From Protonemura montana (lineage: Eukaryota > Arthropoda > Insecta > Plecoptera > Nemouridae): DNA of 64,000 bases. Positions within the stretch are counted from its first letter, which is position 1. Each line of letters begins with the position of its first letter. Below are positions 1-64,000 of the stretch, piece after piece. The stretch lies in the NCBI GenBank assembly GCA_947568835.1, contig OX387606.1, positions 3,472,001 through 3,536,000 of the forward strand, given 5' to 3'. The position numbers were made by a program, and so were the translations under genes. The notes under the pieces are model-generated. The model ran no database searches and had not been told where the DNA came from. It saw nothing but the letters and a program-made list of their open reading frames with translations.

Positions 1-28
1 ATTTGTCTGCAGGCTAGTGGGAGCTGCA

Positions 29-146
29 ATGCGGTTTAATAAGCAGGAGCTGACAGCTCTAGCCACTCAGCCGTCACAGAAGTTCGACAAAGAGGGTGTC
101 CTCTTTCTCCGGGAACGGCAGGAGGGCTTCTTCCGGCGCACTGACA
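29..146 (+). CDS. INPP4: INPP4 coding exon 1 (start of PH domain)
   Basis: Encodes [20 protein letters not shown] and the first PH strand through FFRRTD. The donor is GTGAGT at 147 and leaves one base over. The exon probably begins at 13 after the acceptor TCTGCAG; bases 13-28 are either 5' UTR or in-frame coding. Confidence 0.85.
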
Positions 147-3100
147 GTGAGTTTTTGGCTTAAGTGTGCAAGGCGAAGTTCTCAGCGCACGGCTAACTTC
201 TTCGGATGGCTTCTAACAGTGACTCCATGAACATTGTTGTCGAATCAATTCTGTCTATAGAAACATAGCATGAGATGGACTCTGTGTAACGAATGTGATA
301 CCTAAATGTGTAACATACTACGTCTGTAAATATGAACCTGTTCTTGGCGCATGACAGATTATGCTACTATGTGAAATCTGGAATGTTAGCTCTAATATTT
401 TAGAAGTAGCTCAATGTCCACTGGTGACCTGCCAGTTTCAATCATCATTTACGTAGATAGTTTGTTGTAGTCCCATAATTGCCAAAGCTGGAAGCATATT
501 TCCAAAAAAAATCAAACAATTTTCTGTGTCCATTTCAGCAGTGTTAATCAAGGTGCTTTACCCAAAGGGAGCCTCAATGTTTACTAATCCCACCCAAGAG
601 ATTGTTATCACTGGTAGGTGGTACTACCTGTTTATTGTCTGTCTTGAAAAAACTGATAAGGACCATTTCCTTCTCATTTCAATCTCTTCTCTTAATTACC
701 CCTCTCTTATCGTCGTTGGCCGTGGCGTGTTAATAACGGCCAACTAAAGCGCGGAGTGGCGTGGTCACTAACGCCGGTGGTGGCCGAGTCGAGACGATGT
801 GTGCCGAACGTTGCAGGAAAGGACGGCAGGAGGGGGAGAAGGTCGTTGGGCCCGCGGGACCTCAGCTGCGTCGGCGGACTCGGCAAAGGTACTTACCGCC
901 GACGGAGGCCCAAGATTGCTCGGGTGCTTTGCGGACGCACTCTCGATTCTAACCACCAGGGCTGGGCTCGTTAACACTCACTTGCTCACACTTGTTTCGA
1001 CCAGTTCTAATGACACTAACTTTCACGGTTTCTGCCTTTTAGCTGACACTCACTAACTATTCTTAGATACTAACCATATTAATAAACAATGCTATGTTGT
1101 CGTACGCAATTGCTTGCAATTTAATAACTTTGTAAGAGAAGGATTTATTTGAGAACTTACCTTTTTGGTGCGGTCTATCATTTGTGTAACCGTCATATGA
1201 CGTCTCCCATGTAGTAGATGTGAACCACCTGTTATCAACTCTGTTTGGCGGATAATCATCCGTAATCATTGACACAGTTTTCACTTCACGTTTCTTAGGG
1301 CTTTCAATTGGGCAAAACTTTTATAATAAATAAGAGTACCAACATAGCTTAACTCAATTTTGTTATTTGAATTATTCACTTGAAACCCCACTCTTAAAAA
1401 TGTTAGATAAAGAATCTAATTAGATTTAACGCTGTGCTATATGTTGTTACCGATAGAGTGAAATTATTTCCCAACTTTTCTGGCTCGCTAAAAGTTATTT
1501 CGAACAAAGCGTATGACAAATGAAGTGGGGTGCACTTTGATTGCCAGAAGCAGCAACTGGAGCGAGAGAAGAAACTAACACGGAACCGATTGAAGCTGCC
1601 TCTGTTGACATTGTTGTCTTGTATTTGCATGTCGCCTGATGGATGCATGTTATTGGCGCATTTGCTGACCGTCTGACTGCAATGGGATCATGTGATTGGT
1701 GCGTTCCTCGTAACTCGTTCTGTCCTGTTCACCGTAGTTGCTTGTGTAGCGTTGTTGCAGCTCAAACTTATGTATTATTAGAACCTGATGTTGCTCGAGT
1801 AGATTGCTTTTCAGCCTTTGGAGTGCTGCGGTTTTAGGTCGTTTGGGGTGAGTATTGCTGATGCTTTTCTCCTTTAATGTATTTCACAACTGTTCAATGT
1901 GCCACCTTGTGTTATGCAAAACACTTACATGATTTTTTTTCACAAAATGATAATTTCTGAAAACAAGACTTATGAAATTGGGATGAAATCTTATTTAAAT
2001 TGCAAACGCTTGCAATGCGCGGGGTATTTTATTATTGTGAACACTATAAACGTCTCAAAAATTGACGCCCAAACGGGGACTCGAACCCCGATCTCCACCT
2101 ATTGCGGGTGTTGCTCTAAAGTCTAAACCATTGAGCTATTTGGACACTGGCTTTTTGAAGAACTGTCATTCTTATCAAAAACACTAAAAACGTCTCAAAA
2201 AGCCAGTGTCCAATTAGCTTAATGGTTTAGAGCAACACCCGCGATAGGTAGAGATCGAGGTTCAAGTCCCCGTTTGGACATCAATTTTTGAGACTATTAG
2301 AGTGTTAATAATAATTTAAAAAACTTATGAAATTGATTTCCTCCTTCCTGAACCCATTGTTCGGAATAAAGATCTGCGAGTTTATTTTTGTGGATGAATC
2401 GCACTTGCTATTTTAGCTCACATTGAAAATTACAAATATGTTAAGTACAAAAATAATTTCATAAATTAAATACTCGGAATTGCATCGACTATGTTGTACG
2501 TTATTATACAGCACTTCACCAAAAGTATTGCATTTCTTCCCAAAGGGCTATCTAGCCCGATAAATGAGAGAGAGGATACAAATTTATCAAGCAACCTAGC
2601 TCTAGCTCCAAGCAACCTAGCTACAAATCTAACTCAGTGTAAGGAATTAGCTGTTTTGTCGTCGACTATTATTAACGACAAATTCTGTTTTTTTTCTTGC
2701 ACTAAAAATAAATGCTTTCAATTTTTCAAGTTGATTTTGATTAATTTATAAGATATGACCTACAAAAGGGTTTGTGATTTTTAGTTGTTAAACGTTATTT
2801 ATCCAAGCAAAGCAATCATACACTTTAAATAAAACAGTGCTTCAACACAAATAAAAGACGTTCATGACACATATTTTGGATTCAGTGATATTTTTCCCAT
2901 CTGGCCATGCCAAGCTAGCTTGAAGTCTTTTCGCTTTTTGCTTCAAGTGCTCAATCACAATTAACTTTTCGTCAAATTGACTGAAACAAGAAAGATCTAG
3001 CCAAGTCTTTGCTTAATAACATTGTAAATAATGCTATGCCAAACGGATTGTTTAAGAGAGCAAATGAGGCCACTTCTGCTTTGGTTGCTTTGCCTATCAA

Positions 3101-6100
3101 ACATAAATAACATAAATTACTACACCTTTGCACATTTGCAAAGAAATGTTTGATCCCAGGTCCTAGGAGTAGTCACCTCGTTAAGATTAGGAAACATTTT
3201 TTTTTCAGTACCATATTTACTAGCCACTAATTGCTCAATAAAAAGTGATGCTTTTTCTGGCAGCAGGTTTTGTCTACAAACTTTCAAAAAACTGCTGCAC
3301 AAACATTTGTTTGCAAGTCAAGGCAAATGAATCCATATAAAAATGTAATTTCATGAGGTTATTACCTTTAACCCTTTTTTCAAAATAATCTCAAGGATTC
3401 TAGAAAAGTAGTCTGGATTTCTCAATAGACTGTACTTAGATCATGGGTAGTAATTATTTAACTATATTTTTTAGTATAAGGAGAACCATTTTAATTGTAT
3501 ATTGTTGTTAGCTGTATAAACAACTGTATTACAAAAAACCGTTACCTAGCACTACCAATCAAAATCAAATCCCATATGGTAACTATTGGCAACATCTTGT
3601 AGCCATTGTAACCAACCATGCCAATATCAGGGTCCCGTAACGCTAGTACCAGTTTTCTAGGTAAGACTCAGGACATGCTATTAAAGTCAAATAATTCAAA
3701 TATTTGGGCAATGTCTGCTCCTTTTCTTGCAAGAGTGCTGCGCTAACTTGTAGCGTTTCCCCGGCAGTTCACCTGGAGCGCTGGTGTCGACTCCGCGGGA
3801 ACCTGCTGTTCTACTTCAAGTCACGAGACCAGTGGTCTGAACCGCTAGGGGTGATCGTGCTGCAACAGTCGGAAATCAAGGTGGACCCACCGGGACCCGA
3901 TGGACCTTACGGCTTCACGCTCGGTAAGCATCCCAGCGAAAGAAAGTGGAACTTTGAAATCTTATTTAAATTGCAAACGCTTGCAATGCATGGAGTATTT
4001 TATGTTTATGAACTCTATCTCTGTCGCAAAAATTGATGTCTTAACAAGAAACATGAACCCCGATCTCCACCTATCACAGGTGTTGCTCTAACCAATTGAG
4101 CTACTTGGACACATTCTTTTTGAGACGATTTTAGTGTATTTGATAAGAATGATGGAGCTCTAAGGAGTAGAACCAAGAGGCTGTGAGTGCTCACCACAGT
4201 CACTATGATTCTAGTGATGGTATACCGCGTCACAACCTGTCAATCTCGAGTAACTCCAATTTGACGTTGGATTGGTTGCTGTATCATAGAAAAAATGACT
4301 TTTCTATGGTTGTATTTATTTGAAATCGTATTTAAATTGCAAACACTTTCAATGCGCGGGGTATTTTATTTTTATGAGCACTATAACTGTCTCAAAAATT
4401 GATGGCCAAACAGATCTCTGTTTGATCCTCTATTTGGGATCCCCGTTTGGGCATACATTTTGAGAGGGTAGTAGTGTTCCTAATAATAAAAGGCAGCATC
4501 AGCTTTTGCTTCACTAAGGACTTACACAGTTTTATCTATGATAACGAAACAGCCTGCTTTCAATTTTTAATAATGCTTGTTCTTGAAATGTCTAGCTTAG
4601 GTTAAGAAGTCGTAACGTTAATCGACGTCTATATTATATTAAAATCATTCTCACTAAAAGTAAACCCCAATATTTTGTGCTTTGTCAACAAATTAGCCCA
4701 CCGGGCAAATAATTACATAGAGATGAAGCGTTTGCCTATTGAAAGGAATGCCTCATGACATCAGATTTTGGAGCAAGAAGCCTAGCAGCTGGCATGTGAT
4801 TTTTTGGTAGGAAACAACGTTTTTTTGCTGCAAATAGATGCCGGTATTAGGACGAAGGCTCTAAGAGTGTGAGTGCAGTGTTTGAAGGCGGGGCCACTCA
4901 GCACCTGTCGGCTGGATCGGAGGGCGAGCGTGATGCGTGGCTCCTGGCGATCCAAGCGGCGGGCTACAGCACTGTCCGCGCAACACTGCTGGCGTTGGAG
5001 CAACGACTGGAGGCACGGCGGCGGCAGGATCCTAACCTTGACGTGCACATGTGGAGGCTGCGTGTTGGGAAGACTGTCGGTAAGCAGCACTACCTCGGAT
5101 AGAGTTTACACAGATCAAGCTTACGCAGATAGAGCTATTATATATATTCATTGCTACGTGAAACCTTGGGATAGAGGAGCCCCAGAAAGTTGTATGACAT
5201 TTACCTCACGTACAAGCTAAAATGTTAAAGACTTTGCCCGAAGGATGGCATTATTTGCAATTTATTTGTCTATTCTTGTAATGCTGATAATTGAACAAAT
5301 TTTCTCTGTAATATCCTTCTTTCTTGCTCTCTTATTATCAGAATATTAACGTCCTCCTGTAGCAGGTTGCTAAACTACTAGCAGAAAATTAATTTGTCTG
5401 GTTTTTTATCCATAAGAATAGTAAATAGATCTGAGTACATTTTATCAGTAAAAATTATAGCCTCAAACTATAAATTTAAAAAATTTCAGAAGAATCTGGA
5501 TCAGGAGAAGTGAAAGCAAAATTTCCCAGAAGACGTTGTGCTGACGTTGTGAAATTGTGCGGAAGGCATTGTGAAGACGGTTTTGTATTAAATCTCATTG
5601 CTGCTGATGCCTGCTGCTATTAGTGCTCTCCTCATTATTTTTACAAACGGCGATGTGATTCCTTGCCCCGCCATCTTCAAGTACCCATCTACACCTTAAA
5701 ACAAGTATATTTTCCATTGACCAGCTACTTCCACTTTGTCAATTTTGCGATGAACTGCCACAAAAAGCTAGGCTTAATGTTGTTTCCTAACCGCGCTTTG
5801 CAGATCCGTGTGAGCTGCCGCTGTGCGAAGTGTCTCTGGCCTGTGACAACCTGTTATGCGATGGCCACGGCAGACCGCCCAATCCCGTGCTAGTCGTGCA
5901 CGTCTCGGTAGCTTCCCCGCCCGTCTGGGTCAAGTACGCCAAGACGGAGCTCGTGGAGGTTCGTAAAGGGTTGCCTTCGCTGTCCGTTGCTAGATGATAC
6001 TTGTGCAATTTATCAGTGATGTAGTAATTAAGATCTAGTGCACATTTTGTTCAGTTAATGGTTCATTTTGCCAATGCTGCTTAAACAGCTTTTATTTATT

Positions 6101-9100
6101 TTATTTATTTATTTATTTGTTTATTAATAGCTGCTGAATACAATAATTACAATAATTACCTGAGACTAATATAATTACAATAGTTTTTATAGAATTTACA
6201 TTATAATTACGCATAATTTTGTGGTTAGTTCATAAATTTACTGTAGTATTTCACATTTTTTGGAAATGTAGTCATTATATCATTTACCGACATTTCGCTG
6301 TAATTTTAGCTGACATGGTGATTCAGTTTAAAACTCAGTTATTTTGCATGTCATGAAATTCAGACAGCATACAAATGAGAAAACAAAAAGTAGTTTTGAG
6401 TACAGTGAGCTCACAAAACTAAAAAAGAAATGGTTTTTACTTTTTACTTAAATTTGCACTCATCCCGTCAAGACAGTCTCAGATAGTCGATAGTGCTGCA
6501 GTCAAATAGTGCACGACTCAGATAAAAATATATTTTAGCGTAGTTCTTCCATACCTGGAGAGACTGATGTGTAAATTTATAAACTTACCACAAAATTCTA
6601 GGTAATTCTATTGTAAATTCTACAAACACTATTGTTATTCTATTAGCCTCAGGCAACTATTGTAATACCAAAGCTATTAATAAAAAAATAAAATAAAAAA
6701 TTATATGATTGCTTTGGCCCTCAGCGGAGCAGTAACCCCGTGTTCCTAAGCACGGTGTGTTTCCGAGCGGGAGACGGGATCTGCGCAGACACACGCGTGC
6801 GGTTGACAGCCCACGACCTGCGAGAGCCGGTTTCCGAGACGGCCACCCTCATTGGCAGTGCCACCGTTGACATGCGGACGATACAGGATACAGACCGGTA
6901 GGTTGAAACACTGAACTATGACAGCTTGGGTACTAGCGGTCAATCATTCGTCATCCTACCATCTGGCTGAAAGCGAAAGTTTAGTTGAAGTACATTTTCA
7001 CTTAGAAAAAGGCTCTTTGAAAACCAAAAATATGCAACATTTTCTGACTTGTTTTCAAAGGTTCCTGGTTCTGTTATTATAGATTTGCTCAAAAGAAAAA
7101 ATCGATTGTAGTGAAACGTGGGATTTAAATTTTAGCTGGATTTGTCACAGGCAAAATGGCTGCTTTAGTAATGGATTTTGCAAGAAATAGAATTCACTTT
7201 ATGCAATTGTTTAAAAACATGGGCAGCAAAAATGGAACCGGGGAAGCTTCTTTACGGAACTGGCGATTGGGTTTGATTTCAGACTGCGCATACCGCTGCG
7301 CTCTGCTCCGGGCACGACTGTGGGCTTTGTGTCGCTGGTGGTGTGGAGTTTGGAGCGCGAGGAGCGAGGCGGCAGCACCGAATCAACGCCTTGCCGCACA
7401 CCCCCCGAAGCCGCTTCCGCCACCCTGCCTAACGTGAGCACTGACACCGGTCGTAGTCGCCAAGCTTCAAGGAATTCTAGTTAAATGGTCTCATGATCGT
7501 TCATAGCCGTATTTCAAAATAATTTATGTGCATAACGGGCAAAGGGAATCTTTAATTCTATCTATATTTAAAAAATACACACATGTGTGTATTCTTTTGT
7601 TTGTTTGCCCTTCACATGTCTAACAACAGCTCTGAATTTGATGAAATCTTAAGGAACCCTTTCTGGTTTTTTTTACTTAACCACAAGCATTTTTTTTAGC
7701 TAAATTGGCCAGAAAGTGTGCCAGGTTAGGTGCTAGGTTTGCTAGTTTGCTTGAAGGTTATGCAAACATCACCCCAAGCACAGCAGGATCAGATTGGTGC
7801 CTTTCAGAGTTTGTCGCTCCAAACTTGGCTATCGACCGTCCCTTTAACCCCTTGGTCCTGCCCCCAGACTTTTGGTCACCGGCGCTCACAGTCGCTGCCC
7901 CCAACGCTGGGCTGCCGCCTTCGGTTGCCCGCGCAAGGTGCGCTAGGACTGCTGTTTGCCGGGCCGTTCGTGCAGACATATCGCTTCCACTCGGGCCTCG
8001 GCGGCGACATCAGCGTGCACGAGCTCATGGCTGAGAGTCGGCTAGCGTTCGTCTTCCCACAGCAGCTTCTGTGAGATACTTTATTGAGCCGTTAACTTGA
8101 TTCCTAAATCACTTGAGGTTCAGATTTTGTCCAGTAATGTCTTCTCATGGATCAACATTTGCAACAAAGTTTTACATATGTGTTGCTGCTAAAAATCTAT
8201 CTTAAGTCAGATACCTTACTTTACTTTTCCTTGTGCATTGTGGATGGCAAGTCAATTTACATAACCTTTAAAGACAGAATTTCAATGGTTAGAAAAGTAT
8301 TTGTTACTCTTTACATCTCTATTTAAAAAGTTACACAATCCATCTGCTGATGACACTAATAGCAGTTTTATAGTGTAGCTTTTTTGGCTCCAAACTTATT
8401 AAATAAATTGCAATATTCATTGAATTGTGTATCTAATAGAGGTACTATTAAATCAGTTAGCATTGCAGCGTGGAGGTATAACAAACTAGAAGCAGCGTCT
8501 TCAAGGTGTGTTTCCTTGCAGCGGCGTGTGGATCCAGGAGGAGAAGGAGCTCCTGCAGGAGGTGGCAGCGATGGGGGAACTGCGGGAACCGTGGCACTCC
8601 CGGCAGGTAGAGCTGCTGGACCGACACCTGCACCTGCTGCACCTCTACTCGCAAGCCAAAGAGCACCTGGCAGCGCACAAAGGTACGTTACATACAATGT
8701 CACAGTGGAGAGAGGTTCCCTGCGATGAAGTGCTTTGTGCACGGTGGTGCTCTATGTAGAAATCTTACCAGCTGTCGCATTCTCTAACGTCATTTGTTGT
8801 TTTTGTTTTTCACAAGTAACGTTCATTTCATTGCATCGTATTCAATGTCTAAGGCAGGAAAGCTAAGAAAAAATGTGCAGGGTTCCTTATGAAATCAATA
8901 AATGACTGAATCATGCAACATCTATGTGATGTTTGTTGATAGTTAACCCCTGTAATGTTATTTAAGCTGAATTGTTGAGGAAAGAATGGTGATACAAAGT
9001 AGGGATTCCTCCGGGTAGTGATTTTCGGAACCGGGTACCCGGTTTCAATACCCGGTTCCTACCCGGTTCCTCGCCTACCCGCCAACCCCCCCCCCCAAAA

Positions 9101-12100
9101 AAAAAAAAAAAAATTGATTGGAATCTGATTGATTTGGCATTGCAAAAAAACAGTGTATTACACAAATAATAATAACTACCACAAATAACTACCACAAATA
9201 ATAATGACTACCACAGATAATAATGACTATCACAGACGCCAGCCGAGTCGACTCGATTGTCAATTGTTGCCGATGTCTAATATCCCACCGCGACTCAAGC
9301 GGCGATTCAGCTGTTTGGGTGGAGGGGTAGTGCGAGTGGTAGGGGAAACTGTTCAGGTCGGGAGGGTGGAGGGAGATTCGAGCGACCAATCGGCTGCGTT
9401 ACTAGAGAGGTAGGGCGAGTGGGGGCATGCTATACCGTCCGGGAGCCGGGAGGGGAACTTTACCGCGGCGATTCAAGCTAGCGCGGCGTGGTACAGCGGA
9501 GTAAATTCCCTGACGAAAAAACGAACAAAACCCGGATCCCAAACTTTGGAACCGGGTTCGCAATTACCCGGAACCGACCCGGGTATCCGAAGGCATCCCT
9601 AATACAAAGTGGTTCAGAGACGTGGGTTTGTGTGATTGCTTTTTGGTCCTAAATTGGACCTTGTCAGATGCCGACGTTCCGATGTTGTTGGCGTGGTCAT
9701 CTTCAAGGCAGAAGAGCTGCAGGCCGATCGGTGCTTTAGAATGTTAATAATAATAATAATAGGTAATGGTTTTTATTAGCAATTTAGGATTATACACAAT
9801 AAGAGAATTGCACTGTCTGGTGGTTACTATACAGTTTTACAATCTAATACATATATATTATACATGAATCTGATACAAGGAAATATTTTACACCTCTAGA
9901 AATATATTTTTGGCAAGTTCATTGAATGGCAAGCTATTCCACAGCCTCCCCCACTACCTAATCCCATCACTAGTGCCAGAGTTACTCCTGTGCTAGTGCA
10001 ACTATCTGCCTGCATTTACTGTGGCATTAAAAAATTGCAGTACCTTGGGTACTGGACTGGTGACCACGACGAAAGGTCCAGATTCCGTTTCGTTAAAATG
10101 TCTCTCGAGAGCTCACGTTCTGACCCCGTGTGTGCAGGCAGCCACTTCAAGGCCAGCTCGCGCAAGAACGAGCGGGCGCTGGAGTTTGCCCCGGTCAACC
10201 TGCACTTGCAACGCATGTGGGCGCACAATGACACCCTGCGCTGCAGCGGACTCTACGACGTCGTCACGGTCGGTGCATTCACCGCGCACTCGCACAAAAG
10301 CAAAAACGGCGGGCTGCTCAGGTAATGGTCGGCTCAGAATAAAAATCTATTTATTCTTCCTTGTACAGAAATATGCTTTGAAATCAAAATTATAGGCACA
10401 TTCCAAAAAAATAGTTTGCCATACTATTAAAAAAAAATTGTATTGAACTAAATTTTTTTTTTCTATTTTCTATTTTCTGTTTCTTATTTTATTTTCTTCC
10501 ATTTTTTCTATTGTCTCCTTCCTTTTTAATTACTCTTTCCATTTATCTATATCTTCCTATCTCTTTCCAAAAATATTTTTGCCTTTAAACAATAAAAGTT
10601 TTGATTTTACTGCGTCTGGCTTGTCCATGTCCATTTCAATGTCCGTTCCCATGTCCATTTCAAATCTCTTCAAATGCAGAAAATTTATTTTTCACTTTTT
10701 GCAAGTTCTTGGCATATAATCAAAAATAGTTTTTGTAACAACATTGTTTAATAACTAAATAAATCAATTTCAAGAAATAATTGCAAAAGAAATCTTGCTA
10801 ATACTGCTATACAGGCTTGCACGTAGTCTTTAAAAGAATCGCTGTCTGAAGCCTCCTCGCTTGCAGACTGCTCCAGGCGAGCAAGGAGTCGTGTTGTGAA
10901 CCGCGCGAGCCACGCAAGACGGTCGTTGCGCTGGACGCCATCACGGCAATCAAGACGCTGCGCCGCGAGGTGGTGGACGGCATGCGGCAGCTGATGAGGC
11001 TTGCACGGGACAAGCAGCCGGCTGGCATGTTGCCCATCTGTGATGACATGATCGGCAAGACTCGCGCCTTGCTCGGGCTCTGGGATCCCGGGCTCGTAGA
11101 GGAAGCGCTTGCGTTCATCGAAGAACACAAGGTGGGGACGTACTCAGTAGACTTAGCTGTTGACTGATTTTCAGGTTCAAACATTTTCTCTTGCCAATTT
11201 TCATCTATAAATTTGCAACAGTTTTTGGGGAGATAATTAGTGATCCTAATTATAAAATGCTTTGTGCATTGTAAGCATTTGCAATTTATGTCAGTTTTTA
11301 CAGCATAAAATGCATCCAAAGTCAATTTAGCGTTACTCGAGATTGAATATGTCACTGCATTTAACAGCCTTATGGTTTTAGCTATCCTTATAAGAAAAAT
11401 AAGAAAAATACAGGGGTGGCATAACGTTTGATAGGAAGAATCCTAGCTGCCACAATAACTGTGAAAATCTGATAGAAGACAAAATAAAAGAAACATTTCT
11501 TCGAAGTGCGTGGAAATGCTGCAATTAACTGAGCCTGGTTGCGCAGGTGCCGCAGACTGGCTTGGACGAGTCTGACGAAGGGGTCGGGCTGGAGGCTCCG
11601 CGCCGGGCTCTGTCTCCATACCGGCGCATCACGCAACGGCTGCGCTTGGAGCTGCGCTGTCCAGACAGCCTCGACGAGCTCGCAACACCAGATAGCCCGC
11701 GCCGTGCCGCTCCGTTCTGGGACCTAGCCTCACCAGACAATCGCAAGTCCACACAACACCACTTTCACATCTTCTCTCAAAGACTATTCTAGTTTTAAAC
11801 ATTATGCAGCGTATCCTGGCATTTCAGAGCCATCCGTTTCGGTTTGGATCCCTGAGTTTTAACTGGACACTGTAAAACTGCCCCTTAATAAAGTTAACGT
11901 TTTGATTGTCACAGTAGACGACATAAAAAGATTAAAGAAGAATTTGATGATGATGTCCATCAGATGATGTAGCAGACAAGCTTTCTACTGTGACAAAGGC
12001 AAAATGCTAAAATGTTAACTTCATTAAATATCAGTACCTTAATTAAGTAGCACCGAACGTCTAGGTTTTTCCAGTTAGTTGCGCTCTTTCTTTCTCTATC

Positions 12101-15100
12101 ATTCCCATACCCATCTTGTAGTCTTTGGGCACCTTACCACTTCCAGTTGTTTGTCTTTGCCCCATACTTTGCTGGCTTTGTTAGTGAATGTTGAGAGCCG
12201 AGACGTTTGCGTTGCCTACCGACGTCCGACTGACCAAGCCCCGTTCTCCAGCCGTGTCGAGCTACGACCCGGCGGACTTTGCGGCCTCCCCAGCAGACAA
12301 CGAGACACAGTTTGTCATCTTCCCAGACGCTGACGACAGTCCGCGCTCGGACACGGTGCGGGACAGCCCTCCCAAGGACGCAGACGACGACGGAATCGTG
12401 CCCGACGGTATGTTGCAACGATCATAACTCGGGGAACTGTACTGCAAACCTTGGGCTGTCCGATCGGTGCTCCGGCCAAATGAGCTAATTGGTTGCAATA
12501 TTTTGAAGAAATTATTATCGTCGATGTGCTGAATGTTTTGAAGAAATTGTTTCCAAGATGCTATTCTGAGGACATGGCATGCCTGTTGATGGTCACCTTA
12601 GCAACTTAGCAAATCTTACGTTTCTCTTTGTTTTTTTGGATTGCCATGGATTGCATGGATTGCTATTGTTGCCATGTTTCATTTTTGACAAACAATAGCC
12701 AAAGGAAGCTTACGTATTCCCTGTGCAGTATCTGGATTGGAAATTTCAGCGGCGCCAACAATTGACAGTTAAATTGCGTTTCTTTACCACGTAGGCGCTT
12801 GCAATGGCGGGGAGTGCCGTCGATTCCTCGACACAGCCGCCATGTCGTCGTCGCCCACCGCCAACTACTACAAGCCAACAGACGAGCCCGAGCCCTGGGA
12901 CTTGACCCAGCTGAACATTGAAGCCAGCGTCATGTGCCTCGTCTCCAAAGTGAAGTTCCTGTGCGGCCGTTGCGGCAGCCCAGCTGTGAGTACCTGGCCA
13001 CTTATCAGGCCCTTGCACTTCGACGCTGATGTTAAATTTGAGGGCTTTAAAATACTATGTACCCATAAAAAAAATATATATATAATATTCCTCTACATTT
13101 AAATCTTGGAGGAAACTTCAGATTATGGAGCTAAGGGACTCTGTATAAGAGAAGGAATGGAGTCTATGAGAGGAAACAAATGATTTTGCAGGCACACTTA
13201 CCCCTGTTGAATTTCTTATGATAAAGCTCACAAACACTGTTGGTAAGTAGCTGTGTTTTCTCATATAAAGTATTCAGACATTGATATATTTGACAATGTC
13301 AGAGGCCTTCCTTCTATCATCTAAAAATCTTTATTTTTTTCTTGTCTACATAGTTCACTTTGCAGGCAGTTAAATTAAGAACAACGATCAACTGTAATCG
13401 GAAACAAATTAGAATGCGTTTTAGAAAATCTACTGTAAAGACAAGAGCATGCCGAGCCCGTTGTTTTATTCTGTGCCGAGGTCCCACGTTGCTTTACAAG
13501 CAAGAACGCAAACCACTGTCGCAACTGCGAGCAAGCCGGTTCTTGGAACAAGTTGGCTGGAGCCCGACCAAATGTTCCAATATTTCTCGTCATTTGTATT
13601 GTTTTTCTCCGGCCGCCGCCAGCCGAGATTGTCGTTGGACTTGGTGTCGTTGCTACTGCTGCGAGTGGTATTTTGTGGTGATTTCTCTTGCAATGTTAGT
13701 AATGTGTTGGATTGCATAACCTTGCCAATGGGTTGTTGGTTTGTGTTGTTATTTTCAATTGATTCGGAGCCAACCATTTCATCGGCGGCTCCAACTTTCA
13801 GACTTGGTAGTTGGGTAGAAACGCCAATGGCATGGATAGTCACATTGTCGCTGTTGACTGGTTTTAACTCGTTCATTTCTGTGGTGACTTCATCTTCAAG
13901 AGCTAATCGATTGATTGACATACCAATAGGTTTGGCAGTCATTTTGTCGCTGACGTTCTGGACTGATTGAGAGTGCTGCATTTCAACAGTGCCTTCATCG
14001 AAAAGCGAACCTAGTTTTGCAGAGTCAGTAAGCTTGGAAATACCTTGGAGAGTTGAGTTGGCATTTTCCACCGACTTGGAATGCTTGGTTTCATTGCTGG
14101 CTCTGTCAAGATGCAACTCGCTGTCAGTAGCTGAAAAGAGATCATTTAAAAGGCTATGAAGGATACAATAGTGAGAGCAAATAAAAAAATGATTGATCTG
14201 TGGTTCAGTTTTGTTGCTTTCATGTCACTTTTTCTTTCTTGCTATTTGATTTCTTGCAAAACCTTGCAAGATCAGGGTAGAGATCACGTGACTTTTTCCT
14301 TAGAGATAACAAACGTTATCTCTGTAAATTCCAGGGTTAGTTACATAAAGTACACAAAAAAGTTACATGGTCGATTTTGGCATAGAAGCGGTTTCCCATA
14401 AAGATTCACAAAGAATGGATTCCATTTTGTCACTTACCGATTACTACTGAAGCCAAGGAAAACACTAATAATGCAGCATGAAAAGTAAGTTTGATCATGT
14501 TGCTTTTTAAAGTCAACTCTTTGCAGTTGAATCTTTGCTGGTGAACTTTCTAGTAAATCCCTCACTTCAAGACTGGGATCGAGAACTAATCTGCATTTTG
14601 ATGAATAACAATTGAAGGTCAGGAGGCTATTGTTTCGAGTTAATGGCCCTGTTAATCTTTCTGCACCAGATCAGAGTCAATGAAGTTTTCATAAATGTTA
14701 GGTACTTTTGCGACTCGTGTATTTCTTTAGGAGCGGCAGCAATTAATGAGTCTTATCCTGCCCCTCCCCCCCCCCCCCCTTCATCCAATGCAAAATAGAG
14801 GTGTTGCAACTGTGTTAAGCACATAGATAGAAAAACAGACTACAGTTATGATGTTTTTGCTCTCTTTTTGTTTTCTGATCTTTTCATAGACACATTTTTG
14901 TCATTTGTCTGTTCTAATTTTATGTTAAGTAAAGATGACACTGACAGTTATTCCAAACTGTCTTTTTTTTTCAAATACAGTAAACTATTGAGTAAATTAT
15001 CGGTAGGTATTTGAAAATTTTCGTGCCACTTTGACAAGATTCGCATGCACAGGTTCGCCTGCGTTCGAGGGGCTCCATGAGCCGGTCCCGCAGCTTCCGT

Positions 15101-18100
15101 GCTGGCCCGGCCGCTGTGGAGCCAGTAGCGGTGGTGACGGCGCAACCCGCGCGACGCATGACCTTCGCCGAGGGCGCGGGGCTTAGCGCAGACATGACCA
15201 GCGAGGAGGTCATCGACAAGGTACCTACACGGCAGCGCCAACGTGTCTTAGCCTTGATAATGACAACCAGTTTTATCTTGAAAGCTGCCATTAACATCTA
15301 CTTCATGTTCATACCATTTGCAAAAATTCTCAGTTGAGTTAATAAGGGCTCACGAGTGGTCCTCGGGCAGTCTGCAATCTAATTGCTTATCGGGTATCAG
15401 TAGAGGTATGTGCTAAACTTTGTTGAATTCTGACGGACATATATTTGTTGAGTGGAATCATGAGATGGGGAGAAAGTTAAGTGAAAATAAAAATAAAAAG
15501 GTCTGTTGACCCAGTAGAAAACAGACCTAGGGGCTGTCTGTTAATCTTTAGTCCAAATTTCAGTTAAAATTGGCCTGTAATTGGTAACTGGCTTGATTAC
15601 ATCAGCCGATTTGGATATTGAAGAGTGTGTGCTCTACTGTTAAGTTGCTAAAATTAATCGCAAACCAGCTCGGTGGAACCAAAAAGGAAAACGAGCCAAG
15701 TGAAGAAGCAATGACCGTTAGCATAGGGTCAAGAGTCGCGACAGGTGGGGGCAAACAGTGATGCCAACGTTCTCGCAGGTGGCGGCCACTGTGACAGCGT
15801 CGGTGTCAGCACGCAACAAGTTCACCGAAGGGCTGGACTTTGCGTCGATCACCGACTGGGCGGGTGAGCTGCGACCGGCCATGCGCAAGCTGCGCCAGGC
15901 GATGGATGGCCTTCTGAAAACGGCCCGCCTCACGCACTCCGTGTTCCGCGTCCAGGAGGATGCCCGAGCAGCCCAGCGCGCCTGCAACGTCCAGTATAGG
16001 CGCGACGTTTGCTTCGCGCAGGCCGTGAGTTCCCAAACCCAGCTCCTCGCTGTAAAACCTTTGTATTTGTATTTTATTAGCTGTTGTTGTTCATTTTTTA
16101 ATGTGTATACATTGTCGTCAGATAGGTAATATTACTAGTAGCAGTCTAACATAACATATATATGTCTAACCAAGCACGCCCTAACCTAATAATCTCTATC
16201 ATAAAATAATATGATGCACTTTTTATTATGAATAATAAAATAATACGCCCTTAGAATTTCACTTGTGAAATTCTGCAAACTCAATAGAATACGAATAATA
16301 TATGACTAGTACTAGAGTGAAATCTGATTTAAATTGCAAACGCTTGCAATGCGTAGAGTATTTTGTTATTAGAAACATTAATAACCTCTCAAACATGTGT
16401 GCCCAAAAGGGAACTCGAATCCCGATCTCCACCTAGGTGGAGATTCCCCATTTCGAGTCCCTGTTTGGGCATCAATTTTTGAGAGGTTATTAGTGTTCCT
16501 AATGATAAAAAAAAACAGTTGTAGGAACATTTGCGTAAGGCTTCGTAAATAGTTTTGCAAAAAAGGCCGATAGGGTGTGTGGTTGTGTTTGAAAATAGAC
16601 TTGAAATTGTCCTTAGCATACTAAAGCCTTAACCTTACACTTCGCTTAAACCGCTGACTGATTGTCCATTGACATTCAATAAAACAATACTACTGTGACT
16701 TAATCAAAAAGAGTAAGGGTTGTGCTTGGTGCTGCTGGTCATCCTGCTAGGCTGACCGATGGTGTTCTTTGCAGCTAACGTCGCTAGCGGCAGGCTTGGC
16801 AGCTCGTCTGTGGTGTCGTCGCGCTGATCCAGGTTTCATTGCCGTGTTGGCGGCACTGGGTCCGCTGGCCTCGTTCCAAGGGCTGCTGTCGCACTGCGGC
16901 GACGAGGTGGACATGTGGGGCGATATGGTGGTTGCGGTCGAGGACCTTGTCACCGTCACTTTCACCATCACCCGTGTTTCGCCCACCAAGAGGTAAGGAA
17001 AGCTGAAAAGTCTTCTGCAGTAGAAACATTTGCTTGTGTTTGGCTCAGAATGTCGGAAGTGCTGCTGTGCTTGGTTCACTTAAAAGATGTTTTTTTTTTT
17101 TAGTCTTTAAACTGTTGGCTGGTCTAAAAAGGCAGGCAATAGTGATTTTTTTTGTGCCTGTAATGTCCAAAAGCATTCAGGGTTGTGTGGACTCTTTAGT
17201 GAGTCCTGTTCAACATCAAAGTCCACTGAGCGTTGTGGTTGCTTGCAGACCGGAGAAGAGCTGGCTTCCGCGGGCTGTCGGTTCACGTGCGGCGCTTACA
17301 GTGCTTCTCCCAGCGCCAGACTCGGTGATCGCGCTGCTTCCTCGCGCTGCGCCTCTATCCTTCAAGGTGGGCATTAATTGAAGATAATGTTTTGCTTATA
17401 AAAACTAAGCAGATTTGGTAGAAAACTCTGTCTTTAATGTAGCTGGTTTCATCACTTAAAAGAAAGTCGTCTGCGGCCTTTGTCAAAGCAATCAGTACTG
17501 TCATTTAAATGGGTGTTAAATTAGAATAAAATATATTGTAAATTGCAATAACAAGTAAGATTCTAAAAAAATACCTTTTAATTTTATCAATTCATAGTTG
17601 ACACAGCCCAAAAGTTCTGATTTGCTATGCAGAAAGTGCATGTAGTAGTTGACAGACCTGCAATAAATAAAGGAATAGGGCCAAAATACTTTCTACATGT
17701 TTGCTTTCTTCACCTTTGCCTCGGTCTCTGCAGGTGACTCCAGTGTTCTTCAACGTCGGCATCAACGAGATGGCAACGCTAGCTGAGTCGCTTGGCAACA
17801 CGAAGCCGCAAGACAAAAGCAACGTCGACAATGCCGAGCGGCTGGCTGAGTACCACCGTCGCTATCGGCGGCTGGCGCTGCCGAGCGAAACCAACGTCCG
17901 GCGCCAGCCACCGCTGCCCGCGCTCGTTCAAAGGCTGCGTGACGCTGCCGCATCCAGGATAAGCAAGAACGTTGATGTGCTGCATCTCTCTGCCCACATA
18001 TGCCGTCGGATGAAGGGTACGAGATTTTAAGGACTAGTGGTTGATGTGTCTACTTTTATTCCGTGTCGTTTCTCGATACCCAGTTTACGTCTCTCTAATT

Positions 18101-20244
18101 TTATTAATTTACTTTTTTCATGACTTTATAACGTAGGTACAAGTAAAGTCGGTGGTTTGTATAATAATAGAGCTACTTATGTGCTAGGGCCATAGTTTTT
18201 TCGTAGCTCAGCTTTCCTTGCAGCACGTTCATGGTGTGTGTAGGCAGGTTGTTCCAATATTGAAATTGCTATAAAATTAGTAGCAGATTGATTTGATGGG
18301 AGGAAACAAAGTACAGATTGCCACACGAACATTTGTTTAAATGCGTGCCATAAAATCAATCTTTTCTCTCAATGAAATCTTCTTTAATTACAAACGCTTG
18401 CAATGCGCGGGGTATTTTATTATTATGAACACTATAACTGTCTCAAAAATTGATGCCCAAACGGGGACTCAAATTCCGATCTCTACCTATCGCGGGTGTT
18501 GCTCTCACCCATTGAGCTACTTGGATACTTGCTTTTTGAGACGATTTTAGTGTATTTACTATTTGGGCATCAATTTGTGACCTGTTAGGGCATCAATTTT
18601 TGTTCATAGTGTTCGTCCAGTGTTCAATAGTGTTCATAATAATAAAATCTTTTCTCTCATCTAGCCCAGGTTTTCCTGGAGCATACAGACAATGCAAAAC
18701 TGGCAAAGACTGACTTTCCCAAATTTGCCTGGACCAGTTTCATGAACTCGGGTGTTTGTAGCCATGCTGCTTGCTTCACCCACACTCATCAACATCATAT
18801 CAGAGAAAATCCCAAGTTACTCCGTTACAAAACCTGATTTATTTATTTGTTTATTAATAGCTTTGGTATTACAATAATTACCTGAGGCTCATAGAATTAC
18901 AATAGTGTTTATAGAATTTAAAATATAATTACATAGATTTTGTGGTTAGTTTATAAATTTACGGTGGTATTTCATATTTTTTTGGGAATGTAGTCATTCT
19001 ATCATTGGCCAGCGCATTCCACAGTCTAATTGATCGGGCCAAGAAGGCTTGATGGCCCATGTCGCTATTGTACCTAGGGAGGTACATTTTCAGAGCGTGG
19101 TCATTTTTACCAATAAATGCAGGCTTGGAGATCATTTGGGCCACATCGTTCCAGGCCGGGTGGCCTGCAGCTGCCTTGTGTAGGCACCGCAGGCTGGCTC
19201 GGGCTCTTCTCAGGCTGAGAAACAACTTTCACCCTTAAAGCACTGTACATGCTGAGAGGACCTACAACCTTCCTGCACACATTCTTTGCAGGATGAAACA
19301 ATTTAATTTTGTTTTAAAATAACAACTTATTTTCCAAGCAGGATTCTGTTACTTAAGTTTCTGTCTTTTCCCTGGTGTCACAACAGTCTCTGCATCCTTT
19401 GCCCCTGCAACCTACCTCATTGAACAGAAAGTAAGGATCTAACGCCGTGACTGGTTTTGCGCTGTGCAGGGCTGCGTTTCACAAGTTGCAAGTCGGCAAA
19501 GGACCGGACGGGGATGTCGGTGACTCTGGAGCAGAGTCAGATCCTCGCGGGGGAGTACGATCTCTCGGAGCACGAGCACCAGCGAGCCCTCGACTGCATG
19601 CGAAGGTAACGCCATTTTCGCTCGGCTAGGTCAGAGATGCTGGCCTGCGTTGTATTCGGCATGAAGTAGACAGCAGTAGGACCATTTGGTATTCGCCAGT
19701 GGTTTCGCAAACTCCATGCTGCATATCCTATGTGTCTAATAGCACTATGGCATTAGTTACATAGCAACCTAATTCAACCTAGAAAGGATGAGGGAATCCC
19801 GGTACAGGCATGTAACCTACACCCTAAAGGGGCCAGTGCAGTCAAGTAGTACCAGCCTAGGTCTGCTAAAATAAAAATAAAATAGAATACCAACTTGCAG
19901 GGTTGGTTCCAGTTTTGAACCGTCGGTACAGTCGTAGATACTGATTTATCTACAACTTAACATAACGACTTATAATAGGCACATTGAACCACATGCTTTT
20001 TACCTGCCTATCTTCTCTATACTGTGAACTATTCAACCCACTCCAGACTGATTGATTATAGTAATCTCTAGCATAAAACATGACTTGCATATCCTGTGTT
20101 CCACATTCCAGCGAGGGCTGCCGTCGAGAGAATGCGTGCAAGAACACAGGAGTGCGGCGATACGCGTTCAACAGCCTGCAGCTGCTGACTCTGCCGCGAG
20201 CATATCGCCCACCTGCTGGCACCTATGGCTCGGCACAGACCTAA
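29..20244 (+). CDS. INPP4: Type I inositol 3,4-bisphosphate 4-phosphatase (INPP4 family), 20 coding exons
   Basis: Spliced gene of 3666 coding bases, about 1221 residues, in frame through 20 exons. The family hydrolyses the 4-phosphate of PtdIns(3,4)P2 to give PtdIns(3)P on endosomal and plasma membranes, damping PI3K signalling. Visible in order: PH domain (about residues 20-135, with [16 protein letters not shown]), C2 domain (about 159-300, with KYAKTELVE and [10 protein letters not shown]), a conserved middle block ([17 protein letters not shown]), the YRRDVCF and FFNVGINE blocks, and the catalytic loop CKSAKDRT with Cys about 1139 and Arg about 1145. Vertebrate INPP4A/B are about 920-980 residues and lack the PH domain, so this is the longer PH-bearing form. 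The ATG at 29 follows an acceptor at 11-12 and the frame is open up to it, so coding sequence or a 5' UTR exon may continue upstream of the window. The unusual splice sites are exon 4 donor (GTTCGT) and a probable GC-AG intron after exon 11. Confidence 0.93.
1984..2160 (-). mobile_element. tRNA-derived SINE-like repeat, intron 1, first copy
   Basis: It begins TGAAATCTTATTTAAATTGC, then GCAAACGCTTGCAATGCGCG, then a minus-strand tRNA-like block (about 2145-2066) with A box and B box. A second copy in the opposite orientation abuts it at 2161, giving a tail-to-tail inverted pair. Confidence 0.75.
2161..2320 (+). mobile_element. tRNA-derived SINE-like repeat, intron 1, inverted copy
   Basis: Plus-strand copy with the tRNA-like block at 2208-2280. 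It has a 7-bp acceptor stem (GTCCAAT with TTTGGAC), D-arm TAGCTTAATGG and T-arm box GGTTCAAGTCC. It is flanked by the family's AAACGTCTCAAAAA and TCAATTTTTGAGAC arms. Confidence 0.75.
2890..3345 (-). pseudogene. Possible decayed coding remnant in intron 1
   Basis: Minus-strand open stretches (60 codons ending at 3120, and further short runs near 2960-3100) read like protein but are broken by frame changes and stops. They have no splice sites of note. This is most likely an old transposon ORF; the family was not recognised. Confidence 0.25.
3768..3923 (+). CDS. INPP4: INPP4 coding exon 2 (PH domain core)
   Basis: Encodes [20 protein letters not shown] through the GPYGFTL strand. The acceptor is CCCCGGCAG and the donor GTAAGC at 3924. 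One base carries in and one out. Confidence 0.92.
3954..4495 (-). mobile_element. Dimeric tRNA-derived repeat, intron 2
   Basis: Two units in tandem: 3954-4288, with a tRNA-like block at about 4110-4035 and the tail CCAATTTGACGTTGGATTG, and 4315-4495, which lacks an intact tRNA block. The same two-unit order, with the same linker (GTTGTATTTATTTG), recurs at 46829-47275, so the dimer is itself a mobile unit. Confidence 0.7.
4879..5079 (+). CDS. INPP4: INPP4 coding exon 3 (end of PH domain)
   Basis: Encodes the last PH strand and its C-terminal helix ([15 protein letters not shown]), then a charged linker ending [10 protein letters not shown]. The acceptor is GAGTGCAG and the donor GTAAGC at 5080. 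Confidence 0.9.
5804..5958 (+). CDS. INPP4: INPP4 coding exon 4 (C2 domain, first half)
   Basis: Encodes [20 protein letters not shown] through [12 protein letters not shown]. The frame into exon 5 requires a phase-0 donor, which is the weak GTTCGT at 5959. The stronger-looking GTAAAG four bases on would break the frame. Confidence 0.85.
6087..6262 (-). mobile_element. LINE 3' UTR fragment with (TTTA)n tail, intron 4
   Basis: The sequence from TTTATTTATTTGTTTATTAATAG through GTGGTTAGTTCATAAATTTAC matches the 3' end of the LINE fragment at 18838-19230. The tail lies at the low-coordinate end, so the element is on the minus strand. Confidence 0.6.
6569..6697 (+). mobile_element. LINE 3' UTR fragment, opposite orientation, intron 4
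   Basis: Reverse-complement counterpart of the 6087 fragment (GTAAATTTATAAACTTACC through AAAGCTATTAATAAAAAAAT). The pair forms an imperfect inverted repeat around about 300 bases of unique DNA inside INPP4 intron 4. Confidence 0.6.
6725..6897 (+). CDS. INPP4: INPP4 coding exon 5 (C2 domain)
   Basis: Encodes [17 protein letters not shown] through [10 protein letters not shown], matching the NPIFLSS block of the family. The acceptor is GGCCCTCAG and the donor GTAGGT at 6898. Two bases are left over. Confidence 0.88.
7283..7433 (+). CDS. INPP4: INPP4 coding exon 6 (end of C2 domain)
   Basis: Encodes [15 protein letters not shown], the last C2 strand, then a Ser/Pro/Thr-rich linker. The acceptor is TTGATTTCAG and the donor GTGAGC at 7434; it ends in phase 0. 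Confidence 0.87.
7868..8070 (+). CDS. INPP4: INPP4 coding exon 7
   Basis: Encodes [14 protein letters not shown] and [17 protein letters not shown], matching the MYRF and EQMAESVLSLHVP blocks of vertebrate INPP4. The 3' end is clear (donor GTGAGA at 8071). The 5' end is not: acceptors before 7868 and 7808 both keep the frame. 7868 is preferred for its pyrimidine tract. Confidence 0.8.
8522..8682 (+). CDS. INPP4: INPP4 coding exon 8
   Basis: Encodes an amphipathic helical stretch ([20 protein letters not shown]) ending in [12 protein letters not shown]. The acceptor is TTCCTTGCAG and the donor GTACGT at 8683. Confidence 0.9.
9000..9601. mobile_element. Non-autonomous hAT-like DNA transposon (MITE), intron 8
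   Basis: 602-bp insertion bounded by a perfect 8-bp target duplication ATACAAAG (8992-8999 and 9602-9609). Terminal inverted repeats start TAGGGATTCCTCCGGGTA and, from the other end, TAGGGATGCCTTCGGATACC. Subterminal CCGGGT/ACCCGG motifs recur, as in hAT elements. There is no transposase ORF; inside are a C11-A17 run and a CTACCACAAATAA microrepeat. The 8-bp duplication and TAGGG ends point to the hAT superfamily. Confidence 0.8.
9743..9970 (-). mobile_element. 5'-truncated non-LTR retrotransposon with (ATT)n tail, intron 8
   Basis: Minus strand encodes [20 protein letters not shown] then stop, a typical LINE ORF2 C-terminus. Its 3' UTR ends in AATAATAATAATAAT as read on the plus strand. It is a different family from the 18.8-kb fragment. 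Confidence 0.6.
10138..10321 (+). CDS. INPP4: INPP4 coding exon 9
   Basis: Encodes [27 protein letters not shown] and YDVVTVGAF, which line up one to one with the most conserved middle block of human INPP4A (SFKASSLK, PTNLHIQRM, YDIVTIGA). The acceptor is GTGTGCAG and the donor GTAATG at 10322. Confidence 0.93.
10867..11131 (+). CDS. INPP4: INPP4 coding exon 10
   Basis: Encodes [20 protein letters not shown], matching the IIAQINTLKTQV helix of INPP4A, through FIEEHK. The acceptor is CTCGCTTGCAG and the donor GTGGGG at 11132; it ends in phase 0. Confidence 0.9.
11547..11742 (+). CDS. INPP4: INPP4 coding exon 11, probable GC donor
   Basis: Encodes an acidic Ser/Pro linker and [20 protein letters not shown]. 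No good GT donor exists before the stop. GCAAGT at 11743 is a perfect GC-type donor and keeps the frame with the acceptor at 12196-12197. A GT alternative (GTCCAC at 11747, acceptor at 12194-12195) also keeps the frame but is weak. Confidence 0.75.
12198..12407 (+). CDS. INPP4: INPP4 coding exon 12
   Basis: Encodes [16 protein letters not shown] and a low-complexity acidic segment ([20 protein letters not shown]), probably a disordered loop. The pyrimidine tract is weak. The donor is GTATGT at 12408. Confidence 0.78.
12795..12985 (+). CDS. INPP4: INPP4 coding exon 13
   Basis: Encodes [20 protein letters not shown] and a Cys-rich end, [13 protein letters not shown]. Four cysteines near the end are notable, but no zinc site is established. 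The donor is GTGAGT at 12986. The nested minus-strand gene lies in the following intron. Confidence 0.87.
13330..13335 (-). terminator. Candidate poly(A) signal of the nested gene
   Basis: AATAAA on the minus strand about 130 bases beyond the stop codon. A second AATAAA (13470-13465) overlaps the stop itself and would leave almost no 3' UTR, so this one is more plausible. Confidence 0.45.
13466..14130 (-). CDS. Nested gene exon 2 (repeats and C-terminal hydrophobic segment)
   Basis: 665 bases in one open frame to TAA. The protein repeats are also visible as DNA repeats of about 100-105 bases (for example CAATGGCATGGATAGTCACA and CAATAGGTTTGGCAGTCATT), so they arose by tandem duplication. Confidence 0.78.
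13466..14498 (-). CDS. Nested two-exon gene for an unrecognised secreted/membrane repeat protein
   Basis: It lies wholly inside INPP4 intron 13, on the opposite strand. Exon 1 (14498-14438) starts at an ATG and encodes a hydrophobic signal peptide, [20 protein letters not shown]; its donor is GTAAGTG. Exon 2 (14130-13466) follows a CTCTTTTCAG acceptor, and the phases match. The 241-residue product reads signal peptide, four degenerate repeats of about 32-36 residues (residues about 30-165, sharing E-x-x-x-S-x-S-[VI]-x-N and P-I-G patterns), an Asn/Ser/Thr-rich stretch, then a hydrophobic segment near the C-terminus ([18 protein letters not shown]). At least eight N-glycosylation sequons are present. 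The stop overlaps an AATAAA. This suggests an extracellular, possibly membrane-anchored glycoprotein. I recognise no family; it may be lineage-restricted. Confidence 0.75.
14438..14498 (-). CDS. Nested gene exon 1 (signal peptide)
   Basis: 61 coding bases, 20 codons plus one base. It has a positively charged start (MIK), a 14-residue hydrophobic core and small residues at the predicted cleavage zone. The donor GTAAGTG is a strong match. Confidence 0.75.
15053..15220 (+). CDS. INPP4: INPP4 coding exon 14
   Basis: Encodes a basic, Ser/Arg-rich linker ([14 protein letters not shown]) and SEEVIDK. The acceptor is CATGCACAG and the donor GTACCT at 15221; both ends are in phase 0. Confidence 0.85.
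15779..16024 (+). CDS. INPP4: INPP4 coding exon 15
   Basis: Encodes [20 protein letters not shown] and [13 protein letters not shown]. The latter matches LQYRRDVVFCQT at the start of the C-terminal conserved half of INPP4A. The acceptor is TCTCGCAG and the donor GTGAGT at 16025. Confidence 0.92.
16321..16515. mobile_element. Foldback tRNA-derived repeat, intron 15
   Basis: It shares the family's left end (ATTTAAATTGCAAACGCTTG). From 16361 it is a near-perfect inverted repeat with arms of about 74 bases meeting at 16434/16435 (CCACCT|AGGTGG). Each arm carries the T-arm half of the tRNA-like block, so the D-arm half is missing. Confidence 0.7.
16775..16992 (+). CDS. INPP4: INPP4 coding exon 16
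   Basis: Encodes [33 protein letters not shown] and [10 protein letters not shown], matching TALICGFI, AQFESLLSTYGEEL and NVTFKVTQ of INPP4A. The acceptor is TTCTTTGCAG and the donor GTAAGG at 16993. Confidence 0.93.
17249..17366 (+). CDS. INPP4: INPP4 coding exon 17
   Basis: Encodes [20 protein letters not shown], matching the VRVPLPGPLFDALPREI block. The acceptor is GCTTGCAG and the donor GTGGGC at 17367; it ends in phase 0. Confidence 0.9.
17734..18016 (+). CDS. INPP4: INPP4 coding exon 18
   Basis: Encodes [20 protein letters not shown] through [20 protein letters not shown]. It corresponds to VLFNVGINEQQTLAE and NKNVDILWQAAEICRRLNG of INPP4A. The acceptor is TCTCTGCAG and the donor GTACGA at 18017. 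Confidence 0.95.
18374..18660 (-). mobile_element. tRNA-derived SINE-like repeat, intron 18
   Basis: Same family: GCAAACGCTTGCAATGCGCG, a minus-strand tRNA-like block at about 18528-18451, then TTTTTGAGACGATTTTAGTG. The tail differs from the dimeric copies and repeats GGGCATCAATTT twice. Confidence 0.7.
18838..19230 (-). mobile_element. 5'-truncated non-LTR retrotransposon, RT C-terminus and 3' UTR
   Basis: The minus-strand reading ends with [20 protein letters not shown], the usual end of LINE reverse-transcriptase ORFs. It is followed by an AT-rich 3' UTR and a (TTTA)n tail at 18838-18855. It lies in INPP4 intron 18. Confidence 0.65.
19470..19605 (+). CDS. INPP4: INPP4 coding exon 19 (catalytic loop)
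   Basis: Encodes [20 protein letters not shown], with the C-X5-R active site of this dual-specificity-like lipid phosphatase, then [12 protein letters not shown]. The acceptor is GCTGTGCAG and the donor GTAACG at 19606. Confidence 0.96.
20112..20244 (+). CDS. INPP4: INPP4 coding exon 20 (C-terminus and stop)
   Basis: Encodes [20 protein letters not shown] and ends [13 protein letters not shown] followed by TAA. It matches the family terminus ([20 protein letters not shown]). The acceptor is CACATTCCAG. Confidence 0.95.
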
Positions 20245-20426
20245 GCCTGCGTGGCGGGCATCATCTACGTTGCCAACATCACATCGTTGTTTTAATGTCC
20301 AAATCCCTTTAGTCCAAGAGTGAGTTTTACAGAAAGACGGACTTGTTATACAAAGTTGTTTGTCTACTCATTTTAAATTATTAAATAATGTTTAAGTGAT
20401 TTCTGACAGGAATGATTATCATTCAA

Positions 20427-20432
20427 AATAAA
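20427..20432 (+). terminator. INPP4 polyadenylation signal AATAAA
   Basis: AATAAA lies 183 bases after the INPP4 stop and is followed by a T-rich stretch. It implies a short 3' UTR. Confidence 0.6.
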
Positions 20433-21556
20433 GTTACTCTTTCCACATTATGTACATACAAGCTGTGCAAATGTATCTTATCAAAAAAATTATTCCATTG
20501 TTGCACTGTTAGGAAATTGATTTCTTAGCTGGAGTTAGTGTATTGAGGTATGAAAGGTAGAATGCGGTTTCTAGAACATACGAGTCGCAAGGACATTCGA
20601 TTTGCTGTAAAACGCAGTCTTGTGACAAGAGATTTGGCTGATGTGTACATTTTTTTATTCACGCTGATGGTCACACTTCGTGGAATTGTTACCTAACGAT
20701 GAGGATTTCTTTAATTATCCATTTGTTGCCCTGTAAATTGTACAAGAGATTAGTTTGAGGAAAATTTTAATTAAGCAAATAACATGGCCAAAGAACAAAG
20801 ATTACTCTGTAGTTTTTATTCATTTACCATTTGAGTTACCATTCCGAGTTCCTTAAGGTATGATAATACACTAGCCATAATTAAAATTTGTTTATGGTGG
20901 TTTATGGTGGATTTTTTCAATTTTTTTTTATGCAAGTTTCATGGATACTCATTGAGAAAGAAATATTCCACAACCTTGGTACAAAAATTCAGTTTTTCAA
21001 CTGAAGTTCAAAACAAATTTCTTTCACTATTCTTTTGGCAATAGATTTTAATGAGTCCCAAACCCAAATAATCTGAAATTTTTAAATTTAATGATGACAG
21101 ATTGCGAACAAAGTATTGGTTCAGGTTCCTTATTTCAAAAGAATCGGTAAGCTGACACATTGTTTTTGACGGCTATCGTGCAGACATTTCGCGCCCATCC
21201 AGAGCAACACGATTGCTTGTTCGGTGAAACTTTAAAAATAAGATTAACTTAGGGCATTGTGATGGTTCATCGGGCTTGGACTGGTGTTTCTCTAATAAGG
21301 CTCTAAATATTGCATTCTCGCTAGTTTGTTGGAAATGGTGAAAGCCCATATCTTTGAGTTCTCAAGTACTTCTGAACTGCAAGGTGTGGTGCCTATAAGT
21401 ACCTACCTCTGCACATAGCTTGGTGTGGTGGCCGATCTTGCTTGCAATATTAAAAAATAATAATGATTATTATGCACACTCTAAAACGAACTAAACAGAG
21501 AATGCGGTCGATGTCGTGTAGCGACATAGAAAACCGGGTTTTCAAAAATGAAATTC
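20433..21556. other. Intergenic AT-rich stretch after INPP4
   Basis: About 1.1 kb of AT-rich DNA between the INPP4 poly(A) signal and the Penelope-like element. I see no credible exon, RNA gene or repeat boundary in it. Confidence 0.6.
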
Positions 21557-21568
21557 AAATAGGTTCAT

Positions 21569-21909
21569 TATGATGGTTTTTAGACTCATGTCTATTTAAT
21601 TTATCCTTAGCACAAGTTTTAGAAAAACTATTTGAACTGGGTTTTGAATGCTAAGTAAAGGGCTACTAAATTTCCCGACGTTTCGCAACATATACTAGTT
21701 ACTTCTTCAGAGGTTTGAGCAGTCCTGACAATTTTCCGATAACAAAAGAACCACATAAAATTATAACAATTACCTAGTTCGAGCTTCCTAAATGCATCTA
21801 AACAAAATAATCAGGGTCAATAACTCAAAAACTATTGTATTATGTATTTTCTGAAATAAGAACTCGAACACATTGGCGTTTTTTAACTAACTAATTATGT
21901 GTATGGAAA
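21569..21909 (-). repeat. Penelope pseudo-LTR, 3' side
   Basis: About 342 bases repeated directly at 24507-24849 with very few differences (for example one extra T and CCTAAATG against CCTTAATG). It includes the start of the ORF and a hammerhead-ribozyme motif. Confidence 0.88.
21659..21725 (-). ncRNA. Predicted hammerhead ribozyme, 3' pseudo-LTR
   Basis: Same motif on the sense strand downstream of the ORF. Predicted cleavage is between 21677 and 21676. With the upstream copy it could release a unit-length transcript. Confidence 0.72.
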
Positions 21910-21963
21910 AAACGCCAATTTTTCGAGGTTGTCCTAACGTTATGTGATACAATCAAAATTTCC

Positions 21964-24528
21964 TTATTCATTACGTTTAGTTCTTAATCTACCTATCCAA
22001 ATATTTTCTTCTGGATTATTTGTGTTGATTTCTTCTGTCTCCTCACTGATATTCTCTATTACATTTTTCTGTTGTAAAATTGTTCCCCAAGCTCTATCTA
22101 GTTGAAAACTATCATCTCTATTGAAGTTATTGGGTTGTTTTTTAATTTCTATTGCTTCTCTGACTTTTCTAGTGAATTTCCTATCATCTCGACATAAAAT
22201 CCTTACAGTGTCTATTTGAATCTGGTGTTGAAACTCATTTCCGTGTTCTGCACAAGCTGATTGATTCAAGTGTCTTTGTTTTTCCCCAACACTGCTAGAT
22301 TGTTTTGCTAATCTTATGTGTCTTTCGTGTTCCTTGACTCTTGTGCTAATTTTCCTTCCTGTTTCTCCTATGTAAACTTTTCCACACTCACAACTTACCT
22401 CATAGACGCCTTTGCATTCTAATGGAACCTGATCCTTCACTGGTCTTACCATTGTACTTATTTTTCCATCTGCCCTAAATGCTGTAAAAATCTGGTTTTT
22501 CGACAGTACTTTTTTAATTTTCTCTCCTATCTTAGGTACATATGGTAAAACTGCGATGGATTTGATTTCATCTAAACTTTTTTCACTAATTCCCTTTTCA
22601 ACTATCTCAGAGTTTATTTCCCTACTTTCTTTATTTTTTAATCGGTTCATTTTTTCAAGTACTCTTCTTATTTCTTTGGTTTTATAACCATTCTGTTGAA
22701 AAATGGTCCTAAGTGTTTCTTTTTCTGTCTCGTAGTGTTCCTCATCTGTTAATCTCGCTGATCTTGTCGCTAATGTGTTTAGCACCCCCTGTTTTTGGCT
22801 AGGATGATGACATGAATCTGCGTGTAAGACCCTGTTTGTGTTTGTTTTCTTTCTGTAGACTGTGTGCCCTAATGAGCCATCTTCTTTTCTAATAACCAAA
22901 ACATCGAGAAAAGCTAAACATCTATTCTCTTCTACCTCCATAGTGAATTTTATCCTATCATGTTGTCTATTCATGTGTTCTAAAAACGTATCCAAATTTT
23001 CTCTCCCATGTTGCCAAACCAAAAAAGTGTCATCTACATATCTGAAGAAGCATTTAGGTTTTAGTTCCGCACTATTCAATGCTATTTTCTCTAGATTTTC
23101 CATGAAGATATTCGCTAATGCTGGAGATAAAGGTGACCCCATTGCTATTCCTTCTTTCTGCTGATAAATATGACCATCCCATAAGAAATAATTGCACTTT
23201 AAACATTTTTCTATCAAATTGATTAACGTTATTGGTAGCCTAAACTTTCTACTATTTTTCTTCAAAATTCCTATCGTTTCGTTAAATGGAATGTTACTAA
23301 AGAGTCCAACAACATCTAAACTAACCAGCATGTCTCCTTCTTCCAAATGTACCTGTTTTACCTTTGATAAAAAGTCTTGAGAATTCTTTACAAATGATTT
23401 AGCTTTCATTACTGGTTCCCTTAAGACCTTTCCTATCGTTCTAGCTATTTCATGTGCTGGTGCACCTATCGCACTGATTACTAGTCGCATTGGCACTTGT
23501 ATCTCTTCTGAACTATCCTTCTGCTTTTCCCAATCTATTTTGTGAATTTTTGGTAACCCATAAGCTTTTGGAATGATTGATTCTTTTGGAACTAATTCTC
23601 TTTTTAACTTTTCTTCTATTGGCGCTTTCTCTAAGCATTCTGTTAATCTCTTCTCAAATTTTGTTGTGGGGTCTTTATTCAGTTTTACGTAATCCTCTGA
23701 TTGTATTACTTCATCCATTTGCCTCTTGTAATCTTCTGTGTTCATAATAACTGTTGCATTCCCCTTGTCTGCTTTCAAAATTACTACCTTCTTATTTTTC
23801 TTCAATTCCCTCAAAGCTTCTGTCTCTTCTGGTTTTGTGTTTTGTTTGAACTCTTCTGTTTTTCCCTTCCTTAAAATGTATGCTACATCCTGTCTTATAA
23901 CATCTGCTAATTTGAAAGGTAACCTTTTAACTGCATCTTCTACCCCTGCTATTATTGGTTCTACTGGAATCCTTTTTGGAGCTATTGCAAAATTGAATCC
24001 CTTTTCTAGAACTCTATTACCTGCCTCCGACACACAGGTATTAGATAAATTGTAAACTGTCTTAGGTTTTATGAATGTCCCTCTTGAACTCCAATTTCTT
24101 TGTTGTTTCCTGCATAAGTTATCTAGCTTTCTACTAAGTTTCTCATTAGTCATTTGGTGAAGCCAAGAGTTGTGATTGGAAACGATATAATCAAATCTAT
24201 CCCATAAATCCAAGGAAATAAAATCACATACCTTCGATCTGCAGAAATAAATTTGTTCGTTACAAACCCAAATTTTCTTTCTTGTGTCTTGAATGGTTTT
24301 CCGTAACAACGCTTTACTGGCCCTATCAAAAATTAACTCGGTGTTTTTATCCCTTAAGTGATGCTTGATTTTAATCCACGATGGTATCACATCTAAATCC
24401 CTACATCTAATCAGAAAATGTAATCTACAATCTAAGGTGGTTCTCTTCTCTCGTAGTCTTGCCAATCTATCTACTAACTTCCCACGTTTCTCCCCATAGA
24501 GATTCTTTATGATGGTTTTTAGACTCAT
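21964..24528 (-). CDS. Penelope-like element polyprotein: reverse transcriptase plus GIY-YIG endonuclease
   Basis: Uninterrupted 854-residue ORF. The N-terminal basic helical region is followed by the RT: PKAYGLPKIHK, MVSLDVVGLFSNIP-type motif A (seen as LVSLDVVGLFSNIPFNET), the AMGSPLSPALANIFME block, and the catalytic YVDD at residues 497-500 with both metal-binding Asp. A linker leads to a GIY-YIG nuclease (GVY at 707-709, VYIGETGRK from about 718, followed by Arg and Glu-containing helices). The enzyme makes cDNA from its own transcript at a nicked target. No stop or frameshift is seen, so it could be active. The stop TAA is at 21964-21966. Confidence 0.93.
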   Translation of the reverse strand: MSLKTIIKNLYGEKRGKLVDRLARLREKRTTLDCRLHFLIRCRDLDVIPSWIKIKHHLRDKNTELIFDRASKALLRKTIQDTRKKIWVCNEQIYFCRSKVCDFISLDLWDRFDYIVSNHNSWLHQMTNEKLSRKLDNLCRKQQRNWSSRGTFIKPKTVYNLSNTCVSEAGNRVLEKGFNFAIAPKRIPVEPIIAGVEDAVKRLPFKLADVIRQDVAYILRKGKTEEFKQNTKPEETEALRELKKNKKVVILKADKGNATVIMNTEDYKRQMDEVIQSEDYVKLNKDPTTKFEKRLTECLEKAPIEEKLKRELVPKESIIPKAYGLPKIHKIDWEKQKDSSEEIQVPMRLVISAIGAPAHEIARTIGKVLREPVMKAKSFVKNSQDFLSKVKQVHLEEGDMLVSLDVVGLFSNIPFNETIGILKKNSRKFRLPITLINLIEKCLKCNYFLWDGHIYQQKEGIAMGSPLSPALANIFMENLEKIALNSAELKPKCFFRYVDDTFLVWQHGRENLDTFLEHMNRQHDRIKFTMEVEENRCLAFLDVLVIRKEDGSLGHTVYRKKTNTNRVLHADSCHHPSQKQGVLNTLATRSARLTDEEHYETEKETLRTIFQQNGYKTKEIRRVLEKMNRLKNKESREINSEIVEKGISEKSLDEIKSIAVLPYVPKIGEKIKKVLSKNQIFTAFRADGKISTMVRPVKDQVPLECKGVYEVSCECGKVYIGETGRKISTRVKEHERHIRLAKQSSSVGEKQRHLNQSACAEHGNEFQHQIQIDTVRILCRDDRKFTRKVREAIEIKKQPNNFNRDDSFQLDRAWGTILQQKNVIENISEETEEINTNNPEENIWIGRLRTKRNE

Positions 24529-24849
24529 GTCTATTTAATTTATCCTTAGCACAAGTTTTTAGAAAAACTATTTGAACTGGGTTTTGAATGCTAAGTAAAG
24601 GGCTACTAAATTTCCCGACGTTTCGCAACATATACTAGTTACTTCTTCAGAGGTTTGAGCAGTCCTGACAATTTTCCGATAACAAAAGAACCACATAAAA
24701 TTATAACAATTACCTAGTTCGAGCTTCCTTAATGCATCTAAACAAAATAATCAGGGTCAATAACTCAAAAACTATTGTATTATGTATTTTCTGAAATAAG
24801 AACTCGAACACATTGGCGTTTTTTAACTAACTAATTATGTGTATGGAAA
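24507..24849 (-). repeat. Penelope pseudo-LTR, 5' side
   Basis: Direct partner of the 21569-21909 repeat, upstream of the ORF in its reading direction. It contains the start codon of the ORF (24528-24526) at its inner edge. Confidence 0.88.
24599..24665 (-). ncRNA. Predicted hammerhead ribozyme, 5' pseudo-LTR
   Basis: Exact reverse-complement copy of the 25226-25292 motif, on the sense strand of the element. Predicted cleavage is between 24617 and 24616. Confidence 0.72.
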
Positions 24850-24863
24850 CAATTTATGGGAAT

Positions 24864-25333
24864 GGGAACAATTTTACAACAGAAAAATGTAATAGAGAAT
24901 ATCAGTGAGGAGACAGAAGAAATCAACACAAATAATCCAGAAGAAAATATTTGGATAGGTAGATTAAGAACTAAACGTAATGAATAAGGAAATTTTGATT
25001 GTATCACATAACGTTAGGACAACCTCGAAAAATTGGCGTTTTTTCCATACACATAATTAGTTAGTTAAAAAACGCCAATGTGTTCGAGTTCTTATTTCAG
25101 AAAATACATAATACAATAGTTTTTGAGTTATTGACCCTGATTATTTTGTTTAGATGCATTTAGGAAGCTCGAACTAGGTAATTGTTATAATTTTATGTGG
25201 TTCTTTTGTTATCGGAAAATTGTCAGGACTGCTCAAACCTCTGAAGAAGTAACTAGTATATGTTGCGAAACGTCGGGAAATTTAGTAGCCCTTTACTTAG
25301 CATTCAAAACCCAGTTCAAATAGTTTTTCTAAA
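24864..25333 (+). repeat. Inverted partial Penelope copy
   Basis: Plus-strand copy of the last ~40 codons of the ORF (ending TAAACGTAATGAATAAG), the 3' region and the pseudo-LTR to its end. With the minus-strand copy it forms a long inverted repeat. Confidence 0.88.
25226..25292 (+). ncRNA. Predicted hammerhead ribozyme, inverted Penelope copy
   Basis: Core CTGAAGA (25241-25247), stem II GTAAC/GTTGC (25249-25253, 25262-25266), GAAA (25267-25270), then CGTC with the cleavage site after C25274. Stem I pairs 25226-25233 with 25284-25291 (one mismatch, one G-U), and CCT (25238-25240) with GGG (25275-25277), around an internal loop. Stem III is minimal (AC/GT), as in Penelope ribozymes thought to act as dimers. 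One extra A sits between CTGAAGA and stem II. Confidence 0.72.
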
Positions 25334-25364
25334 AAATAGGTTCATGTTTCTCCAAAATGTATCG

Positions 25365-25440
25365 CCGTCCGCGTGGCACAATTGTATAGTCGCTGCTTCG
25401 GTATCGGCATAGATATCCGCTACCTGGATCGAATCCACTC
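25365..25440 (+). repeat. Decayed tRNA-like sequence
   Basis: An A-box-like GTGGCACAATTGTATAG and a B box GGATCGAATCC at tRNA-like spacing. The stems are imperfect. It starts about 20 bases after the Penelope target duplication. Confidence 0.4.
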
Positions 25441-25529
25441 GAAGGAGCTTTTGACTGTTGAAATACAATTTCCACCCGTGGAAACTGGAGCCAGAAGACT
25501 TAGATATCATGAAATTGCAGAATGCGACA

Positions 25530-25622
25530 TATGTCCGCGTGGTGCCGTGGTTAAAGGCATAGAAATCACCAGTCACCTAATCATAGAAATTCTGAAGTAG
25601 TGGGTTCGAATCACGGTCGTTC
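25530..25622 (+). repeat. Decayed tRNA-like sequence with extra internal bases
   Basis: A-box-like TGGTGCCGTGGTTAAAGGC and B box GGGTTCGAATCAC; the spacing is longer than in a functional tRNA. It probably belongs to the same SINE-type unit as the one at 25365. Confidence 0.45.
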
Positions 25623-25941
25623 CGTAGCGCAGTTTCACACGCACGTTTTTTATTTTTGACGTATGATTAAAACAGAAGCAAAATTGGCAGGCGCTCCTGG
25701 CGCTTCGCGCCAGTCGCGCCAGCCAATTTCGCGGGACAAACCCACGACCCCAAACCCCACCTATACCCCGTGTGCAGCTCCTAAGTCTAGCATCAAGTAT
25801 ATGGGAATGGGAACTAGAGTTAAGTACAAAACTAGCATCAGAGCCACCTGTTGGCAGAAATTGGTACTACACTGTGAACTTATAATCATTTTTTCATATT
25901 TGGCTAAGTGTTATCTAGTTCGATGGTAAGAAACTAAAAAG

Positions 25942-26012
25942 CAGCTACGACGGGAATCGAACGCTTCACGCGCGCGACAGAAGCACAGCGCTTACCACAG
26001 AGCCACGCTCTA
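25942..26012 (-). repeat. tRNA-like sequence, minus strand
   Basis: The minus strand has A box TGGCTCTGTGGTAAGCGC and B box GTTCGATTCCC with a plausible cloverleaf spacing. No clean 7-bp acceptor stem is seen, so it is probably a pseudogene or SINE head. Confidence 0.45.
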
Positions 26013-26167
26013 TGGGTTTCAAGTGCGGGAAATAAACCAACTGAACTGCTAACGATATAATTCTCAACCAAAGAACCAATATCTCTCCTAATTACCAACA
26101 TGATTCTCTCCTTCATAGTTTAGCAAGTTATATTTACAAAAAGACTTCCCTGATATTTATCTGCTCT

Positions 26168-26242
26168 CTTGGGGTAGCTGATAGGACTTAGAGTATCCGA
26201 TTGTAGTACGGTGAAGCCCACATTCGAATCCCGCCGTCTTTG
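26168..26242 (+). repeat. tRNA-like sequence followed by a T run
   Basis: A-box-like TAGCTGATAGGACTTAGAG, B box CATTCGAATCCCG, then GTCTTTGTTTTTTTT, which looks like a Pol III terminator. Stems are degenerate. Confidence 0.45.
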
Positions 26243-29167
26243 TTTTTTTTCTTCTTCGTAACATCTAGTATGGTCAAATATCAGAACGCCATCAAGTGAG
26301 TCCAAAATTCCAGTGACCATGCCGAGAAACCCGAGTTGCAAGGGCAACCATTCCGACTGGAAAAACCCCCAGTCGAACTCAGTTGCCTGATCACAGGTCC
26401 TCCAGGTTCTCTTATTAGTAAATGTTTCACCGAACATGCAGTCGTGTAAAGTTGCACCGTGACTCCCAGCGCAGTCTGTTGGATATTACGTTTGATTTTG
26501 TGATATTCATGGATATTATAATAGATATATGCGTATTGTATATTACATATTTACTATGAGTGTGAGTTTACTATGAGTTATTTTTGAGCAAATAATTGAT
26601 AACTAAATAAATGAAAAGCAAAAAGGTATTTTTATGCGTTAGATTGGCATTAGATTTTTATATTAATCATCCTTTTTAACGTCAAAATTATCGTTTTATA
26701 AACCACGTTTATCTGTCAGATTTTCCCTGCCCTGTTGCTTTGACAAATCAGTAGGGTAAGTTACACCAGTTCGCGTCGAATACCTGCTCGGAGGAACAAT
26801 TAAAATTACTTTTCCACCTTTGCCTCGGTGACACTTAATGTTTCCTGTACCTAGAGAAACTAATTCGCAATTATTTGTGGCCGCAACTGAAGTGATCGAA
26901 TTATTGCTGTTGATTATATGCTATGTCATAAGCCACGATTTTATAACATAAAACTGAAAAAAGCGCGTCATTCATAAACACACCAAAATTTCCATTTTTA
27001 TTTTTTATTTTTTATAAGATGCAGAAAGAAAATGTCTCAAAGTTTAAATTTCACTTGTATAGCATACAATTAAAGCACCTGGGTGAGCTTGATGTTAAAT
27101 GTTTCTTTAAATTAAAAGGAACCATCTTCCTCGTTTCTTTCAAACAGTCGATAACACTCAATATTAGAATCGATTTGGTATCTTCTCACACAAGTGGTTT
27201 TGTCAAGCCAACGTGAAACTAATGGAAAGATCGGTTGCGACCCGTTTCTAAAAATAGCACACCGTTTTCGCAACCTGGCAATCGCTAACCTGTCAACACG
27301 CTCACAAATACTGCATTTTCCGACAGCCTGAAGCGAGTCGGTGACACATCTCATGTAGTTGCTTGGTGAGCCACTAAATCCAGCAATCGCTACCCGCTAG
27401 TACCCCAAACTACTGCTGCGATCATGGTGTGAAACCGGCAGAAATCTTCACATATACTATACGGCTCTACCCTACCCATTATTTTCTCTAAGGTTGTACG
27501 GTTGTACCCATAAAGATTTTGGCATACATGAATTGCTTAGTATGATTGATGAGCGCAGCAAAATATTCAATTTCACTTATGCAAAAAACAATATCACTTT
27601 TTTGTTTTAATTTCAGTTTTTTAAACTGGCCACCAGCTGAAAAGCACATTTTTGCATAGATCACCATTGTATCAAGTTTAACAGCTTAACAAAAAAAGGC
27701 AAAGCTTAACAAAAAACTCAAAATACTTTTGGGGGCATTGTATTTAATCAATTAATCATTAACCAGACATAACTAGAACAAGTGAAAGACCGTAAAGAAG
27801 TAAAAATGAGTCTTCACATGGCTAGTATCTATTGAAGGATGTGGATTCTTGACTGCGCTCATAAAGAAATTCAAAACTGAAGATGGCGAGTTTAAAACTC
27901 GTATTGAACAATTTTGCTTGAGAGCGTTGACTTGCTTCAAAATTTCCTCCTTCTAAGATTAAAATAAGCCCCTTCCCTTTGTAATTGAGTAATTACAAAA
28001 AAGTTAAAAACCTATTCAACCGATTCTAGGTACTCATAGCTTGTAAGAATGAATTATTTTTGGTTTTGATCCTGAAATTAAAACAAAATCAACAACTAAG
28101 ATAAACCAACCGAAATAAAACATACTTTCCTGGGGTTAGTGTGGTCAGCTTCATTTACAGCACTGGCTATAATTCAAACAAATACTTACAGTTGTGAAAT
28201 ATTATTTAAATTGCAAATGCTTGCAAAAGACACAGCATTTTATTATTAGGAACACCAATAACCTCTCAAAAATTGGTGTCCGAAGAGGACAATAAAATAT
28301 TTACAATATTTACAATTTACTACAGAAAGAAACACCAGCTTATATATTGATGGAAGGATTTTTGAGAAGTTTGGCCCAGACTTGGATGCGGTTTCATATT
28401 TACTAGCTCATTATGGGCTTGGGCCAGCTCAGCTTGCCGTAGACAGCGCTAGGAATTCTTTCTTGGGGAGGCTAAGTTAGAGAGAGCTTAAAAAAGAAAC
28501 ACAAAAGGAATTTTTTTTCGTGACCCTTGAAGATGCTGTAAGTTTGTTTGATATTATACTATAACACAGGGAATGTTTTAAAGCAAGCTATTCTCAATGA
28601 AATCCCATATTATTGTGATAACTACTTAAAATTACTACTTCACAATTCAAAATAAATAATTACAATCACATTCATTATTTTTTAGCATCAACTCAGAGAG
28701 TCTTACACAGGCAGTCCATCAAGGATTAAAAATGTGTATTCTTTCAATAAAAAAAAATTGGGGGATTGGGGAGTCCTGTAGGTTTATGGCATTCTCCTAA
28801 CCTAAAACAGATTGACTTTGTCTGAAGGTTAGCATTGGGAGCAATTGAGTCTGTCTCACTCGTGCCGACTTCCATAGATAAAAGGATATCTCAAGACATA
28901 ATCGGGAATCACTAGTAGCAATTCACAAGGTAAGCCTACTTCATCGTTAGATATCCAGTGGTGGCCAGCAGTATTTTCTAGTGTAACCTCCCTACCTCTC
29001 CCTCCTAGTGTTTCCTTTACCGACGTCCTTTGCATCACTAAGACCAGTTTTTCTGTAAATCGTGAGCTCAATCTGAGTTGTTGAAGCTATCAGGGATCGT
29101 ACTTAAAAGCAGCCCTATCCAAGCCACACGTAATAAAACAGCGAAGCACAAGTAATAAGATCTAGAG
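26243..29167. other. Intergenic stretch before IDH3A
   Basis: Mostly AT-rich. Apart from the SINE fragment at 28196-28292 I see only short open readings, for example minus 27354-27112 and plus about 28340-28480. These read like protein over 25-50 residues but have no splice or start context. No gene is called. Confidence 0.5.
28196..28292 (-). mobile_element. Truncated tRNA-derived repeat fragment
   Basis: Only the left end (ATTTAAATTGCAAATGCTTG) and the CTCAAAAATTGGTGTCCGA arm remain. The tRNA-like block is missing after its first few bases. Confidence 0.6.
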
Positions 29168-29173
29168 TTTAAT
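29168..29173 (-). terminator. Candidate IDH3A poly(A) signal (ATTAAA)
   Basis: The common variant ATTAAA on the minus strand, about 345 bases past the stop. No canonical AATAAA on that strand was seen between it and the stop codon. Confidence 0.4.
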
Positions 29174-29516
29174 GCCTTCACAAGCGGCTTGCAACAACAG
29201 CGTTTTTACATAGAACAGTCAACGAATAAATAAACAAACATTATTGTCTTCCTAGAGTAAACGAAGAATAAATAGACTCACTCGGACAAAGACCCCGACT
29301 AGAATTCCAAATTGGCTTCCAAACGACGAGCCAAAACAAGCACCGCTCTAGAAACTTTAACAAGATCTCTTTTCGTACTCGCCAGAGATCGCCACGACGC
29401 CGCCGCGAAACCCTCGGCATTAATACTCACCGCCAAATGTGGACACCTCCGTTGAGCCGAGCATTTCACATCGCCGCAACTATCTCCCTAACCTCAATTT
29501 TCGTACCCACCTAACC

Positions 29517-29753
29517 CTACTTCCCAGACCCAATCTTGCGACAGATCTCATCGGTGAACTCAGAGCACTTTGCCTTGCCGCCGAGGTCGCCCGTGCGGAA
29601 CTTCTCTTCTTTGATGGTGTCGAAGCAGGCCGTCTGGATCTTCTCGGCATGGTCGTTGAGCCCCATGTGACGCAGCATCATCACCGCCGAGAGCAGCAAC
29701 GCAGTTGGGTTTGCCTTGTCTTGGCCGGCGATGTCGGGAGCAGTGCCATGGAC
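29517..29753 (-). CDS. IDH3A: IDH3A coding exon 5
   Basis: Encodes [20 protein letters not shown] through the C-terminus ([13 protein letters not shown], stop TAG). The acceptor is CATTCCTCAG. Confidence 0.97.
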
Positions 29754-32641
29754 CTGAGGAATGATAGTCAATCATTTAATCTGTCATTTCCATGGGAGTT
29801 TCTTGTCAAGGAGAACGGTGCTGGTGCCTTTTGATTTGTCTGATTAGGTAGACAGCTGATGCCACTCTATTTGCCCTGCGTGACTAGCTTGGATAAATGA
29901 TGTACAAAGTAATTACAAAGCAGCCTAACATTGCCATACATTTTAAGATGCGAGAGAAAATCATTTTCTGGCGTAGGCCCAACTGGTTGTTTTGGGGTGA
30001 CCTGCAGGCCAACTGTCATTTAAAAAAACACTGCACACCATCTCTGCTGATGTCTACCATTTTCTTTTGGTCTAACGCTTTTGTCGAGCAAAGATGTTTT
30101 TTTTTTTTTAACTTTTACAAGAATTTTTCCACCAACTATCCAAAAAGAATCAGTATTTTGAAATCCTGACTCTGAATTCATAACTCACTAATGAACTCGT
30201 AACATTGTAATTGTGCTGCATCTTCTCAAACAAGCCGGACTGTAGCCTACTCTGTGCCTGTAGCATAAGTCAGAATTAATCTGATCCACATTCAAAATCA
30301 CAACTTAGCGAGTATTGTCGACAGTTGAACGTTTCTTTGCAAGTCCAGCTCATATAATTCACACCCAGCGCAACACAGGTGAGAACGTGGCATTTTTCTA
30401 ACTGTAGCTACGTAAAAAGTTTAGGTTCTAAACTAAATATAGCCAGTTTCATCGAAATGTTTCAGCCCATCTCCAGCTCAACATCAAAAGCCAAGCTTCC
30501 TTTCAGGTTTAGAAAATTCTTGTGTTCAGTTTTACCAAAATCTTGCCTCTTAATTAAATTGTTAGTTGAAACTATTCCCATGGCAACTTCCGATCACATG
30601 CAGTGAAATTCAGATGCTTCTGTAAGTAGGAGATCCAAATAATAGTTGAAAATTTTGGTAAAACTTGACCTTAGAAAGCTAGTCCAGCCTGATTCTCAAC
30701 GAATAAGAAAACTTTGAAAGTTGCTCGGGGGTATTACGCACCGACTCGAAGAGTGCCCCATTGAGTCCGATGTTTCCAGAAGCGGTGAGGCCGAGGCCGC
30801 CCACAAGACCAGCGCACATGTCGGAGAGAATGTCACCGTAGAGGTTGGGCATGACGAGCACATCATACTTGGCGGGGTCCTGCACCATGTTAAGGCAGAC
30901 GGTGTCCAGGTACTTCTCTTCGAACTTGATGTCGGGGTAGTTGCCGGCGGCATCGCGGCAGCAGCGCAGGAACAGGCCGTCAGACATGCGCCTGGTGGAG
31001 AGAAGACGTAGACAGTCAGTTTCAAGGTTATGTCAAGCTCAGAGCAACAGGTTCGAGTAGGCAGTGAGGGTGGCAGAAACAACAGGGACAATTGCAAGTC
31101 TCAGGTTTCTTGCTATAATTTTACAACATGCAAGCTTGTATCTCAAGAAAATATAAAAAACACTGAATGTGAAAAGAACATTTAAACACTTATTTTTCAG
31201 CCATCTAACCAAGAATTGACAACTCTCATTCCAGAGTTAATTGTGCAATAGGCAAAGAAACCAAATGCTTTTCAAATGGCAATTATATTCCCTGAAGAGT
31301 AATTGGCTCTGCAATTGGAGTTGAACACAAACAAGTATTTTTCTTCAAAGGAATGCCTGCTCGGTACTCACATGATGTTTGCCTTGTGGACAGCTGTGAC
31401 CTTGCTGCGGCCGTTCTCTCTGGCGTAGGTGAAAGCAAATTCTGCCACGCGGCTGGATGCCTCTTCGGTGATGAGCTTGATGCTCTGCACGACGCCGTCG
31501 ACAATCTCGTGCTCGATGCCCGAGTACTCTCCCTCGGTGTTTTCACGGATCGTTACCACGTCCACGTTGTCGTACAACGTCTTGTAGCCTTCGAGCGAGC
31601 GGCATGGGCGCACATTGGCATACAAGTTAAACTCCCTGCGTGATGCAAAGTAAAAAGTTTTACAACAGAGTCAAGTTTTTACTTTGAATACAAACTACCC
31701 AAATGTGTAGGAGTCCTAAGTCAAAGACTCGTGGAATATTGCTCTCTCAAGATATGTTTAAAGGCCAGAACTATTGGGTTATCATAGCTTGCAAGAATTA
31801 ACTTGGGAAGAGGTTTGCATACAGCTGCCAGCTAGACAGACATTTGCAAATGTTAAATACATAGTACAATTGTACATGTGCTTTTGAAATATTGGTACTT
31901 TTTCTGCATTACTAACCTTCGACAGCATTATGAATGACCGTGTCAGAGTTCACACGAACATCATATCAATGCCCACTATTTGCAGTAAATGTGTTATCAT
32001 TTCGTCATGAAGGCTGTCATTCAGCTTTGTGAAGATTCAAATAGATAAAAACTAGTTTCTACTCACTTTCTTAGGGCCAAGTTCAGAGAACGATGTCCCT
32101 TGCCGACAGGAGTCATCAACGGCCCTTTGAGGCCAATCTTGTGCTTGTTAACAGAGTCGATAGCTGCTTGCGGGATGCCAAACTTGCCATCTGGTCCCTT
32201 GACGGGCGTAACATCGACTGTCTCCCACTCAATCGGTACATTTGCCGCAGCGAATATCTTCTGCACAGCAGCAGATATCTCAGGACCAATGCCATCACCA
32301 GGAATCAGAGTGCAGACACGGCCCTCACTGCTGTAACGCCGGCTCAGGGGCACACCACTAGACACCTGAGCAGAGAGATACGGCTAGTCAGCAAAATAAA
32401 AATACACATTCCATGTCGCAAGGAAAATGATGACCGATAGAATCCTAGAAAAAACTAGGTTGCCAAGATGGGTAAATAGCTGAATTTACGGGATATATAT
32501 CACTACTGGCTTGCGTAAAATCTTATTGCAGTAAATTTTAAAACAAGATAGTACATGGCTTATAGTACCTCGATCAATAATTAAAGTTTCTCAACCAAAA
32601 TTGCAAGAACTTACGACTCGTTTGATGAAATGGGCTGCCAT
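29517..32641 (-). CDS. IDH3A: NAD-dependent isocitrate dehydrogenase, alpha subunit, mitochondrial; 5 coding exons
   Basis: Complete spliced ORF of 1077 bases, 358 residues (human 366). The catalytic subunit of the alpha-beta-gamma IDH3 complex converts isocitrate to 2-oxoglutarate with NAD in the mitochondrial matrix (TCA cycle). The first ~25 residues (MAAHFIKRV...SRRYSSEG) are basic and Ser-rich, fitting a mitochondrial presequence. Then come [62 protein letters not shown] and [10 protein letters not shown], the substrate, metal and cofactor blocks of the family. The frame is intact across all four introns, with GT-AG junctions of consistent phase. The segment before FESVHGTAP ([12 protein letters not shown]) is one residue shorter than human. 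The stop is TAG at 29517-29519. Confidence 0.97.
30742..30991 (-). CDS. IDH3A: IDH3A coding exon 4
   Basis: Encodes [50 protein letters not shown] and FES. The metal-binding Asp of the GDILSD block is present. The acceptor is CTCCACCAG and the donor GTGCGT. Confidence 0.97.
31372..31635 (-). CDS. IDH3A: IDH3A coding exon 3
   Basis: Encodes [26 protein letters not shown] and [11 protein letters not shown], the isocitrate-binding and clasp regions. The acceptor is CACGCAG and the donor GTGAGT. Confidence 0.97.
32067..32365 (-). CDS. IDH3A: IDH3A coding exon 2
   Basis: Encodes the rest of the presequence, [20 protein letters not shown] and [20 protein letters not shown]. The acceptor is CTGCTCAG and the donor GTGAGT; two bases carry over. 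Confidence 0.96.
32615..32641 (-). CDS. IDH3A: IDH3A coding exon 1
   Basis: Nine codons (MAAHFIKRV), start of the mitochondrial presequence, with a GTAAGT donor. Such a short first coding exon is easily missed by gene finders. Confidence 0.88.
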
Positions 32642-34099
32642 CTTGAATCGAAGAGGCAGAGGAGTGAGGACGGAAGTGGCGCCAATCAGTACTTGCGGCA
32701 ACAAGACGCAATTTTCAAAATCAAATTTAAATTCGCTGAGCGCCAACTTTGTTTTTGACGTTCAATTTCCAAAATATAGGAGAAATTGCCTTCATCAAAG
32801 ATCATTTGTGTAGTAGGCTTTCTCAGTAAATTTTGGAGGTTTTTTAAAGGCAGTTATTGCATTGAATAAAGAATTGCGTAATAAAGCATTTCATTTACCA
32901 CACCACCCTGTAGATTCACCCGATATTACCCCTAAGTCGTGTTTTTTTTTAATTTAATTTTATTGATATTTGTACATTTCATTGTCCCGTATGTTGTGCC
33001 GTAGCAGATGGTTTCCGAGGCAAGGAAGAAAGCATTCTAGCGGAGTTCAATAAACCTCTCATTGATCAGAAACCAGATTGGTGATAAATATGGCATCCTT
33101 TCAAACTTCAGAAAATCTTCAGTAGGCTCAGCACGCACGAATATGACAATCAAACGTTTGTTGGTAGCAATAAACCAGACGAAATAACGCCCCGAGTCTT
33201 CATTAGAAACTTGTTTGAAGTTCGGAAACAAAATATAACAAGGACGACGCATTATCTGAGCGATGCATGACATGAAGAAGCAAACAGCATCGTTCGCGGT
33301 CAGACCCAAGCAAGTTTACTTTCTGACAAAGCCAAAGCCCCGCGGTATTAAATCGAGGGAAATTGCGATTCAAGGAAAGCGTACCGCAGCACGACAATAT
33401 CCAGGCTTCATCCCGGTGCCATCCCGATTTCCGAGCGGTTCCACTCCGTAATCCGGGTCTTTATACAGATTGACAAACATTGCCGACGTCGCCGAATCGC
33501 AAGTCTCTCTCTTTTTTGCCGTCTAGAAGCAATTTGACTAATTAAAAACAAATAGCGCGACCCTTGGTTCTGCGAATCGCATTTCATTGCAGAGAAGCGA
33601 GGTCTTTGTTTCCCCCGGCCTGGCCCGGCCGGAGTGCTGGCTAATTACGAGCTACCCTGCATTCACCGGTCGACCGGTTTAATCTCGGTGGAAATCCGCG
33701 ACCGAGCACAGGAACAAATCAGCAGAAGATTTTTTTCTAGACGAGAAATATGATTGTTACTAAGCGAATTCGAGCCACGGCATAAAACTTAATTCCGTCA
33801 AACCTACGTGGGTAGGTAAATATCACATTTCTCCATTTCCATTGTGAGTAGCAAATATATGTTTTCATATTATTTCCTCGCGAACAAATTGATAAAACGA
33901 GATATTTTCTTTTGTCCTCGCTCCCCGCATCTCGCATCGTGCTCGCCGTGATCACGACGACAATAATAAAGAAACCGCGATTTCCAAGCCCACCCAACCC
34001 CCTCCCACCACACCCACCTCACGCTTTAGTATATTTGCGCTTTTCCACCGCCATGGGCGCGAGGCGCGGGAGTCCCATTCCCCGGCCGATGCTCTCTTC

Positions 34100-34151
34100 A
34101 CCGGCAGCGTACCGGCAGCGTACCGGCAACGTACCGGCAGCGTACCGGCAC
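34100..34151. repeat. 11-bp minisatellite (ACCGGCAGCGT)n
   Basis: About 4.7 copies of ACCGGCAGCGT; one copy reads ACCGGCAACGT. Confidence 0.85.
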
Positions 34152-36907
34152 TAGGCGGCGGCGTCAGAACACCCAAGCGATGTTACAAATCACATCATGG
34201 TCGACAGACTGCGCTGCTCGTCTGAATACAGATCGGATTGCGCCTAGCGTCGGTGTTGACAATAACACGATAAGCCGACGCCACGAGATCTACGACGGCG
34301 TCGCGGGCTGCCGTGATCTAATTGAAGTCATTTCCTCGACCGTGAGTTGCTCGTCGCTATGCCCCCCTTGCGCGGCGGTGGTTTTTTGCCCACCCTTGGA
34401 ATAACTCGTGGATAACTGAGTTTCTGGGTATCGGATCAGCAAGTCGTGCGTGTCGTGCAGGCGTCTGGAGGACCCCGTTCCACGTCTGCTCACAGAATAA
34501 ATAGCCTCGATGGTAAATTGAGCGTGCTAAGCTGCGTGCGATGCGACAACGCGTTCCTTCGCTCTCAGTAACAATGGGAAACAAGTTTTGCATTCGCCTG
34601 GCTGACATCGCCTCACCCATTGTTGCCGCGAGATGAGCTCTACGCGTGAACTAAAGCCTCTAAACCGAATCAAGTCGTTGAACAAGTTAGCAAGCCTTGC
34701 AGCACGTCACCCAACCAGATCCCTTCTTCCCGTTGAAAGCTTCCTGGAGTGCTTGCATTGATCGTACAGCAAACAAGGAGAGGTGAGGAAATCACGGGCC
34801 CCTCCTCACTCTCCTTTACTTGCGAAAACACTCGAAAGTATGGAGCACAAACAAGTAAAGACAACGGCAACCATGTGATAATCATCCATCTCCTCTCGCA
34901 CGGTAAGTGAGCCCGAGCTAGGCGCTCCGAGTTGACACAGTAATTCGACGTCGCGACGTCGACGACGACGCCGATGTGCATCTTTGCTCTCTTCGTCCTC
35001 GAGGGGCGTCGACGCTGTCCTGGATTGTGTGCCGAGCCCTCGACGGAGGCGACGCCGGCTCTGTGGGCGAGCACTTCATCACCGCGGCGAGCACTCGGCG
35101 CCCGGCGGACGCCGCGACGCCGATGCAAATGACACAGAGGCGTCAGCAGCTAGACACTTCAAGACGGGATAATTGTGTGCGGAGTGCGTCCCCCTGGTCC
35201 CCGCTCTCGCTGCACGATAACGGGTGTGTGGTGGTGATGGTGCCAGCCGAATGCAAATAAAAGCCGCTTTATTTCTTGGCGTCGACGGCGTCGCAATTAA
35301 AAGCGTCGCGACGCGATGGACGTCGAGTGGCGTCGCTTGTCAAGCGTGGTCTGTTCTTTTTGCAGGGACAAGGGTCGGCGTCGTCGCGGGAGATAACAAC
35401 TTTCTGGCGACGTTGTTTATTTTATGTGTTGAGTGTTGAGGATTTCTGACACGGTTGTAAGCAATTTCTTTCGGTTCAAGACATAAAAGGTCATGAGTTT
35501 TGAGGAGTATCTTGGCTCTGGGGTCAGACCGACAACACTGGGTTGTCAACACCACAATATGCGATTCACTCACCATCTAAAGAAGCCAATGAAAAGGAGA
35601 GGAAGCCGCCGGTGATTGGCTGTTCTCAATAAAAAATATAACTTTGTGGAATGAAAACCCGTGAGAGCATCCATGAAGAAGTAATTTTTTGGAGTTATTT
35701 ACAACCATGAATATCATTTTCAATATTATGTTCCTCCACTAATGGATAACCGAATGGGAATCTGCTCTGCGTATTGTTCAAATGTCACAATAAACGTGTT
35801 GGTGCGTGGATTCCTCGATTGCAGACGATCAAATCAACCCCTGGTCGCACGTCTCACAAAGAAGCCGCTGGGGCATGTATTTTATTGGCAAATCCTAAAC
35901 AAGTATCGCCCTCAACGGCTGTATCGGTGTACAGGGGAGGTGAACGTCGCACGGTACCGTTACTACCCAGCCTAAACCCCCGTGCGGTCACACAAAAGCG
36001 TTGGGCGTCGCGACGTCGTCTGCTTGGCGGCACGGCGCTAACACGATTCAACGTTTCAATTGCGTCGCTTGCGAGTGTGACTGCACCGGAGTTTGCAGTG
36101 GCGTTAGTGGGAGGTCGCATGTGCGGCGAGGCAAAATTGAGCGATACCACATCCCCTGAAAGCACAGGGATCTTGTAGGAATGTGTGATAGTGTTTTTGG
36201 ATGGATTTACATGGGGTGGTAAGTTGCTTGGCACGACTGTCAGTGTCAGGAAACTTACCTCAATGGGTACTTTCTACATGTTTTAGTGAATTAAGGTAGA
36301 ACATTTAATCAGTATACAAACTGAATCCCAATTTGGAGTTCGGCGTAAACATACGATGTCTCCTGTTACAGATTCGTACAATTATTTAGTCTTTCATTAT
36401 AATTTACCAGTTTAGGTAATCTCTTCAGTTGATTACCAAAAGCGCAAATGAAGTGACAAAACCGGCGGTAGAGAGATCTGACGGTGATTTCAATGACAGT
36501 TACTAATTAAAAAGCAAATTTATTATTTCCGATGGTACTCGGACGCTTTTGTTGGACGGGCCGAAGCCTTGTGATTAGGCACTTTTGAGTTAAGCAATGC
36601 ATTATTTGACAGTTTAAGTCAAAGATGCTAGTTTATAGTATAATAACCTCATTTAAGTCCTTTGGTTAGTCTGATGGCGTCGGTAAATGAGTGGGCAACA
36701 ATGAGGATACTGAGTAACTTAACTTACACAAAAAGAGAAAAGCAGAAAACCGGTGCTGGCAGGTAGCCTATTCTCTTCGAACAACATAAAGGAGACCACT
36801 GGCTTAACATCTCTTCCGAAGGACGGTACAATGCGAACAACAGGATTCCTTAAAAAAATCCATGCTCTGGAGAGTTTAATAAGGAAGACGGGTTCTCTCC
36901 CACACAG

Positions 36908-36976
36908 AACTTGTTGGACACAGAGCTGGTTGGACAGTGAACTGGTTGGACACAGAACTGGTTGGACACAGAACTA
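36908..36976. repeat. 16-bp minisatellite (TGGTTGGACACAGAAC)n
   Basis: Four units of 16 bases, the last two identical, then a partial unit. The first two differ at a few bases (GGACACAGAGC, GGACAGTGAAC). Confidence 0.85.
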
Positions 36977-37264
36977 GTGTGTGTGTGATGTCCTTACAGT
37001 ACTTGGCCCAGCACGATGTTGCCACATTGGTGATGTCATGAGAACCGGTGATTCCAACACACCAAACCGATCGGTGGTCACCCATTTGATACCTGACCTT
37101 ATGCAGTGTTGCTTAACTTCGGTGATCTCACGAGAACCGGTATTTCCGAAGTGGCTGAAGCACGCCGCCACTGGACGGACACCGGGCGTAATAATTGTCT
37201 CGACGCCGGCATTGGAGCGTCGCAACGCCGGTGTGTAGACGCCGTTGTGCGTGTCTGTTTGGGT

Positions 37265-37298
37265 GGGGGGGGGGGGGGGGGTGTGGGGGGGGGGGGGG
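37265..37298 (+). repeat. Long poly-G tracts
   Basis: G17, TGT, then G14. It could form a G-quadruplex and marks a strong strand asymmetry. Confidence 0.9.
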
Positions 37299-40200
37299 CG
37301 TTTATTAGGATGTTGGGATGCATACGGGAAATTGTTCCTCGCTCTTATACCTGGGACGGTGTTTATCTCGTAGTCACCTTGGACATCAAACGGAATCCAA
37401 CGAGGATGCACATTGCGCTGATTTGTAGTACTAATTGGTTGGGGTAAATTAATTGGAGACCTTTCGTGTCAGACCTTTAAGTTAAATGTAGGTGTTTCAT
37501 GAACATGTTCATTTCTCCACGTTTATATTGAAAGATTGTCCCGTTTCGCAGTTGTGACAAATAACGAGACAATACCCGGCCTTCCAACTAAATAAATTTC
37601 CTTCGTGGCCAGTCTCGGAACCGTTTCAAGTGCGTCCTATTTGACATCAAACGATCTCTCTATTCCACCCACCATCGCCTAAAAGCAGAGCTCCAAGCCG
37701 GCGTCAATCTTTTGTCCACCAAATATAGACACACTTTTTAACCCTTTCCCACCACCAACCATGAAACGGAAAGTATCTAGCAAGCCAACTAGAACGGCGT
37801 CGTCCGTCAACAACCTCTCAATTTGCCCGCCCCCCCTCCCTCTCCTCCCAACCGTCCGCCGAAGTCGACGGCGTCCCACGCGGTCGGCGGACAATGCCGA
37901 CCGTCAGACCAGGTCCCTTTTTAATTATTCCAGATCAGCTTTTTTCCCTGTTCGTACATATCGTTTCCTTGCCACCCTCCCCTCCCCTCCTCCCCCACCC
38001 TCCACCCGTGGCATCGCCTAATGCAAACGGGTGGATAATTAAAGTGGAATTTACTCTCGGGGCTTGCGGGCGCGCGCTAGTGCGAGTGAGACACGCGCAC
38101 AAAGCGACAGAGACGGGAGCGCATTAGAGAGAATGGATGCTGGGGCCGTATTGTGTCACGCGGGGCTCGAACGGGTCGGCGGGGAGAGGGTTGGGGCGAC
38201 GGAGATAGGAGACGGACTCCAGAGTTAATAATTGATTTGCAGCCGGAGTGATTCGCGCTGGCGTGAGTGAGACGGGTGCATTAGTTGGGTGGTGGGGGTC
38301 CGGGGGGTTATAATTGGGGATGTAAAATGGGAAAAAGAAGGATGCGCGGGGAAGGTGGGGAGGGATTGAACGTATGTTTTTGTGTTGCTAGGTACGGGGA
38401 GGTAGGGCTGTGGTGTCGACGTCAGAGTAGCGGCTCGATTGGCTTTGTCGTATGTCGACAATGTTGATGAACGGTGTGGAACGGCCGATAGGTGTTCGCA
38501 ATGAGAAGGTATGCTAGATTGGGTTTAGATTGAGATGGACGGCGTTTAGTGGTTCGTCGATTGGCTACTCTGAGGGTGCTTTTGGCGCAATTTGCTTTAA
38601 CGAGTCCACATTTTCTTGCAGCGAGGCTAAACGAGGTCCACAACTTTGTTAGTTATCTAACAATTAATCGTGAGCATTTATGCTACAGTGAGAGTTAAGC
38701 TTGTTAGAACAATGGAAACAGCATGGAACAAATTTATAACACCCAGGTTTGACGCCATGCCAGTTATCGGCCAATTTCCTATGTGTACGAGACCTACTTC
38801 AAATAAGCGACTATCTTTCCACGGTCATGATGATTATTACACCTTCATTTGCGGCTGCCATGGACTCGTGATCTACCAGGTTGCGATGGAAATCTAGCAT
38901 CCCATAACGGGATGGTAGTGGGCAAGGGTTGACTGCGCCGCTATGGCTTTGACCGGGCCCGGAAGTCACGTCGAGGTAACCGATGGAATGAAACGATCGC
39001 TATAGAGATATAAAGGGACGGTATCTTGTGGCCAAAACACGACAGTTTCGGGGTTCGCTATCAAGTTTCGACCCGGTAAGATTTTTACACGGACCAATTG
39101 ATGATAACATGATAAATTTTGAACTTCGAATAGGAAGCAGGTAGAAAATAATGAAGTGAAATGTAGGGTTATTAGCGAGTTGTTTTCACAATACAGTGAA
39201 GGACGTTTTGCAAAATACAGTCAAGGATCCGAGCCACTGAGTGGTTTGTTTGCTTCTTACGCTACCAATTATTCCAGTGTACTCTGGCGTCAGACAGACA
39301 GCACTGAATTGAAATCCAGATTCCTTACACCTGAACGGCTACGATATCCCTACGTCCAAAACAACAGTTATTCCATCCTTGTCTAGAATCAAAATTATTT
39401 CAGAAAAGTGAGCTGATAAAATTAGGCTGGGACGCTGTCAGCTCGCCGTTGTCGACGTGTGCCCCAAATTCCCGTCCCTGGCTGACAACATTTACATGGC
39501 TAATTCCCGCAAAACTTCGTCCCCCGGCGTCGCCGTCGATCGGGAGGCGTCGCGGCCCCCTAACGGGCAACTTGTAGCTACCCACCTCCCTTCCCACACT
39601 GCGACGACGACGTCGACGACGACACGATGAAAGCATTGTCGTCGCACCCCGAGGGGCACAGGGGGGGGGGGGGAGTGGGGGCGATAGGGAAAGAATCATC
39701 TCGTGCACATGGGAGAGGGGACGAGCGAGGGTCGATTTCAATAATGTCGAATTTCTCAAGTGATTATATCAAGTTGACACAATGCGATGCATTATGCTCG
39801 TGGAACGGAGGCGACGCGATCGCTTCTTCGGAGCATTATACTCTCTGCAAATTATGCTTATTTTTCACTTAAAAAACTTTTTTTTTTCGTCGGCGCTGTG
39901 AAAGTTTGAATGAAAAATTACGAAGCACTCGACTGGAGACAAATTTCTTGGGCGCGTCCGAGGGGATGAAAAAATCAAAGCGTGCGTCTTGCCGCTGCCT
40001 GTGTCGCGACTGATTTATCTCGCGGCAATCTGAGAAGATGATGGAATAAATCTCCCCCCCCCCCCTTTGCCTCGTGACGGGGGGGGTGCGGCTATTGGCA
40101 GAAAACTTTGTGTCGTTGAGACGACAAAAGGGAAATGCGAGACTCATAACTCGTGCGGCTTATGGATTCTCATAATTCTTACAAGTCGCTGCATGATGAC

Positions 40201-42717
40201 AAAGATTATAACCAACAAGAGAAAACTTCTGTGTTGTGTGCAGCCAAACACGAGGCAAAGAAATAAGCCGAAGAAACTTATTAATTGTTATTTATTACCG
40301 AGAATTACTCCCCTTTATTACGACGAGGAATAAGATGGTCGTCTAGTGTAGCGCAAATCCCGGCGAGAAGTTTCACAGCGGGAGAAAAAGTGGCCCATTG
40401 TTTGACAAATGCAAATTAATCCTTCCTTCTCTCGTTTCCCCAGCACTGGCGAAGCAATCTCGCTTAAATCATAACCTAATTGTCAGTGCTCTTAGCAACA
40501 TCTTTCTCTAGTTGCTTTCGAAACATCACTGCTCCTGTAGAAGCAGAAACAGACAGACACTCAAAGCCTTTGAGAGTCATTCCTTACCTTCGAATTCAGC
40601 TAATTCGAATTGATTTTCTCGCAATCCAGGGGGCTGGGAAATGCAAATGTAAATTGTTGACGTCGTTTGTTTGTACCTGTCAGCGACGCCGTGACGTTCA
40701 GACGGCGATGCCGACGCCGATTGATTGCCGCGCCGAGTGAAGGGTCCCCGACGTCGTCTTGTCAGTCAGCGAGTCTCATGAGGCTTCAGCACACCTTGCG
40801 ACGTTAGGGAACGAGTTTTAGGCTCGTGCGACGCTGCGTACCTCGCGGCTGGAGACCTCGATGCGCGAGGCAGGCTTGACCAAGCCAGCCAATAATAGTT
40901 GCGAGCATGACGAGCCGAGAGCCTGAGAGCCATGAGGCAAGCAATGAAAGAACACTTCATGATTCTACCATACTCAGGTCCCCCAATTTCGTTCGGCGGG
41001 AGCGACTCTTTTCCATTCCAAAAGCAGTGAGGCCATTTGGTCCCTGGTGTAAGAATGGCCGCTTCAAAGGTTTCATATGGAAAAAGAATATTTTTTTTGT
41101 CGTTTTCAACAAACTATCTGAAAATGGGCATTGAGTGTTGTGTGATGTTAGTTGTTTTATCATAAAACAACCATATTCGACATAATTCATTTCAAGTAAC
41201 ATTCAATACCCATGTATTGAAAACATTTTTTGAACGCCATGTTTAGTGCTAAGGCTAGAAAAAATAAAGAAGTCTCTCAATAATACGATAGGCGCCTCAT
41301 TTTTCTCTGAGAAAAGTAGTGTAATCATCCACCGCACCCCTAAAATACTTTCCGATCGATGTACACCCCCTAAAAATATGCAAGAACTCGCAATTCCCAG
41401 CAATGAGTCCCTATTTGCGAGCGAAATCGTTAGCGTTATTGGGCCAATTCCACCAACTCTATCGTTCGACTGAGAGCTTAGAGGGTGGGTACAAGGGTTA
41501 GCTGCACTGTAGTATACACTTTACCAACACCAACAGCAGGGAGAGGAAGGTGACGGGAGGAAGTTGATGGCAGACAGACAGGTGATAAGAGAGTGAACAC
41601 TTGACGATCTATTCTGATGAAACAAGGGATTATTTATTCATCAACATCGTTAGTATATCGTTATAGAGCCACCTCCACTCACTCACTAGATGATAACGTG
41701 GATCAAGAGTGTATCTACCTTTAGAGGCAGGTATAACTACTATGTACAGCAAGAATCAATTGAACACCATATACACATCTTCGAGGTCACATGCTAAGCA
41801 AATGTGGGAACTTAAAAAAAAAAGTCAATAATTTAATGAAACGGATCCGAAGGATACCTGAAGTCGTTTGCCCAAACACTGCTCTGGTAGCTTAAGGTTA
41901 GGTCACTAACTCCTTATGTGTATACACAAAACTTATATGTAGGTAGAAAAGAAATTTCAAAGCCTCTTAACGTAAAAATTGTTGGTCAAAAGTACATTTT
42001 CGATTCGGAATCAAGTATCGAGTGTAACAGTTATCACCTCTAATGAAGTGCAATGAAGTCATCGGAGTTGAATAACACGGATAAAAGAGGATAAGCTTAC
42101 TTGTGTCAGGCTGGCCGGGTATAAACAGTGCGACTTCTTTGCTTGGAGGCGACAGCTAACTGAGTGGTAGGCTTGTGAGTTAGTAATAAACATATAAGTA
42201 TCGCTACCTTAGATTTACCACTGAACGTGAGGAACGTGTTGACGTCGCGGGCAAAGTCAACTCTAAAATATAGTAACAATGTTTGTACAGGAATTTACAT
42301 TAATTACATTCATTACGGACTAGAATTTAAAAACGCCTGCAGAGTCGATGACTCAGTTTACGCCGACTAAATGCTTCGAATCTCTCTGCGGTTAGGCTAC
42401 TACTTCCAAGAATTTTAGTTCTGAAAACTTATTTTCCAGCCATTAGAAAATTCGACAGAAACCTAGCTTCTCATCTGTTGTTTTTTATATTTGAAATTGT
42501 ATTCACAACAATACACAGAAATATGAATTTTCTCGTCGCTAGCATCGAGAGGGTGAGGGCGATTATACCATTAGATCGTTAAAGAGCGGAAGGCGTTTGA
42601 TCGCAAGCGACAAGACGTTCTCCGCGGACTCTGGGGAACCGTCTCCCCGAAATCTTACAAGGAAACTGCATTTGCAGCTAAAAACACTTGGAAGTCGGAA
42701 ATACGGTGGCGCGGGAC

Positions 42718-42743
42718 TCATGACGAGTCCGTGACTGCCAGCA

Positions 42744-42777
<34 letters not shown>

Positions 42778-43776
42778 ATCGTCATCGTTGTCGTCGTCGT
42801 CGTCGTCGTCGTCATCGTCCTCGTCGCGCTCTTCCTTGACGACGACCGGGGTGAGTGCAGTTGCGTCGTCGCCGTCGGTGACAGCGGCGGAGGGTGGAGG
42901 TTGCTCGCTGTTCATGTAGTCGACGACCAGCTCGAGGCCGATGACTGCTCGCAGGTCCCCGTTAGCCCTCCCACGCGCCTCCCCGCGCCTCGCCTCGGCC
43001 TCCCGGTATATCCTCGCCAAATTCTGCAAGATGTAATGAGTCCCAAATTGGCTCGGCGTCGATTTTACCCTGTCGATGCCGTCCACTTCCTCCGGGGGCC
43101 GGGCGAGGGGCAGGGAAAATGCCGAAACATGCTTACTTTGTTTCACGGTCACCGTCTCCGTCGTCGTCGCCGCCGCAGCAGCCGCAGCAGCCGCCTCGGC
43201 GTCCTTGTTCTTGCGGTCCCAGATATGCCCGGACACCCGCAGGTCAATGAAGAAGTGCAGTGGGTCGACACCGAACGGGGGCGGCCCCGGGGGTGGTGAC
43301 AGCGGGTAGAGCGAGGGATACCACACGGGCGGCGGTGGAGGCAGCATATCGGGGTCCGACGGTGTCATCGGCGGAAAGCCGCAAGGAGGCAGCAGTAGAG
43401 GCGGTGCTGGCGGCAACACGGTCGGACTGGACAGCTTCACCTCGTCGGCGCCTCCCCGCGAAGTCGTCGTCAGCTCCAGTGGCTTATCCAGCGGCTTAGC
43501 GTAGCTCGCCTCGCGCCAAGAGCGCTTCCGTGAGCGTCGCGGCGCCGACGTACGGTGCAGAGAGGCGGCCGACACCGCCTCTTTGTTCTGCACGAAGCTA
43601 CGTAGCATCTCGCTGAAAAAGAACGAGTGCGGGGCCAGCGGCATGCTGTACAGGTAAGGCGGCGTGGCGGCGAGCAGGCGTGACACCAGGTCCCCGTTAT
43701 GCAGGTCCAGGGGGGTGCGGGACTTGACCGGCGGCCCTGGGGGAGGTGGCGGCGGCAGCTCGCCGACCGAGTTCAT
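42718..43776 (-). CDS. Proline-rich protein with poly-Asp C-terminus, single coding exon, unrecognised
   Basis: The coding exon begins exactly at an ATG after a strong acceptor (CTCCTTTGTCTCATGCAG) and runs 352 residues to a stop. Features: N-terminal MNSVGELPPPPPPGPP, a conserved-looking segment SRLLAATPPYLYSMPLAPHS, a basic cluster (RRSRKRSWRE, possible nuclear signal), PLDKPLEL (resembles a CtBP-type PLDLS motif, weak), Pro-rich middle, FFIDLRVSGHIWDRKN, poly-Ala, THYILQNLARIYREAEARR, then KEERDE followed by about 30 Asp. The composition suggests a nuclear regulator, perhaps a corepressor-type developmental protein, but I do not recognise a family. The frame is open 30 codons past the acceptor, so an upstream start in unspliced RNA is also possible. 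Confidence 0.6.
42745..42828. repeat. GTC/ATC trinucleotide repeat encoding poly-Asp
   Basis: Imperfect (GTC)n with ATC interruptions, read as GAC/GAT on the minus strand; it lies in frame at the C-terminus of the 352-residue protein. Mixed codons suggest the Asp tract is kept at the protein level. Confidence 0.9.
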
Positions 43777-43866
43777 CTGCATGAGACAAAGGAGATGGTC
43801 AGCTCGTGACGGTGTGGCTATCAAGTTGGCAAGTTGAGGTACCTCGATTTTAGAAGCCCGCTGCAT

Positions 43867-46800
43867 TATTCCTATTGCCAGGCTTAACTAAATAAATAAT
43901 TTTAAATGTTAATACACGAATAACACACGTAGAGATAGGTATAGATAGGGCTTATCTTAGTTCTCCAGTTCCCTATTTTAGAACCTTCTACCTATAATTA
44001 TCTAATACCATCTACAATCCATTTTCTCAGCCTCCACTGCGTCTGCCGAAGCCTTTTTTTTTAACGACATGTCCAAAATTTAACATCTGATATTGTAATC
44101 GATGTAGAATTTAGGTGCCGATAGGTACCTCGCTACTTTCGGTTGTAAGCCAGTTCGTCTGTGAAAGAAAAGTAGGAGCTGCGCATCTCCTCATGAAACC
44201 TAGAAACGAGTCGTCGCAACGACAGCGGTACCACAAGGTTTATAAGTAAGAGACACGAAAGAGAAAGATATGTCACAAATCACGCGAACAAATCAAGAAT
44301 AGGCTCTCCCTCCGGTGTCTTAGGCTCATAGAAACCAGCTGCTGCCACGCTCCCAGAGAAGTCGTCGGCGTCGTCAACGAGCGTGCCTGGACGTCGGCGT
44401 CTGGGCGCTCCACTCTCTAATTAATCTAGAATTAGCGACAGGGAGACACGAGTCACCCCCCCCCCCCCCTCTCGCCCCTTCGCTCGCGTCGTGACAATTC
44501 GTCGTCGCTTCGAATTAATTAGCTTTTAAGGAAGTCGTGGAATCTTGAAGGCGCGGGGAGAGACGCGCTAATTACAGCAAACAGCTCGGCGCGACGCTTT
44601 TCTTTAATTGCTGTTTGTTCACGGCGGCGTCGGCGTCGTGAGTGGACCGAGACGGCGGCGTTTTGTGGCTTACAAGACGTTTATTGAGGGACATTCGAAA
44701 GAAGAGAATCGCAGGCGTCGGCGCCTAGGTGCTGGATCTCTTGCCGCTGAATTTTTGGGGTTTTGATTAAAACATTGTTAGGTCGATTATACCCTTTCTG
44801 TTAAGACAAAATTTCGGAGGGTCTTTCTCTCGGGTGACATTGAAATTACGGAGATGTTATACCACTACGAATTTAATTTTGAATGGGACGCAAGCTATCC
44901 CGTCAAAATTGTATTGGGAGAGAGTGCTATGGAAATGTTTCATACGCCTGAGAGATATTTTCGTATTTACCATCCACCATGAGGATTCTCGTGTTCATCA
45001 GCCTTCTAAAAAAACAAAATGCGCAGCCACCGGTGCAGAATAACACTGTTTCAACAACCGCCATAAAACAAAAAATCGCTGTCTTGAATTGACGCTAAAA
45101 ACCGACGTTCATCAAATCATATCCCGACTCGCTTGGCATGGTATGGAGGTAGGTTTAGACACTAGGCAGGCTCAACATCCCATCAGCGTCATGACAATGT
45201 CCGTCAAATCAGCTAAACGCCAGTCCCTTCGTTACAAACTTCTCTCACATACACGAGGCGACCTTTACAAATCCCCTCCCCCCCTCCAATCCTGGCTGGC
45301 ACACAAAACGCCGCATGAAATTTCATCGGGCAGCTAGCTCGGACGTGGTACCTACCCGAGCAATGATGACTAAAACAAACAGATAGCATCGCAGTGAAAT
45401 GAATACACTGCTTGTCCTCCACATCGCTGCTCCATTCAGCCTCCGTTCAGACGTCTCGTCCGTCCCGTCCGTCCCGTCCGAAGCCGTCCGTCGTGCGGAT
45501 ATCCGAGAGCACCCTTCACCCCAACCCTTTGCGCCCACCCCCTAACCGGGCGAGTGGAATTAACATGTACTGTGCATTGTTTGGCGAGGCACACCAAGGC
45601 GGTATTGTCTGTGTTTGCTCCCTGGACGTGGCGGTGTACAAAGGCATTGTCCGCGAAGCAAAGGGGTAAGATAGGGCGCAGGGGGAGGCCAAGACGTCTG
45701 GCGGCGACGCTTATGGCGAGGAGGTAAGATGCACGGTGAGATATCACCTTAGCAGGGGATTGTTCGAGAGACATGTCGATGAAGTGCAAGGCGGAAAGTG
45801 GAGTGAATCATTCCCCAATTCGAGTGGGAGTGAAGCAATGAGAGAAGTTGCCAAGGATCTCTCCACATACATTTGCATTTTTTGCGACTTTAAACTCAAA
45901 TTCCAAACAATGGAGCATCGATCCTGTTAATCTATGCCTTCTTGAACAAACACCCCCCGTTGATTCTAACCCTTCTTGATTAAAAACGCCCTCGACTTTT
46001 ATTTTGAACTGCAAATTTTGTGTGCACAAATTGATCGACTCTGACACGGAGTTCTGACATATGCAAGATTCCCCTCCCGGAGGCCGTGCGCGAATACCGC
46101 AAACAAAGCACACATAATTCTCGCCTCGTTCGCGTCTCACACTCACGCGTCGCGGCGTCGGCGTCGGTGCATGTGACGCGATCTACAGCATCGCGGCGCT
46201 AATCAACACACGGGGAAGGCAAAGACATGACGCTACGCCGTCGCTTTCGGCGGTAAACCGACGCCATTGTACGAGCGTCGTGACGGGGAGCCAATCTGTT
46301 TGCGTCTTCACATGACGTGTCTTGGAGCACAGTGCTGCAGGATGACCACGAGCGGGCTCGGTCATCAAAGTCGTCAAAGAATGAATTTAGGGAATCAATG
46401 TCGCTGATTTCTGGCTTAAAAGTTCGATTTTGTACACTCGATTACACAAAAAATTTCATTTTTTTTTTTGGTTCGCGATGGTGAAATTTCGATTTTATGC
46501 AAAAAAATTCTAGAAAATAATATAACGGTTGCCCCACCCCTCTTTACAACATGCTGGAGCAATTTTCAGATGAACTCAGCTTAAGACGCGAGAACAAAGA
46601 ATGCGGCGATTATTTCGCCTCTACTGGATCGAATAAGCTGTCTGGAAAACCGGAAACAAACGACTGGGCACAAATTTCAAAGAGAAAACTCGATTTGATG
46701 TTCCTTTTAACGACAAACATCCATTCTGCCTTCACTCTCTTTTAGACGTGCAAGCAAGCCTCGAAACACTTATCGCACGAAACTCTTTAATATTTCAATT

Positions 46801-49800
46801 TTACTTGCCACTGCAAATGCGAACGCTATTTGAAATCTTATTTAAATTGCAAACGCTTGCAATGGGTGGGGTATTTTATTATTATGAACACTATAAACGT
46901 CTCACAAATTGATGCCCAAATGGGAACTCGAACCCCGATCTCCACATATCGCGGGTGTTGCTCTGAACCATTGAGCTATCTGGACACTGGCTTTTTGAGA
47001 CGATTTTAGTGTATTTGATGAGAATGACGGATCTCCAAGGAGTAGAACCATGAGGCTGTGAGTACTAACAGTTACTCTGATTCTAGTGACGCTATATCAC
47101 GTCACAACCTGTCAAATTCAAATAACTCCAATTTGACGTTGGATGCGTTGTATTTATTTGAAATATAATTTTAATTGCAAACGCTTGCAATGCGCGGGGT
47201 ATTTTATTATTATGAACACTACAACCCAGTTTGGTCATCAATTTTTGAGACGGTAGAAGTGTCACCAATAACTTCTGGTAAATTCACCGACTATAGAAAT
47301 TATTTGTCCGCCTCCCGTCTGTGTTGGTAAAGTACCAACATATACGCATATTGTTTTATTGTGAAATGTCACAATACGGGTACGGATACTTTCGGCACTG
47401 AAGTACGAGGTCTTGGCCGCTGGGTGAACATCATTCCTAGCGTCCGGCACCCCGCAACGCATAGAAGCAGCATGCGCCGACTATTTCACTCTCCGAACGA
47501 CGCCTTACATCGACGCCCGACGCTGCGTTGCGGCGCTTCCGACGACACGGAAACATACTCCCGGCCGGCATCGTTCCTGTCGTTTGTCCAGAGTAAGGCC
47601 AGAGTAAGAACTGATGTGAATCTTTGATGGCGATACACAATCTTATCTCGCCACATCGCTGGGAATTTGGTTTTTAAATGCTGGCCGATGATATGTGATA
47701 AAATAGAACGCCCTTTGAAGATATTTGAAGACTACTTTTTGCAATGATCATGCTTCCAAGATCATATAGAGTGCTATCTTAATTATTCTCAAAAAAGAAA
47801 CATTGTGTTAACGTTATTTGTAGCCATTTTCATCCCTCACCTCTTCAGCAATCAAACTTTATTTTCTAAACAAACCACAAGAAATTAATGTCTCAACTCC
47901 TTTCAAGACCCTAAATTCCCTCCATGCACTTGCGTAGTACCACGCTCCTTGTCAACACAATAAATCTCGATCCTCCTCAAGTCGACGACAACGATGACAA
48001 CGGCTCATCATCCTCGTCCCCTTACCCCCAACCACACCCCATCTCAGACACCAACAAGGATCTCGTCACCCTGCCTAACGTGATCTACGCCTTGCCCGGG
48101 GCGAACGAAATGATGCGACGTCAACGAGGTCCAAAGCGAGTCCCATCTGGCGACACCGACTCCCGGCTGACACCACCGCAGTGTCGCCGGGACAAACGGG
48201 ATGTCAACTGTCAAGTGAGTGCGCGCGGGTCTCGATCCCGGGCCCCGCGGTCGCATCTGCCCCGAGCGGGCAATCGGGCTAATTGCTCGACGCGATGATG
48301 GTAATTGCAGGGGCTGACTCGCATCGCCCAATCGGCTGCCGTCCGCGCCGCGGTCGCCGGATCGGAAATTGAAATTAACGATAACCCGACGCGCGAAAGT
48401 TGGCTCGGTGGCGGAATGAAATGCAAAAACGGGGGGGGGGGAGGGGGGGGGGGGGCGAACGTATTAATATGTATGCGTGTTGCCGGCGGGCGTCGTGGTG
48501 GCATGTGCCGCGAGTTCGGGGGGATTAGCGATGCATGTGTGTGGAAAGCGTCGCGCGAGACTTGGCTGTAGGATCCCGAGGGAATTTTGTCGGATGGGGC
48601 CAGGACGAAGCAGGATGATTTCCACTGAGCTTTTTAATTGAAAGTCAGCCGTGAGTTTCGACCGTATACTTGTTCGTACGGGGCGAGCAAATGCTCGATG
48701 CTCGTTTGAACGAATTTGATGCTAAGTTAGCGCTGTCATTTGTCAGGCTCTTTGCATTCAACTGTTTGCGAGTCTTTGGAGATGTTCTCAGACTACCAAC
48801 GATTTTTGTTCTCAGATTTTGTGACGTCACTGGATTTTATGTGTCCCATGCCATGTGTTTGCTTGATCATTTGACAAAAGAAAATTGTCCGTTATTATAA
48901 CAGTAAAATATGACAATCAACACAATATTAGAGTATCACGAAACAGCGGAGACAAGATTGACATAAAATAACTAAATATAATCGAGTACTGCAGCGTACT
49001 CAGTTAACTAGTTTTGACAAAATATTGCGCAGGACGATGGAGCAAATTTCATCGATATATCGTTGCCGTCGGCAAAAAAACCCCACGCCTCAACACATGT
49101 ACACACCATACATGTACATGTACTCCATCCATGTAAACATTCTAGTACAAGTATTTGCGAGGGTAACTTTTTACTTTCATCGAGCTGTTTTGTCAGTGAG
49201 CATGTGTTCCGCTTCTCTTAAAACTTGTTTTAATGTACCTATACGGTAAGTTGGAGCTCTAATTCTTTTCCCAACATTGCAAAGACGTCTTCAAATAAAT
49301 AATGCTTGTTTTTCACCACTAGCTCCTCGAGACGATTCATGGACGCCGGAATAAATCTCGCCGCTTGCGCCAAAAAGGGGTGCGAAATAAAAGGAGTTAG
49401 TACTGCATTCTTCATTCGCTTTCGCGCGCGCACCTTGTTTTTCTTGTTTTTCAGTTCTCTCCATTAATTATTTCGAATCATAAATTAATGAGCGGCTGGA
49501 AGTCGTGGCGAAAAGCTGTTCATTGTTTCCAAGACGTCCCTCTACCCCACCCCTGTGGCGACAGCGAGGGAAGTCGCGCTTGCGGTCGGGAAGCGATGGG
49601 AAAAGTTTGCCCTACCGGCCGAATTGCGCTCTGAGAATGGGAAACGCTAATTTCGTTATTTTAACGAACGTCCGTGATTCTTGCGGCCACCGAATTAAAG
49701 AATAATAAGTGCCAAGAATGGAACGCGGTGGTTGTCCGTGGGGTAATCAGAAAGCGAGACGATTGTCGACAAGCAGAGACGCCGCATTTGCAGGAGGAAA

Positions 49801-50770
49801 CTTTGATGGGGGTTCTTGCAAAATGACAACGAAATGGATCTCTTAATTGGCTTGGCTTGAATGAGCATCAAACAAATCTGGCGGGTTAGGGTTCTTTTCA
49901 GGCACTGCAGAATCGGCCCCTCGAAGTCTCTCAAATGAAGACCAGTTGACCACAAAACCAAAAACTTTCAGTCTTAACGCGATAAATGTTCGTACCTAAC
50001 TTGTAAAACTGATGCTAATTCCAATAAAATTGTGGGTGAAACAGCGGGATCGCCAGCGGTGACAGCTACAGCTGGAGGGTTGTCTGGTCGTACCCGGGGT
50101 GCCCGTGGGGAGTCCACTCGACGCACCCTTGTGAGGGAAGAACAGCCCTTCCTTGCGGTGGTCAGACTGCAGGTCAGGACGCCGACCCTGGGTTGGAGGA
50201 GCACAACGCAAGCAAGGGTCCTCGACGTACTACACGGTGTCACTGGGTTACCTCATCTGTTAACCACCACGCTGTTGCCTACACTAAATGAATCCCGCCG
50301 GCCGCCGGGTTGTTGGTTGACACCAAATATTGGACCACCGGCATCATTGAAGGTCATCTTCTGGATGGAAGGTGCGTAATTTCATTGTGAAACATTATTT
50401 TGTGAAATCAAACTCGCTACAAAATGTTTGCTCAAAATCGGTGAGCCGTGTGAATCGTGCTAATATATATTTTTCACTCAGTAGAGCTTGGTACAGAATT
50501 ATTATTATTGGTTTCAACTTTTCCTGAAAATTCGGAGCTGAGATACCATTTCCAATTACAGGATATTACCGAATTTTATACAAATTCTATTGAATATTGT
50601 CTACGAACTCATCTAATTAGCTTCTTCAACTGGTTTGAGTGTCAGGAAACCAGGTTTAGGATGAAACCGCGTGGAAAGAATCGTTGGGTACTTTTCAGTT
50701 TCTTGACTTGTCGCTCCAAAATGACAAAAGATCTCATCGGAGGGGCGTTACATGCGGAATATCCCCGAGG
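43867..50770. other. Non-coding stretch with scattered repeats
   Basis: Apart from the tRNA-derived dimer at 46829-47275 and poly-G/C runs (44456-44469, 48431-48455), no supported exon is seen. GC-rich patches alternate with AT-rich ones holding TAATTA motifs. Many open readings occur, but none has start and splice context. Confidence 0.5.
46829..47275 (-). mobile_element. Dimeric tRNA-derived repeat, 46.8 kb copy
   Basis: The best-preserved copy. The tRNA-like block at 46985-46913 (minus) folds with a 7-bp acceptor stem, a GCTC/GAGC D-stem, about 4 bp of anticodon stem (the loop CGCGATA lacks the usual U33) and a T-loop TTCGAGT. A second unit at 47158-47275 has the tRNA block deleted, as in the 4-kb dimer. 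Confidence 0.75.
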
Positions 50771-50813
50771 TCAAGAACAAGTGAAGTCATCGAAATATTC
50801 GTGCTGCTTACCT

Positions 50814-51100
50814 CGTAGTATCTCTGAATGGTGCGACGGTTGACCCTTCCGTCTGCTTCCTCGTAAGCGCCCCGCGTTGCGACCTGCACAGTGACTCCTG
50901 GACGTGCACCCTGACCCAGAGGTCGACGAGTGAACGAAGCAGGGTGTGCGTTCGACGACAGCGACGACCACTGTTGACGCCAGCGAGTGAGGAAAGAGAG
51001 TGCGACGCCGGGTGCCGGGCGTCGGATCGCGAGACGACGTCCCTCGGATAGTTAAACGACGCCTCCCACCCCCACGCGATCTAAAGGGGGCGGGGTCGTT
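50814..51100 (-). other. Candidate 5' (non-coding or partly coding) exon
   Basis: A GC-rich stretch on the minus strand ends at a strong donor (TACTACGAG|GTAAGC at 50814/50813). One frame is open for about 80 codons, ending RRTIQRYYE, but has no ATG. It could be the first exon of the 42.7-43.8-kb gene, joining in phase 0 to its ATG exon, or belong to an unseen gene. There is no direct proof. Confidence 0.35.
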
Positions 51101-51339
51101 GTGCGTCTCCGGAGCGCGTGCCGTGAGGAAAGCGACGCCTGCGATATTTTTTATGTGGCGTTTGGACCGAGTTGGTTTCAGAAAGAAATGAAAAATCTTC
51201 CGGTGGTAAAGTGCCTTTCATATACGTTTTCCTGTAAGACCAGTGTTCTGCTACCTGGCTTAAGTTTCTTCTAAGAATCAAGCTGTCCATGATAAGCAAG
51301 CTACAAAGTATTATTCATCTGCATACAATCGTAGTTGCA

Positions 51340-51527
51340 CTGCAATGTTTAATTGCATGCTACCTGGATGTTTTACTGTTTTTACTCTTTTGACGAATAT
51401 TATGAAAAATGTAAATATTTGTAAATACATTTTATATCAAACTATAGGAATTATCCTGACTGTCTCTATATCTTTGTAATTCTTTGAACAATAAAATTAT
51501 TATTATTATTATTATTATTAGAGAAAA
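51340..51527 (+). mobile_element. LINE 3' tail with (ATT)n
   Basis: AT-rich sequence ending TCTTTGTAATTCTTTGAACAATAAA then (ATT)8-9. This is the usual 3' end of a 5'-truncated non-LTR element; no ORF remains. Confidence 0.45.
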
Positions 51528-53580
51528 TTTAGCATTGTTAACCATGCAATGTCCCTTTACCAAAATGCACCTACAATAGAATCGTGATCGGATAGGGCTC
51601 ACGCTTTAATCCGAAGTAGAGAACACCCAATTTATTTTGAAAGACTGAAAGCGGAATGAATATATGTCACTGGCATGATGCTAGCACGAGTTGAATTAAC
51701 CAGTAATTAATTAAGGAGTGAAGCCTGCAGCATGAATTATTGGAGCTTGGCTGCGAGTGCGTCAATGCTAAAGGTTGCCGGATTAGCATTGCGACCACTG
51801 ATTGGTATCATATCGAAAATCGAACAACTCGACCACTTTGCGCTGCGTGCAAAAAGCATTTACAAGCTTAACTCATTACTGTTGCAGCCGGTTTTACTCG
51901 CGCACGTGTCATTATAATAAGACTTTATATTTGTTACTGACACAATTAATTATACCACTTTAATATAATTGCCTAATAGTGTGGTTAGTAGAGGAAAGTA
52001 CCTACAACACGATTAGTTACTTAGCTCCAGCAATACCACTAGAGCACATGTGTTTTGACACTAAAAGAAGAATCACCGAGTCACTAAAAGGAACAGTAAG
52101 GCGAACGATAACAAAGTTGTAACAGTAACCCAATGGTGAACTTCACGCAATGGTGAAGTTGGCCATTCTAACTTTTGGTTATAGCAGTTACATGTGCATA
52201 TAAATTAACGACAAGCATTTAAAAAATTACGGTTTTGTTTCTTCAAGGTCAAAAACGCGCATTCTATCGGTTTCGATTAAGCATCGCAACGTTAACGGGC
52301 AATAGAGCAATCTCCTTGTGAAATTCTGCTGTCGCCTCCTACATAACCATAGCCTCCAATGGACCCTCGATGGGTCCATTCCGACTGATGCCATCTCTAA
52401 TCCCAAGCCCGAGGATCGCCCCCTCCACACGAAACAGTCCCCGTGTGTTTCCAACGCGAATGCGATTCGTGTTGACGGACACCAGCGAGGACGCCGACAG
52501 AAACAATAAATAAATCACGTGGTAAAAACGCTGATCGCGGCGTCGCGGTGCCGATTGTTGTGATTTAAATCCGTTGGCCGAGTGGCGATCGCCGATAGCG
52601 GGAGATTATCGGCATCAACGGGTGGGGGGGGGGGGGGGGGGGGGCATTCAATTGACACGATTAGCGGGATGTAGGACTTGGGGATGGCTGGCCGAGCGAG
52701 TAGGTATAGTTCGTTCAATACGAGCTGTTCCCCCCAAGAATCGCTTGTCGCAACAGCTGGGCTAAAGAAAGGGTCGACACATCGAGTTGGTATGAGCCCT
52801 CTAATATCATGTCTGTGGCTGTCATTCAGAGTTTGCCGGTGGGGCAATCAAAATGTTTTCCTCGCCCTTCCCAATGACAGCTTAGCTTGAGCAGGGAGCG
52901 CTCGGTGACAGGGTCGAACTAGTGTACTCTAGCAGCCTCTGAGTGGCGAGACCGTGCGAATGAAATGTTTGAATCCCACCTGCTCAAAGGCGTGTTTTCG
53001 TCGCGATTCTGTGGACAAAACTCCCCCGTTGGGTGGAGGGGGATGTTGCATTATGATATTGACGCGTGTGCTGAATTGGTTAGCAATAAAAATGACACAG
53101 TATCATTTTCGATAGGAGTTGATATTGCGTTGCAGTTTTTCGAATGACGTGCATGAGTTATATTGGGTGCATTGGGGTGGTAATTAAATGAGATTACGAG
53201 TTGATTTTGTTTTCAGTCAGTGGACCAAAAAATAGCACTGAAGGCGTGATTTACGTGAAGCTGGTCCTTTCAACCGTCAAGGTAGTATCCGCACCCACAC
53301 CTAACGCATAGGAACATACCATGGAACAATTGACCTCTGTGCAAATAAAGTTATCGTGTAAATAACGCTACCAGGTGGCGCTCACACGATTAAATCTTTA
53401 TACTTGCAAGAACGAGTTTTCTTCTCTGGTTCTTGTGTTTTCTGATTGCATTGTGTATCTTAACATTCCTGCATCTTAATGTCCTTGACTGTGAATTCAA
53501 TTAACGGTCGGTCTCAGTACTGTGGAAACCCATGGGTCTTACCCACTTTCCGATTGAATATGCTTTGTTTAACGGTTTAA
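51528..53580. other. Non-coding stretch with a long G run
   Basis: No exon seen. It holds a G21 tract at 52624-52644; otherwise unremarkable mixed-composition DNA. Confidence 0.5.
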
Positions 53581-53586
53581 CGACGC

Positions 53587-54471
53587 ACTGTTGACTGGCC
53601 ACCACACAATGTTAAGAACGCGGAACTGTACGCTGACGACACTAGCCTTCTGGCAAAGGCAAAGAAAGGTGATCTACATACACTAAAACAGGAAACCGAA
53701 AAGAAAATAACAGATGCAACATTGTGGTTTAGTTGTAATAAACTTATACTGAATAACGCTAAAACAATATCAATGTCCTTTTTGATTTCTAAGGAAGCTA
53801 ATGAAGCAGTTACGCCCATAGTAAACAATGCAACAAATGTAGTAATAGAAAATGTAGAAGTAGCAAATTTCCTAGGTCTTATTATAGATAATAGATTAAA
53901 GTGGGGTTGCCACATTGATGCCCTGGCAACTAAATTAAGTAGGGCACTGTTCTCAGTAAGGTCAATACGAAGAATTTCGGATATCGATACAACTAAGTTA
54001 GTTTATTACGCTAATATTGAATCTAGAATAAGGTATGGCCTTGAGTTTTGGGGTAGCACTCCAAAAAGCAGGAAAATTTTCGTACTTCAAAAGAAAGCTA
54101 TAAGAATTATGCTTAACAAGGGAAACCGAGTTCATTGTAAGCCTCTTTTTCGAAAACTGAATATATTTACATTATATAGTTTATACATATTACAAATAAC
54201 AGTGCAAATTAAAATACAATATGACGGACTGCAGAAAGTTAAAGATAGTCATCAACATTTCACCCGAAATGGAGACAACTTGAATGTTAGTTTATGCAAA
54301 ATGTCAACTATGCAACTGTCACCTGAACAGATGGGAATCAAGATTTTTAACAAACTCCCAATAAATATTAAGCATGCAGCATCAACAAATATGTTCAAAG
54401 AGAGAATAAAACTGTTATTGATGGATAAAGCATGCTACAGCGTCAAAGAGTTCATTGACTGCTTAGAATAA
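53587..54471 (+). pseudogene. 5'-truncated LINE reverse transcriptase
   Basis: Open from about 53587 to TAA at 54469. It begins just before the RT catalytic motif YADDTSLLAKA (53629 on), so fingers and palm motif A are missing. It continues with LILNNAKT, VANFLGLIIDNRLKWG and the C-terminal MGIKIFNKLPINIK block of non-LTR elements. The remaining frame is intact. The 3' UTR of the element resumes at 59191 beyond a tandem array. Confidence 0.8.
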
Positions 54472-57292
54472 GTATTAGCTATACCTGACGAGCTGTGCAA
54501 ATACTGTGACTATAGATTTAGATTTTTATATTTACAACTAGCAGAACCCGATGCCTAACGGCACCTTAAGATTTTGAGGGATTGTGCATTTTGGTTTTAA
54601 TGTAAAGCCTCTAATGGGACCACAACCAAAAGTACCCCCATTTATTTTATTTGAAATTTGCCGCTTATTTCACTTGGGGTCACTGCATTGTGGAAACTCT
54701 GTGAATTCCAAAGTGACCCCGATGACAATTTCGAAAACAAACGACGTTGGCTGTCAAAAGATTTCCGTGAAATATTTCCTAGAGAGTGAAACTTGTGAAA
54801 TACCTTTTACATCTCCACCAGATCTTACTAAAAACCTGTTAAATGAACGGATAAGCACTTAAAATTGACAAAATGTAAGTTTCTTTGGCAATTAAGTTGT
54901 TTGACATTGTATGAGAACTGTCAAAACCTTTCCTTGCCAGCCAGTTTTAAATAAAATGCATTATGTCAATCCCATCAAAACACCGTAGAAATGTCGCGTT
55001 GGGTTGTGCTCTGAATTCATGTAATATTAATAATTATTCCCAGCAATGTTTGACCGGTTTCTTAAAAGTATTTGACGTTCTAATCCCGTTTGACGTTTCA
55101 ATGTCCTGAATGCACTGCCGCAAAGATAAGTTTAAGAATTCGTTCACCCTGCAGTGGTCAAAAAACCAAACAAATGAATGCATCTGTCAAACTTTTTGCA
55201 AAATTATTTCTATTTCACGTAAAACGAACGTAAATAACAGCGTTTGTGCTCAATTTCTTCGAGAACTTTCATAGGCATGCATGAAGAGTATTACCAAACT
55301 GCTGCAGGTCATTTAAAGGCAAGTTTTGAATGAAATAAAAATCGAACTGTGAGACATGGCTCCAATTTTCCTAGGCAGGAAATTTCAAACACAATTATCA
55401 ATATTTCACCAAAAAAACGCTTTCAAATCACCCTCAAAGTGTCACAATAGGATAGAGATTTTAATTTTGAACAATTATAACCCAATTGCACACGTTTTTA
55501 ACCAAATTTCGCAATTTAAATCAACATGTACAGAAAAATGTTACCCCAGCCAGAGACAAACTAAAAAGTTGAACATCGCAGATTTAAGGCTTTTATATAA
55601 GGTTAACTAGCAGAACCCGATGCCTAACGGCACCTTAAGATTTTGAGGGAGTGTGCATTTTGGGGACCACAACCAAAAGTACCCCCATTTATTTTATTTG
55701 AAATTTGCCGCTTATTTCACTTGGGGTCACTGCATTGTGGAAACTCTGTGAATTCCAAAGTGACCACGATGACAATTTCGAAAACAAACGACGTTGGCTG
55801 TCAAAAGATTTCCGTGAAATATTTCCTAGAGAGTGAAACTTGTGAAATACCTTTTACATCTCCACCAGATATGGCTAAAAACCTGTTAAATGAACTGATA
55901 AGCACTTAAAATTGACAAAATGTAAGTTTTTTCGGTAATTAAGTTGTTTGACATTGTTTGAGAACTGTCAAAACCTTCCCTTGCCAGCCAGTTTTAAATA
56001 AAATTCATAACGAAAATCCCATCAAATCACCGTATAAATGTCGCGTTGGGTCGTGCTCTGAAGTCATGTAAGATTTAAAATTATTCCCAGCAATGTTTGA
56101 CTGGTTTCTAAAAAATATTTGATGTTCTAATCCTTTTTGACGTTTAAATATCCTGAATTCACTGCCGCAAAGATAAGTTCAAGAATTCGTTCACCCTGCA
56201 GTGGTCAAAAAACCAAACAAATGAATGCATCTGTCACTCTTTTTGCAAAATCATTTCTATTTCACTTAAAACGAACGTAAATAACAGCGTTTGTGCTCAA
56301 TTTCTTCAATAACTTTCATAGGCATGCATAAACAGTATTACCGAGCTGCTGCAGGTCATTTAAAGGCAAGTTTTGAATGAAATAAAAATCGAACTGTGAG
56401 ACATGGCTCCAATTTTCCTAGGCAGGAAATTTCAAACACAATTATCAATATTTCACCAAAAAAACGCTTTTAAATCACCCTCAAAGTGTCACAATAGGAT
56501 AGAGATTTTAATTTTAAACAATTATAACCCAATTGCACACGTTTTTAACCAAATTTCGCAATTTAAATCAACATGTACAGAAAAATGTTACCCCAGCTGG
56601 TCGGTCGCCAGATACAAACTAAAAAGTTGAACATCGCCATTTTAAAGCTTTTATATAAGGTTAACTAGCAGAACCCGATGCCTAACGGCACCTTAAGATT
56701 TTGAGGGAGTGGGCATTTTGGTTTAAATATAAAGCATCTAATGGGACCACAACCAAAAGTACCCCCATTTATTTTATTTTAAATTTGCCGCTTATTTCAC
56801 TCGGGGTCACTGCATTGTGGAAACTCTGTGAATTCCAAAGTGACCCCGATGACAATTTCGAAAACAAACGACGTTGGCTGTCAAAAGATTTCCGTGAAAT
56901 ATTTCCTAGAGAGTGAAACTTGTGAAATACCTTTTACATCTCCACCAGATCTTACTAAAAACCTGTTAAATGAACGGATAAGCACTTAAAATTGACAAAA
57001 TGTAAGTTTCTTTGGCAATTAAGTTGTTTGACATTGTTTGAGAACTGTCAAAACCTTTCCTTGCCAGCCAGTTTTAAATAAAATTCATAACGAAAATCCC
57101 ATCAAATCACCGTATAAATGTCGCGTGCTCTGAAGTCATGTAAGATTTAAAATTATTCCCAGCAATGTTTGACTGGTTTCTAAAAAGTATTTGATGTTCT
57201 AATCCTTTTTGACGTTTAAATATCCTGAATTCACTGCCGCAAAGATAAGTTCAAGAATTCGTTCACCCTGCAGTGGTAAAAAAACCAAACAA

Positions 57293-58766
57293 ATAATAAT
57301 AATAATAATAATAATAAGCATTTTATTTCCAGATTGGTCATTACAAATAACATTGGAAAGTCACACAATATACACAAAAAAGTCACACAATATTTACAAT
57401 CTCGTTATTAATAAACTCATTAACAGAATAAAAGCAGTTGCCCATTAAATAGTTTTTCAGTCTGCTTGAAAAATCTTTATCGTTACTTTTACATTTTATA
57501 TCCATTGGTAAATGATTAAATAATTTCACACCACATGCAATAGGTCCTTTACTGTAATTTATTGTTGTTAAGTCATATAAGTTAATCTTTGCCCTTAATG
57601 TATAATCGTGGTGTTTATCATTACTTTCTTTGGTTAAATACTTATTATTAATAACATACATCACAATAGTAAAAATATATAAGCATGGTAATGTCATAAT
57701 TCCATATTTTTTAAAAAGTGGCTTAGTCGAATCTTTAAAATACACTCCTGGATTTGTCGGCTCATAGCTTGCATTAGCCAGGTATTTGATGGCCCTCTTC
57801 TGTAGTCGAAACAATTTAATAATGTGTGGTGAATGACCCCACAAGACTATACCATATAGGAGATTGGAATGGACATATGCAAAATAAACAAGTTTTGCTG
57901 TGCTGAAGTTACATAATTTTAAAATCCTTTTAACTAAATAGCACCCTGACGATATTTTCTGTGCAGTATTATTTATGTGGGTTATCCATTTCAGTCGATA
58001 GTCTATTGTCACACCGAGAAATTTCGTCTCATCCACTACTCTAATGCTTTTCCCATTCATATATAAAAGTGGTGTCATATAGCCATCTTGTTTGTCATTA
58101 AAACGAATAATTACAGTCTTATCAGTGTTGAGTTTAAGTTCATTTTTTAAGCTCCAATCAGTCATTTGATTTACTGCCAGTTTGCTATTTTCTACTATGC
58201 AGCTAACATTTTCACTTACGAGAACTGTGGTGTCGTCTGCAAAAGTAGTCAGAGAGCCTTTTGTCACCGCAGTTTCCAGTTCATTTATGTAGATTATGAA
58301 CAATATCGGAGCAATTGAACTACCCTGGGGCACGCCTACATTTATTACCTCTTCATCAGAATAAGTGACTCCTATTGTTTGATGTGTTATCTTCACTACC
58401 TGTTTTCTATTTCTAAGAAATGTTTGAACCCAATTGTTAGCCACTCCGCGGATGCCCATACCTTGTAGTTTCATTAATAGCAAGTCGTGATTTACCAAAT
58501 CAAACGCTTTTGTGTAGTCAAAGAAAATACCGTAATTCCTGCTATTCATTTGCATGGATGACATTAATCGATTTACGAAATTTGATATTGCAGTCGTAGT
58601 GGATCTATCCTTTCTGAAACCATGTTGGCATTCACTTAATAACCCATACCTCTCTAAAAATGCAACTAATCGAGCACAATACGCATTTTCGAGTAGTTTT
58701 GAGAATACAGATTGGAGTGCTATTGGCCTGTAGTTATTCAGTGTTGTTTTGTCACCCTTTTTATAT
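57293..58766 (-). mobile_element. 5'-truncated non-LTR retrotransposon inserted in the tandem array
   Basis: Minus-strand element with a (TAA)n tail (AAT repeat at 57293-57316 as read on plus). It interrupts the third unit between CCAAACAAAT and GCATCTGTCAAAC. The insertion post-dates the array. Confidence 0.85.
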
Positions 58767-58777
58767 GCATCTGTCAA
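57383..58777 (-). CDS. LINE reverse transcriptase (N-terminally truncated, frame open)
   Basis: 464 codons with YKKGDKTTLNNYRPIALQSV, FDYTKAFDLVNHDLLLMKL, GVPQGSSIAPILFIIYIN and the catalytic FADDTT (about residues 179-184), then the thumb and FLGVTIDYRLKW block and the C-terminal GVKLFNHLPMDIK. The N-terminal endonuclease is lost by 5' truncation. There is no native start codon; the reading runs into array sequence. Clade (CR1/I/Jockey group) not resolved. Confidence 0.85.
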   Translation of the reverse strand: MTDAYKKGDKTTLNNYRPIALQSVFSKLLENAYCARLVAFLERYGLLSECQHGFRKDRSTTTAISNFVNRLMSSMQMNSRNYGIFFDYTKAFDLVNHDLLLMKLQGMGIRGVANNWVQTFLRNRKQVVKITHQTIGVTYSDEEVINVGVPQGSSIAPILFIIYINELETAVTKGSLTTFADDTTVLVSENVSCIVENSKLAVNQMTDWSLKNELKLNTDKTVIIRFNDKQDGYMTPLLYMNGKSIRVVDETKFLGVTIDYRLKWITHINNTAQKISSGCYLVKRILKLCNFSTAKLVYFAYVHSNLLYGIVLWGHSPHIIKLFRLQKRAIKYLANASYEPTNPGVYFKDSTKPLFKKYGIMTLPCLYIFTIVMYVINNKYLTKESNDKHHDYTLRAKINLYDLTTINYSKGPIACGVKLFNHLPMDIKCKSNDKDFSSRLKNYLMGNCFYSVNEFINNEIVNIV

Positions 58778-59190
58778 ACTTTTTGCAAAATTATTTCTAT
58801 TTCACGTAAAACGAACGTAAATAACAGCGTTTGGGCTAAATTTCTTCAATAACTTTCATAGGCATGCATGAAGAGTAATACCGAGCTGCTGCGGGTGAGT
58901 AAAAGGCAAGTTTTGAATGAAATAAAAATCGAACTGTGAGACATGGCTCCAATTTTCCTAGGCAGGAAATTTCAAACACAGTTATCAATATTTCACCAAA
59001 AAAACGCTTTCAAATCACCCTCAAAGTGTCACAATAGGATAGAGATTTTAATTTTGAACAATTATAACCCAATTGCACACGTTTTTAACCAAATTTCGCA
59101 ATTTAAATCAACATGTACAGAAAAATGTTACCCCAGCCAGAGACAAACTAAAAAGTTGAACATCGCAGATTTAAGGCTTTTATATAAGGT

Positions 59191-59310
59191 TAATTTTACA
59201 ATTTTATATCTACAATTTTATATTTACAATATTAATGCATTTAATGTATGTCTGTAAACCAGCATCTTTGTATGTTTTATGGTAAAATGACAATAAACTA
59301 CTACTCTACT
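59191..59310 (+). mobile_element. Distal 3' UTR end of the 53.6-kb LINE
   Basis: TTTTATATCTACAATTTTATATTTACAAT resumes a motif seen just before the array (TTTTTATATTTACAA at 54522-54537) and ends near GACAATAAACTACTACTCTACT. This supports the array lying inside the LINE. Confidence 0.5.
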
Positions 59311-61329
59311 ACCTCTCTTCCAAGCAATGGTCATCTATCCAATACATGATTCAGCGCAGTGTTGCTTAGCTTTGAAAATCTCACAAGAACTGGTGTTTCC
59401 TTAAAGGTTTGGCTCTCCTTTCCCAGTTAAGTCCCGTTTATGGCAGTCTGCTGCGTCGGGGACATTGCGAGATCGCCGCCAGAAGGCGGTAATGCAGCCT
59501 CTAGGACGTGATACGAAAGAGCCTGGCATGATAGAGAATGGACGGCTACACCATGGAAACTTGGTATGACACACAAAATAATTTTATGCAGCGTTTTTTT
59601 CAAATTTTGAATGGAGATTTATCGTTGTTTGTTTCTGCACCCTGTGAGTTATTTGGAGAGAAAAATTGTATCTCCAGTTTTTATAAAGGGTGTCTTGCGT
59701 TCAGCAGAGATGTATAGTCTACACTGACACTTACGTCGGAAGATGGTATAGCATTTAGCAAGTGTGTGCTCCATCTAAGGACAGGCTAGCTGCAGTACTG
59801 CGGAAGATTCATTGTTGACCTTGGTTACCCAAGGTCTCTAGTATCGACCAACCACAGTCGGGCAATACACAAGTTCATATCTTACGGCTACATTTCCGTG
59901 TCAAGGCGACGAAAAATTAGTTTAGGCGGTGAACCCACCTCCTAAACAAAGACACAACTCGACATTAGTTCTGGCAGGAAAACACTGGTACAGAACGTCC
60001 AGTAGGAAATTGTAGAATCAGTGGAAAACGATCAGTGGAATTCCATCAGAAAACTACAGCCATTGCTTGCAGCCAATCATTTGCTTCTATTTCCTTGCCT
60101 TATACTATAAAATAATAAGTACTTAGGTACCTAAATTTAGTTTACGATAATTGTTTTATGTTTGTATCCCACAGTATTTTTGCCAAAGAGGGACTCTGCC
60201 AAGTAGTTGGCCGCTCTGACTTCCGCATCGCTCTCTCCGTCGGATCCGGATCGCTTGTCGCAGCTCACGTGGCTAGAGGCGAGGTTTAATCTTTGTCAAA
60301 TGCTGGCACTCTGCAGGCACCGGCTCAGTTGTCAGTGGCAACAACGAGCGATACGCCTCGCCTCCCTCTAAGCCCGTCCATACCGTCTATTAGAAGAGTG
60401 TTTGGCATCAGATTCATTATACGCGCGACGCGAGTGTTGTGGGGCGTGGGGGTGGGCCGCCTCTGAGCGCGCGAGAAGCTAGAGGGACAGGGGGTGGGTG
60501 GGGAACACGCGAATACATCCACTTGAGGACGCCGCTCCAGCGATCGCGATCTCTCTCATAGCTGGACCGCATAGAGATGTGTGAGCTCTCGGAGGGAAGC
60601 AGTGATGGTTTACAGAGCGAGATATTATTGCGTCATTTTCAGATACGTGACGCTGCAGTCCACCGGTAAATTTACGATATTTTGTTAATAAAGGTGCTTA
60701 TTAAATTAGAGTAAACAAATGTGCTGGCCTAACGAAAGGCAGGCGACCCAGCTTTTCCAGGTGCAAGAGGATCTTTCCAAATCTAATTTGTATAATATAA
60801 AAGAAATTAAGTAAAGTTGAGGAAAGAAGACAGAGTTAAAAGCATGCGGATTCATGGGTATGCTGGTGTTAATCGTACAAGAGAAAAAAAAAATTTTCCC
60901 CAAATTCGAGAGAAAGGGCGCGTCTCCCAGAGCGAGTACACGTCTCTATGGCTGCTGCGCATCTCTCTTCTTTTTCTAACTGAACTAACACTTTTGCTAA
61001 CAACATTATTGTGCGACTCGTATCCAACGCGGCAAACAATGCAGCCCCCTTTTCTGTTCGTCGCTCAAATGGGATTTCACTGGCGCCGCGAAACCGTGTA
61101 TCAGCACCAATACCTACACCAAGCTCCGTGCTCGCAGACATGCCGTAGAATACTCATTCCAGCAATCGCATTGTAGTCGATTTCGATTCTTGCCGCTGCC
61201 TTTGTAGCAATGGCAAACCCAACAATCGGATGTCTCTCATGCACGGAGTCTGTTGTTGATTCGATTGGATGTGTCGACTTACCAAACGGATGATTGGAAA
61301 ACTACGGGTCTACACCGCGAGCACTTCGT

Positions 61330-61351
61330 CCCCCCCCCCCCCCCCCCCCCC
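61330..61351 (+). repeat. Poly-C tract (C22)
   Basis: The longest uninterrupted homopolymer C run in the window; on the minus strand it is a G22 run. Confidence 0.9.
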
Positions 61352-61701
61352 ATTTGTCGCGAGTGACAGCGGTGTTGGTGGGGTGAGAGACAGGGGGTCG
61401 TCGAGAGCGAGGGTTGGGGTTCGTGTCATCAACGGGGTAATTGTGAGGTGGGGAGACACTTCCGCATGTTGGGGCTGTGAAGTATCACGCTTGCATTGTG
61501 GCGATTGCAAAGCCTTTTGCTTGTCTGAGGGGTCATTGCAAACTGAAGGAGATTCGATGAGCTCAAGACAATTTATGCTTTGAAGTGGTCAAGTCTTCTC
61601 AAGTGATGCCGTGATGTAAAAAGCCCGGAATGACTGATTTATAGTGAATACAGATTACAAATATAATTGTAGGTATTCGTTTCTGGCATTCAAGGTTTCT
61701 A

Positions 61702-61993
61702 GTACCCAGAGCAGACTGAACATTTCCATCCTGCTAGACGATGTACCGATTTTTCGTATTTGAAGCCGAATATAAACCCCCATTTAGCAAAATTTTGAAG
61801 CCCTGACCACACTCTGCATAAATACAGTCGTCGAGTTTCATCATGTTTTTGGATAATGGTTTCAGCTTGGTCCAGGACATCCCACCTGCCATGAAATCGA
61901 GACAGCAGTGAGCTTGAAAAGTTCCATAAATGATAGATCTCACGAAATATACTCTCTAATTGATTCAAAGTATTAAATGTAGGCCTGGTATCT
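61702..61993 (-). CDS. Possible internal exon, unrecognised
   Basis: The minus-strand frame, bounded by a CAACGTAG acceptor and a GTACTA donor, reads like globular protein (ESIFREIYHLWNFSSSLL, RVWSGLQNFAKWGFIFGF). The first part faintly recalls the start of a RhoGEF DH domain. No neighbouring exon was found; it may be a fossil. Confidence 0.25.
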
Positions 61994-64000
61994 GTTTCAG
62001 GATACAAGCTACGTTGAAATGCGGTGACAACACCGGCAAAGGTTTAATTCCCAGGTGGAAATGACCTACCCACACTGATTAATTTAATTGGTTGATGAGT
62101 ATGTACTTGCAAGCAACCAATACAGGTTCCAAAGAGCAATAGAAGAGCCATTGCATCAAGGACAATGGAAGTACCAGGTAAATAAATCAAAGTCAGATAG
62201 AAAACATCTTGCTCTTTATCCGACGCTGGAGAGGCCTAGCGCCGCTGAGGATCAAGAAAAGTTACATGTAATTGTAAAGCACCGCTGCCGTCGACTCAGT
62301 CTCATCGGCCGTAATGCCCGGCAATGGCCAGAAACCGCACTTTTCAGAGCCCGGCTGCCACTGGTTTTGTTCTCTACAGAAGACAAATGCTCACCATACC
62401 TTGCACAAACCGAAATAATAGAAAAAAACGTCCCAGAACAGTGATATTAAAACAGTGACAAAACTGTTTGAAAAATGCCTGAAGCTTCTGGGATTTCAAA
62501 AGCAATTACACCTCTCAGATAGCAAAAAAAAACGGCAGTTTGGGCACTGTCCCGCTAAGGTTTGCTCAGAGCGTTTTCTCGACTCAAAGACAAAAAACTT
62601 GATGTATAATGGAAACAAAAAGTTAAACATATTTAAATTTTAAATATGAAAAGATCTAAAAAAAAAAATGACAAAACAACATCTATAAATGTTGTTAAAT
62701 ACAGTCAAATATCTAGCAGAGTTGAGATGAGATGCAGGAAGCCAAGCAGTGATTTGTAGCTTAGAATTCTGGGATCTGCAGGTCATGACAGCTCCTGTGT
62801 CTCTTCGGCAACTTCTGCTTGGAATCGGCACAAGATAATGAACCGAACGAATGATGTCATCTTCTTCTTCTTATAATAAAAGCAAATTTGCTCGGTGCCC
62901 TATGAGCGACCGGCACAGAAATGATTTGCGAGAATGAGTGTAAAAATAGTAGTAAATGCTGCTGGCAGTGAGACCAGTGGAGTTTGAGCGTGGAACATTT
63001 TTTCCAGTCACTGCGTGGAATCGCTTGCTAAACGCTTCTTGCCCTGAAAGTAAAGAACAGGACGAAAGTTAAAAACCCAATAGATTGGCACCCTTAAAAT
63101 AACGTGGCTCAGCTATCAAGGAAATTTGATGCCATACGAAATCAAGATAGGCTAATTTTAACATGGTTTTAAGGACATAATTTGAAAAAAAATCTGAAAG
63201 ATTACCTGATCGATAAATGTATTTTTAGTATAAACGAGTTCTGCAAACAATTGTAAGTGTGATATAGGATACCGACTGTCTTTATAACATGTATATGTTG
63301 TTTATTGATAGTAAAACATATTATTTATATTATTTGAGCTGTTGAAGTCGACTGGGCTTTGAAATTTTGAAGACAGATCAAATCAGAAAATAATCAAGCA
63401 ATAAACATTATAGTTCTACACACTTAATAGCCAACAAGACAACTTATAACTTTAAAAGCTTAAAGTACAAGCAATCTTAGTTCGTTTTAAAAGTGTTGTA
63501 TGCATGCAAAGAAACCCCTCATTTCATTCAGGTGGTATGGGGCCATGACTTTGAGTGAAAGAGAAGAATTTAAAAAGTAACAATAACACAAAAAAAAACG
63601 TACTAAAGAAGGAGTACGCTACGGACACAGGAAATTTCAGACCGCATGTCAAAGCGAACAGTCTTTTTCATGAAGCTTCTCGACTGAAAAAACAGTTTGA
63701 AGAATGTATTGGGCAAGACTTTTAGTGGAGGATCTTGGATGGACGTTGTGCTTCCTCTGTTTGGGGGCATTGCAATGGGGTTTGTAGATGTATGCAATTT
63801 TGGTGCGGACATGTGAATGTGACTGAAAGGAATTATCGCAAATTATCGTGTAACCTAACCACAAGGCCAATTTTAGGACTGCATGGCAGCCACTGCATAG
63901 CTCTAACCGAGGAAATGTAACTTTCAGCTTGAAGAAAACTTGGCTGAGCTTGTAAAGTGTTATTAACCACACAAAAAAAATGCTCCAATCCTAGAGCAAA

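Follow-up and report, generated by a model that had tools for sequence, protein, structure and literature searches.

The question raised by this locus is whether a frame lying antisense within an intron of another gene, in a window of 64 kb (the whole stretch of DNA analysed here), is a protein coding gene in its own right, what its product would be, and how old it is likely to be. The host carries a phosphatase catalytic motif (CKSAKDRT...SVTLEQ, at 19487 on the plus strand), from which we take it to be INPP4. The host intron and the structure proposed for the candidate are as follows:

12986-15052, plus strand: host INPP4 intron (2067 nt, phase 0), between the exons at 12795-12985 and 15053-15220
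14498-14438, minus strand: exon 1 (61 nt), with the ATG, the signal peptide (residues 1-20 and the first base of codon 21) and the donor G/GTAAGT, phase 1
14437-14131, minus strand: intron 1 (307 nt), GTAAGT...TTTTCAG
14251-14346, minus strand: piece of a high-copy interspersed repeat in intron 1 (all matched stretches combined, query 153-248)
14130-13466, minus strand: exon 2, with the remaining ectodomain, the C-terminal hydrophobic helix and the stop codon TAA at 13468-13466
13465-13470, minus strand: AATAAA overlapping the stop codon of the candidate
13335 (start), minus strand: second AATAAA, downstream of the stop

The coding frame (13466-14498) is wholly contained within this one intron of the plus-strand gene, the flanking exons of which join in phase 0, and is thus nested antisense. 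Exons 1 and 2 themselves join in phase to give a frame of 241 residues, and 14438 is the only one of the four donor positions tried that yields an open product of this length. Hence the arrangement described in the initial annotation, a two-exon gene with good splice sites and matching phase lying antisense in an INPP4 intron, is recovered. Intron 1 interrupts, in phase 1, the codon for Ala21, which is also the predicted cleavage residue; in animals, genes encoding a signal peptide are described as enriched in introns of phase 1 close to this site (PMC1626468). Among the genes of the fly, about 6% are described as intronic, and about 85% of those as protein coding (PMC3786989). One of them, 2mit, resembles the candidate in being a protein gene within an opposite-strand intron of an apparently unrelated host, Drosophila timeless2, and in encoding a protein that is predicted to lie in the membrane and has disordered regions; however, it is presented there as a putative leucine-rich-repeat receptor with insect orthologues (PMC3786989), whereas the candidate has no Pfam family at cut-off and no relative that we could find.

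Repetitive sequence is present around the coding exons and elsewhere in the window. The element in intron 1 has at least 40 further DNA matches besides itself, all at query positions 153-248. A 14-nt tandem repeat of 2.4 copies (14518-14549) lies 20 nt upstream of the ATG, in the presumed 5' untranslated region or promoter. Further away, minus-strand retroelement pieces at 21964-24534 and 57383-58801 match RVT_1, and a plus-strand stretch at 53581-54471 has the appearance of a retroelement on looks alone, with no Pfam match.

Exon 2 contains four tandem repeat units:

14009-14116, minus strand: repeat 1, 36 codons, sequons N33 and N45
13904-14008, minus strand: repeat 2, 35 codons, sequon N79
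13805-13903, minus strand: repeat 3, 33 codons, sequon N116
13700-13804, minus strand: repeat 4, about 35 codons (we placed its end, the matched DNA stopping at 13717), sequon N148

Comparison of the DNA with itself gave six in-register diagonals, at 99, 105, 108, 204, 213 and 312 nt; as these are the three spacings of 108, 105 and 99 nt, each a whole number of codons, together with their sums, they indicate four units in register. The matched stretches extend from 14116 to 13717, entirely inside exon 2. Seventeen diagonals were listed in all, 12 having an offset divisible by three, whilst the other five (542, 230, 64, 523 and 206) scored 61-67. DNA identity is 0.56-0.61 along the six ungapped diagonals and 0.60-0.67 in pairwise gapped alignments, the gapped aligner raising the value slightly. 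The best DNA self-match scored 146, a value that none of 200 dinucleotide and none of 200 codon shuffles reached, the null having a mean of 62 and an sd of 7. At the protein level, none of 200 shuffles reached the self-match in one test; in a second, which used five shuffle block sizes, 2-7 per 1000 did so over all offsets and 2-18 per 1000 over offsets of 25-44. The array was missed by standard repeat finders, one of which returned three two-copy families of 15 nt and the other nothing in exon 2. Every unit has a sequon placed at unit position 18, 19 or 20, with a second at position 8 of unit 1; in the aligned repeats the sequon columns differ by one or two.

The two most hydrophobic 15-residue stretches of the protein are residues 8-22 and 218-232. 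The first of these makes the N terminus signal-peptide-like by hydropathy, the only measure applied to it, and is accompanied by VIA, which follows the general rule for a cleavage site. Eight N-X-S/T sequons are present (N33, N45, N79, N116, N148, N174, N181 and N197), a mild excess over the 4.31 expected from shuffles (P 0.038). Both of the cysteines in the protein are in the hydrophobic core at 218-232, with none between the signal peptide and the tail. An alignment-free AlphaFold model of exon 2 is of low confidence (mean pLDDT 49, pTM 0.18), shows disorder over most of its length and includes a low-confidence helix at residues 40-55; the exception is the C-terminal helix, in the last two blocks (mean pLDDT 85 and 71):

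13481-13543, minus strand: predicted C-terminal helix (residues 217-237, with its hydrophobic core at 218-232); the four final residues of the polar tail lie beyond it

The signal peptide, the C-terminal hydrophobic segment, the eight or more N-glycosylation sequons, of which exactly eight were counted, and the four degenerate repeats visible in both DNA and protein (36, 35, 33 and about 35 residues) with which the candidate had been credited are therefore all borne out.

The simplest reading of the signal peptide, the sequons and the restriction of cysteines to the tail is that of a flexible N-glycosylated stalk anchored by a helix. Our preferred explanation, to which we assign a probability of roughly 0.6, is that the locus is a real, fast-evolving, nested protein coding gene, the product of which is a membrane-held, N-glycosylated surface stalk. 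Such a product would enter the endoplasmic reticulum, lose its signal peptide after Ala21, receive N-glycans along the flexible repeat region, and be retained in the membrane through residues 217-237 or thereabouts, leaving a tiny cytoplasmic tail. The number of repeats would have risen through in-frame tandem duplication, and little constraint on the sequence inside them may have hidden any relatives. The role might be that of an extended glycosylated stalk or coat at the cell surface, acting as a spacer, a shield or an adhesive coat in the manner of mucin-like stalks. Mucin-like and N-glycosylated tandem-repeat surface stalk proteins provide the comparison: they share with the candidate a signal peptide, worn repeats rich in Ser, Thr and Asn, sequons and a C-terminal membrane segment. 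However, each repeat of the candidate carries one or at most two sequons, prolines are scarce and no sequence was found to be shared with these proteins; the likeness is one of working only.

The main rival to the stalk is a genuine secreted gene with a product that is soluble or held by a GPI anchor, rather than spanning the membrane once. It draws on the hydrophobic core of the helix, which at about 15 residues is short for a membrane span, and on the small residues SGSS that precede the C-terminal hydrophobic stretch, small residues and then such a stretch being the form taken by GPI signals. However, the core is followed by nine mostly polar residues, KATWDLGTE, and a helix of 21 residues is predicted, whilst usual GPI signals do not combine a core with a polar tail of this type; we consider a soluble or GPI-anchored product unlikely.

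Both of these readings require the frame to be coding. When segments of 920 nt were drawn at random 6000 times, an exon comparable to exon 1, having an ATG, a hydrophobic core, a GTRAGT donor and phase 1, was found in 0.8%, 0.4% and 0% of cases with the hydropathy threshold set at 1.5, 2.0 and 2.3 respectively, the candidate having a value of 2.77; these draws overlap and come from a pool of 126.7 kb that is presumed to be noncoding. A comparable hydrophobic end occurred in 8 of 531 frames from the pool. Since a reader had selected the candidate out of 64 kb, no single rarity of this kind is a clean probability. An open frame of at least 252 codons arose in none of 3000 simulated 2.1-kb stretches, and one of at least 222 codons in three. 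Among the six frames the coding frame has the highest similarity between repeats, and no stop columns. When neutral decay of four units was simulated from an open ancestor (an observed unit; 2000 runs per setting), no stop appeared in 1.9-3.2% of runs at a mean identity of 0.59 and in 0.8-2.3% at 0.51; under a pairwise null, the repeats stayed free of stops in 0.95% of 2000 runs.

The GC content of exon 2 is about 0.46, against 0.34-0.35 in intron sequence. Its codon usage is lukewarm. With 24 kinase exons of the same genome as the yardstick, exon 2 has a codon score of 0.026 per codon (kinase exons having a minimum of -0.075 and a median of 0.20), which 3.4% of noncoding 330-nt stretches reach. 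When the yardstick is instead the window's own exons (784 codons), the score is -0.28, below that of all 11 exon stretches, each of which formed part of the data used for training when it was scored; among noncoding stretches of 663 nt, 14.7% attain the value of exon 2. The overall period-3 signal of exon 2 was reached by none of 3000 noncoding stretches. However, the repeats inflate this signal, only one of the four units stands out, and the non-repeat tail has no period-3 (42% of the null reach its value), hence we discount it as strong evidence. Between the repeats, amino acid similarity was not significantly higher than when the same changes were placed at random (P 0.10-0.16). Mismatches between repeats at the three codon positions number 61, 62 and 75 of 154 each, a slight third-position excess in segments that overlap and were summed. 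The dN/dS between repeats is 0.67 when pooled, with single values from 0, where dS is saturated, to 1.38, the segments overlapping and being in part saturated.

The alternative in which nothing is encoded, either because a degenerate noncoding tandem repeat of the intron by chance keeps a long frame open, with a fortuitous signal-like exon upstream, or because the locus is a decayed pseudogene yet to acquire a stop, gains from the weak codon score and the weak periodicity of the tail. Tandem repetition scoring at least 146 was found in 8 of 175 other stretches of the pool, such that repetition by itself is nothing unusual; 3 of 60 simulated 64-kb windows contained an open frame to match that of the candidate in length; and an open ancestor decaying to a mean identity of 0.69 stayed free of stops in 5-9% of runs. 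Against this, chance would have to supply a rare signal exon, a rare hydrophobic end, spacings of whole codons and an unbroken frame, all together, which leaves it improbable, slightly more so than the soluble or GPI-anchored product. We regard it as quite likely that the candidate is a real gene. Very remote indeed is a misassigned strand, with a plus-strand frame of 181 residues (13425-13970) serving as an alternative INPP4 exon: this frame is open, and codon scores do not separate the strands (0.035 antisense, 0.026 sense), but it has no Pfam match and shares its third codon position with the minus frame, a frame with a single tyrosine of which it may be a shadow. It is the minus frame, moreover, that has a signal exon, and across the aligned repeats it lacks stop columns altogether, where the three plus frames have 3, 14 and 16.

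Turning to the age of the candidate gene, relatives were sought in several collections. A protein search of its own genome recovered the two exons themselves and, apart from these, a single match at E 8.6 but no second copy, and no further DNA copy of the exons was found in that genome, the further matches (at least 40) being confined to intron 1; an origin of the exons from a transposon was rejected on these grounds. Pfam gave no family at cut-off. Membership of Snf7 (PF03357) was considered and set aside, the match of 15.5 bits (E 0.014) falling under the curated gathering cut-off of 27.3 bits and being likely to reflect chance; Snf7 proteins are cytosolic. No relative was found in PDB or NCBIfam, nor in PHROGs, where there was one match at E 0.3, and none of 54 pattern matches to viral contigs was confirmed. 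The literature, so far as its accessible portions extend, yielded no description of such a protein. The orphan status claimed at the outset thus stands for its own genome, Pfam at cut-off, NCBIfam, PHROGs, PDB and viral contigs, collections that do not cover arthropod proteomes at large, and on sequence comparison it applies to these alone.

Several other features of the genome came to light. A protein-search match at C15:6074569-6074928 sits in a giant exon, the frame of which stays open over 18133 codons; the 1120 residues of it that were read are acidic, and part consists of 144-nt tandem repeats at 92% match. Long copies of COX1 are present on a nuclear chromosome, at C4:5760925-5762262 and C4:5776811-5777755, the former scoring equal to the mitochondrial contig, C34; these represent either a recent nuclear insertion of mitochondrial DNA or an assembly artefact. 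The order on C34 is I, -Q, M, nad2, W, -C, -Y, cox1, L(taa), cox2, K, D, a pancrustacean arrangement, with cox1 called by Pfam, nad2 and cox2 by eye, and the tRNAs predicted; predicted -W(cca) and -L(aag) genes overlap or adjoin cox1 and are taken as spurious.

A recent birth, with which the initial annotation had considered the intronic location compatible, finds no support. Divergence among the repeats has brought their gapped DNA identity down to 60-67% with the frame still open, which points to an older, fast-evolving and weakly constrained gene; judged from the sequence, this suits the candidate better than a newborn one. Such evolution may deprive a gene of detectable relatives, a phenomenon treated as homology detection failure (PMC7660931). 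It is conceivable, though we hold it as a tentative proposal somewhat short of even odds, that the candidate is the founding member of an undescribed family, old and fast-evolving, of surface stalk glycoproteins with tandem repeats, in which at least one sequon is kept per repeat whilst the rest drifts and which is housed within INPP4 of a pancrustacean lineage.

Nested genes and repeat glycoproteins are well known as general kinds. The candidate is probably a gene, ordinary in type though less usual in its location, and no new mechanism is claimed. It offers a worked case in which the internal repeats of a single genome are used to distinguish a gene that is old and evolving fast from one that is newly born. 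If transcribed, it would be one more lineage-restricted surface glycoprotein, of a sort easily overlooked by annotation on account of being both nested and antisense.
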